Part shown: positions 1-64,000 of the stretch, piece by piece
Position numbering within the stretch: the first letter of the stretch is position 1
How the letters are laid out: every line of letters starts with the position of its first letter
Origin: Oidiodendron maius Zn
Taxonomy: Eukaryota > Ascomycota > Leotiomycetes > Myxotrichaceae
Length of the DNA stretch: 64,000 nt
Reading direction: 5' to 3'
Assembly: GCA_000827325.1 (NCBI GenBank)
Contig: KN832880.1
Coordinates: forward strand, 724,803 to 788,802
Notes under the pieces: model-generated
Databases searched by the model: none
What the model saw: the letters and a program-made list of their open reading frames with translations, nothing else
Told to the model about the DNA's origin: nothing
Translations under genes and position numbers: made by a program

Positions 1-544
1 CCACCAGCTTCCTATGCATTGCTAAGCTTACGCTGTACTACCAGCTTACTATACACTATTTTACTACTTTACTGTAACTATAAGAAATTATTCATGCATT
101 AGATGTCACATTTAAAATACAAGGCCTGAGCCAGGAAACCTCCGTAATAATAAATTTCCTGAATTAATAGATATCACCTCGGCCCCGATCCTAAAGTTCG
201 TTGAAGGGGCAGCTTACCGCTACCTGCAGCAACCTAATATCTATCGGGTTAAGCCGGCAGGATTACAGACTATAAGCAGTAAGGAAAGTGATAGTCGGGC
301 GGAGCGCAACTCGATATTCTTTTGCCTCCGTAAGGCAAACTGGCCAATTGCCCACAGCAGCGTACGACCACCATTGATGACAGCAATGCAAGAATCTGGA
401 CCAAGGTAGTTTTGCATATTCCAAGGTCAGGATTCCAGACCCTATAAAATGATAAACACTAGTCCACCCAGGACAACAGCTTTTATAGGCCTGCAAAATT
501 TGTTATTACCCGTATCTTGTCAATTTATAAAAGAGTAGGGCCTC
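1..544. other. Intergenic, no gene recognised
   Basis: Short open frames occur on both strands but none has family resemblance, a coherent start or splice sites. The right edge is the 3' flank of the CFEM gene. Confidence 0.5.
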
Positions 545-1287
545 TCACAAAGTTGGTGACCAAGTCCAAGCACCGCCTGTCACTGCAGCAGTCTGTGATG
601 CCAATCCAGATGATGTAGAGGTGGTTTTCGCTGCTCCAGTTGCTGTTGGACCTGTGGCGGTGGTAGTCGCATTTGAAGTCATCAAGCTAGCTAATGAGCC
701 TGCAGATTTGTTCAAGTCAGTATGCTGCTACAAATTTGGAATATCTCCATTCAGAAGCATATTGTCATTTTCTGAACAGGTACAAAATCACATGCGAAGA
801 AAGTGTAGATCTCACTGCTGGCAGCGGCTGCATCCGATGACGAGTCCGCCGCTACTGCTGCAGAAATGCTAGCGGAGCCATAAACGGATAAACAATAACT
901 CTCATACAAGCTGGTGGCGGTAGAAGCGAAAGCATCAGTACTGGACTTGCAGACAGTGGCAACGCAATCGGTGAGGAAGCCTGCGGCTTCAATGGGAGCA
1001 GAGAGGCAGGCGCAGTTTTCGGTAACATCATCGCAACCGGTGGGATCAGCTAGACCGATTGGAATGAGGCAGTTGAAGACACACGAGTTTTGCGATACCA
1101 CTGCGGGGAGGGCCGTTATGGAATACGGAGGTGAATTATCGACTGAAGTGCTGGATGCAGATATGTTCGTACCCATAGATACGCCACTAGTCGTAGATGT
1201 GCTGTTTGAGCTGGAAGACGAAGCTGCCTGGACAAAGGTAGTCGCGAAGTACACGCACTGGATGAGCTTTGTTATTCGGGAGAACAT
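545..1287 (-). CDS. Secreted CFEM-domain protein (two exons)
   Basis: The protein is about 208 aa in two exons, 816-1287 and 545-699; the intron 700-815 (GTGAG...CTGCAG) keeps the frame. Residues 1-21 are a signal peptide followed by a Ser/Thr-rich stretch. A CFEM domain with eight cysteines follows (SQNSCVFNC ... GCDDVTENCACL ... DCVATVC ... SYC). The second exon encodes a Ser/Thr/Ala-rich tail, as in wall-linked or GPI-anchored family members, although the last residues are a weak GPI signal. CFEM proteins sit on the cell surface and in several fungi bind haem or iron; others are effectors or adhesins, and the sequence does not decide between these. Its start lies 652 bp downstream of the stop of the BIM1-like gene, in the same orientation. 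The fold call is strong and the ligand is unknown. Confidence 0.88.
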
Positions 1288-1939
1288 GGTTGTGGTTTAG
1301 ACAGTGTAAATGGATATTTCTCAATCTATAATGATCATGTCGGGAAGGGAAATAATGTCTTCGAGATTATAGAGCGTTGTTTGCGGTAGTTTATCTTGCT
1401 GTCAGTCTAGCTAGATACTTTTTAACGAGGCTGCAAGGGGCACTGAGTTAGAATATGAGACTAGGTTTACGCTGCAGGAGTATGAAATGAGATTAAGAGC
1501 AGGTTTGCGCTGATTATGTGTGCGACAGGTTACATCTATTGGACGTGGCGTTCAACGGGAGTATCAGAGCAGGGATTATGTGATAATTTCCATTTGGCAG
1601 GTGCCTGGACGGGGTGCGAATATCAAAATGGTCCTTTTGAGGCCGAATCTAGAGCTTCTGGAAAGCGCTGAGGGCATAGGACTCGGGTAGTATCCACAGC
1701 AAGGATCTTGTGTTGAGAGGTCCGGATTTCATAGCTTTGATTTTGTCCGAGATCTTTGATAGTTGAATTAGAACAGTCACATTCAAGAATTTTAGGTATT
1801 AGAGAAGTACAGGATTTCATCGCCCGAATTATGGCTATTGACTATTCAGTAGAAACAACTCTGCCATGAATTATGCCTCTAATGAATGTTCTGTCCATTG
1901 ATAAATTAGACCGATCACTTCCATATCCTAATCAATCCA
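1288..1939. other. Intergenic between CFEM and BIM1-like genes
   Basis: This stretch holds the promoter of the CFEM gene and the 3' flank of the BIM1-like gene. I saw no coding sequence and no TGCTCA-type copper motif here. Confidence 0.45.
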
Positions 1940-2780
1940 CTACAGGAGACAAGCTAGAAATGTTGCTGATCCAATGGCGGCAACCCATATAAATTGCCCA
2001 AGGACACCGTATGAAAGCGTGACAGTCGCAGCACCCGAGGACTTGGAAGTCGCAGAAGAGCTAGGGCTAGAAGTGGAGGAAGAAGTGGTCGTGCCAGTCG
2101 TTGTAGCGGCGGTTCCGGTGCTAGTCGCTGAGCTGCTAGTCGCCGAGCCAGTCGCGGAGACTTGAAGGCTGGATAGTAATGGATCCGACACGAATTGCGC
2201 AGTGAGCCCGGTTACGTTTGTGCAGATTGACGGAATGGAGGTAGCTGCCCCGGAAACAAAATTGACGGCAGCACACTATAATAGGAGTCATTGCCTGAGA
2301 AAGTGATCTGTTACTTATTTGGCATACCTGGTAGAGAATTCCGTCAGGTGCATCCTGGACAACACCAATAACACCTTTTGAGCCAGCCCAAGAAGCATCT
2401 ATCACGACAGTCTTTTCGCAGAAGTCACCTAGACCAGTTTGTTCAACCGCGGGGAGAAGGCTCTCCCACCCTCCCGCTGCCGTGATGTCCAACGTCGCAC
2501 GAAATAGCCAGGTTGCTTGAGGGTGGATAGACGTCTATTTGGTCAGAAAGAAATGCGGTAAGATTTTGATCATTATTACCATTGCAAGAGAGTCTCCACC
2601 AACGTGAAAGTCGGTCACATTGTCGGTGGAGAAGTCAACCGTAAAGCTTCCGCATGGCGCAGTAGCCTCCAAATTGTCATCAAAACCGATGGTGGGCGGG
2701 TAGTTAAGAAGAAAATGGGCGCTGCCCTGAGTTGCATATAACACAAATAGGCAGAAAACGATGTTCAAAAATCGTTCCAT
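1940..2780 (-). CDS. BIM1-like (LPMO-related, X325) copper-acquisition protein, GPI-anchored
   Basis: Three exons (2580-2780, 2328-2534, 1940-2275; introns 45 and 52 nt) give about 247 aa. The start at 2780 is preferred over an upstream in-frame ATG at 2804 because the signal peptide (residues 1-21) then begins directly. Cleavage after GSA leaves His22 as the new N-terminus, the histidine-brace position of this family, followed by FLLNYPPT. A second candidate metal site is DFHVGGDS. The middle exons carry the family core (TWLFRATLD ... DFCEKTVVID ... GVIGVVQ ... CAAVNF). A long Ser/Thr/Ala linker and a hydrophobic C-terminus typical of a GPI signal follow. Relatives include Cryptococcus Bim1, a surface copper-uptake factor that works with a CTR transporter and is induced when copper is scarce. 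No polysaccharide activity is expected. Strong family call. Confidence 0.9.
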
Positions 2781-4018
2781 CTCGAGATTGATGTTTGCGG
2801 CCACTGTATGACGAAAGGAGGAGGAAAGCGCGGCCGGGTGCTGATAAGGACTTTAAATGGCCATAGAAGCTTTGAAATTGATGCAGGGGATTCATGTTCA
2901 TAGCGCCTCAATACCCCTTGGAGGACAAAAAGAGAATTCGGGGTGTGTTCATAGAGAATTCTATTCCTACATAATCAATTGCATCGGTGCAAGACAAGCT
3001 CTGTCTAGCTTGCCCTCCAACCGTCTTCTCGCTCCAACCACTTGCATAAGTGATGGATATTAATGGCAGCCTCGGCAGGGGATGGAATTGCACGATGCCT
3101 AGTCCCAAATCTAGAATGGAGTGATGCTTGTCTTCCATGGTGTTTTATAGGTCGCAATCTCCTATCGAGGGGATTTGAGCAAGTTATGGCTGACTTAGCA
3201 GGGATTCTTACCGCAAAGGCGTGCCGTAGGCCACGCACGAGTTTGCGGTCTGGGAATATTACGGAGCTTTACCTTCTCAGACCCTACAGACCCCGCATCT
3301 ACTCACTTTTCCCATTTTCTACACGGGTCAGTGATTATCAATTCGGTTTCGCCATATCTACGTCTCGCCTTTGTTACGTCGTTCTTGTGTTGTTGTCAGT
3401 CTGAAACATGGGAAGGGGTGTAAGCGACGTCCCTAGAGCTCAAATACCAGCAGATATTAATTACGACTTGGAGTGAAACAGCGCCTACAAAGTAGCTCAC
3501 TAGATTCCACGACCCTTCTTCTCAACCAATGGCACAGGGCTGATCCGCAGGATTCTTTGACTTAGTGTGTTCGGATATTAAGAAGCGAACACCACGGAGA
3601 TCGATAAGTTTTCTTAAACTCGATCTCAGTTACGTTTTAATGACTGTCACGAAAGTGTACACAGATTTGGGCGAAGTTGGAAGGATGCGTTCATTCCAAG
3701 TATCTCATTTCTCAAATACTTGCGACCGCCCAGTTTGGCCATTGCTTTGATAAACAGCCCCTCTTACCAGCCTTAATGAAATAGCCCATTCTCCTCATAA
3801 AAATGCCTTCTATAATTTGCTCTTCAAAACCTTGCGTAGTCATAAATTTTCGCGACCGAGAATGCTGTCTAGACGGCGGCGCAACATGCTAGGGCGACCC
3901 CAGAACTTGACGCCAGGACAACACCCTCGATTCCATTGTTTAATTCACCGGCTAGCGCACCTTGTATGGCTGTGCCGAGGCGGATTGCACCCCCATGAAT
4001 CCCCTTAGGAGCGTCTTG
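2781..4018. other. Promoter region of BIM1-like gene and 3' flank of copper-fist gene
   Basis: No confident gene. It contains a TGAGCAAG site (3176-3183) and a TTTGCTC 7-mer (3816-3822). Minus-strand sequence 3869-4018 stays open in the frame of the copper-fist gene after its stop, so a further exon of that gene is possible there (see that entry). Confidence 0.4.
3176..3183 (-). promoter_or_regulatory. Mac1/GRISEA-like copper-response element candidate
   Basis: TGAGCAAG on the plus strand reads CTTGCTCA on the minus strand, seven of eight matches to the yeast Mac1 site TTTGCTCA. It lies about 395 bp upstream of the BIM1-like start. Found by eye, and one 8-mer alone is weak. Confidence 0.35.
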
Positions 4019-4722
4019 CTAACTCGTGGCCGTGGCTTGCCTTTGTGCCAGATGGACTGAAGGCTTCGGCTGTGTTGCTGGGTATTTGGGTACGTTATAT
4101 TGCTGTACTGGGTTATACGAAATATCAGAAGAACTAAGGAGAGGATATTGCCGTCCCGTTGCTAGCTCTTGGTTTTGTACGATGAGATGTGCTTGGTTGA
4201 GAGTTGTACCCCGTAATCTATCTCCGCTGATGCTCGAGGTCTTGCGAGTGCCTGAACGCGTCAAGGGTGTTACACTGGTTTCGGGCTTCGTAACTCGACT
4301 TTTTGTCACACGGCTCCTTCTCCGAGCTTGAACTTTGGGTCCAACTTGTGCTAGTGGCTGATTTGGCTTTCTATTCTGTCCTGGTTCGAGGTTGGGATGG
4401 GAAATAACTTAAAGAATTCCAATTAGAGACTGGAGCATATGGAGGATAAAAATGACCGTTATTTACCTCGTTCTATGAATAAAGACTTTCTCGGGTTCCC
4501 ACATTTGCAACCGCGGGTTTCTAGTGGCCGTCCTGGCTTGCGGACTGCGATGAGAATCCTATCCGTATGCGAACAAAGCGTCGCACGATGTCCACGAATG
4601 CACGGCTCACTACATCCACGTAAGCGTCTAGAAGCAAAACGATAGACGGCATAATTTTTCAGATAGAGAGATGTGAGTGGGGGTAGATACCAAGAGAATT
4701 TGCACCCGTTTATGAGGGGCAT
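4019..4722 (-). CDS. Copper-fist transcription factor (Mac1/Cuf1/GRISEA-like), short
   Basis: Three exons (4691-4722, 4467-4609, 4019-4407; introns 81 and 59 nt) give about 187 aa in one frame. The N-terminus is a clear copper fist: MPLINGCKFSCEPCIRGHR followed by ATLCSHTDR and VRKPGRPLE. The zinc ligands C-x2-C-x8-C-x-H are intact and the minor-groove (K/R)xGRP patch is present. The cysteine-rich stretch after GRPL is shorter than usual (GCKCGNPRKS). The third exon carries basic sequence ending in RKTSSISGDRLRGTTLN, resembling the conserved R-K-x-S-x-x-x-x-x-L-x-R element downstream of the fist in GRISEA-type factors. The second acceptor (TTTAAG) is weak. Another splice at GTACCC/GAGTTAG would extend the protein to about 3869. 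Family members sense copper and activate uptake genes (Mac1, GRISEA) or detoxification genes. Lying between a BIM1-like gene and a Mn-SOD, a copper-starvation role is inferred. Confidence 0.75.
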
Positions 4723-5635
4723 TTTCTTTTAAGAAACTGAAACGGTTTCTGAGGTATCTCTAGGAACCTAATAATATCAGCCAGGTAGCTGCGACTTCGT
4801 GTTAGAGTTATAGGCAATTATTTCATGCGGTAGGCTTCCCACAATTGGGTCGAAGTTGTGAATGGCTCAAATCTAGCCATATTCGGCCTACTCGATAGTA
4901 AGGAGTGGAGATCATACAGATTCAGACTGCGGGGATTGTGGATTAAGTAAATGACGTCTCACTGTTAACTGGTGCCTTTTAAAGTTGCAGAAGTAGAGCC
5001 ATGGATCAGAGCAAGTTTCCAGCCACAACGCTAGTTCGGCATAAATTGAAGATTGATAACGGGGTAAGCCGTAATCCTTTGGCAAGACAAAGACTTTTCA
5101 AAACCGTTATGCGATCCCCCGAAATCTATTGTCGCATGAAACTACAACTTCTGTAATGAATGTTAGTTATAGTGAGTAGAATGTGAATCTTAATGTATTT
5201 CTCTACATTAGACCCCATATCTCGAAGGGGCAAGTGCTGAGCAAGTTTGCGAGAGTTTCCAATCAAACCCTTAAGGCAGCAGCTCTTATCTGTTGGCGGT
5301 GAAAATTCCTACGGCTGCCAATCATGCGTCTGCCCTCTTCTACCAGGAAATATAAGACTAACCTGATCCATGTTATTCTGCACCTAGTTGCTGCGTGTCT
5401 GCCTGGCCCTCTCTTCGGCTCTTCCCTCGCAATTCACATCTCAAAATGTATGCTTCTATTGGCTAAAGGTTCAATGTCATAAGTTGTAGCAAACATGTAT
5501 ATCCCTTCCTCCTCGTCATACTTTCTGGATCGTCCCTTATGAACGTCGTCTGCGCCATGTGTAGCAAGTGTCTTTCCTCAACGAGCATGTGTAAGACTTA
5601 AAACGTCATCTAGATAGCTTTGTCTGCTGCCTTGA
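4723..5635. other. Promoter of copper-fist gene; 3' flank of SOD gene
   Basis: No confident gene. A TGAGCAAG site lies at 5238-5245. A 20-codon plus-strand frame at 5539-5601 encodes a Cys/Met-rich peptide (MNVVCAMCSKCLSSTSMCKT), preceded by a transcript-like leader but also by possible splice signals; whether it is translated is unknown. Confidence 0.35.
5238..5245 (-). promoter_or_regulatory. Mac1/GRISEA-like copper-response element candidate
   Basis: The same 8-mer (TGAGCAAG, minus strand CTTGCTCA) as at 3176-3183, here about 515 bp upstream of the copper-fist start. It could mediate autoregulation. By-eye call. Confidence 0.3.
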
Positions 5636-6346
5636 CTATAAACTAGCAGCGAGATTGCCAACAGCACCAAAGACAGTATCAATATCGCCCTCAAATCGCT
5701 TTTCGACAACGGCCCAGTTAATAACGCTCCAGATGCCAGTAACATAGTCCTTCTTGTTATTCAAGTACTGTAGATAATATGCGTGCTCCCACATATCTAT
5801 TCCAAGAAGTGGTTTTTTTCCTTTTGGTACGATATCTTGATCTTTGCTTGTTATAATTTCCAGGATGTTGGTATCGGTATCCTGCACGAGCCAGCCCCAA
5901 CCGCTGCCTTGCAAGGCAAGCAAGTTTGCCTCAAACTTGGCCTTGAAGCCATCAATGCTTCCCCAGTGCGATATGAGGGCAGCAACTAGATTTGGAGCCT
6001 GGGAGGAGGAGGGGCTAGCAGTCGTCCTAGAGGCTGGAGCGAGATTGTCCCAGAACAAGGTGTGATTGATATGTCCGCCGGCGTTGAAACGGATTGCTGC
6101 CTGGAGATGCACTTGTTCGATGAGGTTATCTGTGGATACAGCAGTCGCCTGAGACACGATGGCGTTGTTGAGGTTAGTTACATAGGCTTGGTGATGTTTG
6201 GAATGGTGAAGCGTCATGATCTGTTCGGAAATGTAGGGTTCGAGCGCCTGAGGGCCGGTTAGTTGAACGACCTCTCCCTACAAATTGATATTAACTACAT
6301 TATAGGAGTAAGGGAGTTTGGGAAGAGCGAATTTAGCAGAACTCAT
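5636..6346 (-). CDS. Manganese-type superoxide dismutase without transit peptide
   Basis: Two exons (6299-6346 and 5636-6247; intron 51 nt) give 219 aa beginning MSSAKFALPKLPYSYNALEP. Metal ligands are His30 (IMTLHHSKHHQAY), His78 (GGHINHTLFW), Asp167 and His171 (GIDMWEHAYYLQY). GSGWGWLV and the Gln in DQD before PLLGID favour the Mn rather than the Fe type. The enzyme converts superoxide to hydrogen peroxide and oxygen. The mature fold begins within a few residues of the start, so there is no mitochondrial presequence and a cytosolic location is inferred. Candida albicans Sod3 is a cytosolic Mn-SOD that replaces Cu/Zn-SOD when copper is short, a close parallel given the copper-uptake neighbours. 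The C-terminus (NLAASL) is at best a poor peroxisomal signal. Strong family call. Confidence 0.94.
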
Positions 6347-6643
6347 CTTCAATTTTGAGTATTGATAGAGGATTTAGAGACGGTAGTGAAACAAGGACTG
6401 TTGATGTGGCGAAGAAATTTGGAGGAAGCGATTTTGGGGCTCGGCAAAGCTTGAAGGAGGAAGAGGGACTGGAATACATTTCACCCCATTACGGACGTGT
6501 ACCATTAGTCAGATGTAAGGAAACTAACTTAGGTGCCAATTATATCTTTGTTGCCCAGCGTTCCTGTCTTACTTATGTTTAGCCGGACCTTGATGGCCAG
6601 ACCTTGATGGCCAAATTCAGACTCACTTCCCATTCCACTCAAA

Positions 6644-6651
6644 CTTGCTCA
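6644..6651 (+). promoter_or_regulatory. Mac1/GRISEA-like copper-response element candidate
   Basis: CTTGCTCA, one mismatch from the Mac1 site, about 300 bp upstream of the SOD start (minus strand). It is identical to the sites upstream of the BIM1-like and copper-fist genes. Confidence 0.35.
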
Positions 6652-6817
6652 AAACTCCGCACCTCATTCGAAGAGAAAGCAAATCCCCTAGACAGTTTAG
6701 GAAATAACAAAAGAGTGTCACTGGGTGACAGCAGAGACGAAATCGTCATCTGACGGAATATATTAAAAAGCTACTTCGGTTGACCTGTTCCCTGTCCTTC
6801 ATTCTCCGATACTTTAA

Positions 6818-6824
6818 GTGCTCA
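6818..6824 (+). promoter_or_regulatory. GRISEA-like copper-response element candidate
   Basis: GTGCTCA matches seven of the eight bases of the Podospora GRISEA site TGTGCTCA. It lies about 130 bp before the start of the unknown gene at 6954 and 470 bp before the SOD start. Confidence 0.3.
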
Positions 6825-6953
6825 CGAAAGCTCCTCCGCCTGCCACGCTACCATAACTTGCAATTTCTTTGGTTTCTTGGGCCCTCTTAGTAGTGCACTT
6901 TTATCTACTTTGCAACATCACGATCGGGGGTCTTCCTTCACCTGCAGTGAGCA

Positions 6954-7473
6954 ATGTGTGGAGACAGCCATCTTCCACCAACACCGTCTCTTGGAGATGC
7001 AGTCGCCGTGATTCGGCTTCAGCCCCAGCTTGGTGCAATAACCTCTATGCCTGAAAGTAGCTGGAGGCTTCAGCTGTCTAATCGCCTTGTGACGGAAGAG
7101 GAGGATAATACAAAACTCATGTATGAGGCGAAACCAGACTGGTGGTGCGACGATGTGAAGTTGCGGATCCAGTATGTAACCATAGTTCATGTCAGGAATC
7201 GTGTTGTGTTTCAAAGCTTTGATGAGTATATAGAGGGGTAAATTTCTGAATAAATCTAATTTCTTTGCTAGTTTATACGGTACTCCTTCAAATACGAGAG
7301 AACCGCAAAATCCAGTACTCCAGGAGATGCCTATAAGATTTGCCAAGTCCAATTCTAGCTCTGTTGGACGCAAGCTTGAACTCCACGTTGGTGAAGACGG
7401 CGTTATTGGCCGTATGATGTCAGTCGAAGTTGAAGGACGGGTTATTGGGGAAGGAGTTATAGGTCGACTGTGA
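6954..7473 (+). CDS. Small hypothetical protein in the copper neighbourhood
   Basis: I do not recognise this protein. Exon 6954-7225 joins exon 7272-7473 across a 46-nt intron (GTATAT ... CTAAT branch ... GCTAG), giving about 157 aa starting MCGDSHLPPTP. The first exon has an acidic, Trp-rich segment (EEEDNTKLMYEAKPDWWCDD) followed by alternating hydrophobic residues (LRIQYVTIVHVRNRVVFQSF). The second exon reads like real protein throughout (GTPSNTREPQNPVLQEMP ... GRKLELHVGEDGVIGRMMSVEVEG), which is why it is called. There is no signal peptide or membrane span. The start is uncertain and a further 5' exon is possible. It lies between the SOD and CTR genes with a GTGCTCA site upstream, so co-regulation with them is an inference to test. 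Confidence 0.42.
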
Positions 7474-8010
7474 TTGCACAGTTATGCTATTACCTCTAAT
7501 GCAAAATTACAATATCTCAAGTAGCATAGGACTGATCGTGCCTGCGTACAAGTTTCGCTTCAAAAGAGTATTAAAATGCATATTTACGCGGCTTAATATG
7601 TGCTTAATCTCTATAGCCAAACACAGAGATATAGAATTGAACAGCTCCAAGGCTTTTCCACCTAATCATTGAGTGATCGCAAGTGATTATTTTCATCCTT
7701 ACTTTGTCACCCTTCTGCACATGAATGGGAAATGGGACTGCAGTGATAAAACCCAGCCATTTCAGGCGGCCCGATGGAGAACATTTGAGCACGTTTTGAG
7801 ACGTGGTGACTAGTAACAAGCGGCCATCTAGTGATCTATATGGTCCAGACCCACCACCTCTTTTACAGAGGATGGAAATTAGGCGATACAAATGCTGATG
7901 CTCACAAAGTCCTGTTACTCAAAAAGGAGTTGTACTGAGTAAAGCACCCTCGGCGAGACACAATTTTATTATTTCTTCTCGATACCGCCGATAATCGGCT
8001 CTTAATAGAT
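7474..8010. other. Promoter region of the CTR copper transporter
   Basis: No gene seen. A GTGCTCA site on the minus strand (7786-7792) and a TGCTCA core (7899-7904) lie about 220 and 107 bp before the CTR start. Confidence 0.45.
7786..7792 (-). promoter_or_regulatory. GRISEA-like copper-response element candidate
   Basis: TGAGCAC on the plus strand is GTGCTCA on the minus strand, matching seven bases of TGTGCTCA, about 220 bp upstream of the CTR start. In Podospora this element controls a CTR-type gene. Confidence 0.38.
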
Positions 8011-8753
8011 ATGGAATCGATGGACGACAACACAATGGCCTCGCACGAGCCAGCCGCGTCGTTTGACAAAATGGCTGGAATGAGCATGTCGACAGCCTTT
8101 TCTACAGGAACTCGCGTTACTCTCTTCTTCACGGAATGGACGACAACCACGATAGCTGCATATGTTGCAACGATAATTTGCCTCTTCTTCCTGACGCTTT
8201 TGAATCGCTTCCTTGGAGCCTTAAAATTCCAGACCGAAAGAGCTTGGCTAGACCAGACTCAAAAGAGGAATACGCTACTTCTTCCGCCAGGAGGCCGTAA
8301 TACGCGTCCATTCTTCAAGGCCAAATCAAGCCCAATTCCTCCATACATGATCAGGGAAAATGATTCAGAGTGCGATCCGTTGACCGTCCAAATGAACGGA
8401 GAATCTGCTAATGTCTGGTCTCCGAAAGAGCAAGGCCCGGTGTCTCGGCGTATGACCCTTCGCTGGATGCTCGGAGATTGGCAGCCAAGTGGGCGCTGGA
8501 ATATAAAGAAGGATGGACTGCGAGCTATTTTAGAGTTTACGAGAGCCTTTATTGGATATATTCTGTATGTCACTGCCGTCTCTGGATCAAGTTTTGTGCA
8601 ACTAATATACTGAATAGAATGTTAGCTGTGATGACACTAAACTTGGGAATCTTCTTCACTGTCCTTGGAGGTATCTTAGTTGGTGAGCTGATATTTGGTC
8701 GATACATGCAGGGATCCGGAGGATGGCAGGAAGGTGCTTGTCATGAAGGATGA
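8011..8753 (+). CDS. CTR-family copper transporter
   Basis: Two exons (8011-8564, 8618-8753; intron 53 nt, GTATGT...AATAG) give about 229 aa. The short N-terminal ectodomain has Met motifs (MESMDDNTM ... MAGMSMS). TM1 is roughly residues 50-75 (TIAAYVATIICLFFLTLLNRF), followed by a long cytosolic loop of about 90 residues. TM2 carries the copper-selective MxxxM motif created exactly at the splice junction (GYILMLAVMTLN), and TM3 carries GxxxG (GGILVGELIFG). CTR proteins are trimeric importers of Cu(I) in the plasma or vacuolar membrane, fed by surface reductases and, in Cryptococcus, by Bim1. The large loop resembles Ctr2/Ctr3-like fungal members; which membrane it uses cannot be read from the sequence. 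It faces the SOD and regulator genes across a motif-containing promoter. Confidence 0.94.
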
Positions 8754-9535
8754 TGCTTGATGTGATTCGCATTTCCATTACCGCTCACGATTTACTACTT
8801 GCAGTGGCCGGGCCTTACGGTTTTATTATTTCCAAAATGATGCTAGGAAGGGTGGAAAGGTTAAACAGTAGACGCCTCATTATAAGATAATAGCAGAAAG
8901 AAGCATTAGCTCGAGGAGATGCGCCGTTTCATGGGGAGCAGAAAGTCTCTTGCGTACAATAACAATGTTGCTTTTACTAGCTCTTGGAAACCCCTTTATC
9001 TTTGCAGTCTAGGGTGACCTGTTAGGGTGACCTGTTGAGGTGTAGGAATTATATAGCTAGAGCACATTCTCATCGCCTGATATAGATTAGCTGACTGGGT
9101 CCAGGTTGAACACTGTCAACAAAGTAAGTGGCACCCTGGTAAAGCGAGGTCAAGGCATTTAAATATCCCACAAACTGTAATATCACTGTGAATGCGAACT
9201 CAATTCATACCTCTACTATAATGGAATATTGGAGAAAGATGTCTATTTGTTTTGGAGATGGACTGCAGGGTGCAAGAATACGTCCAAAGGCTGTGCGCGT
9301 TTAAGTGGGGTATGCACGTGTCGAGTAATGGTGACTTGAGAAGCTGAAAGCATTCCTGCCTGTCTCCAGCCTCGTCTTCTATTCAGTAGAACGAGGCTTC
9401 ATCGACCCTTGTGATTCCCTTAACTAGGTGTCGCATTTCCCAGTATTATTGCTAAATTATGCTACTCGCCAATTACGACGACGAACAAATAATCAGTGAA
9501 AGAATCTCCGCCTGCCTGCCTCAGACGAGCTCGAT
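8754..9535. other. Intergenic, no gene recognised
   Basis: It separates the copper block from the HET gene. A short tandem echo (AGGGTGACCTGTT, twice) lies at about 9011-9036. Nothing else is supported. Confidence 0.5.
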
Positions 9536-11185
9536 ATGCGTCTCATTAACACGGCTACTCTCGAGTTTGAAGAATATTTCGGGTCGTGCATACCCAAATA
9601 CGCAATCCTGTCGCACGCCTGGGAAAAGGAAGAAGTCTCATTTCAGGACTGGGCGGACCGTAGACAACGGGCCACAAAGGCCGGATACCGCAAGATACTT
9701 CTGGCCTGCGACCAGGCTAAGAGGGATCGGCTCCAATATCTCTGGGTCGACACGAACTGTATCGACAAATCTAGCTCCGCCGAGTTAGCAGAGGCCATAA
9801 ATTCTATGTTTGCTTGGTATCGCGACTCGGTCATCTGCTACGCATATTTGGAGGATTATCCGCAGCAAAGTTTTATCAAAAGCCGCTGGTTTACTCGCGG
9901 CTGGACCCTGCAGGAACTTTTGGCCCCGAGAGAGGTGGTCTTTTTCTCTAAGGACTGGACACAATTGGGCTGCAGGGAGGATAGGGTGGGGGACATCTCA
10001 GAAATAACAGGCATCGAAAAAGGCTACCTCGATGGATCCTTGCGGCTGAATTCCGCCAGTGTTGCTTGCCGGATGAGTTGGGTTTCTCGCCGAACCACTA
10101 CTAGGATCGAGGATATGGCCTACTGCATGCTGGGAATCTTCGATATCAACATTCCGCTGCTGTATGGGGAAGGATCTAAGGCCTTTATACGATTGCAGGA
10201 AGAAATTATTCGTGTATCTAATGATCAGTCGATATTCTGTTGGACATGGAATGATGACGTTCCGCAGGGCTGGGTTAGCATGCTGGCCCCATCACCATCC
10301 ACTTTTTCAGGCTCAGCCGACTATTGGGATGTTCGACAAGGGGGGAACAACAAGCCACTCTCCTACTCAATTACGAACGCTGGATTACACATCCGGCTCC
10401 CTATAGTCCGGACTTGGTCCTATTACCTCGCCGTTCTGAGCGTCCAACGCAGTGACAGATGCCGCGCTGGTATTCCTTTGAAAGGTCCCCTTGGAAATGG
10501 GGTGTTGGAAAGGCTGCCGTTTCCGAATAGTCCCGTCGACTTTCCAGAGTTTGGTAGTAGTGAGCCAGAGCACGAGCTATATATCCCGATAACAAGCATC
10601 AGAAGATATACTGAATATTTTGACCCCCTGCCTAATTCAAATTATTGCGGGCTGCTTGTCTTCTTCAACAACATAGAACACCTTGTCAATTTTCGAAGCT
10701 ACACTGCTCGGAGGTTCAATCCACTGACAAGCCTCTTTCTATTTGATAGGGATGAAGCCATTTCGGGAGGAATCCTTCGATTCGAGAGATCGAATTCCGA
10801 GGAATTCATGGTTTTCTTCGGAGCCTCTCGGAAGGTTGTAGGCCACACAGGCAACACAGGCAACACAGGCGTCAGGATTCATTGGTTCGCTAAATCAATG
10901 CCTACGCGGTGCCTGGAACTGAGTGATATAATGTTGGCCAAGAAGTTAGATCATATGAAGAGATGTGTCGTGATAGGTCAGAGTCATTGCAACGATTGTT
11001 ATGAACGCAACTCTACCGATGTCGCTTTGACATTGTTCAATATAGCGCCCATTCCTTTTAATGAGAGTATTGCAGCTGTCAGGATTTCGCTAATTCAGAA
11101 TGGGGACTCAGAGGACTATAGGATTTCAAAAGAAAGCGATTACGAATCAGATATCGCAGAGGTTGGGGGCGGTAACCATGGGTAA
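9536..11185 (+). CDS. HET-domain (heterokaryon incompatibility) protein, single exon
   Basis: A 549-aa uninterrupted protein beginning MRLINTATLEFEEYFG, the standard start of the HET-E/HET-D type. HET-domain landmarks are in order: YAILSHAWEKEEVSF, LWVDTNCIDKSSSAELAEAINSM, RWFTRGWTLQELLAP, and SWVSRRTTTRIEDMAYCMLGIFDINIPLLYGEGSKAFIRLQEEI, followed by a roughly 300-residue C-terminal region of the kind found in NACHT-less HET proteins. HET domains trigger regulated cell death in response to non-self or to a partner receptor. Near residue 440 a 9-bp unit is repeated three times (GNTGNTG), a short slippage-prone tract. There are no ankyrin or WD repeats. It looks intact. The partner or trigger is unknown. 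Confidence 0.93.
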   Translation: MRLINTATLEFEEYFGSCIPKYAILSHAWEKEEVSFQDWADRRQRATKAGYRKILLACDQAKRDRLQYLWVDTNCIDKSSSAELAEAINSMFAWYRDSVICYAYLEDYPQQSFIKSRWFTRGWTLQELLAPREVVFFSKDWTQLGCREDRVGDISEITGIEKGYLDGSLRLNSASVACRMSWVSRRTTTRIEDMAYCMLGIFDINIPLLYGEGSKAFIRLQEEIIRVSNDQSIFCWTWNDDVPQGWVSMLAPSPSTFSGSADYWDVRQGGNNKPLSYSITNAGLHIRLPIVRTWSYYLAVLSVQRSDRCRAGIPLKGPLGNGVLERLPFPNSPVDFPEFGSSEPEHELYIPITSIRRYTEYFDPLPNSNYCGLLVFFNNIEHLVNFRSYTARRFNPLTSLFLFDRDEAISGGILRFERSNSEEFMVFFGASRKVVGHTGNTGNTGVRIHWFAKSMPTRCLELSDIMLAKKLDHMKRCVVIGQSHCNDCYERNSTDVALTLFNIAPIPFNESIAAVRISLIQNGDSEDYRISKESDYESDIAEVGGGNHG

Positions 11186-11759
11186 GGTTACGGGGTCCCA
11201 TTTCAGATTCTAGGCAGCTAGAAGCCTTTCCTATGTGGCCTAATGACTCACTTCTTTTACCCTTACGCGTATTTAGTCGCATTCTAGACAATTTATAATG
11301 CTTACGCTTCACTTTGCAGCATCCTTATTCTACAGGGTATAAGTTTAAGTAGGACTGTACTGAAATAACACTAACCGCGTCAATAAATTATAAATTATAG
11401 CATATATGTACGATTATAATTAACCATTATTAAATCTTTAGCTTACTCCTTTAACCTATTCCCTCTAAGTTATACATTATGTAGCTTTATCGAGTATCAA
11501 TTTAGCCCTTAGTAAGGAGGCCGGACTGTTAGTTAGGATATTGATATCTAGTGGAGTAAAAGAGAAAACAGGAACTATAAATTAACAGTTACATCTAGAC
11601 ATCAAGAGCAGCCTAAGACTCCGACCTCATATTAATTAGAAATCTGTTCCGGGATTAACCTCGATCATAGGAACAATATCTCAGACGCTTATCTATGGGA
11701 GATTTAGACCAAGGAGTGGCATAAGCCTCGTGAATTCCTGTACCTTATCCTATACCTGT
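11186..11759. other. Intergenic, AT-rich stretch
   Basis: 11330-11480 is markedly AT-rich. I saw no gene and no clear element ends. Confidence 0.45.
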
Positions 11760-12371
11760 CTAGCTAATAGCTACATAAAATCCAATTGGACATGTCTCCG
11801 AGCTTTGCAAATAGGTAAAAGTAGAATCAGGACTACAAAGCATCCCACTAACTTCCAACCCCGTCATCCCCGTCTGAATACCACACCCACCCACGTTGAT
11901 GGTATATGCATTTCCAGGACTCAATATAGCGGGCGGACTTGGAGGGCTCGGACCGGGAGGTGGTTGATTAGCATACGTGGTTTCCAGAGTCGCACCACTC
12001 CCAAACGCATACCCCGTGAACGTGAAGTGGCCCCCGCCATTGTAAACATAAGGCGAGTAAGTCTCGTGGTGATCAGGGAACAAGAACTCGAGGGTGCAGG
12101 TTTTCCCGACCGCAGATGGAGGGATTTCGAGGTTGAAGATGGTGCAGAAGTCATTCGGCGTTATAATGGGAAATTGCGTGGATCCAAACCGGATGTCGGG
12201 AAATTTGGCGCTGACGGGGACCATGAGGGTAGGAGAGAGGTAACCTGGCGGGAGTGTACCACCCGATGGGCAGGACTCGAGATGGCGCTCGCTGATAACT
12301 TCGAGGGGCATGGCCATGGGGCTGGCAATTGCGCTGCCTAGAAGAGCCACGATTGAAATCACGGACTTCAT
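11760..12371 (-). CDS. Secreted But2-type (ubiquitin-3-binding-like C-terminal domain) wall protein
   Basis: Single exon, 203 aa. Residues 1-17 are a signal peptide (MKSVISIVALLGSAIAS). The remainder resembles the But2 C-terminal domain found in many secreted fungal proteins: TLMVPVSAKFPDIRFGSTQFPIITPNDFCTIFNLEIP ... TCTLEFLFPDH ... FTFTGYAFGSGATLETTY, then a Pro-rich bridge (QPPPGPSPPSPPA) and a second beta-rich block with paired cysteines (VGGCGIQTGMTGLEVSGMLCSPDS ... ETCPIGFYVAIS). The domain name comes from fission-yeast But2, but in filamentous fungi these are secreted, often GPI- or wall-associated proteins of unknown function. No GPI tail is visible. Moderately strong family call. Confidence 0.75.
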   Translation of the reverse strand: MKSVISIVALLGSAIASPMAMPLEVISERHLESCPSGGTLPPGYLSPTLMVPVSAKFPDIRFGSTQFPIITPNDFCTIFNLEIPPSAVGKTCTLEFLFPDHHETYSPYVYNGGGHFTFTGYAFGSGATLETTYANQPPPGPSPPSPPAILSPGNAYTINVGGCGIQTGMTGLEVSGMLCSPDSTFTYLQSSETCPIGFYVAIS

Positions 12372-15300
12372 GCTGAAAGATTGCGCGATAAAAAAACTTT
12401 TAGAACAGGATTGTGACTTTTCTAATGCAGATGAGACAGCTAGAAAGAATAGGTGTGGGTGCAGAGCTTCAGCCTTTTATATTCTCAGGGGCCACGTTAG
12501 TCTTCCCAGCCTGGCAGTAAGCGATCTACAATGTGCGGACTTGGAATGAGATGAGTTTTCGTTTTTTTTATCAGCTCACAAAGAGTAGCAAATCAGGAAT
12601 ACAGGATATGATCAGATGAATCAGGGTTATTTTTATTTGGCTCGCAGCTTCGTGAGCGTGCCGAGTTTTGTGACAGTTGTCCAAGCCTCCGGATTTTGGT
12701 GGGGAAGTCCGAAATCTTAAGCAAGGGGAGATGCAGTTACTTGTCTGCAAACGAGTTAGTGCGTACTTCTATTGACTCCTCCGATATATGGAAGCCTTGT
12801 TAATGGCTGTGTCTCGGACATAGTTTGAGAATGATGTTCCGGCTGGCCTTCGCACTTTGCTGACTTCAACATTCCAGCCTGCCTTTACATTTCTGCACCC
12901 TCTGACATCTGCTCATGGGGTTCTCGCGCCCTATTATACATTTTATATCAACTACAGGGCCAAATATTCTCGAAAAATAGATTAAATAACAAGTTCAAAT
13001 ACAACATATATTTATACTAAGTTTTGAGCTGAGACTCATGGAGGATTACAAGTACGTAGATCACGTGACCCCCCTGAAAACCGGGTACACAAGTTGTGGT
13101 CGAATAATAGGGTGAAACTTAATTCAATTTATTAGATTGTGAGTAACAGTCTGACTACCCAACACTGTATGTCTTTAGCTGGTGCTTTTATATCCTTACG
13201 GTTATAGGAGTCGTAAGCCCCTTATATATCCCTTGATGCATATGCACTTTTGTATGTGTCACAACCCGTCTGATCTGCCTTGTTATGTTCATATTGTATA
13301 CGCCTTCTTAATATGCAGACTTTGAGGATATACTTTTATTCTACAGATGCCTAAGGCGTTAATAATGTCAATAGATAATTGCTTTATTATCAGAGAAAAT
13401 TGAGAATCACAATACTACACCTGAGTCAATATTCCCACGATTTGTTGATGCATCTAGACAGCCACTGGATAAAATTGGACTTATACATGGCGCTGTTTGG
13501 CGTTGGAGTTATCCATATAGTCCTAGAGCGCGGAGTTGCTGCCCAGAAATGGTGGTCTTGAATTGCAGTTATTCCTTCGAATACTCCACTCAGGACAGTA
13601 GACCAAAATATGGAACGAGTGTTATATGATACGGCACATCTCTCCACAAGAAGACGATTCCAATTTTAAAAGGCATTCAGGAATTGCTGAAATACGTACT
13701 ATCTCGCGAGCTCATACCTAGTACAGAGCTGATGCCCCTTAGCGCTAGCACATCGATTACAGTTCTAGGAGAGAAAGAATCAAAATCTACTTACTACACT
13801 GGGCAGGGATGTATCTACCTTCACTTACCTGTCTATCGAGTAGTTCCATTACATGTGGGTGTACAGAGCCACTTTCGAAACGCTCTCCAGTCTTGGTTCC
13901 AATATGTCCAATTGACGTTCATAAATATAGCATGGATAAGGGACCTGCCTCTGGCTACACACGACCCTCCTTGCCCAGCCACAATATTTGATACGAGAAA
14001 CTTACGGCGTTCGCCGTATTTCTTGCACGGTAGCGCAAATCTTAAATTGATTCCTGATCCGCGTTGTACGATCTTTCCACTCAACATCTGTACAATGAAT
14101 AACACCATCAAGTTCCTTTGTAGAAGGTTGCTTCCTATGAATGTTGACTGTTCGTGATGCGGTGGCGCGATTTTTATATCATATCTTCATGTTTCCTCGG
14201 CTTATTCTTCTCCCTCTTGGTCCTTATTCCGGGCTGCCAGAGGAGCATCTTGCCAGATGTCGCAATAGCCACGGTCAGTGTTCCGCTTATCCATTCCCTT
14301 TGCCCATGAAGCGTCTGGTTAACTGTATGCACAGTACTGGTATCATGGTAACTACAGATCCTCGAGCCTGCCGGTGAGGTGAAGATCACAACGCGATAGA
14401 TTGGAGGCAATTTCGACGAGTGGTTCTTCTCGGTGCATTATCTCTCCATCTCCGCAAGTTACGTAGGAGGGGAAGATTCTCTTGACTACATTCATCTCGA
14501 CTGCTCGCTTCGACCGGGAAGCTTTATATTTAGAGAAGACGATAAATTTATTCTAGACTACTCGTCGGTTGGAGACTCTTATCCTATTATTCCGCGGTAT
14601 GATATTAATAGTTTCGATTTGCATCCTCCCCTTGCTATGCTAGTGCTAAGTATAATGTTCAGTGTTCTAAGTGTAACATCTTTATTATACGAACTTTTCA
14701 CACGGTGACAGTCAAGATTAGTTATTATTGGGCCGATCGATCTAGTCTCAGTATGCGCTATTGGAGTATGGTATAGTCCTTGGCCGTCCACCTCTTAATT
14801 TCTAACAATAGACAGGCCGCCTCAACATATCTTCTTATATCTTCATCGATTGTTAGTGTAATTATCCTACGAAGTGGGTACGAAGAAGAAGGATATAGTC
14901 TGGGCGAGTCACTTCAAAGGGTTAAGTGTAGGCTAATCTAAGAGCATTATAAAGCTACGGCCCTGCTTTTGGATGGAAATAACTAACAGATGGTATTAGT
15001 GAGCCGCAGTGGGCTTCATGTATCTTGCATTCCTAATCAAGCTATGTGATATTATAATACAGAGGGAAAAAAGAAGGAGGTTATTGCACACCGGGCAAAT
15101 TTAATATACGAGAGAGATACCTAGATTGACCTTATCCTTAATTAGCCTCACTATCACTCAATGGCCCAAATGACTGAACTTCCGATTCCCATCCCGACGC
15201 TGATACGTCGTCTTCAGAACCCAATCCTTACTTAACGGTAAAAAGTCAAAGGAGGCAGCACTCGCGCTCGGAATGGAGGATAATATTTAGTAAGATAAGC

Positions 15301-16430
15301 CGATGTATCAAGAAACCCATCCTAGGGTCCCTTCTCCATCGAGAGCCTTTGACCTTTCATTGATCGCAGCTCTTGGTAGGCATTATTCGTAAAACAGCCT
15401 GTTAGAAGCAGTTGCGACAGCAGGGATACTAAGGAGAGAATCAAGCAGGCCCAGAATAATGTGGCGATACTTGACCCTGCCTCCCGCGATGTTTCTCGAC
15501 GGGAACACAACGGGAATTAGAATTAATTTGCTGACTATCCTGGTCACATTTACTGTATCTGTACCTTTTCGTTTTCACCGCCAGGCGCACTAACCGTTTC
15601 TAGTTCGTAGTCATTCGGTCTAACCTCATACATCCTAGCCTCGGTGCCAGAAATACCCATTTGTCCTTCATGCCTTCCACACCTGTCAATGAGATATTTG
15701 CTAAGATTATGACCCCGTATACGGCACTTGTATGCTCACTGCACGAAATACAACCAGACAAGGGCAAAGTGCTCTGGTAAGCTGTCATTAGCATGAGGTT
15801 AGTTTAAGGTACTGGTGCTGACCGTTTGAAGAGCTACCATGTATTGGGTTAGCGAACCGGGGACTGCGCGCTAGAACTAGCTAGCGTATGCATGCCAAAT
15901 CGATGGTCGGTAATACAAATCCCAGATTTAGAAACACCGGCAAATTTCAAATACCATACTTTTATGGATGCTTTTCAAGTTATGGTGCATCAGTCCTTTT
16001 CCAGTCCAGCCTAAGATGGAGCTTACGCTCGTGCTTACGTGGCATGAAACTTAGGATGTGACAATTCGAGCTCGTGATACACTCGCACGAATAACCGCTT
16101 ACCCCCCTTTGCGTAATTAGGGTTCGAATATAAGCTGTATTACCATTTTGGGATATTAGGATACGAATATTACTAGTTACCCTTTTTCTGCCAGTAGGTG
16201 TACTTCGAGACCCTTGATACTATGTTATTTGAGAGGCCCTTTCTATCTCATTATTACTTTTACGCCATGAGTTATACTCCCGTACACTTGATCTAGTGAC
16301 CCCGCCCCAACCTACCAGCTCAACTCTTCGACTTAGTCAAGACGAGGTAAAATTTATGTTTACACACTGTTCTAAATAGTACATATAGACTCATTTCTAT
16401 TTAATTGGGTCCCATTTGAGCCATCTGTAA
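12372..16430. other. Long gene-poor stretch with possible gene relics
   Basis: About 4 kb without a supportable gene. AT-rich patches lie near 12950-13140. Two minus-strand snatches read like decayed protein: 14174-14410 (PPIYRVVIFTSPAGSRICSYHDTSTVHTVNQ..., family unknown) and about 15540-15680 (MGISGTEARMYEVRPNDYELETVSAPGGENEK, like the cytosolic tail of a fungal rhodopsin-type membrane protein). Neither forms a model. Confidence 0.35.
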
Positions 16431-18118
16431 CTAGTATTCTACAACTGCAGTACTCCAAAACTGCAGACCCTGCTCATCGTGCCTTCTATCTATCCACAAG
16501 AAGCTCTTGAATGTCAATCTAAGAGAGTCCCAGTTGTAAATGTTCCAAAACTGAGCTGCCTCTCGGAGTCGAACTGCAAACCATGATCGATCCTTGTAGT
16601 CCCGGGAATTCATACCCCCAAAGAAGATAACCCATATCAATAGGTGGGGACACGGCATTGTCCTAATGTCGATGTCACTTAAATGTCTTCTGAGTGCCGA
16701 AATGGGATTGGAGAGATCTATTTTCGCCACTTCCATATCCGAAGTTTCGGCGAAGATTGTGCTCAGATATATCTGGATTCCTAGAGAGCATGATTCGTTT
16801 ATGAATTTCTGTTCCGGTTCTCCCTCTGCCACGCTTGAGAGAAGCAAACGAGTCTCCATTAAAAATAATGCCGCTTTCGCTACTAATTGGTCAACTCCCA
16901 TGTTGCTTTCTGCTGCTTGGTTCATTACAGTCGTTAAGTTCTTAATCACGATAAACGTGGCTAATAACTGTGTGTCGAACCCTTCAATGGCTGCATCCCA
17001 TCGGCTATCGGTTTCCAATTCCGGAAGCAAAAGCGGGTATGTGATGTGTTGCTGATTAGATGACTCCGTTACCCAAGGGAAATATAACATGACTGACGTT
17101 CCGTCGCAGCCATGCAAATTGGCGCTGGATTATGGGTCAATAACGAGTTACTCAAAGACGATCGAGTATATCCTACAAATGAGTCACGCCTTGCACTCTC
17201 TTATCCAATTTTGACATCCCCCCCCTAAGCTCTATCATTTGCTGTAGGCCCGTCATGTGCGAAGCCCAAGTTGAAAGATTTAATGCAACTCCCTAAAATA
17301 TATTAGTGGCAGTAAATCAGGGGATGATACATCTTTATGTAATATACCTCCTCGATGGCTAGATATGCAACAGCAGTGATTGTTCCATCTGCGACAGATT
17401 CGGAATTGGAGAGCCTATCACTAATCGTGCGAAGAGCATCTTTCTTAAGGATATACCTCATAGGCGAAAATCCTTGTCCAGATACTTCATCGACATAAAG
17501 GGCTGCCGCGCAAAGTAGCGCTCGAAGAGTAGCAGCATCTGCGAGGTCCCTTTGCAACCATATCGACCTCGGGCACTGGGGTAGGTGCCGTTCATGTTCT
17601 TTAGTTTTTGGGCATAGTTTGTGTACAATATCAGATGCGTCTGAATTGTTGTCAGTATCCCCTAATGCGCAATACGGAATATTAAACAACTTACATAGGT
17701 CTAGTAGGCTATACATATATGGTTGCATCTCGACTGGAAATCTAGAAAAGGGATCAGGCCCACCAAGTGGCTGCGAACCAAGTGGCGGAAGATGTGCCAA
17801 AAGCCCCGCAGGATATTGCATTTGGCTTGAATCCTGTACATCAGGTTTTGAACGGTGACCTTTTAATTGCTTTCGCCAATAGTCGGACATAACATGCGTG
17901 CGAATAAGCTGCCGGGCAGACGGTGCGTATTTGTCTGATCCCGTTGTATTGATAAACGTCAATTCCGCAGCACCCGTCCTTCTTGATCGCGATTTCTTTG
18001 GAGTCTTCTTCTCATACTGTTTACTGTCAAATACAATAACGAATGCATTTGAGGCATCAGATGGTCCCGCCGATGCATTTCCACTTCGCTTAGAGTTTGT
18101 GGATTTACCTGGCAGCAT
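16431..18118 (-). CDS. Fungal transcription-factor-like protein lacking a zinc cluster (paralog A)
   Basis: Four exons (17695-18118, 17348-17640, 17177-17292, 16431-17124; introns 54, 55 and 52 nt) give 508 aa. The N-terminus holds the motif FINTTGSDKYAPSARQLIRTHVMSDYWRKQ, and the rest resembles the Fungal_trans_2 (DUF3468) regulatory region often labelled 'tachykinin family protein' (GGPDPFSRFPVEMQPYMYSLLDL ... CPKTKEHERHLPQCPRSIWL ... LAIEEGVALNLSTWASHMTGLQQMIELRGG ... LHGCDGT). There is no Zn2Cys6 or other DNA-binding finger. The first intron is 54 nt with no in-frame stop, so intron retention would insert 18 residues without breaking the frame. A second copy with the same exon plan lies at 42645-44350. 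The function of these proteins is not established; a transcription-related role rests on domain resemblance only. Confidence 0.8.
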
Positions 18119-18974
18119 TGTGATATTCGCTCTGCCGTTGGGAACAAATGCTGGATCGGTAATTGCTGAAGTTCAATGCGGCTAGGTCAGTTGACTATTT
18201 CCCAGAAGGATCATTTCTCCGAATAAGGGGGAATGTCGACGAATATATCACGTTCTTGTGCTTTCGAAAGGAATGCACTTTTCCGGCTCCGGTCTCGTCT
18301 CTATTGTTAAGCATTGGCACTTGGTAAAAGGGGGTGTATAGTCATCTCTTTATTAAAGTACACCCGCTAACTATATTTGGTAATTTCCGCCTAATTTACT
18401 TGCAATAATAAGCTTATACTATAAGAAGCCCTAATTGCAGAGAGGCTGGAGTGTCATTCAAGGAGTGTAGCCTATCGTGGAAGGTATTGTTTTTGACACT
18501 GAGTCAGCTCGTCTATGCGCGGCCAGTCTAGGTTCGGATGCGCCGAGGAGGAGCTTTGAGTGTGATATTGTGTAAGCGAGCAGGAAAATGGACGTGATGC
18601 TGCAACACTTTTAACTCCGAAATCCGACATGGGCCACTGTGAGGACCACTGAAAGCTCAAGGTTGGACAGTCCGGCTATGGTGTAGGATCGGCCCGGTTT
18701 CTTGGCTGGGGATTTTGTTGGAAGTAACCGGGAGAGAGCAGGGCGAAGATCACAACTATGCAAGAAGGAGAGTTCTCAAAGTCAAGGGTTGAGGAAGTGG
18801 AATAGTAATCATAAAATACCTAATTTCAGCCCTCTCTAGCACATCTGCTTAGACCTGGAGCTGTCAGTTTCAGGCCCGCATCAGCATCAGGGTCTTTGTT
18901 CTCTGATAGCTGATAATTAGTTAGACATAATTATGTTGAGATCAACACGCACAGAAGCCCCAGGATCTACTCTA
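18119..18974. other. Intergenic between two minus-strand regulator-like genes
   Basis: Promoter of paralog A and 3' flank of the C2H2/Zn2Cys6 gene. No gene seen. Confidence 0.5.
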
Positions 18975-21861
18975 TCATTGTATTACCCGTGCAGCATCAC
19001 CTTTGCCCACTCTCTCTAAATCTTCATCACGCTGTATCAACACAATCTTTGTGAAATTCCGCGCGATACCCCATACATCTCTTCGCTTAAGAAGCTCAGC
19101 CGTCTGGTCAAGGACTTGCTTCCTTCCAACGGAGCTGCAGAGAGACGGTACTCCATGCAAATTGATAATTGCATCGCCTCCATCGCGCACCCATGTTCGT
19201 TGACTCGACGCCACCGGGTCATCCGCCGGCCCAAGATGATCAATGCGGATCGTGGACCCCTTGTCGAAGCTGCGGCTTACGGGTAGCAAGCGTGCCATAA
19301 GCGATAATACAACACCGGCATGGAAGACAATGAACGCCTCGTTTGGGTCATTACTAGGATACTGTCTAACTAAGGCGAGGATTTGAGCACAGTGATATGT
19401 GACCTCTCGCGCTCGCATTGGATCCTCACTGGCCCATTGAAACATACGGAGACGGGCATTTTCGGCCGCCACGTCCTTCCGCAAGAACGGGTAGAGCCAA
19501 TTCATAAGGTCGCCAGCCCCGTAGAGATGAGCAATGTGAGCAAGTCGCACTCTATACACAAGTCGAGTCATTTCGACTCTTGTAAGTTCCTTCGACATTT
19601 TGGTTGGTGACTGGATAAAACAGTCAATCACCTGGAGAATTCTTCGCTTGCCGTTCTCAAAGCTGGTACCTGCCACATCGCAGATTGGCGATGATTTCAT
19701 ATCTTTGACAGTCCATAGACTCCGGACCAATGTAACTATAATGAGCAAACGATGTTTTTCATCGCGTATCTGGTCCAGCAACTGGCTAGTCCCGTTAAGT
19801 AAGATTTTTATTAGTGCTCTTAGCTGAACTGCGGCGGGATAAGAATTCGTCCAAGGGCGCAGTGTTGCCCAAGAGTAAGCTGATTCTGCTTCCCAAAGGT
19901 CAGAAGAGCACGGCATGCTCAGATTGATGTCTCCCGTGCTAAGATAGGGCCGGCTGTTATGAAGATATGCAACGGATGAGTCGTATTCCTGCCTCTCACG
20001 TCAGGTATGGATCTAGATAAGACAGTAAGGTATGAACATACATAAACTGCCCAACCTAAACGCCGCAATTGCTCTTTGCTAATCCAATCGTTCCATTGAT
20101 CATCGATCGAAGCTTCTTCCTGATGCGTTTGAGAGTCCTCATAGCGAAATAGTCCCATGCACTTTGCATGATGCACCAATAGACTCCGACACGATTCACT
20201 TAGCTCAAAAAGCCGCTCATTTCCACAGCAATAACCATGCATCCCTTGCAGCAGCTGGGCAGTCAAATACGCTTCTGTCCGGACGAACCTTCGGTCATAT
20301 TCGGCCTGTAATGTCGCCGCAGTCAGAAGTTATGCCGTACTTGTCTTGAGGATGAATTACCATGAAAACCAGCAGGCGCCGGCAGAGCTCGGACAACCCG
20401 TTCGCGAAAGATTGTGCCTGCGGAAATTCTGTATAGCAAGCTCCGATGCTTACCATGGCCAGAGTGACAATCAAATCCTTTGCAGGGTCGAATGTAGATT
20501 TATGTATGATGGAAAACACCTGTGGGGCTGAGGTCAACTTGAGTTCTATTCGGGGCAGGGCGAGAAGCATATACAGGATGGAAATGAGCGAAGTACATGT
20601 CAATGCAGTAGTCCAATCTTTCTTTGCTCGGAAAATTTGGCAGGCTTATAGGCTGCCAGGGGCTTCTCCTAGAGGGAATCTGCAAGTACTCCTGCAAAGC
20701 CAGATGGGTCGCGAAGGTCACTGAGGTCGTTGGGAAATACCTCAGACGAGAGTTCGGATCCTGCATATCATCTCCAAGAGAGGGTAGGACAATATTACGG
20801 ACAGTGCTCGGTGCAGTTGCATGCCATTCCATTGGCCAAGGGTCATCTGAGCTGCATCCTTCCTGTAAGTGGGAAATAGAAAGAGCTGCAATCGAAGCGT
20901 CTTTCTCTGAATTCCCTTCCCCGTTAGGTAGTTGCTCGTCATGTAGGTGTTCTATTTGAGACGCTCTAGGTCTTGGAATCGGGTTTCCCGGAAGGTCCAT
21001 AGGATTCAGTGTGACTGACGGTTCCGAGTAGTTGTTAAAATTGCTGTACATGCTTGGTTCAAAGATCCAACCTAAATTTGAATTAAAATCAGTACCGTCG
21101 AAATTTCCATTGAAGGCTCCCAAGAAATCATCGTTGCAAAGATGGGCTACATCAGCACCCGGATCTAAGCCCTCTACTTGACTTTGAGTTCCAGAAAGGT
21201 CCCCTGAAGTATTCAAGAAGCTTTCAAGGATACCGGCGTCGGCCTCTACCTCTCCTGTGGCTAACGGCAAAAGCCTGCTGTGGCTAAGGCTTCCTTTCGG
21301 CGTTTCATTAACACCGAGTTGAATTGAATTCGCATGTTGTTCTGTAGTGCGAGAAACGGTAGATGCAACACGCGATGGACGAGCCGCACTGTTCTTCTCG
21401 TATACACATGGTAGGTTTCTCTTCGCACAGGAGGAGCAAGATGGCCGTTCTGCAAAGCATCTAATCTTGGATCTAAATTCGGTTAGATCAGTATCTCTAA
21501 GTTTCGAGGCTCATAGAACGAACTTGAAGCAGGGCACACAGGCTTTTCTTCTCGGCTTTAGTGGTTTGCGGCATTCGTCATGCACTATCATATGTCGAGA
21601 CAGCACATCCCTGGGGATAAACTACAGTTTAGCTTGCTGTATTGATATAAAGGGAGTCCCCCTCACCTGCGATCGAATGGCCGGGAACAAATTGAGCAGC
21701 GAAACCTATGTTCATAAATATGTCAGCTTAACTTGGCCAGACCCTACCGCCTGCCCGCTGCAGGGAGGCTGTCGCAAAAATTATTTCTCATACCGGCCTA
21801 TTCTATCGTAGGAAACTTTGCGCGAATAAGAGATCGTTGAATTTGAGGTCGTGGAATCCAT
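18975..21861 (-). CDS. C2H2 + Zn2Cys6 hybrid transcription factor with Fungal_trans domain
   Basis: Seven exons (21794-21861, 21667-21705, 21524-21610, 20575-21472, 20361-20519, 20042-20305, 18975-19988) join in one frame to 842 aa. After MDSTTSNSTISYSRKVSYDRIGR comes one C2H2 finger (FRCSICSRPFDRRDVLSRHMIVHD) split by an intron, then a complete binuclear cluster (RRKACVPCFKSKIRCFAERPSCSSCAKRNLPCVYEK), also split by an intron. An acidic/Asn-rich linker precedes the Fungal_trans middle domain (YFAHFHPVFSIIHKSTFDPAKD ... RRLGWAVYEYDSSVAYLHNSRPYLSTGDINLSMP). Such proteins are nuclear regulators, commonly of secondary metabolism or nutrient use. The donor of intron 3 (GTTCGT) is unusual. A P450 and an epoxide hydrolase lie within 6 kb and are plausible targets; this is inference from position. 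Confidence 0.88.
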
Positions 21862-23893
21862 CGCAGACGACTATTGACGGCTGCCTAAGGTTGGGGTACG
21901 TTTTGTGACGGTGGGAGAAACGGATCGACTAGATCCGATTCTCTGGATACCGTCACGCCGAATCTCTGTCCAAATCGCTAATCCTTCGACCCAAGTTCCA
22001 TGCGGCTCATATAACGCTAAAAGAACAACCATAGGGTTTGGCACAGACGGAGAACACGGCATAAGCCATGAGGGTAAGACATCCTCAAATCACTCATGGC
22101 ACTGCGCAGAGATTGATCCACGTGTACAGGTGCAGTACCCCGATCTGCTGACAAAACACGAGGTGGATCAGCAGAGATACGAGGACTGTAAGCGAAGGCA
22201 GTCGCAGCTGGTCGAGGGATAAAAGTTCGCATTCTTTTTCCGGTTAAGCGTTGAAAGTAACTCGGCTGTATTACCCTTAGGAAGCACCTTAAGGGAGCCA
22301 TTTAGAAGGTAACAGTGTGTGGTCTACGAGAGCCTAGTGATGCCAAAGTAATAGGGGCTTATTGCGCAGAATTCAGCCTCAAAGGCCGTAGTGCGGTGCA
22401 GCCTAGGGAGGTACTTTAATGGTGTATTAGGGAGCGTAGGTACCGCTGTAGTAAGTTAGTCGATTCATAGCGACTAATTATGTCTTAGGCTTCGGATAAT
22501 ACCCTCTCGACTTCCTCTTTCATATATCAAGAATGCTGCTCTCCATCAAGAGATATATTTAATGCCGTATATTTTACTGCCTAGGAGACACGCTGTTCTA
22601 TAAGGTTAGTATTACAGAGCTTGGAGCGAAGACTCTCGCCGCCACCAAATTGCATCACAATCAAAAGGCCCCCCTCGCGAGGTTCGCCATAGGTTTGCAT
22701 ACTCTGAGCTCACTCTGGTACCTATCGCGCATGGGGGGCTATTTGGACTGTCCCCTCGACATAGATAGAAAGGGGCCCGAGGCTTGCCAAGGACAGCTTA
22801 TCCATATGTGCGCGTTTAACGCGAAAGCCGTTAACATCTTTGTGGTCTGACTCTAGTAACGTTTTGTTACGGACCAGTTGGTATAGAATTAAATATTATG
22901 CAGATAGTGGCTGGGTGTACTGAGACCAACCTTTACAAATTCTAGGCTGGGATCGGTGACGAGAGTGGTCGCTTCATGCTCAGCCATTATGGAGTTAAAC
23001 TTGGGTCAAAAGAACGATTCTTGGGTTAAAACACTCTGGTATTAAGAGGAATATATACTATTTGTAATCCGGTGTGGAATAAGCCTCGGCCTGTCCTATC
23101 GTACCCGAGGACTTTAGTTGAACCAAGGTTCTGCGGCAACGAGCCACAACAATAGAATAAATGTCGGCAAGAAGCTTCGAGTAGGCTGGTGATACAGACA
23201 CTACAGTCCGAACCAAATTCTAATATGAGAGCCCGCTACATACTAAGGCGTGGATATTATCCAACCTACTGGAAGATAAACTTAGAAGCCCTACACATAT
23301 AACTCAGTCTAATGCCGTACTTACTTGATCAGGATAACAGCGGCAGGTGTTGAATCCACAGCTAAGATATATTGCACACCTCACTAGAGCTATCCATTCA
23401 ATTGTGGAGACCAGGGGCAACATATGACCTGGTTGGAGATACCTTACTTTGGAGATCGGTGTTTTGTATGTGCCGGAGATCGGGGCGGCCTGCGGTATTT
23501 TGCACGGCAATATTTTCCATCATCCGAAGATCGATCAGTTACAACAGGGTCATTAGGAGCTCAAGCGACATGCTGGAAACCCTCATGCTTCCCCACACCG
23601 CGCTATACTCAGTCATTGGTCCAACGCAACTGCCGGCGGGCCGCTTAGTCTGCCTCTCCAGATGCGGATGATCTGTTGGAAGATAATTGCGGAAGTCCGT
23701 CCCTGAAAGAAGCCGGTTAACCGTATCACATTTTGTGTTTTCAGAGATGCCAACACTTCATATAAGGCAGTGCCGTTCTGCAATAGATGGCGTTCTTTGT
23801 CCCTGCTCTCATCCCCTTCGACTGAAAATCGGATGGCTTGATCAATACACTTGAAATAAGAACTTGCGACAAAAGACACGGGCCCATTATACT
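21862..23893. other. Intergenic between regulator and P450 genes
   Basis: Two kilobases without a supportable gene. The minus-strand stretch 23613-23879 contains SVEGDESRDKERHLLQNGTALYEVLASLKT, reminiscent of the N-terminal region of fungal STAND proteins and probably a relic. The rest has only short frames. Confidence 0.35.
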
Positions 23894-25606
23894 ATGACAC
23901 TACACAATTTCACAAATCAGTACACCTTGAGGTCACTTGTGGCCCTCATTTATTTGCCCTGGGCTCTTATCCTGTGGAGTTTCTTTTCACTCGCCCGTCA
24001 GTACTGGAGACTCAGCCATGTGCCGGGGCCGTTCTGGGCGAGGTTCACGGGCCTTTGGTTAGCCTCAAAATTTTGGAGGAATGAGGGCTTTCATGAGATT
24101 GCATTGGACCTCGACAAAGAATATGGCCCAGTTGTGAGATATGGTCCAAAGAGTGTTCTCTTCAGCGATCCCTCCGCAATTCCCGTTATATATGGGACGA
24201 CGAATGCTTTCCGAAAGGTGAGTACTCTCAAAGAAACAGCACTGGGAGATACCTAGGCGCATCTTCTCTAACCTATGCACAGGCAAAGTCATATGAATCG
24301 GCCATTCTGCTTGTCAATGGGAAGCCGCTACTATCCCTTCTTACAACTCGCGATGAGGTTCGAATGTCTGCTCTCAAAAGGCACATCAACTCCGCTTTTA
24401 CTACTAACGCGATTCTGGACTACGAGCAGCACGTTGATAAAACTATCCAGAATTTAACTGCTCGTCTTAAATCACAGAGATCAGATGTTAACTTAGGGAG
24501 ATTGATTACCTACTTCGCATTCGAGACGATCTTTAGAATTGCCTTTAGCGACAATGATATAAACGAATATAAAATGGATGAGATACTAGAAGGAACAAAA
24601 ACACGCTTTGTCCACTGGCATCGTTGGTTTGCATTGCCGGACTTGGAAAAGCTCATCTATAAGAATCCTCTCGTTACGCGCGTTACCCCAACGTCATTCC
24701 TCGGCCAGAAGGCTACGGAGAGGATACAACAGAGGAACGAAGAGGGCGGATTAGGGACTCATTCAGATCTTCTTGACCGCTACCTACAGGCAGAGAAAAA
24801 AGCGCCGACGATTTTTGGGCCCGCTACAATAACGGGGCTAGTAATATCTATCATAAACGCCGGTTCCGAAACCACATCTTCAACGCTCAATACCGTTATC
24901 TTTAACCTCTTGTATAATCCCCAGGCAATGGCTACCCTGCGGAAAGAACTTGATTCTGCTAACCTATCCTTCCCGCCAACCTATAACTCCGTTGCTAAGC
25001 TTCGCTACATGGATGCAGCAATCAAGGAATCGTTGCGTCTGAACTTGATCTTTGTTGAACCCTTGGAGCGCGAGGTACCTCCTGGGGGTGCACACATTGC
25101 CGGTGTCTTCATACCAGGCGGAACTGCCGTCGCAATGAATGGGCATGCCCTGGGCCATAACCGCCAGATCTGGGGTGACAAACCCGAGAAATACAGGCCG
25201 GAACGCTGGCTTGAGGCCGACGAGTCGCAGAGGTCGAAGATGGAGCGCTGTAATCTAGCGTTTGGTGCGGGAAAAAGAATTTGTATCGGTCAGCACATCG
25301 CCTGGATTGAGATGAAGAAGGTCTTGCCTGCATTATTGATGAAATTTGAGGTACGGTAAACCGTGTCCTTTCTTTCAACAAATGAAAATCTCGGGCAATG
25401 CTTATCGCAACTATTTTACTTCCTTCCGTTCCTATCTTTGAGGCATCCTCTCCTCGTCGGTCTTCTTCCTAACAAATTATTCACAGTTTGAACTAGTAGA
25501 TCCGAACAGTCCGCTACAGAAAACTAATATCCTTATTGGATTGGTCCAAGATTTGTTCGTCCGGGTACGCGGACGCGAGCTGCAAGGAAGCAAGAACCAT
25601 CTTTGA
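23894..25606 (+). CDS. Cytochrome P450 monooxygenase (pisatin-demethylase-like)
   Basis: Three exons (23894-24217, 24283-25350, 25487-25606; introns 65 and 136 nt) give 503 aa. The N-terminal membrane anchor is about residues 12-33 (LVALIYLPWALILWSFFSLA), followed by the proline hinge (HVPGPFWARF). I-helix INAGSETTS, K-helix ExxR (KESLR), PERW and the haem-binding loop FGAGKRICIGQHIAW with the axial cysteine are all present. It is therefore a complete ER-anchored monooxygenase needing NADPH-P450 reductase. General resemblance is to the pisatin demethylase/benzoate-hydroxylase-like class of fungal P450s; the substrate is unknown. An epoxide hydrolase in the same orientation follows 770 bp downstream, so successive epoxidation and hydration is an attractive but unproven pairing. 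Confidence 0.92.
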
Positions 25607-26378
25607 TCACCCCAAATCATGTCTTACAAGTGACTCTTTGCGGTCGCGGATATGCACCATGAATTGGTTCATCTGTAGCCAACAGTGAATTTATCTTTCG
25701 CAACGGGGTTGGTTTTGTGGCCCCCTATTATCAGTTTGCCCAATTTGAAGGGAGTGGATGAAGATTGCTGTAGTTGTGTTAATTTATTTCATTATATTAT
25801 TGATATGTAGCCTTTGTCTAGAGTCGTAATGATTGGCTTGGTAGAATCTACTGTGATAGGTATCAGAGACCCTCAGTCACTTCGAGCACATTTCCATACG
25901 CGGAGCAGAATTAATAAGATCGGATTCTCAAGAGACTCTAGCAGCTCAATGGTCTTACAGAGAGCAAGGGGCAGCACACTCACGTTTCCGAGAGTAGTTT
26001 CATTTCTAATCGTCCAGCACAGAAGAGATCGGAATTCGGTGTGATGGGTGGTGAGCGGAATTCCGAGCGGTAAACTATAGCGCTGACGGCTTTCTCAGCG
26101 TCATCCCATAAAGCATGTGATCCCTGTAAGCTTGTTGCTGGAGGAGCATAGGGTTAGAATCGAGCAAACGCAATTCGTAGCCAGTTGAGGGCGGGGAATT
26201 CGATGAGACACCGACTCGGAGCAGCACCGGGCTCGACTGGAGTTCTGCTTGGTTTATAAAATCCTTAAAAAGCGCGTTCCTTCTTTATACAAGTGTATGT
26301 ATTGTGCAAATATTATACAGTTTGCGTTTCCGCCACTGGCTTTGTCACATTGCCCTTCCCTTTCTCGATTCTCCCATA
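25607..26378. other. Intergenic between P450 and epoxide hydrolase
   Basis: The promoter of the hydrolase. No gene seen. Confidence 0.5.
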
Positions 26379-27561
26379 ATGGCGGCCTTGGTATCCCGAC
26401 ACACAGTCTCTCGCCAGTTTGAGTATAGCTACATTCACGTGCGACCGCGAGATCCCTCAAACCAGCGGTATGCCCTCTTTCTTCATGGCTGGCCCTCCTC
26501 GGCACATGAATGGCATCATCAGATAAAGCATTTCTCAGAGCTTGGATTCGGCGTAATTGCACCGGATTGTCTTGGATATGGTGGGACTTCCTGCCCGGCT
26601 GAAGTAGAGCATTACCGCATGAAAGCCATAGCGCAAGATATCATCGACATTCTCGACCATGAGAATATTGGACAGGTTCACGGCATTGGCCATGATTTTG
26701 GTTGCTACCTACTTGGCAGGTTAGGAGTTTACTTCCCGGAGAGATTTGTGACGTTCTCTTTCCTTGGTCTCTCGTATCGGCCGCCTGGTGCCTTCTTCGA
26801 CGTTGATGCTGTTAATAAAATGACTGCGGACAGATTTGGCTACTCTTTCTTCGGGTACATGAAATGGTTTAATGAGGCTCCAGATGTTGGGAAATTGCTC
26901 GATAAACACGTACGTAATTTATCTTTGTCTGTCAGATCTTCATATGGCTGAAATGGCTTGGATCCATAGCATGAATCAATTGAAAGCCTCATATATGCCG
27001 CTGATCCGGAGCTTTGGAAAACGCATTTGGGACCAGTGGGAGCCTTGGAGGAGTGGCTGAAAAGTGGTTCTAGGACAAAAGTCGCGGCTTACCTGACAGA
27101 GAGCGTAAGATTTCCATCCATTTAGCCATAATCCTTTCAGCCTAACTTAAAGAGTGAAGGATCGATCGATTCGAGCAAAAGCTTTTGCCAATGACTCAGG
27201 CTACGGTCCAACGTTGAACTGGTATAAAGCCCATCTCCGTAATATCAACTATCCGGATGAGAAAGGTATCAACTCTCTTCTATTTAACATCATGAAGACT
27301 ATATTAATGAATGAGCCTATTTACTTTTACGTGGCTAATAAACGTCCAGATATACCAGAAGAAAAAAAGATCCTGCATCAGCCGATACTCCTCATAACTT
27401 TTGCCAGAGATTTTATTGGCATTCCCGAAATGCAAGCACCAGCTATGGCAGGCTATGCTCCTAACCTCATTGTGAAGATGCTGGACACTGCACACTGGGT
27501 ACAACTTGAAGTTCCAGATGAAGTTAATGCTCTACTGCAAAGCCACATTCTATCAGTGTAG
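26379..27561 (+). CDS. Epoxide-hydrolase-type alpha/beta hydrolase
   Basis: Exons 26379-26909, 26970-27102 and 27155-27561 give about 356 aa. HGWPSSAHEW is the oxyanion loop. GIGHDFG is the nucleophile elbow with an aspartate nucleophile (about residue 109), which marks epoxide hydrolases and dehalogenases rather than esterases. The distal DTAHWVQLEVPDEVN supplies the catalytic histidine. The cap domain lies in the middle exon and early third exon. The first intron is canonical. For the second, no GT-AG pair keeps frame; a GC-AG intron at 27103-27154 does (LTE-MKDRSIRAK), otherwise the gene carries a one-base shift here. The start at 26379 is the first ATG that fits the fold. The family hydrates epoxides to diols; the neighbouring P450 could make such an epoxide. 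Confidence 0.85.
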
Positions 27562-28610
27562 CATCTAATGGACCGGTTTCCATTATAGTCAACATGTAAT
27601 ACAAAGTTTTCCACTCTCTGTGGTAATGAGACACGAGTGAAACTGCCTCAATATTCGGCCATGTTTACTAAGTTTCATACCTTTAAACTACTTTCATATT
27701 TTTATTACGACTCTATCTTCCAATGTAAGCAATAGTTAATAGGTCTTGGGGTAACCTGCCATTAGAAAAGGGGCTTATTCCTTACGTGGAGTACAGCACT
27801 GCATTAAGATTCAATTATTAAGAGCAGTCATTGAATATTTCTGCACAAGGCTTAGGATAATTCAACTTTTAAAATAGACACTTCCCGTTTTATTGTTACC
27901 TGTCTCTTTTAGGAATTGATTTAATAGAAAGTAGTATTTTCCTAATGATGACAATTCTTGGTTCTGAAAATCCCAATTTACACATTCTAACCATCAGAAG
28001 CGAAGAATGCTTTGGAAATAGCCGACAGGACACGAAACAGCTAGAGAGTAGAAGTCCGAGCCTAGCATTGTGTACGGCTGCGGTTGCAAAACTCCATTCG
28101 TCACTATTAACTAGCCATTCGTATTTCCTTCTATGTCCTGGCTGTTTACAGGATTTGTCTGACATGTTGCGACTGCAAGCCCACTCTACCACCACCCGCC
28201 GTGGAACGGTCTAACACATTATTAGGCATGAGCAAGGTAAATGAAAGTAGTCGTGAATGGCCCTAGCAGCGTTCTTGATGCCATCTCGTATCGTGTTTGT
28301 AGAGCCATCAGCTAAAGGCTGTGGGCTCTATAACACCTACTCTGAAAATTTTGAGAGATGAAGATCGGGTTAACACTATTTAAACAATACTGTTCATCCG
28401 TGAGCAAATCCTTCTCCTAGCCCTGGGAGTTTACTATCGTTTTCCTTAAGGATAATTTGGAACCTCTGCAACAGCATTCGACGAGCTATAACATACCCTA
28501 CGTGACTTCTCGTAAACTATACAGCTTATTCGAGTGGTTTTAAAAATAAACCCGACTTCCAGCTCTAGTGTAAGAGCTGAAAGACAGGCTCAGGATCGCT
28601 GCTCGCAGCT
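27562..28610. other. Intergenic, no gene recognised
   Basis: About 1 kb between the hydrolase and the end of the HET-ankyrin gene. It has an exact TGAGCAAA (28401-28408), probably chance. Confidence 0.5.
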
Positions 28611-31600
28611 TCAAGCTTTGTATTCTGTACTTCCCAGCTTGGCAATGGCCTTGTGCCCATTCTTGGCAGCCCACGATAGGGATGTCTCGCCCTGCTCATC
28701 TTTGGACTCAATCACAGCGCCTTGCTCAAGTAGTAGCTTGACGACTATCTTGTTCCCGTTCATGGCAGCGCATGATAGCGGCGTCTGACCATCTTTATCT
28801 TTGGACTCAACCTCAGCCCCTTGATCAAGTAGCAGCCTAACGACGGCTTCATGCCCGTTCATTGCAGCCCATGACAGCGGCGTCCGACCATCTTTATCTT
28901 TGGACTCAACCTCAGCGCCTTGATCAAGTAGTAGTCTGACGACAGCCAAGTGCCCCTTTGTGGCGGCCCGAAATAGTGGAGTCAGACCATCCTCGTCTTT
29001 GGGCTCAACCTTAGCGCCTTGATCAAGTAGTAGTCTGACGACAGCCAAGTGCCCCTTCTTGGCAGCCCATGATAGTGGTGTTTGACCGTACTTATCTTTG
29101 GACTCAACCATAGCACCTTGCTCAAGTAGAAGTTTGACGACAGTCTCGTGCCCGTTCATGGCAGCCCATGATAGCGGCCTCTCTCCATGCCTGTCTTTAG
29201 ACTCAACCTCGGCGCCTTGCTTAAGTAGAAGCTTTACAACAGCGTCGTGTCCGTTTGTAGCAGCCCGACATAGCGGCGTCCGACCGTCCTTATCTTTGGA
29301 CTTAACCTCAGCTCCTTGCTTAAGGANNNNNNNNNNNNNNNNNNNNNNNNNNNNNNNNNNNNNNNNNNNNNNNNNNNNNNNNNNNNNNNNNNNNNNNNNN
29401 NNNNNNNNNNNNNNNNNNNNNNNNNNNNNNNNNNNNNNNTTCAAGTAGTAGTCTGACGACAGCCAAGTGCCCCTTTGTGGCGGCCCGAAATAGTGGAGTC
29501 AGACCATCCTCGTCTTTGGGCTCAACCTTAGCGCCTTGATCAAGTAGTAGTCTGACGACAGCCAAGTGCCCCTTCTTGGCAGCCCATGATAGTGGTGTTT
29601 GACCGTACTTATCTTTGGACTCAACCATAGCACCTTGCTCAAGTAGAAGTTTGACGACAGTCTCGTGCCCGTTCATGGCAGCCCATGATAGCGGCCTCTC
29701 TCCATGCCTGTCTTTAGACTCAACCTCGGCGCCTTGCTTAAGTAGAAGCTTTACAACAGCGTCGTGTCCGTTTGTAGCAGCCCGACATAGCGGCGTCCGA
29801 CCGTCCTTATCTTTGGACTTAACCTCAGCTCCTTGCTTAAGGAGCAGCTTAACGACAGCTTCGTGCCCGCCTGTAGCGGCCCATGAAAGCGGCGTCCGAT
29901 TACGCCTATCTTTCGACTCGATCTCTTTAGCGGTATTCAATAACGGCGTCTGACTATCGTGGTCTTTGGTATCCTTCTCTATCTGCTTATCAAGTCGTAA
30001 CATGTTCATATACCGTACGACCCGTGATAACGGCATCTGGCTATTCTTGTCCTTGGTTTCATTCTCTGTGCTTTTGTTAAGCAGCAGTTGTACCACAGCC
30101 TCGTGTCCGTTCTCAGCGGCCCGGGACAGGGGCGTCCGACCGTCGCAGTCCCTAGTCCCCTTCTCGGCACCCTCCTGGAGCAACAGACCGACAACTATCT
30201 CATGTCCATTCTCTGCAGCCCGTGCTAGTGGCGTTAGCCCGTCTGTATCTTTTAAATTGATATCGACTTTGTTCGTGTCTAATAGCAGGCCCACTACTTC
30301 TGCATGCCCTTCCCTAGCTTCGCACGACAGTAATGTTCTTCCCTTATTGTCTCCTTCTAGTACAGCTATATGCTCAAGCCATTGCCCTAGAATATTAGTC
30401 GAGTAGCTTATTTCCACAACGCCAGTGGGTTTTTCTTTCCCGTCGAGCGTGAGAATTTGCTTCTTAATGGCCACATGTACGTTCTGTCCGTCACCGAATG
30501 TCCTAACGATTCGGTCCTGCTCGCGTTGCTGTTGTTCTGGCATGGTGGATCTCTGATCTTGACCAGAGTCGGCGTTTACCCTAGTGTGGATATCTGCAGA
30601 CAGAATGCTTCCACGCTTCCTCAATATTATCTGGAACGAATTCCCGTCTTTACATATAACTAATAACAGGCCAAGTGTGCCGTTCAGGGGCAGTTCCGTA
30701 GTCGTAACAATTAATCCCTGATGTAACTTCCAATTAGAATGGAGATGGATTGTACGAAACACGACCTCCTCTCCTACACCTTCCAACTTAACCACGCACA
30801 TCTCTATATCTCTCCACTTTCTATTCCGTGTCGAACGCCAATGTTTGACATATAAGTCTGTCACAGGGTATTGTGATGGAGTAATATCTTCAAGAGGTAG
30901 CAGTTTGAGTGAGGAGGATCGTTCTCTCGTGAAGTTTTCATTTGTTAGGAATACATCTCTTAGATGAATTGCAAGTCGCATATTCTCTTTCCCTATTTCC
31001 GTGCAATGAAGGATGGCAAGCCCTGAACCCTGCTGGTTATTGTTTTTGAAGGGGAGTGATAAACGGATTCCTCTGCTGCTAAGAGTCGGAGGGCTGCTGA
31101 TAGCGTTGGGGGAGTTTATTTGAATGATATTGCCGGAGTTAGCGAACGCGGATGGCGAAGTTGCAAAAATTCCACCATGATCCTCCCTCGATCTCCAGGC
31201 AAAAAGACTATGGTCATCTGAGAATCTCATAATCTCTTCTTGAAGTCTAATGAACGCCCTTATCCCTTCTCCGTATAGCATCGGCATATGTATGCCAAAT
31301 ATGCCCATTAAACAATAAGCAATATCTTCAACCCTCGTTGTCTCCCTCTTTGAAGCCCATGACATTCTTTGAGCAATACTGGCATGTTCAATATCATCTC
31401 CTAATAGGAAACCGCCAGGTATTCCAGTGATCTCAGATATGAGCGACTGGAGACTGGACTTGCTCCCGATCTTTTGCCATTTGCTATTGAGAAATACTAC
31501 TGTTAAGGGGGCAATAAGTTCCTGCAGGGTCCATCCCCTAGTGAACCATTTGCTTTCCCGGAATTTATCATTGGCGGTGCCAGTCGGGTGATTCACGATT

Positions 31601-31929
31601 CCTCGCGGAACATCTGCAAGGTATGCGTAGCATTCCTCAGCTTCCTCGTACCAACGATACATAGAATTGAGGGTTTCGGAAAGCTCTGCGCTGCTCGTCT
31701 TATCGATGCAGCAAGTGTCAATCCAAATATAATCGAAATGATCCGCCACAGCAATAGAACAGGCCATTTTGACCTTTCTGTATCCCATTAACTGTTTTGC
31801 TTTATCTGTCATGATATCTTGTAGCGTGACTTCCTCTGCTTCCCACCTATGCGAAAGAATTGCATACGGCGGGACCTGGTTGCCTCCAAATTCTTCCACC
31901 TTGAGAGTACGCGTATCAAGCAAGCGCAT
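28611..31929 (-). CDS. HET-domain ankyrin-repeat protein, interrupted by an assembly gap
   Basis: The start at 31929 (MRLLDTRTLKVEEFGGN) matches the canonical HET start; an in-frame ATG at 32043 would add 38 residues. HET landmarks: YAILSHRWEAEEVTLQD, IWIDTCCIDKTSSAELSETLNSMYRW, KWFTRGWTLQELIAP, EDIAYCLMGIFGIHMPMLYGEG. After a linker come at least nine 33-residue ankyrin repeats of the form [33 protein letters not shown], ending STEYKA. The C-terminal repeats are nearly identical to each other at DNA level. An N run (29327-29439) lies inside the array and the flanking 403 bp are duplicated exactly, so repeat number and reading frame there are unreliable. The family couples a repeat-based sensor to a cell-death domain in heterokaryon incompatibility. 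No intron is needed. Confidence 0.88.
28924..29326. repeat. 403-bp exact direct repeat, copy 1 (before the gap)
   Basis: Identical by eye to 29441-29843 over its full length, ending exactly at the N run. It covers about four ankyrin units. Confidence 0.9.
29327..29439. other. Assembly gap (113 N)
   Basis: A run of undetermined bases inside the ankyrin array. Its non-round size suggests an estimated scaffold gap. Confidence 0.99.
29441..29843. repeat. 403-bp exact direct repeat, copy 2 (after the gap)
   Basis: Offset 517 bp from copy 1. This is not a multiple of the 99-bp ankyrin unit, nor of 3, which favours an unmerged contig overlap over a real duplication. Confidence 0.9.
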
Positions 31930-33804
31930 AGCTGTAGTAAGGCAAGAGTGTTGGTTTCGGTTTCGGAAGAGCACCAATAATTGAAGCGGAATCAGCCAAC
32001 CTGACAGCCAAAGTCTTTTAGCTCGAAGAATGTGATACAGCATGCTCCGTTAGTACTGTAGAAGCCTTCGCACTATGTGGCACTGCCATTCTCAATCAGG
32101 CCTAGCGCTTCGGCTGGTTTCATTCCAGTCACGTGAACACTAGTCCTATTTAGGAGAATGCCTCAACTATTCCAACAAATTTCAAGCTCACCTCTTCCTG
32201 GTAGATTGTTGTAAATGCAAGTCGGATCAGTTCGACCTCTGTCTTCCCTGTTGGGGCTTGCGGGGTGCGACTTGCTACAACAAGACCATTCATTAAATTG
32301 CTCTGCTGTGGTGGTGTCCGCCATCTGAAGCCCCCTAAGTTCTCAGACCCGGAAAGTGATAGCCGCAGAAGATTTTAATCAGAAATCGGAGAGGGATATG
32401 GACTCATCTAAGCGCCTTACCTAGCCGTTATGGAAATTGTTCAGAATCTTAAAGAAACAAAGCTCCCCATTCAAAGTTTCTATGTTCCAGTGATATCGCA
32501 ATGCGGCCAAATGTTATGTACTGTACATCTAGCGAATGTTTCAACAAACAGCTAGGATCCTGCCAGTCAACCCTTCCAGTCGTGGGAATCGGACTTTCGG
32601 AAAAATAGATGGTTTTCCCGGGGCTGAACACTCCAAAAATAAGTTCTCCACTGTTGATTGAGTTCTTCTCTGCAGAAGGCAAGCTACTCAGTGACAAGAA
32701 GTTGTCGGAGCGACAAATTCACAAGATAACTGGAATTACGGTCTAGGCTATTCAAGGAAGTGCTCTATCAACACCTGTGTCGACCTTCTTCGAGAGATGT
32801 ACAGTATACTTGGGCTAACGGACATGATGAGGGGTACATATCCTAGCTTCGTGGCTTCGCAGGCATAGGATAGTCCACGATTTCCCACACCACCACAGAC
32901 CCATTCTCCACTAGTACATTTGCGATACTATTACAGAGCGCAGCGACATTGCGAGCCTGTCTCTCTGTGATCAGTGACAGCAGCTTGTCTTACGTCCGCT
33001 ATCGAAGCTAGATGGCAGTGGCTACCGGTCTTATATGTTCTTGTCATTGGTGTACTTGTGTAAAGACGACAACAACATCCAGATCGCCCTACACCTCTTG
33101 GCCGAGGTCCGATCGTTGGATAGCGTCCAGCTATGAGACTTTCTGACGAGCAAACCTTGAAATTCTGATTCAGTGTGGAGTCTACCAGGTACCAGGATTT
33201 CGTCCTCTATAACATATCGCCATCGATTGTAGGTCACGATATCTCTAATTTTCTAGAACATAATCTCAGACACATTGGATAGGAAAACTTTCTAGATGCT
33301 ACTAAGACGGACGAAGGGGTTATTGTACCTTTCCCGATCACTTTTAAACGTTGCCTAAGCCTACTGATCGCCATGTTTCGCACGATGTTCTCTACCATCA
33401 TCAACCGAATCTCTAAGTAATGGGGCCTATCACTACACTGTTGGCCGCTATCAAGTCTGTTATTGCGTATCTACCATACAATATTCCCCTGCCACAAGTC
33501 TAGTGGAGGCCAGGACACTGAGAATGCTGCACATCCCTCTGCTGCGATAGAAGCAAGTTTCCAGCTCGCATGTGCCATCGTGTTGCGAACCCAATACTCA
33601 TAGAATGATACAGCCATCGCCGCACCGCAATACGGTCATCTAATACAAAGGGGTGAATTGATAGCCGGTGGAGGCTCCGGCATTGTAGAACGTCTGCCAT
33701 CCGACGATGCGATCAAAACACCATGGAATAGCCATACTGGGCACTCTTGATGCCAGGAATTGATGCTCGAAAGCCAGATATATGCCCTTTTCGAGAAGCA
33801 ACGG

Positions 33805-33870
33805 CCACTAAATATATTCTAATCAAGAGGACCTTGATCTTCATCAAGTCAATAGCCATCATTGCTTATT
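33805..33870. repeat. Degenerate copy of sequence at 39120-39192
   Basis: Shares the order GGCCAC-AAATATATTC, then CCTTGATCTTCATCAAGTCA, then ATCATTG-TTATT with 39120-39192, with small gaps. The copy includes the last codons of the membrane-protein gene that ends at 39186. Confidence 0.55.
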
Positions 33871-34084
33871 ATTACGTCGAGTGGGGCTTCATTCAAGTGC
33901 ACGTGATGATGGGCTTGTATTTTCAGGTAATAATGCTCTATAATTTCTAAGGGTAGGTTCAACTACTACCTTTATACTTCATGATAGGACTAGAATTCCA
34001 AATACAGTCTTAGATAACTCAAATCAAGGGGTTTTAGTATATATAATATATACTCCTTTATATGCTCTATAATACTAGTATTTA

Positions 34085-34145
34085 GAGCAACGTAGTTCAC
34101 CAGTAAGCGGATTAGACCAGTAAGCGGATCACCCAATTTTACTGC
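34085..34145. mobile_element. Possible transposon-end remnant
   Basis: CCAGTAAGCGGAT occurs twice, 19 bp apart, followed by an AT-rich tract, as in subterminal repeats of small DNA transposons. No matching inverted end was found, so this is weak. Confidence 0.2.
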
Positions 34146-34467
34146 AAAAATCACGATTTTAAAATTTTAATAACTTAGCTATTTCTTAATATTTTAATAT
34201 AAAATATAAAATTATAGCTATTTCTTTGGATTAACAGATCCCGCAATACGAAAACCCGAAGATCAGGCGAACGCGAATACTTAGGTAGGTAGGTTTATTT
34301 CAGAGGGTGGAGGCGAGGACAAGCTAGAACCACTCATTTGTACAATAGTATCAATGATACTAATGAATATAGCAGTAATATTGATGATACTAGTAGTGAT
34401 ATTGATGATAATAGCGATGGTAGTAGACAAGAAAAGCAGGTGAAAACTCTCTGACAGTACCGCCTCT

Positions 34468-37400
34468 CTACCATCTACTCTCGTCGCCTATGGCGCCTCT
34501 AATTATGTCCCATAGACGAGACCCGTGGAGCACATCGATCTGCGTAGCATCTTTTCTCGCCCATGGCGCCTCAATATCCCTACTTATGCCCCCTAGACGA
34601 GGCGCACTACCAGAAAACGAATTCGTGTCCTCCACATTAAAAATACTTTTTCGTAATAGGTCTGTTTCCAGGGGCACTATCTCCACTTTCGCCCCTTTCA
34701 CTTTGAGTAGCTGGATAATATCCTGCTTGTCGCTGCTTTCTTCAATTTGATCGTTGAAAGTCCATTTTTCACTTGTGTCTACTTTTGCACCGCTGTCAAG
34801 CAATATCTTGACGAGGGTAGCGTCTTTGGCGACATAAATTGCTTCTCGCAAAGGTGTTAGTGGGGTTGAAGCTCGCACTCCGCGGGCATTGACGTCAGCA
34901 CCTCCTTTGTTAATGAGTAAGCGCACTACTTTCTCATTGCCTCTCCTGCGGCAAGCTGCATGCAGTGCTGTGTGGTCGACCACGGTTTTGTCGGATTCCT
35001 TGGGCGATGGCACTTCGTGCAATAGATCATACCGCACTCTCAGGCTTTCCAGGAAGTTTGCGGGCGTCTCCTTTTCCTTCTTCCTTTGCGTGGCTTGAAG
35101 GAAGCCTACATAGTTCTCATGGGCCAGGCAGTTGGGCCATTTCTCTAGGAGCAATTGCACTGACGCTTCTGCTTTACGAGATGCCGCTGCACATATCACG
35201 CTATGCTCCGAGGAACTTTGACATAAGGCATCTACCTGAGCATCTCTTTCCAGCAGAAGCCTCAATATCGACAGCGGGCCATTTCTTTCTGCTTTGCGAA
35301 TTATGTCTGGTCCAACCAATTGGTGAGGCACTATATTGCCTTTAAGTTTCGGGACGTTATCCAATAGCAGGTGGACAATGTCCTCATGACCATTGGATAC
35401 TGCTTCTGCTAATGAGTCCTGCCTAGGGAATTCGGGGAAATTCTTTAAAACTAGCTTCACACATTCTATGTGATTTCTCCGACAAGCAACTTGCAGGATC
35501 GACTTGCCATTTTGATTCCACTTGTGGCACGCCTCAGAGTTTGACTCGATGACGCTGGCCAGTAGTGATGGCATACCATAATAACATGCTATGAAAGGAA
35601 GAGGCGATGTCTCAGCATATATGGAACTTATTGCGCCCGAATTCAACATATTCCGCGCAAAACGTGCCGCTTGACACCAGTTTTTAAAAGCTGATGTTGG
35701 ATTGTTGATGGAAGAAAAGAGGAAGTCTTTCAGGCGATCCGATAATTGGTCCTCGTTTGGATCTATTACTTATTAACTACCGAATAATAATGAACAATGA
35801 GGGCGACTGACAATGTTCCAGCATGTAGAATGATGAATAAGTATAGAAGCGGTCGTTATGCGGAAACTTCATTCGCCACGTTGTAACGCACCTCTCCGCA
35901 GCAAGTATATTAGTATTCAGTGTAGTGAATTCAGGGCGCATTTCGAGGTATTCGCGCACTGAGAGATGTGCCAGTCGGAAAGAATCAGACGATTTGTCTG
36001 TGACGACGAGATTAAAACAGAGATCTAGAAGATCAGATTCTTCCACCGGATCAGGCTTTTCATCCCAACCAACGCAGATTGCTGCGAGTAGTTCATGAAC
36101 CGATAAGAGTCGCTTCGCACATAGTAGCCATGAGAGTACTCTCTCTGCGATCACCCGACTTGGTGGCTCGAGTTCCAAGATTTGACTATATATCTGCTCA
36201 TATGACTCCTTCAATGTGGCCGGAAGTTTTCCGAGCGCACTTCGAACGTCTGGATCTCTCTTTATGTGTTTTGCATTACAGATAAGCTCGATTTGCAATT
36301 GGACCTAATGTCATCATCAGTCACCTCACTTATATACTCTTTGGGCGGGGCGGAAGAATATACCCATCGAAACATCCCCTCCGCACGGCCTATCAGAGTC
36401 TGAACAACGAGATTTTCTAACTCAGGCGAAACTTTACCACCTATTAGTCGTTTTCTTTTAATTACAGTCTTTACCTCTTTTACAACAAAGGTTTCGATAT
36501 CTCCACAGCTATCGGTCGCATCGATGAACAGGTTAAGCGACCCTTCCAGCATTGTCCGGATATCTGTATCATTTCTGCTGGATACAAACAATTTAACTGG
36601 ATTTGATGCCGTGCTGCATATATTCTCAAAAGCTTGCAGGAGTTCATGCCGCCTATCCGGATCTACTTCATCTAATGCGTCAATGACAATGATCATAGAC
36701 GGAATCAGTTCTGACATCTTAAGGATCAGATCTGTACTCTCTTCAATATCGAAAGAACCTCGTGCAAAGCCCTTCTTTGCCCTTTCATCATAACTTCATG
36801 TAAAATTAGATTGACTAACTAATCGAAATTTTCATGTAGCCTAGCTTACCTGTTGCCAACAGGTTTAATAAGGGTTTGAGTGGTTTCATTAAATGCAAGC
36901 TGTTTCACGATGCTGCAAAGGATTTCTGATGGAATACTCCGTTTGGGCTCGTTCGTCCCTCGCTGGCAGTAGAAATATGCTAGTGACTGGCCATAACAAG
37001 CATTCGAGAGGAAATGGTCAACGACTTTTGAGCTGTCGAGTCTGTCAGAAGTGAAGGACAGTTAACGGAGAGACAAGGCAATTTATACACAAGAATTGTT
37101 TTGCCAACCCCTATCCCACCACATAACCAGAGTACTGAGGATTCTTCAGCTCTATACCACTGGTCGAATTTCGGTTTGCGAAGCAACCACTCTCCTGTAC
37201 CTTCTAAGCGTAACTTATGGGCATAAGTATGGTGATCCATATAAGGGACATTTGAGATCCATGCTAGGATAGCTTCAGCTTTCTCTTCTGCCTCTATATC
37301 TGATGAGGTGTTAGCTAGATTCAACTTGCTGGAGATATATACAGCATAGGATTTTGTCGCCTCCCAACTCCGTTAAAGATGTAACTATCTTATTATTCTT

Positions 37401-38442
37401 ACAGGGAGAGGTAATATCAAATCTGTTTCTCTTTTGTGTATTTAACTGATATACGAACCTTTTCTCCACGATAAAGTTGCTTTCAGGCCAGCACCGACAA
37501 GTCTGACGATCTCATTCTTTATAAGCTTGAAGTTTGGATCTTCAGCGCCTGTGAATTTGTTCATTCCAGAATGATCTGTTTCTAGAAATATCATCCGCTT
37601 CCCCAATAGCGACGACGATTGAGGTGTCACGACCTGGTGATGTCAGCTTTTATTATCTAATACACCCCAGCGCATACCAAGGTGTCGCTAATGAGGCCTT
37701 TTCTCTTATCTTTTTCATAGAAGCACACAATATCGAGATCTGCATACTCCGCCCAGAAGTCTCGCGACATGTCAAACAGCTGTGGTGCATCTTTACGCAA
37801 ATTGTTCAAGAGCTCGGCATTAACAAGAGAAGTAAGTTGTTGAAGAGGTGCCAACAAGGAAGCCGCAAAATCTGCTAGATTGGATCCTTGGTGGGGGGTT
37901 CCGAGAAACAATATGCCAGTGATTGCTGACTTGACTTCCTTGTACAGAGTGCCATGGTTCGCAATCACCAAAGCCTTGATTTCAGAATCGTTAGAGTACA
38001 GCAAAGACTGACTCCCTAGACGTTAACAGTTCAGGACGTACTTGTTTGACCACCAGGCCCCCCATGCTATGACCCACCAGTAACAACGGCCTTTTCTTCT
38101 CATCTACCGTTGCGCGAAACTGTAAGATGTGGTTCAGAAACTGCTCTCCGCACTCGCGTAGCGTTGTCTTCTTCGACGCCCTCCATGGATCGGAAGGGTA
38201 GCTATATGTCGCTATCCGCGCGTCGATATACTTGGGCAATAGATCCCGTAGCCACAGAACACTTTCTTTAGTCCATGTCCTTGCGGGATTAGAGCCCAGA
38301 CCCTGAACGGCTATGAGGCTGTACCCATAACGTCAGTTTGCCTTATTCGGATTGTTTTGACAGGGACGACGCACTCCACAACTCCTTTGTCATTGCCGTC
38401 CTTAGGCAACGCTTGTATCGTAAGAGCGGATTTCTCTGTCAT
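34468..38442 (-). CDS. NLR-like receptor: alpha/beta-hydrolase + NACHT + ankyrin repeats
   Basis: Nine exons (38375-38442, 38042-38318, 37678-37974, 37455-37633, 37089-37328, 36850-37041, 36364-36793, 35812-36304, 34468-35762) join to one 1156-aa frame. The N-terminal effector is a lipase-like alpha/beta hydrolase (residues about 24-270: VDLIAVQGLGSNPARTW, nucleophile elbow GHSMGGLV, GILFLGTPHQGS, late ETDHSGMNKF supplying the His). A linker leads to a NACHT NTPase with P-loop GGIGVGKT (about residue 345) and Walker B IIVIDALDEVD. A winged-helix-like segment follows (LPATLKESYEQIYSQILELEP ... FRLAHLSVREYLE), then about ten degenerate ankyrin repeats (about 740-1060). This STAND architecture is known in fungi; ligand binding to the repeats is thought to oligomerise the NACHT and activate the effector. 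Splice donors are mostly canonical; intron 4 is long (126 nt). It appears intact. Confidence 0.88.
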
Positions 38443-39185
38443 TCTTCAGAGCATAATGGACATATAGGGGCTACATTGCAAGTGAAATTTCGAGAAGAAG
38501 AGCAAGCTGAGTTGGTGAGGCCGTGAGTTGTTGCAATACTCGATCTGGAGTTGACGACTTGAATTGCCACTACAGTAGGAGAAGCCTATTTAAATCCATA
38601 AGCAGTACCAAATATACTGTATGCCTGCGTATATTGAGTCCTTCGGGTACACCAACATGGGCGTTGTCAACCCGTTGTCACGTGATTTACCATATCAGGA
38701 CTAGTCTCTGTTTCCTCTATTACAAAGCTAAATCGAGGCCGCGTGGCCGGAGTCAGCTGAGTTAAATCGAGGCTACCTTTCCGCTTTAGGATAAACGACT
38801 CGGCACACTTAAAATACTTGCGCTACAGTACTTTTTCTGCATGATCGCGTGTACCTCTTATGCCCAGTGCTACTAGTATATTAAAACTACTTAAATAATT
38901 TAATACGATACTTATCAGGGCGAGTTTCTATTCTCAGATTTCGGGAAGGGCCAAAGGTTCTATAATGCAGACTAGTCTAGCGTGACCGTAGCAGCTCTTA
39001 GCATAATTCTCTTTTTCCTTCTCTCTATTTCATAGAGAGTTAAGGGGAGTATGTGCCTCTATAGTATTGTCCATTACAATATTATCTTCGATCTTTTTAA
39101 GTTTGTCATTGATATGCACTTTCTCTTCCTCGGCCACGAAATATATTCCAACTAGAGAACCTTGATCTTCATCAAGTCAATACCA
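38443..39185. other. Intergenic between NLR-like and membrane-protein genes
   Basis: No gene seen. Two direct TAAATCGAGGC motifs (about 38731 and 38764) resemble the subterminal TAAATCGTAGCC repeats of the inverted-repeat element at 44682-45021. 39120-39192 is the better-preserved copy of the repeat at 33805. Confidence 0.4.
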
Positions 39186-41321
39186 TCATTGTTTATTCTC
39201 CTCAAAAATCTCATCCCCTCTGCTAGCCAAAAAGAACGCCGCACTCGCGAAGCTCACAACGACCGCCAAAAATACGCCCCCAACCCAAGGGGCCATACTA
39301 GCCGATGCAATCTGTGTATCACTTGCAAAAAGCACCAGCCATGCCCGGCTGCCCAGACTCAAGCTCGACGTCGAACACCAACAAGTGTTATAGAGATTGG
39401 TAAATTGGAAGACGGATGCACAGAGAAGCCAGAGCGCGTTGATACCAGCGATGAATTTGCCAGTATAGCAGGTGAAGGCTGCGAGGAGACTGCACCACCA
39501 GGTATTTGGCTCCCCTCCTTCGGTGTTGATGGCGTGCCGGTGAGATAGGTAAGCTGAGAGTAAGAGGAGAATCCATGAATAAGTCACGAGGATACCGTAT
39601 AGGAGATAGCCACCCGAGTCGCAGCCGAGGCCAACCGTTGGTGTTTCGTATGCGATGAGGATACCTGCACCGGTTGTACACCAAAAGAGGATGATTCCTA
39701 CGAAAGCAGCCCAAACGCAGTTCGTTTTTAGGCTAGAGAGGCGTTTTGAATGTACAAGAAAGTTCTCGTTATCCGTGTATGACTTCGAGATGTACTTCGA
39801 CATAGCCTGCGGGGCTCCTTTGAGATTAGTGTCGTAATCTGAAGCTTCGTCGTGCCACGATTCGCCTGATACGCTTTGGTGTTCACTCTGATGTATCATT
39901 GAGCAACTGAACATCTCGACGATGTAGGCCACTACATTCATGGAACTCCACACTCGCGCATAGTTGAATATGGGACCAGGTTCCAAGTCGTCACCAGCAA
40001 ATTTGAAGTCTCGTAACCCTAGAAAGTGACTTTCCATCCAGGTTCGGCGTGGTGATTTCTGCGTTTCTTCAATAGCAATCGGTGTTGGATTGTCAACACC
40101 ATTCTCGTCTTGACTCCCGACCCTCGTGCTATTATAATCTGAGTTGCTTTGTGGGTCGAGGCCTAACCCATCTTCTAGGTTTGGGACGGGCAACAGGCTT
40201 TGGAGTTCGTGGTCTCCGGTTGAATCCGCCGTGCTTCTGGGCATGTTTCCACTTCGGCTAATTCCTTCACTGTTTTGGGTCTCAGGATGTGCGTCCGCGT
40301 ATGCCTTGCTAGCCCCTGAGAAATATGACAACCCCAGCCCCCCTCTCTTGAACGATCCATATATAGTTCGATCTGTCAGCCCGATAGGCCTGCCAGTCAC
40401 ATTCCTTTTGACCCCAAGTTCTGGTACCGTCGCAGATGAAATTGCCGCCTTGATCGAACCCGCAGAGGTTTGTGTGCCTACAAACACCCATCCCAGCGTC
40501 ACTGGAATCATCCATATCCACAAGCTATTAAGTGCAAGGCCCACAGTGATTGTTGTATCGTCAGCAGTAGAGGTGAAATAATCGATTATGGAGAATACTT
40601 GGGCTACGACAACCATTGCCAGTTGTGCAATCAGCGAATAAGTCCATTCCCTCTTAGTCTTTAGAATCTCTTGCGCTACCTGTGACCACCAAGACGCATT
40701 TTTGGGATTAACCACGAGCTGCGCGATTTCTCTTTCGGGACCATTAACGATCTGAAGCGGGACGTTCTGACTTTCGATGAGAATGATTCGTGCATTCTCA
40801 ACAATCTTCAGCTGTTTTTCCTGGACCTCGGTGAGCTGGAGATTCTTTGCATCTTCTTTTATCTGACGAAACTCTCGATTGACCTCCCTCGCGGCGAGGA
40901 TCGTCAGAGTCAAAGAATATATGATTAAAAGCGGGCAGCCTATAGACAAATACAAGGACTGGAAGTTCTTCGCTCGATTTCTCGTTTCAAATGGCAGTTG
41001 CGCTGTCAAGGCTAACCATGGGAGTAGCCATGTGGAGAATTGGAAGGAGAAGGCATTCCAGTCGACGAAGCTTGTGCCAACGGTACATACATCATTACAA
41101 GCTTGGTAACTTATACCCCACGCCGTTGAAAAATTGCTCGTAGGATTTCCGTTCTGATCTCTTAGATAGTTGATTGAGGGGTCGTTAGAGAAGGATTCAT
41201 TTACAGCTGCTTGGCACTGATCAAAATCGACCAGTATTATACTTTCGGCAGTCAAAAACAGAAAGGATTGAAATAAGAATAAAAGGACGATGATATTCTG
41301 TTGGAAAACAAATAACGCCAT
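39186..41321 (-). CDS. Large multipass membrane protein, function unknown
   Basis: Single exon, 711 aa. It begins with a hydrophobic signal or first span (NIIVLLFLFQSFLFLTAES), then an extracellular segment with paired cysteines (DQCQAAVN ... YQACNDVCTVG). Further spans lie near residues 128-148, 228-250, 262-285, 520-543, 553-575, 600-630 and 675-698. A long hydrophilic loop (about 290-510) is Ser/Asn/Asp-rich with several proline-rich patches and is presumably cytosolic. The C-terminus is short and acidic (RGDEIFEENKQ). I know of similar hypothetical membrane proteins in Leotiomycetes and Sordariomycetes but no assigned function; there are no transporter or receptor signature motifs I can name. 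It lies between immune-receptor-like genes, which by itself says little. Confidence 0.8.
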   Translation of the reverse strand: MALFVFQQNIIVLLFLFQSFLFLTAESIILVDFDQCQAAVNESFSNDPSINYLRDQNGNPTSNFSTAWGISYQACNDVCTVGTSFVDWNAFSFQFSTWLLPWLALTAQLPFETRNRAKNFQSLYLSIGCPLLIIYSLTLTILAAREVNREFRQIKEDAKNLQLTEVQEKQLKIVENARIILIESQNVPLQIVNGPEREIAQLVVNPKNASWWSQVAQEILKTKREWTYSLIAQLAMVVVAQVFSIIDYFTSTADDTTITVGLALNSLWIWMIPVTLGWVFVGTQTSAGSIKAAISSATVPELGVKRNVTGRPIGLTDRTIYGSFKRGGLGLSYFSGASKAYADAHPETQNSEGISRSGNMPRSTADSTGDHELQSLLPVPNLEDGLGLDPQSNSDYNSTRVGSQDENGVDNPTPIAIEETQKSPRRTWMESHFLGLRDFKFAGDDLEPGPIFNYARVWSSMNVVAYIVEMFSCSMIHQSEHQSVSGESWHDEASDYDTNLKGAPQAMSKYISKSYTDNENFLVHSKRLSSLKTNCVWAAFVGIILFWCTTGAGILIAYETPTVGLGCDSGGYLLYGILVTYSWILLLLSAYLSHRHAINTEGGEPNTWWCSLLAAFTCYTGKFIAGINALWLLCASVFQFTNLYNTCWCSTSSLSLGSRAWLVLFASDTQIASASMAPWVGGVFLAVVVSFASAAFFLASRGDEIFEENKQ

Positions 41322-42149
41322 TTTCAGGAATCAGATTCACAACAACAGCCAAATGAAAGTTGGTAGGAGGAAAATTCAGTGCTTCTAATCTCCCATCTTC
41401 TCCTTTGCCGCCCCTTAAGTCAGAAGGCAGACAAGGCAGACAAGCTAGCTAGTTTAGGCAAAAGAGTGGTCACGTATGGCAAGGCAGACCAATAAGATTG
41501 CTGGGTCAAATGAAGGCGAAGTTTAGTGGGGAGATTTGTCGCAAAGTCCTCGATTCGGCGCGAATAGATAGGGAGACATTCTCCTGACTCAAACCGGAAT
41601 GGTGACGCAAGATCTAACGGGAATGGTATCCTGGAGAGACAGAGCTTTCTGTCGTTAGGTTATATCGCCCTTTTATCATCAAAATCTCAGCTGGGCAAGG
41701 TGAGGCAAAATGAGGGAACTTGAGACAGGTGAGACGCACCAGAGCGCTGTCTCGATCAGGCTCTGCGCGAATACCGACAGAGGCGACTAAATGGCATCAG
41801 GACAAATATATGTACATAGAGAAAGTTGGCTCATCCTCACACCGACTTATCAAATCCCCTATGTATGGCTGCAGCTCGCACGGGAATGAAATAAGTGACA
41901 AGGTATTCCCGACCGCCTGGGGGGTCGGGAGGAACTCTGTCATATCGCCAGAGGTGTCCCGCCAGGGGTCAGCATTATAGGACCGACTACACAGCTTCGA
42001 CAGTGATAATGTACAAGTAAAGAACCTACTTGGCTCTCTCCTATTCCCTTCCGCCGCGCCCGCACCTTGCCGACGTTCTTCCCTTTCATAACATGACAGG
42101 CTGTACTTCTCTGCTGCGCCTTCGGTAAGCTACAGAGCCCGGAAGGCAA
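41322..42149. other. Intergenic, no gene recognised
   Basis: The promoter of the membrane-protein gene. It contains short purine-rich tandem echoes (GGCAGACAA) near 41430 and nothing else recognisable. Confidence 0.45.
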
Positions 42150-42500
42150 GATTACATCCTTGAAGTATCGGTTGCTGTAGATCTTATCCCAGTGGGATAT
42201 ATTGCTGAACAGCCCCGAGGCTGACGCAATGTCTTTCGTCTTGATTTTCCCCGAAAACAAATCACCAGCGATCGGATTATATACGGCGATATCGAGTCTG
42301 TAGCGTCGGCAAACGGGGATCAAGCTCGGCTTCGATGGAGTGTGTGGTCGCATTATACATCCCCTAGTAGATGGTGGGGCGAACCCAGTTATTGTACTTG
42401 CAGATCATGGCTACTTCGGCAACTTCGAAGGCTGCGAAGTTAGAGAGGCCAAGACGGACGAACTTGCCAGCTTGGTGAAGCTTGTTGAGGGTCTGAGAGA
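42150..42500 (-). pseudogene. Aldo-keto reductase (aflatoxin-aldehyde-reductase-like) relic
   Basis: Two adjoining minus-strand frames read as consecutive parts of an AKR7-type enzyme. The first is LNKLHQAGKFVRLGLSNFAAFEVAEVAMICKYNNWVRPTIY, then a stop (TAG at 42364-42366) where relatives have a Gln, then GMYNATTHSIEAEL. The second, shifted by a base at about 42325, is LIPVCRRYRLDIAVYNPIAGDLFSGKIKTKDI ... YSNRYFKD. The N-terminal catalytic half (Asp, Tyr, Lys) and the C-terminal NADPH-binding end are missing. It is therefore a fragment of a host gene with two visible lesions. It abuts the 3' end of paralog B. Confidence 0.75.
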
Positions 42501-42644
42501 GTGGCGAAAGGCGTTCCTCTGTCAGCGCCGTGGAGATAGACAGTTCGAGGCAACCTGCATTAGCTCAAAATTTGTGGGCAGTGGCGTGAAGACCCACATC
42601 GACATAGCACTTTCTGGGGTAGCCATCGCCCCAGTTCTTGGCGG

Positions 42645-44350
42645 CTATGTAGGTGAGAAACTGATTGGCGTTGTTTGGAAAGTATTCTTGTGATTGTTCG
42701 TGACGACACTCCAAAGCAGCCGGCCCTGCACGCCATGCTTCTTTTCTACCCACGCAAGGCTCTTTAGCATTGATTCGACAGTGTGCCAGGCAGAGAAATT
42801 TGAAGCTCGAGCTATATCTCGCAGCAGAGCTACAAACCAAGTCCGGTCCATGCAAGTCGGAGCAGCGAGCCCGCCAAAGAAGACTGTCCACAGCACAAGA
42901 GGAGACAGCATCGCCTGCATCCCGACATGACTTAAATGACTCTTGAGAGTCGATATGAGCTCATTTTGATCCAGTCCACTCTCAACAGGATTCTGAATGA
43001 CGGTACTCAAATAGATCTGAACTCCAAGGCAGTATACCATATGAATGTTTTGCTGTTCTGGTTCTCGTTTTCTTAAGCCCGAGGCGCTCAAGCGACTCCG
43101 AATCCAAATCGTCGCCGCTTCCATCACCAGTGGGTTAATCTCCGGCCGATCTTCGCTTTCTTCATTCATTGTAGTTGTCAAGCTTCTCACAAGATGGAAG
43201 GAAGAAAGCAAATGCTCGTCAAATCCTTCCAGATCAGTACCGAATTCAAGATAGTATAGTAGCCCTGCGCAATGGGAAGGGTCAGAAAACTGAGGCTGAC
43301 ATGTGATCTCATTCGCCCACGGGAAATATGATCTGAGAGATTTGCCATCACAGCCATGAAGATCCGCTCTAATTTGTCATTAATAGCATTCCGATGGAAC
43401 GATGTGAGATTATCTCTTACATGTAAATCAAAATTTGGAGACCCACATCTAGCTTTGATAAACCTCCTCTGAGCTCTACCATTCTTTTTAGGCCCTTCAT
43501 GTGAGTGCTCCAAGATTCAAAATTACACGCGACCCCCTACGCCTCAGTTTTTGTTAGTCACGGTACCGGTTCAAGACAATATGCGGGGAGATTTACCTCT
43601 TCAATAGTTAGAAGCGATACTGCAGTAATAGTTTCATCGGATATTCCAGCCTGAGCATCAGGTAGTCTCTCTCCAATCGCACGCAAAGCATCCCTCTTCA
43701 GGGCATATGTACAGAGAGAATGACCATTGCCGTCCGTTACATCTATATGGAGCGCCGTGACACAAAGAAGTGAGAGTAAGACAGCTGCATCAGAAAGACC
43801 CATTCGTAGCCATATTAATCTGGGACACTGGGATAGATGATTTTCATGCTCTTTTGTTTTGGGGCATATTTCGTGAACAATGTCGGTTTCATCTGAAACA
43901 TGATGAATATAGCTGAATTAAATAACTTGGAAAAAACTCACATCGATTCAGTATAGTGTACATGAAAGGCTTCATTTCAATTGGGAGCGTTGAAAATGGA
44001 TCCGGCCCGCCTAGCGGCTGAGAGAGGGAGAGTGGAAGTGATCGCAACGGGGTAAAAACGCTCGTAGTGTGGCTTAAATCTTGGATACTGCGCCGATTCC
44101 CCTTTTTTTGCTTCCGCCAGTAGTCAGACATAACATGTGTTCTAATAAGCCCTCGAGCGCCTGCTGCTAGTTGACCAGAGCTTGTTGCATTGATAAACTC
44201 CAATGGACCAGCAACTTTCAGTTTCCGCACTCCTCGTTCTTTCATCTTCTTGTCTCCATTGCTATTAAACACAATCATAAAAGCACCATTGGATTGGCTC
44301 GGAAGTCCAAATCCAGTGTAGTTCTCCTTTGCGGCATCATATGTTGACAT
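42645..44350 (-). CDS. Fungal transcription-factor-like protein lacking a zinc cluster (paralog B)
   Basis: Four exons (43942-44350, 43597-43892, 43421-43536, 42645-43368; introns 49, 60 and 52 nt) give 514 aa. It shares with paralog A the same intron positions, an identical 116-nt third exon length, and the motifs FINATSSGQLAAGARGLIRTHVMSDYWRKQ, GGPDPFSTLPIEMKPFMYTIL, CPKTKEHENHLSQCPR, LTIEEGVACNFESWSTHMKGLKRMVELRGG and LHGCDGKS. It likewise has no DNA-binding finger. Its C-terminus runs 14 residues past the point where A stops (NNHKNTFQTTPISFSPT), perhaps because the original stop was lost next to the AKR relic. The first intron here contains stops, unlike A. Function unknown; a regulatory role rests on Fungal_trans_2 resemblance only. 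Confidence 0.8.
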
Positions 44351-45970
44351 GTTGATGGGCGGCGTGATCGCACAACCCCGACGAGGGACAGGACTTCTAG
44401 ATAGTCACTAGTCACAATGCAATGGTTTCAATGAGGCTAGAGCGGTTGGTCGATTGCCCCAATAAGTTAAAGTACGGTTAGAATATGTAGAGAGGTTCAA
44501 TACACTCTTAAATGATTGTAATTCAGCCCATTCTCTGGCACCTAAATTTGGGGTTAACTGTTGCACGTGTTACATTCGGATAGGGATAGTAATATTCCCG
44601 AATGTAAGCTTACGAACATGCAGGCCGTAAGATATGTTACAGTCGCTTACATGACCGGCTTCCCCTGGCCCAAATATTTTAGGGACCAGCTAAATCGTAG
44701 CCTCACTTAGCTAAATCGTAGCCGCTGCCTGAATTCTCAAAACGATCAAAACATACCCTATCTTTTAACATATATCCAAAGATGGGGGGGTCAGACACTC
44801 ACCAAACCCTCGAGACTAATCCTAACCAATCCTAACCACTAACCACTAACCTTTATATCGAAAAGTTATTATACCCCAATATAGGTAGGGAAATAGTTGA
44901 TGCGTTAAAATATTGCGTAATTTCTGGCTTATATGCGGTAATATTATTGGTAGATTGTTCTGTAAGAGGAAAAGTGGCTACGATTTAGCTAACTAAGTGA
45001 GGCTACGATTTAGATGGTCCCATATTCTAATTCTACAGTACGATGCTGTATCACTTAGCTTATTATGCTAGCTATTTATTCTAACCCTCTGAAGTACTGC
45101 TCTCTAGATTCTCTTTCCTCTAACGAGTTGATACGACAGGCAATAAATCACCTTAAATAGAAGACATTTGCTTAATAATGCATGCGACCATTGGAGAGAT
45201 TAGCGAATGCCACAGAAAATGGCTCGAATAGTTCCTTATCTGTATCTCAATATTCGCAGTTATTGTGATGTTACGGCATCGAAATAAAACGTATAGTGAG
45301 CAGCACATCGCCGCGAATTGGGTCTTCTGCCGCCGACACATCATTTGTCTCATAGTCGCCCTTGATCCTGCCAACAGTGTGGGTTAGGGATCCTGCCGCA
45401 TTAACCGCCTGGGAGTCAATACTTTAGGTATCAAGGATGCTGAGTAATTTACTATTAGACCACGGTCTCGCCACGTCTTTCTTGTCGCGCACAGTAACTG
45501 CAAGTGGGCAGGCAGATTTTGGACAACTACAGGCCGAATCAATGCGACACTTGCATGCATGAGGCAACGAAATGCGCTGGTGATGGCCAATCATTTGCGT
45601 CCGGGCCAGATTCTGGACGACCTAAACTCATTCTGCATGAGGCTGCGGACTTCAGCCGAAGTCATGCCTTCAAAAAGCAACGCCAAGAAATCTGTGTTCC
45701 GGCGATACTGGCAGAGCCTTGTCACTACACGCTGGGATATTTTAGAGAACCATGATCCGCACCGTCGGCTGGTTGCTCCCAGATTCCTTCATCCACTAAG
45801 CAATATATATATTGCTTTGAAATTCATCGCCTTTCAGAGATACCACGGCATCTTAGCCCCCACAATTGCGCCCATACCTTCATTCTTCGGACCCTCACGT
45901 ATCAATAAGCCAGGGATAACCTGTTACCCCAATCTAGTGCATGATTTTGCGCCCGCTTTGCGCTCTCAAG
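44351..45970. other. Intergenic with an inverted-repeat transposon
   Basis: The divergent promoter region between paralog B and the Clr5-ankyrin gene. Apart from the 340-bp element at 44682-45021 no feature is supported. A plus-strand open stretch at 45559-46002 has no family resemblance and probably is leader sequence. Confidence 0.45.
44682..45021. mobile_element. Non-autonomous TIR DNA transposon (MITE-like)
   Basis: The ends are GGGACC...GGTCCC. The left 42 bp and right 46 bp are inverted copies differing by one base and a 4-base TTAG insertion. Each arm contains two copies of a TAAATCGTAGCC motif. Flanks ATATTTTA and ATATTCTA could be a decayed 8-bp target-site duplication, suggesting hAT or Mutator-like mobilisation. 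The interior is AT-rich without coding capacity. Confidence 0.8.
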
Positions 45971-48900
45971 ATGTTGTCGGCGCCTCATCGCGGTGTTGCT
46001 GAAAGCGATCTAAATATGTGGATCGAGCACGAGGCTACACTGCGTCGACTCTACATCCAAGAAAATAAACCGCGGAAAGAAGTGAAGTCAATTATGGAAT
46101 CCGTATATGGCTTTCCCGAAATGAGGTAAGTAAATCCTCCATCTCTCAATGACAATAAGGGACTAACCTGCAACCCCTAAAGCCTCTCGATCTACGAGGC
46201 GAGGCTGAAAAATCTCCTGAAGCTGAAGAAGAATATGAAGCAGTCAGAGTGGCAAGCGATTGATGCCCATCTCAAGGCTAGAGGCGATAAAGCTACCGAG
46301 GTTCTTTTAAACGGTGAAGTGATACCACAAAGGAAAGTTTTGAAAGAGACCCGGAGAAACAGAGATGCATCGATCGTCTCTCCTCATTACGGTATGGTTT
46401 ACTGTACGTTCTGCCCTTTTTTGGGACGAGGTTACTTACATATTCTCAGTGCTCCTTGCGCGACCTCTACCAGATAACATAGAGATCCGTACGCCTCGAT
46501 CGGCGAGCCCTGTCTCCATGGATGGCCCTGTTCTTGAAGCTCGCAATGGCGATGATAGGATCTACAATTTGAACTCTGGGGATATCGCAACCCCGTCAAC
46601 TCCACGCTTTCCAATGTCTTTCGTCACTTCGGAGAACTTCATTCCTCCCGCTCTGAGTTCAATTTCACCTTCATCAGGGCAAATGACTTTGGCTCCTGAA
46701 ACGAACCCGATCATATCCAACTTGTTATTATCAGGATCGGCGGCTGCCTTGCAACACTCCACAAATTTTGATGCCACCTCCGAACTCGACCCTATCGGGG
46801 AGAATTTCTCATCGTTGGCGACTATTCCGCTTGCCGAGTGGCTAGATCCTACCCATAACACTTGTCCGACACTCAATTTTACGGCAGGGGCTTTGTGGAG
46901 CACTCTCTCTGACAGTCCATTTTCGAAGTTAGTGCAAAATTTGATATCAATAAGTGCGTCTCCTGAAATTGCCTGCGCAATCTCTCCGCTAATTTTATGC
47001 CAGGAAATGACCCGAGTATGCCTATGAGTATCTTTGAGTTCAATACGGGGTTAAGCGTGTCGAATGGATTAGACTCAAATATCTTGGTGACCCAACCAGT
47101 TCAGTCCATTTCAATGGATTATAGAGCGTCATGTACATTTCCTTCACCATGGCACGAAAACACTAGTTTTGGCAGACTCATCAGCTCCCAAGCTGCTACT
47201 CAACCGAGACAACCGCCAGGCCACGTTTCGAGAAACTTTGATATGTTCAGCAGCCTTCGGGCACTCGTCTCTCTTGCTGCAAGTCCAGGTGACCAGTTTA
47301 TGAAAATATCGGACTGGCTTAACTTGCAAATAGAGTGGTTCTCGACAAGTCAGTTAACTATGATGCTACGATGCGTCCTGCAGAGTAGAGGTACTTTAGC
47401 GCCGCGGGCTATCTGGGAGATAATCATTCAGGTCATTGGAATCATCAAAGACATCAAGTTGTTTGAGACTGTCTTCGATATTGGCCACAAGATGGGCTGG
47501 GTCCATGAATTTCGTCAAATCTGCTTAATGCTTGCACTGGAGATCGACAGTATAGATATTGCAAAACAGTTATTAGATGAAGGTGCGTCTTTATTTGAAA
47601 AACCACAATATCATACTTCTGTTCGGCAACTCTCGCTTATGGAACGCGATGCACTCAGCATAGCTGCTCGGAAATGCAACCCAACCGCTCTACAACTAAT
47701 AATTAAGGCAGGAGCAAACGTCAACTTTAGGAATAGGGCAAATTATCATCCACTCTATACTGTCATATGCGCCAAAGAGCCGGAGAGCCTACGGCTGGAG
47801 TGTGCAAAATTGCTCCTCGACGCGGGTGCAGATGCCAGCCAACATCTACCGCACCGAGACTATTATATAAGACAGACAATTATGGATATACTCAGATCGG
47901 AACTATCACTTGTTGAATGGGCGTATGTCTTTGCACCACAGTTTTATTCGCTTTTACATCAATATTTCGCCAGCGGCGTTCACCACTTAGCAGTTGACTC
48001 GATTATGATTGCAGCAGGTCAAGGTGTTACCTCTTTACGGAATTATTTATCGGTCACGCCTTATCCTCAAGGACAGTATCGGGCAGTCTTGCTAGAGAAG
48101 TCGTTATTACTTTCAGCGTTAAGCACAAGACGCGATCGTCTTTCCATCGTCGAGTCTCTCTTAGGCGTCGATGTGCATCCGGACGCACCAGGATTGTACC
48201 GATACTTCAAATCACAACGACCTTATACGGAATTAAGTGCAGCAAGTTGCTCGATTATCGCAAACGTTTTGATGAACACTTCAAATGACTACTTCGACGA
48301 AGACTCGGTTTTGATCTCAAAGCTTCTTGAGCACGGCGCGACACTTAACTGCCGTGAGATCTTAGGCAACTTAACTAAGGGCAATGCAGCAAAAGGAAAA
48401 GTTTTTCAATTTCTTCTGGCTAAAGGTGCAGATATGAAAGCACACGGGTCCATCGCGCTCTTGCGCGCAGCTCGTTATAACGACTTCGAATCGGTTTGGC
48501 TTTTGTGTCGGCACGGAGCAAGTATTCTGGATCGGATAAACGGTTTTACTATTTTTGAATTGGCGGTTTTACAAAATATCCCGTCGAGATGGAAAGAACC
48601 CATACTAACTAATTTTCCAAGGGAGTCAATGAGTGTCAACATGTTCGAATTCCTAACAAAATTTGGAGCCGATGGAAGTTGGCTGAGAAACCCTGAATTG
48701 GTATTCGGCTTCCTTTCGAATAGCGAAGGTCTACAGCAAAGAGTTAAGATTCTGTTGGATGCAGGACTTGACATAAACATGCCCCTTCCTAATTCCACGG
48801 TTCTGGAGTGTTGTCTCCACTCAAGTTCTAACGAGCTGATCGTTGTCGCCTTATGCAAACTTCTCGTACGCAAAGGCGCAAAACTTAGTCCTGAACTTCC

Positions 48901-49570
48901 AACTGGCAGGGCCTGCAACCTCTTCGTCCCTTTGATTGAACTTAACCTTGATTTGCGATTCGCCGAGGATTTAATTTCCGCCGGCGCCGACGTCCAATCG
49001 AGATACGTGGTCGACGATGAAGCCAAAACTCCGCTTCAAGCCGCATGTTCGATAAATCGGTTGGATATTGTCAAGTTGTTAGTTTCGAATGGAGCGATGG
49101 TGAATGATGCAATGCAGGATGAAAAACCTCCTCTTCTGCTCGCTTGTATGCCCGGCGGCGACGATGCGCTGGAACTTATTAGCTACCTGATTTCCAAGGG
49201 CGCCAATGTCAACGCAGAGTGCGGAGTTCGACGTGAGGAAATCGACAGACCAACGAGAGCCACCGAGGCGGCTGCACGAGCAGGGAATGTCGCCATTATG
49301 ATCCAGCTACTAAACTCGGGGGCAATACTCCACTCAGGGTGGCTGATCGCTGAGCACAACTTGGAGTTGGACTGGGCCGCTATGGAGGGCCACCTACAAA
49401 TGGTTCACTTACTCCTAAGGTCCGATGCCAGAAGCCATTTCCGAGGCACTAGCGGGTATGACGGTGCTATACGGCTTGCTGAAGAGCATGCACACTTTGC
49501 TGTCTCTGAGTTGATCCTAGAGTATGCTAGATGTCTAGCGCCAGACATTATACTTCGCCAAGACTACTAG
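45971..49570 (+). CDS. Clr5-domain ankyrin-repeat protein
   Basis: Four exons (45971-46125, 46183-46391, 46450-46954, 47002-49570; introns 57, 58 and 47 nt) give 1145 aa. The N-terminal Clr5 domain (about residues 15-80) reads MWIEHEATLRRLYIQENKPRKEVKSIMESVYGFPEMSLSIYEARLKNLLKLKKN. A Ser/Pro-rich linker of about 250 residues follows, then a helical region and a long array of divergent ankyrin repeats (about 440-1100) such as DALSIAARKCNPTALQLIIKAGANVNFRNRANYHPLYTVI and TPLQAACSINRLDIVKLLVSNGAMVND. The last intron (GTGCGT, branch CTAAT, TGCCAG) is what fuses the linker exon to the ankyrin exon; otherwise they would look like two genes. The Clr5 domain is named from a fission-yeast silencing factor; its job in these fungal fusions is unknown. 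No catalytic domain. Looks intact. Confidence 0.88.
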
Positions 49571-50193
49571 GTGTGTGTAGCGGTCTAAGGAGGTACATTG
49601 CAACTAGCTGGGGCCACTCCACGACTGTCCTAAAGATAGAGAGGGAAGGAGAAGTGCTAGATACCAACGGCGTTGTACATTCCCGTGGGATTACTGCCAA
49701 CCAGGTGGTAATCAGGTGGTGTGGATCAGATCAGCTTAGCCTAATTAAGTAAAGCTTTGTTGCGATAAGTTAATACTCTCTGCTGTTCATGTTCTGAAGG
49801 ACTTTCGAAAGAGGCAGTTGATTAAACTGAGAGCTCCTAGTCAGTACGAAGTCAAAACATTTGGGGGAGGGGGAAGCCAGCCGTGCAAGCGACTGTACAT
49901 CTCCTTTATTCTACCCACCAATCAACATTGGTCAGCCATATAGCGCAGAATCGCCTCAGGTTTATTTTTTTTTTACAAATAGGAGGTTATTAATAGGTCT
50001 TAAGGGCTTAGGATATAGTATTTTAGAAAATCAGCCTATCAAACAGGGACGAATAAAATTTTTCTCTTATACATACCGCCTATAACCTCCCTAAAAATTC
50101 CACTGATGCAGCCACATCCCTAGCAAGTTCTTATCAATCGGTTTCATGCCTGCCATAGTGCTACTAGCAGCAACAGCCTAGGCAGTATCGAAT
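49571..50193. other. Intergenic with a small imperfect inverted repeat
   Basis: GGAGGTTAT near 49982 and ATAACCTCC near 50085 could bound a roughly 115-bp AT-rich foldback element. Otherwise nothing. Confidence 0.35.
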
Positions 50194-50660
50194 TTAATCT
50201 TGTTCGGACCTCTCAGTAGCTGCTCCACCAGTGAGCGCGGGCTCCAACTTTGGTTCTTCCGCGACATAGGAATCGTGCTGTCGGACTTCTCGTATCCAAT
50301 CTGCAAGAGGAAGGGATTTTAGATCTGGTTCGAAGCGGCTTAGCAGCTCTTCAACGAGTAAGTCCCATGAAACTTCATGTGGATTCACGATGTTGTAGAT
50401 ATGGAGGTTTTCTTTCGCGGGGAACAGGAGCAGGTCTATTATTGCGGAGGAGACGAGATCAATTGGGACCCAGTTAATCGGATGAAGGGTAGCAGGGACG
50501 ACACCCAGATCGCGAGAAGCTTTGATTAAGGGGTATAGCCACTCTTGCGTCGGCCAAGGTGACGCCTTAGGATTCGTAGAACCAGCCACCTGCCCAACGC
50601 GAAGGATGGTGACGGGAATTCCGGGCTTGCTGCTTGCAGCGGCGAGACTTCTTTCAGCTA
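50194..50660 (-). pseudogene. C-terminal fragment of an NRPS-like enzyme: thioester-reductase (SDR) end
   Basis: The frame AERSLAAASSKPGIPVTILRVGQVAGSTNPKASPWPTQEWLYPLIKASRDLGVVPATLHPINWVPIDLVSSAIIDLL ... IYNIVNPHEVSWDLLVEELLSRFEP is the last third of the terminal reductase (R) domain of fungal adenylating reductases. The Rossmann glycine motif and the catalytic Tyr-x-x-x-Lys lie upstream in complete enzymes and are absent here, because homology stops about 70 bp before the 3' end of the oxidoreductase gene at 50733. The frame is otherwise open to its natural stop. It shares strand with the adenylation fragment at 57731-59184 and is probably its severed 3' end. Confidence 0.75.
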
Positions 50661-50732
50661 TGTGTGTTCAACATTGGACTTATTTATTCACATATCGTTT
50701 GCTAATTCTTCATTGGCTCCATAGCTCGCCAG

Positions 50733-51756
50733 TTAAAGGCTTGAATCGAGCGTAATCGCTTTGCCTTCCTTGACGAACTGCTGAACAATTGCTGGACCAG
50801 CGATACTTCCACTCCCAACTGCAAGGGCCAATGCCTTTAGCGGAGTGCTCAAGTCGCCCACCGCAAAACAACCTGCAACGTTTGTTTCATTGACAGGCGA
50901 ATTGACCTTGAGCTCGGCTCCACTCGGGGCGAGCTCCAAACCCAGCTCTTTAACCATGCCCACATTCGCCTCTGTCTTTGGCTGGTATGCCAGGAATGCT
51001 TCGTGCACGCTGGTGCCGTCAGCGAAATGCACGGTGATGCCGCCGCCCGCCGTGGGTTCAACACGTGCGATCTGCCTGGCGTCGACCTTCATAGCGGCTT
51101 CGGGCTTGAGAAGAAGCTGAATTTCATCGGTCAGCTGTTGGTTTGCGTTGGTGTAGTAGGTGAGGCTGGCAGAGAACTGGCGGACCATGCAAGCTAGAGT
51201 GAAGCACATGTCCTTGTTTATCAGAGGCGGGATGGCGAGTAGGCCGGCCGATTTGGCCCCGGTATCTTCGAAGCCATGGCAAAACATGCAGTGGTAGCTG
51301 TTTGAGAAAGATTTAGATATTGGCTCGAATGAAATACGCCTGCTGGAATGAAGATTATTGGGTGAGCGCTCCTCACATTTGTTTGCCCCAGCACTCAGTA
51401 AAGTCAGGGAGGTCGGGCAGGATGCCTGTCACGCCCGTTGCCAGCACCAGCTTGTCCCCAACCCATTTAGAGCCTGTAGCATCGGTGGCTTTGAAAGTGC
51501 CATCGGGCAGTTTAGCGACAGCACTGACAGCGGTTTTAGAGTACTTGACTGTGCTGTACCGGCCTTGGAATAACTCCTTGCGAGCGGCTGTGTGCAACTC
51601 GGCAGGGTCCTGGTGATCCCAAGTTATAAGGGTGTGCATGTGATGTGTGGGCGCGTTGCGATAATCGCCATAGTCGAACAGCACGGCGGAGCGGCGGGCA
51701 CGGGCAAACGACAGCGCTGCTGATAGCCCTGAAGGGCCGCCGCCGATGATGAACCT
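50733..51756 (-). CDS. GliT-like thioredoxin-reductase-family oxidoreductase, 5' end unresolved
   Basis: Two visible exons: 51377-51756 (RFIIGGGPSGLSAALSFARARRSAVLFDYGDYRNAPTHHMHTLITWDHQDPAELHTAARKEL) and 50733-51297, joined by a 79-nt intron. The join restores the redox pair CMFC in YHCMFCHGFED. GGGPSG is the FAD-binding glycine motif and VAGCFAVGDLSTPLKALALAVGSG is the second FAD/ATG-type motif. The protein belongs to the stand-alone oxidoreductases (GliT, HlmI-type) that form or reduce intramolecular disulfides in epidithiodiketopiperazines and related metabolites, often giving self-protection. No ATG begins the first exon; relatives start YDVLIIGGGP, so a tiny upstream exon is missing from my model or the gene is truncated. 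Neighbouring NRPS-like fragments and an ABC transporter fit a metabolite locus. Confidence 0.78.
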
Positions 51757-51987
51757 CTGTTCGTGTGGCCATAGCAGACGATTTGAGCACTGATCGAGAA
51801 TGAAGAGACCAGAGCGTAATGGCTTCTAAAGATAACAGTGCCTCCGTGGACAATCGTAAGGATAGATTTCAAAAACTTAAGCACCACTGAGAATATGTAG
51901 TAAAGAACACATGTATACCCCCTACTTTGCTCGCCTCTCTGTCTCATCCCTTATTAATGTGCTGAACGAAGAGCATGGGACATCTTT

Positions 51988-52248
51988 TCGACGGATGGGG
52001 TGATTAGTTAACATCTCGTGCATTAAGGTTTTCCTATTAGTGACGGATTGGGTGATTAATGAACATCTCGTGCCTTAAGGTTTTCCTATTAGTGACGGAT
52101 TGGGTGATTAATGAACATCTCGTGCCTTAAGGTTTTCCTATTAGTGACGGATGGGGTAATTAGTGAACATCTCGTGTATTAAGGTTTCCTTAATAGTGAC
52201 GGATGGGGTGATTAGTGAAAATCTCGTTCATTAAGGGTCTCCCAATAA
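51988..52248. repeat. Minisatellite, five copies of a 52-bp unit, in the ABC transporter promoter
   Basis: Units begin at about 51988, 52040, 52092, 52144 and 52196, each with GACGGAT(T/G)GGGTGATTA, then CATCTCGT, then TTAAGG-TTT. Units 2 and 3 are identical or nearly so; the outer units have diverged. The array ends 117 bp before the transporter start codon. Confidence 0.93.
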
Positions 52249-52364
52249 GTGATGTTGCTACTCTCCCACCGGCAACTCCAGTCGTCTGATCTCCAGCATT
52301 TTTTCCCATCGAAGTTCTTCTGCTGTCAAAGTCTGGCAAATTAGCAAATCCGAAGAACTACAAC

Positions 52365-55300
52365 ATGGAGGTCAATCGCGACCCCGAGAAAGCGATGTAC
52401 CAGGCGAGTTCGCTCGGAAAGCCCTCCGGTCAATCTCCCTCCCCAATCGCAGACCCTATCGTCAACTCCAGCGCGGAGCAGTCAGACGACGAATCCGGCC
52501 AAAAGACCGACCCCCGAGACATCTCACAATGGCCCATCACTCCAGATATACTACAAATACGACAACGTAACGAGACTAACGGTGGGAAATCGAAGAAGCT
52601 GGGTGTGACATGGCAGAACCTCACAGTGAAGGGCATCAGCAGTGATGCGCTTTACAACGAAAATGTTCTCTCTCAATTCAACCCATTCGGGAAGGGCAGT
52701 AAGAGCCTACCTCTGAAGACTATTATCGACAACTCTTCTGGATGTGTCAAACCCGGTGAGATGTTGCTTGTTCTTGGAAATCCAGGAGCCGGATGCACAA
52801 CACTGCTTAGCGTTCTATCAAACCACAGAAATGGCTTCGCAGAAATTACTGGCGACGTCTCGTTCGGTTCCATGACCAGTCAAGAAGCCAAACAATATCG
52901 TGGTCAGATCATCATGAACACAGAAGAGGAGATCTTCTTTCCAGCTCTTTCAGTTGGTGACACCATCGACTTCGCCACACGTTTGAAGGTGCCTTTCCAC
53001 CTGCCACCGGACATCAAGAACGAGGAGGAGTACGCCCAAATATACAAAGAATTCCTCTTGAAGTCTCTCGGTATCACACACACAAAGGATACCAAGGTCG
53101 GGAATGAGTTCATTCGTGGTGTTTCGGGTGGCGAGCGCAAGCGAGTGTCCATTCTCGAATGCCTTGCGACTAGAGGCAGTGTCTTCTCCTGGGATAACTC
53201 CACTCGTGGTCTCGACGCGAGCACTGCGCTAGATTGGACGAAAGCCATGCGCGCCATGACAGATATTCTTGGTCTCACTACAATTGCCAGTCTGTACCAA
53301 GCTGGTAATGGCATCTACGAGCAGTTCGACAAGATTCTGATTCTCGACAACGGCAAGCAGATCTTTTACGGGCCTCGAGATGAAGCTGTGCCATACATGG
53401 AGGATCTTGGCTTCCTATGCGACCCTGCAGCCAACAAGTCAGATTTCCTTACGAGCGTATCGGTGCCTGCTGTACGCACAATTGCCCCAGACTTTGAGGA
53501 CCGATTTCCTCGATCAACCGAGGAGCTGCTCGCTGCTTATAACAACTCGCCCATCAAGCCAAGGATGATGGCTGAGCTCGACTACCCCAATAGCCCCGAA
53601 GCTCAGCAGAATACGGCGGACTTCAAGGAACAGGAGGCTCAAGACAAGCACAAGAACCTCCCAAAGAAAGCTGCGGAGTCCGCAGGATATTTCCATCAGG
53701 TGCAGACAGCTACCATACGCCAATTTCAGATCCTCTGGGGCGACAAGCAAACTCTGTTCATCAAGCAAGCCACAACTATCGTTCAGGCGGTGATCGGTGG
53801 CTCACTGTTCTATAATGCTCCGGACAACACGGCGGGCTTGTTCATCAAGGGAGGCTCACTCTTCTTCTCTCTACTATATCCTACCTTCATCGCTCTCGCC
53901 GAGGTTACGGATTCGTTCGTCGGCCGACCCGTCTTAGCCAAACACCGAGACTTCGCTCTCCACCATCCATCTGCCTTTGTCTTCGCCCAGGTCATTACCG
54001 ACATCCCGATCATGCTCTTCCAAATCTCGCACTTTGGAATTGTGCTGTACTTCATGACTGGATTCCAGTACACCGCCCAGGCTTTCTTCATCTTCTGGCT
54101 CATCAACTTGATCTCGGCCCTGGCTATGACACAGCTGTTCAGGTTCATCGGTGCCGCTTTCCCGAACTTCGACGCAGCAACTAAAGCTTCTGGATTCACC
54201 ATCGTCGCTGCCTTCACATATGCAGGATACATGATTCCCAAGCCCGACATGCACCCTTGGTTCGTTTGGTTCTTCTGGATCGACCCTATGGCCTACGCGT
54301 TCGAAGCATTGCTCGCGAACGAGTTCCACGACCAGGTGATTCCTTGTGTGGGCCCATTCCTGGTTCCAAATGGTGAAGGATACAGCCCCGAAACAGGAGG
54401 CGGGCAAGCATGTACCGGCGTCCGTGGTGCGCCTCCTGGAGCAACCAGCGTTACTGGTGACCAATACCTGGCTTCCATGTCCTTCAGCCACAGCAACCTT
54501 TGGCACAACTTCGGCATTCTGTGCGCCTGGTACGTTTTCTTCGTGGCAATGACCGCCTTCTTCACTTCCAGATGGAAGCAGATGGGCGAAGGTGGTCGCG
54601 GCCTCCTCATCCCCCGTGAGAAGCAGAAGAAGGTACCTAAGGCCGTGGTTGCGGATGAGGAATCCCAAGCTGTCGAGAAGCCATCCGAGAACTCCGGCTC
54701 CGATTCCGAGAAGTCTGACGCAGCCATCGACAAGCAGCTCGTCAACAATACATCGGTCTTTACCTGGAAGAATCTGACTTACACCGTCAAAACGCCGCAT
54801 GGAGATCGTCTTCTTCTCGACAACGTTCAAGGATTTGTCAAGCCCGGTACGCTCGGTGCTCTTATGGGATCTTCAGGTGTAAGTGCACCAGCAATGCGAT
54901 TGACAGATGGATATTTGCTAACATTTTCACTCAGGCCGGAAAGACTACACTGCTCGACGTTCTAGCTCAACGCAAGACTGATGGTACCATTCATGGCTCC
55001 GTTCTGGTCGATGGCCGCCCGCTCCCTGTGTCCTTCCAACGATCTGCTGGCTACGTCGAACAGATGGATGTCCACGAGTCATTGTCCACGGTACGCGAGG
55101 CTTTGGAATTCTCTGCTCTTCTTCGTCAGAACCGTGAAATTCCCCGCGAGGAGAAGCTCCGCTATGTGGACACGATCGTCAAGCTTCTACAGTTGGAAGA
55201 TCTCGAGCACACCCTCATCGGTCGCCCTGGTGCCGGTCTTTCTGTCGAACAGCGCAAGCGTAAGTCTGAATCCATCGAACAGAGTCGAGACAGACGCTAA

Positions 55301-56875
55301 CAACTTATCAGGTCTCACAATTGGTGTTGAGCTCGTAGCTAAGCCCAGTATTTTGATCTTCCTCGACGAACCTACTTCTGGTCTCGATGGCCAAGCTGCA
55401 AACAACACGGTACGCTTCTTGCGCAAACTCGCGGAAGTCGGACAAGCTGTCCTCGTCACGATTCATCAGCCATCGGCCGACCTCTTTGCCCAATTCGACA
55501 CCCTCCTCCTACTGGCGAAGGGTGGCAAGACCGTATACTTTGGCGATATCGGCCATCATGCAAGGACCGTCAAGAAATACTTCGCTGATCATGGCGCACC
55601 GTGCCCCCGAGAGGCCAACCCTGCTGAGCACATGATTGAAGTCGTATCAGGAAGTCTTTCTAAGGGCAAGGACTGGAACCAAGTCTGGCTCAACTCGCCA
55701 GAACACGAGAAGATTACTCAAGAGCTTGACACTCTTGTCGCCGATGCTGCCGCCAAACCGCCTGGAACTGTCGACGATGGCCATCAATTCGCAGCGCCCA
55801 TGTGGGAGCAGGTAAAGCTTGTCACGCACCGCATGAACATCTCCTTATTCCGCAACACCGAGTACATCAACAACAAGCTCATCTTGCATATACTCCTGTC
55901 TCTTTACAACGGCTTTTCGTTCTGGTCGATTGGTAACAGCGTCAGCGATCTCCAGCAACGCCTCTTCACGGTCTTCAGTTTTCTGTTTGTCGCCCCCGGT
56001 CTCATCTCCCAGCTTCAGCCTATCTTCATCGATCGTCGCAACGTGTATGAGACGCGCGAGAAGAAGAGTAAGACCTACCACTGGGTGCCATTCGTCACTG
56101 GCTTGATCGTTTCTGAGCTGCCCTACCTGGTCGTCTGCGGAGTGTTGTACTTTGTGTGTTGGTACTGGACTGCTGGATTGCCAAATGATACCAAGTGGGC
56201 AGGCAGCACATTTTTCGTCGCAGTAAGTTCTCTCTTCTTTGGTTGACTCCTCTCTCCAAACTAACAAACCGTCTAGATGTTTTACGAGATGTTGTACACC
56301 GGTATTGGACAATCGATCGCCGCGTACGCTCCCAACGCAACCTTTGCATCTCTCGTCAACCCGCTGGTCATCACCACCCTCGTATCATTCTGCGGTGTCT
56401 TCGTTCCTTACTCCCAGATCACGGCGTTCTGGAGATACTGGTAGGCCTCATATGACTATCAACACCCACGAGATCAATACTAACATCACATTTTAGGATC
56501 TACTACCTCGATCCCTTCAACTACCTCTTCGGCGCCTTCCTCACCTTCACCACCTTCTCCGTCGATATCACTTGCGAACGGGGCGAGCTTGCGGTCTTCA
56601 ATCCTCCTGCGAACGAGACATGTGGCGGCTATCTCTCCACCTATCAGCAAGGCATGGGACGTGGCACGAACCTTCTGAACCCAGGCGCTACCGAGAACTG
56701 CGAGGTGTGCCGATACACTACTGGACAAGACTACTTGAAGACACTCAACTTAAACAAAGAGTACTACGGCTGGAGGAATGCGGGGCTGGTTGTATTGTGG
56801 GCTGGAGTGTTCTACGCCCTGGTGTTCTTGATGATGAAGTTGCGAACCAAGGCGACGAAGAGGGCGTCTGCGTAG
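52365..56875 (+). CDS. PDR-type (ABCG) ABC transporter
   Basis: Five exons (52365-54878, 54935-55259, 55312-56222, 56277-56440, 56497-56875; introns 50-56 nt) give 1430 aa with the (NBD-TMD)x2 order of fungal PDR pumps. NBD1 has the family's degenerate Walker [12 protein letters not shown] (Cys for Lys), signature [11 protein letters not shown] and Walker [18 protein letters not shown]2 has canonical [14 protein letters not shown] formed across intron 1, signature [17 protein letters not shown] and [14 protein letters not shown]. Each half is followed by about six spans, and the large extracellular loop before the C-terminal span has paired cysteines ([24 protein letters not shown]). These plasma-membrane pumps export drugs, azoles or plant or self-made toxins. 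Its place beside a GliT-like gene suggests export of a metabolite. It is complete, and its promoter carries a minisatellite. Confidence 0.96.

Positions 56876-64000: not shown

Follow-up and report, generated by a model that had tools for sequence, protein, structure and literature searches.

Whether copper capture, copper uptake and a copper-sparing antioxidant enzyme are linked at one place in a fungal genome, and which protein would switch them on, is the question raised by a 6.8 kb locus of Oidiodendron maius Zn. In this locus a BIM1-like gene, a copper-fist gene, a gene for a presequence-less Fe/Mn-type superoxide dismutase (SOD), a gene that we call X and a CTR copper transporter gene lie side by side, within an analysed stretch of 64,000 nucleotides (the window). 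The best reading is that the cluster is a physically clustered Mac1 regulon plus a secondary copper fist, that is, a compact copper-starvation locus whose linked genes would be driven through a shared promoter element by the full-length Mac1-type protein encoded elsewhere in the genome (C6:1091531), and we put the probability of this at roughly 70%.

When the hand-spliced gene models were scored with Pfam, all four named genes were far above the cut-off (E 5.5e-34 to 4.3e-18), in agreement with the preliminary description, which had placed them within 7 kb. All introns in the exon maps of BIM1, the copper fist, SOD and CTR are GT..AG, and all five gene models (Table 1) read through without a stop. 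Gene X, the fifth member, had gone unnamed in the preliminary description; the other four are of kinds tied to copper shortage or its control. The 45.9 Mb genome holds at least five CTR, at least five BIM1, at least four Fe/Mn-SOD and at least five copper-fist loci, and with random independent placement about 7e-9 quadruples within 7 kb would be expected, a figure to be read with the fact that the locus was picked afterwards. By located positions, there is no second place in the genome where two of the four families are 10 kb or less apart. A HET-domain gene lies directly downstream of the cluster. A minus-strand gene at about 545-1285, for an 8-cysteine secreted protein that is CFEM-like by eye, was considered as a sixth member and left out. 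Its protein had no Pfam match up to E 0.1 and was not among the 19 matches of a genome-wide CFEM search, its upstream sequence has no copy of the element even when one mismatch is allowed, and its model, for which no exon map was found, is uncertain.

Table 1. Genes and promoter elements of the cluster (positions are those of the window)
Feature	Position	Strand	Exons	Family or location
BIM1-like (X325 type) secreted protein, 247 aa, 3 exons	1940..2780	-	2780-2580, 2534-2328, 2275-1940	PF20238
CuRE-like element TTGAGCAAGTT	3175..3185	+		~395 bp upstream of BIM1 start codon
Short copper-fist protein, 187 aa, 3 exons	4019..4722	-	4722-4691, 4609-4467, 4407-4019	PF00649
CuRE-like element CTGAGCAAGTT, one mismatch	5237..5247	+		~515 bp upstream of copper-fist start codon
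Fe/Mn-type superoxide dismutase without mitochondrial presequence, 219 aa, 2 exons	5636..6346	-	6346-6299, 6247-5636	PF00081, PF02777
CuRE-like element TTGAGCAAGTT	6642..6652	-		divergent SOD/X promoter, ~300 bp from both start codons
Gene X, 139 aa, 2 exons	6954..7473	+	6954-7171, 7272-7473	exon map; without Pfam family
CuRE-like element TTGAGCACGTT	7785..7795	+		~220 bp upstream of CTR start codon
CTR copper transporter, 229 aa (model), 2 exons	8011..8753	+	8011-8564, 8618-8753	PF04145

The match of the BIM1-like protein to BIM1-like_dom covers the whole profile (1-140 of 140; E 2.9e-33, 115.7 bits, cut-off 27). By eye, its signal peptide ends in A and is followed by His22 as the mature N-terminus, and its C-terminus is a hydrophobic GPI-type tail. 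Neither His22 nor His71 varies among 14 aligned sequences, 13 of which were drawn from 421 matches, and this points to the free histidine-brace N-terminus that had been proposed. One solved relative, 6ibh, was aligned over residues 70-137 only (E 4.6e-4). The protein itself is missing among the best 120 of the 421 matches listed from a set of 5.8 billion proteins, and its expression is therefore without support; the best-scoring match listed shares 61% identity with it across 97% of the query. In the SOD both domains were found (Sod_Fe_N, E 7e-32; Sod_Fe_C, E 5.5e-34). Its N-terminus, MSSAKFALPKLPYSYN, has no presequence and its first residues line up with the beginning of solved chains (for 6dqy, query 1-209 to chain 1-205), which supports the earlier proposal that a mitochondrial presequence is absent. 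Its closest solved chains are superoxide dismutases, and those named for a metal among the 60 listed are Mn-SODs and one Mn/Fe. We infer that the enzyme is cytosolic and uses manganese. A second presequence-less SOD, on C2, is 60% identical to it, and a paralogue on C4 has an extended N-terminus by eye. The CTR (Ctr, E 7.2e-28, 98.5 bits) is annotated as OIDMADRAFT_20079 with 221 aa, and its expected MxxxM and GxxxG motifs are read directly in the sequence as MLAVM and GILVG. For gene X no Pfam family was found up to E 10 and no second copy in this genome, a single place being matched; its alignment with the N-terminal part of the protein P0041 shows 65% identity over 127 aa, and a structure model of P0041 with gene X has a mean pLDDT of 36.

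An 11-bp element, TTGAGCAMGTT, is common to the cluster promoters and is compatible with the published Mac1 site, which from ChIP-seq in Fusarium oxysporum is DHNTGCTCANNN with a TGCTCA core (PMC11563359); the MacA site is TGTGCTCA (PMC6981102). The copper-fist gene is preceded by a further GAGCAAGTT stretch at 5009 and CTR by a second TGCTCA core at 7899. Over the four cluster promoter stretches (3,052 bp) this core was observed 7 times versus 1.8 expected, and the promoters carry the core that marks the CuRE-driven genes of the Mac1 regulon. Copies of TGAGCAAG at 28.2-29.6 kb lie inside ankyrin-repeat-like coding sequence and were dropped. Genome-wide there are 66 exact copies of TTGAGCAMGTT in 45.9 Mb, and 45 of the reversed control; three of the 66 are inside the cluster, within 4.6 kb. 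Since the element was derived from the cluster alone, the enrichment of these three is not independent, as the same copies helped to define it. A held-out set of seven other CTR/BIM1 loci was compared with controls, namely seven other SOD/copper-fist loci and two flank stretches. Exact copies were found at 2 of the 7 held-out loci and at none of the SOD/copper-fist loci (0/7) or flank stretches (0/2). One is about 350 bp upstream of a CTR gene on C7. The other, on C1, belongs to a divergent BIM1 pair, at distances of about 156 bp and 541 bp upstream of the two genes; a second C1 copy is about 320 bp before a FRE reductase gene adjoining this pair. The Poisson probability of two or more copies in the 8 kb of held-out promoter is about 7e-5, and, judged by position, all 45 reversed-pattern sites are more than 10 kb away from these copper genes. 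What counts against the regulon reading is that an exact copy is missing at 5 of the 7 held-out loci and that 60 of the 66 copies are away from the located copper genes. The reversed control also has one pair within 5 kb (on C2, 176 bp apart). An element pair on C30, 8.4 kb apart, was tried as a copper locus and rejected: 10 translated frames gave SRF-TF only and no copper family.

If the cluster is a Mac1 regulon, then when copper is short the full-length Mac1/GRISEA-type protein would bind the TTGAGCAMGTT elements and turn on BIM1 for extracellular copper capture, CTR for copper uptake and the cytosolic Mn-SOD, which would stand in for the copper-needing Cu/Zn-SOD. It would also turn on gene X and the short copper fist, most likely a copper-blind binder of the same elements that would tune the output as a competitor or an auxiliary activator. 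Low-copper genes that are scattered in the other fungi compared would here be gathered under one cis element. When copper is withheld from Pseudogymnoascus destructans, both CTR genes, two of the three BIM1-like genes (BLP2 and BLP3) and the cytosolic Mn-SOD (SOD3) rise (PMC12113139). The direct targets of Mac1 in F. oxysporum include ctr and fre genes and sod3, a cytosolic Mn-SOD (PMC11563359), and a Histoplasma Fe/Mn-type SOD is under Mac1 or low-copper control (PMC9040751). The Podospora SOD PaSod2 responds to copper deficiency and not to GRISEA (PMC3495915), and we have counted this behaviour against the regulon reading. Of the linkage in one locus that had been proposed, capture by BIM1, import by CTR and the copper-sparing SOD stand, and the promoters have a Mac1-type element in common; what is not supported is the copper fist as its Mac1/GRISEA switch.

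The local copper-fist protein matches Copper-fist (E 4.3e-18, 65 bits) and was aligned to AMT1 1co4 (E 7.5e-9). Its zinc module is intact, C11, C14, C23 and H25 being invariant in 14 aligned copper-fist sequences, and its GRP motif is kept. It has MPxING, CEPCIRGHR and VRKPGRPL in common with the Mac1-type protein on C6, whereas the Ace1-like paralogues have KKGRP. Like Mac1, GRISEA and MacA it has an N-terminal copper fist, and unlike them it has no C-terminal cysteine-rich motifs; its length is 187 aa versus 511 aa for F. oxysporum Mac1 (PMC11563359). The pattern C.C.{2,6}C.C occurs twice in the C6 protein and not at all in the local protein or in the three minus-strand frames of 2780-4740; a single CxC was found in the local protein. 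Judged from these motifs, it is not a Mac1/GRISEA orthologue but a DNA-binding protein of Mac1 lineage that lacks the cysteine-rich domain for copper sensing, probably secondary and copper-blind. Seven short contigs encode a protein (P0001) identical to the spliced model, which hints at a spliced transcript. The structure model has low confidence (mean pLDDT 51), and its tail is without predicted structure. Besides the protein itself there are 26 matches to short copper fists in other Leotiomycetes, 18 of them 240-280 aa long, and the Helotiales relatives have Q/P-rich tails. No description of short copper fists without a copper-sensing domain was found in the literature search.

Fungal clusters often carry pathway-specific regulators, and the preliminary description had taken this protein as a dedicated activator that at low copper switches on BIM1, SOD and CTR. 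Its adjacency to these genes, its intact zinc ligands and GRP motif, its Mac1-like VRKPGRPL and the apparent spliced transcript all fit such a role, as does the finding that low-copper growth through Cryptococcus Cuf1 survived the loss of Mac1-like cysteine motifs (PMC13343922). It is nevertheless unlikely, because a protein without the C-terminal cysteine-rich motifs has no known means of copper sensing, the genome has a full Mac1-type protein and genes on other contigs use the same element. In addition, the stretch with the GRPLxxC cysteine, which is kept in 25 of 27 copper-fist matches, is deleted here and in the relative P0002. It is possible, and we propose it only tentatively, that the local protein is a putative copper-blind competitor which, once induced by Mac1, sits on the same sites and dampens the response as negative feedback. 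It consists of a DNA-binding module without a sensing domain and its own gene is preceded by the one-mismatch element and the additional stretch at 5009. In Aspergillus fumigatus auto-inhibition and copper binding reside in the C-terminal domain (PMC6981102), and the absence of this domain should leave binding unregulated. However, N-terminal cysteines are reported to be essential for DNA binding by MacA (PMC6981102), and with one of them lost, binding by the local protein may be weak or absent; also, the Helotiales relatives have Q/P-rich tails that could act as activators of transcription. Rather doubtful is a self-limiting regulon, in which Mac1 would drive BIM1, SOD, X and CTR along with an internal copper-blind, DNA-binding-only relative that competes at the elements and caps import. 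If this were true, the short copper fists of other Leotiomycetes would form a family of modulators of this type.

The preliminary description had named a gene order without conservation in relatives as evidence against it. In all 7 Helotiales genomes that were checkable by locus tags or contig sizes, the short copper fist and the nearest BIM1 listed appear unlinked, which by that standard speaks against the preliminary description. In Cudoniella the tags g4438 (copper fist) and g4426 (BIM1) appear linked, but the contigs differ in length (48,497 and 48,687); the closeness of the tags is probably due to contigs being numbered by size, and the pair was counted as unlinked; a second Cudoniella copper fist (g14467) was excluded from the count. 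Cadophora gregata (ONS95 and ONS96 tags, two assemblies) and Rhynchosporium (two proteins from different species) were left out of the seven. What is kept is the X-CTR pair, which is adjacent in Pseudogymnoascus VKM F-3557 too and is annotated there as one protein, so that a conserved neighbourhood is seen for this pair only, in one Pseudogymnoascus strain. The lack of linkage in Helotiales, the HET-domain gene downstream and the lost cysteine would also fit a recent chance arrangement with a decaying copper fist. We regard this as improbable, given the element common to BIM1, SOD/X and CTR, the retained X-CTR pair, the five stop-free models and P0002, which is 88% identical to the local copper fist with the same length of 187 aa and the same deletion.

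Physical clustering of Mac1 target genes has already been published (PMC11563359), and of the claim that this combination had not been described as a cluster it can be said that no description was found among the openly licensed papers searched. As in the F. oxysporum Mac1 regulon, low-copper families are in small clusters (there ctr3-fre9-FOXG_07771, fre12-ctr1b, FOXG_18820-sod3 and crm) with TGCTCA-core sites; in the available part of that account, however, none was found that joins BIM1, SOD and CTR or has a copper-fist gene, and mac1 itself has a distant tag, FOXG_03227, unlike the copper fist inside the O. maius cluster (PMC11563359). In P. destructans BLP2 and FRE have adjacent tags (VC83_03095, VC83_03096) and both are up when copper is withheld, which matches the FRE-BIM1 pairing on O. 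maius C1 (PMC12113139). In contrast to the O. maius cluster, its CTR, SOD3 and BLP genes have distant tags, and its CRC is opine-metallophore-like and without BIM1, CTR or copper fist (PMC12113139, PMC13208438). The crm cluster of A. fumigatus (crmA-D) is MacA-dependent, induced by copper starvation and carries the predicted copper transporter CrmD, but is built round an isocyanide synthase (PMC5974471). The cluster CTR is related to CrmD-named CTRs, being 44% and 42% identical to crmD-named proteins of two other Aspergillus species. Isocyanide synthase (PF05141) matches in the genome are only on C1, C14 and C22 and none is on C11, the contig of the cluster, and such a link for this CTR was rejected. 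Cryptococcus Cbi1/Bim1 belongs to the same BIM1 family, is induced at low copper and works there with Ctr1; no cluster with SOD or a copper fist was found described in the available parts of these papers (PMC9258870, PMC7924993), and Cryptococcus has a single regulator, Cuf1, for high and low copper (PMC13343922).

A title cited in PMC11928401 points to earlier work on the Cu/Zn-SOD of O. maius Zn under zinc stress. The locus brings to light short copper fists without a copper-sensing domain and a conserved, family-less gene X beside CTR. O. maius Zn is transformable and gene deletion is feasible in it. In a clustered Mac1 regulon, a single locus and a single cis element would unite copper capture by BIM1, copper import and the exchange of a Cu-SOD for a Mn-SOD, and the low-copper programme of this metal-tolerant, mycorrhizal fungus of soil and roots would be testable as a unit.

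At the cluster of O. maius Zn (window ~1940-8753), hand-spliced models of the BIM1-like, copper-fist, SOD and CTR genes each gave a clear Pfam match and had GT..AG at the exon borders, which bears out the four genes named in the preliminary description. The CTR is the annotated protein OIDMADRAFT_20079 of this strain (100% identity over 97% of the model). With a threshold of E 10, a fifth gene, X, had no match in Pfam; in the genome (45.9 Mb, 58 contigs; C1, C2 etc. below) a search for further copies hit only its place in the cluster. Profile searches of the 45.9-Mb genome, whose counts are lower bounds because only the best candidates are scored, gave at least 5 copper-fist, 6 Ctr (in 5 loci), 5 BIM1 and 4 Fe/Mn-SOD C-domain matches. 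By chance alone, about 7e-9 quadruples would be expected within 7 kb, a value that assumes independent random placement and concerns a locus chosen after the fact. The SOD on C2, with 60% identity to the cluster SOD, also lacks a presequence, so the cluster copy comes on top of another presequence-less SOD; the C4 SOD has an extended, presequence-like N-terminus and the C3 SOD is a distant relative.

Genes of the cluster, its surroundings and other loci of the genome (window positions unless a contig is named)
Feature	Position	Strand	Remark
BIM1		-	cluster
Copper fist		-	cluster
SOD		-	cluster
Gene X	6954-7473	+	cluster
CTR		+	cluster
Secreted serine-rich protein	545-1285	-	8-cysteine CFEM-like spacing; adjoins BIM1; no Pfam match, no element; exon model uncertain
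HET-domain gene	9541-11185		directly downstream of CTR
But2-domain protein	11763-12476	-	secreted-looking; PF09792, E 2e-32
Second HET-like gene	~29.3-32.0 kb		then ankyrin-like repeats with masked stretch (by eye)
PDR/CDR-type ABC transporter	52290-56246	+	Pfam on 52290-54962 only
Second copper locus (L025)	C1:5449500-5459499		FRE reductase gene, two divergent BIM1 genes, two exact elements
Isocyanide synthase (PF05141)	C14:124403-125313
Isocyanide synthase (PF05141)	C1:451881-452798
Isocyanide synthase (PF05141)	C22:234704-235627

An 11-bp element, TTGAGCAMGTT (M = A/C), was found by eye and then by script to be common to the BIM1, SOD/X and CTR promoters, and the copper-fist promoter carries CTGAGCAAGTT. 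The pattern, set from the cluster alone, has 66 copies genome-wide, 3 of them in the cluster, compared to 45 copies of the reversed pattern. The sixteen 10-kb stretches checked cover 7 CTR/BIM1 loci outside the cluster, of which 2 have exact copies, 7 SOD or copper-fist loci, of which none does, and two pieces to the left of the window, again without any. The C7 CTR has the element about 350 bp ahead of its start codon, and at the second copper locus one copy lies between the BIM1 genes and another about 320 bp ahead of the adjoining FRE gene, a neighbourhood that matches the adjacent tags of BLP2 and a FRE in P. destructans (PMC12113139). This FRE is the only one of the 25 FRE-domain rows listed with an exact copy beside it, and there was none within 30 kb of the three isocyanide-synthase loci. 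For the promoters that played no part in setting the pattern, the Poisson probability of at least two copies in their 8 kb is about 7e-5. Among the 66, copies no more than 5 kb apart occur in the two copper clusters only; when copies were placed uniformly in simulations, 1.2% of runs had at least three such gaps and 0.2% had any triple within 5 kb. The reversed pattern, too, has one pair of near copies, on C2 at a distance of 176 bp. The core, TGCTCA, is shared with two published motifs: DHNTGCTCANNN, from ChIP-seq of F. oxysporum Mac1 (PMC11563359), and the MacA element TGTGCTCA (PMC6981102). The cluster is real, with a shared regulatory element that matches the literature.

Of the gene order whose conservation in relatives the preliminary description had proposed to look for, the X-CTR pair is the part seen elsewhere, in one Pseudogymnoascus strain. 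In P0041 (V490_06180, a 364-aa annotated protein of Pseudogymnoascus sp. VKM F-3557) the first 127 residues have 65% identity to X and residues 174-331 form a Ctr domain, which places X beside CTR in that strain as well. The copper fist and the nearest listed BIM1 lie apart, judged by tags or source-contig sizes, in all seven species that have both as named matches and could be checked in this way (Cadophora sp. M221, Cadophora sp. MPI-SDFR-AT-0126, Drepanopeziza brunnea monogermtubi, Hyaloscypha variabilis, Stipitochalara longipes, Acephala macrosclerotiorum and Cudoniella acicularis). Since this comparison covers the best 120 of 421 BIM1 matches and uses contig sizes given per protein cluster, the copper fist of these species may still have another BIM1 next to it. 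The cluster BIM1 protein itself was absent among those best 120, the top-scoring of which has 61% identity over 97% of the query. Pseudogymnoascus was not among the named copper-fist matches, and the named entries of the 78 CTR matches include no genus that has a short copper fist among its named proteins; many matches are nameless.

The proposal that the cluster is run by its own Mac1/GRISEA-type regulator was not supported, as the local copper fist is short and has no C.C.{2,6}C.C stretch and the full Mac1-type gene is on C6. That gene has two such stretches by pattern scan and a one-mismatch element about 0.75 kb ahead of its start codon; by eye it is Mac1/GRISEA-type, those on C7 and C21 are Ace1-like and that on C18 is divergent. 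In the 187-aa local model C11, C14, C23, H25 and GRP are retained, and there is a single CxC. A protein search with it gave 27 matches, itself included, and 18 of the other 26 are 240-280 aa; only 0.55-1.75 times the query length was admitted, a range outside which full Mac1 proteins fall, so the absence of long matches carries no weight. By look-up O. maius is a leotiomycete (Myxotrichaceae) and the named matches from Acephala, Cudoniella, Stipitochalara and Amorphotheca are Helotiales; we take the other named genera to be leotiomycete. After GRP a single CxC was found in each of the 27 and a C.C.{2,6}C.C stretch in none, some of the other 26 being fragments. The stretch holding the GRPLxxC cysteine is deleted in O. 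maius and its 88% relative P0002, and the cysteine is kept in the other 25. P0003-P0027 are short Leotiomycetes copper fists without Mac1-type C-terminal motifs, and most of the longer aligned ones have a C-terminal RSQYI..QD..W stretch that is absent in O. maius. P0001 is exactly the spliced model and comes from 7 contigs, each of at most 1,648 bases; given the two introns of the gene, this suggests that the contigs are transcripts.

In MacA the C-terminal domain binds copper and is auto-inhibitory, while DNA binding needs the N-terminal cysteines (PMC6981102); for these reasons the short copper fist is likely a copper-blind DNA binder, and it is possibly a weak or non-binder. The Mac1-like cysteine motifs of C. 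neoformans Cuf1 are dispensable for low-copper growth (PMC13343922), and a protein that lacks such motifs may therefore still activate. In the openly licensed literature we recognised no description of short or truncated copper fists or of the BIM1, copper-fist, SOD and CTR combination as a cluster, and a term search of the main text of the O. maius comparative-genomics paper (PMC11928401) found no mention of CTR, BIM1 or "gene cluster".

Related low-copper responses are described in other fungi. In P. destructans, withholding copper raises CTR1a, CTR1b, BLP2, BLP3, three FRE genes and SOD3, with little change in BLP1 (PMC12113139), and there are protein-level data on this response (PMC13208438). 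A Fe/Mn-type SOD of Histoplasma is induced by Mac1 (PMC9040751) and A. fumigatus crmA-D are largely MacA-dependent (PMC5974471), but in Podospora GRISEA does not target PaSod2 (PMC3495915), which counts against a general rule. In F. oxysporum, sod3, ctr, fre and crm genes are among the targets of Mac1, and five small clusters hold most of the targets (PMC11563359). The best reading of the O. maius cluster is a Mac1 regulon whose genes are grouped physically and which includes an extra, short copper fist, rather than a cluster under a Mac1 of its own.
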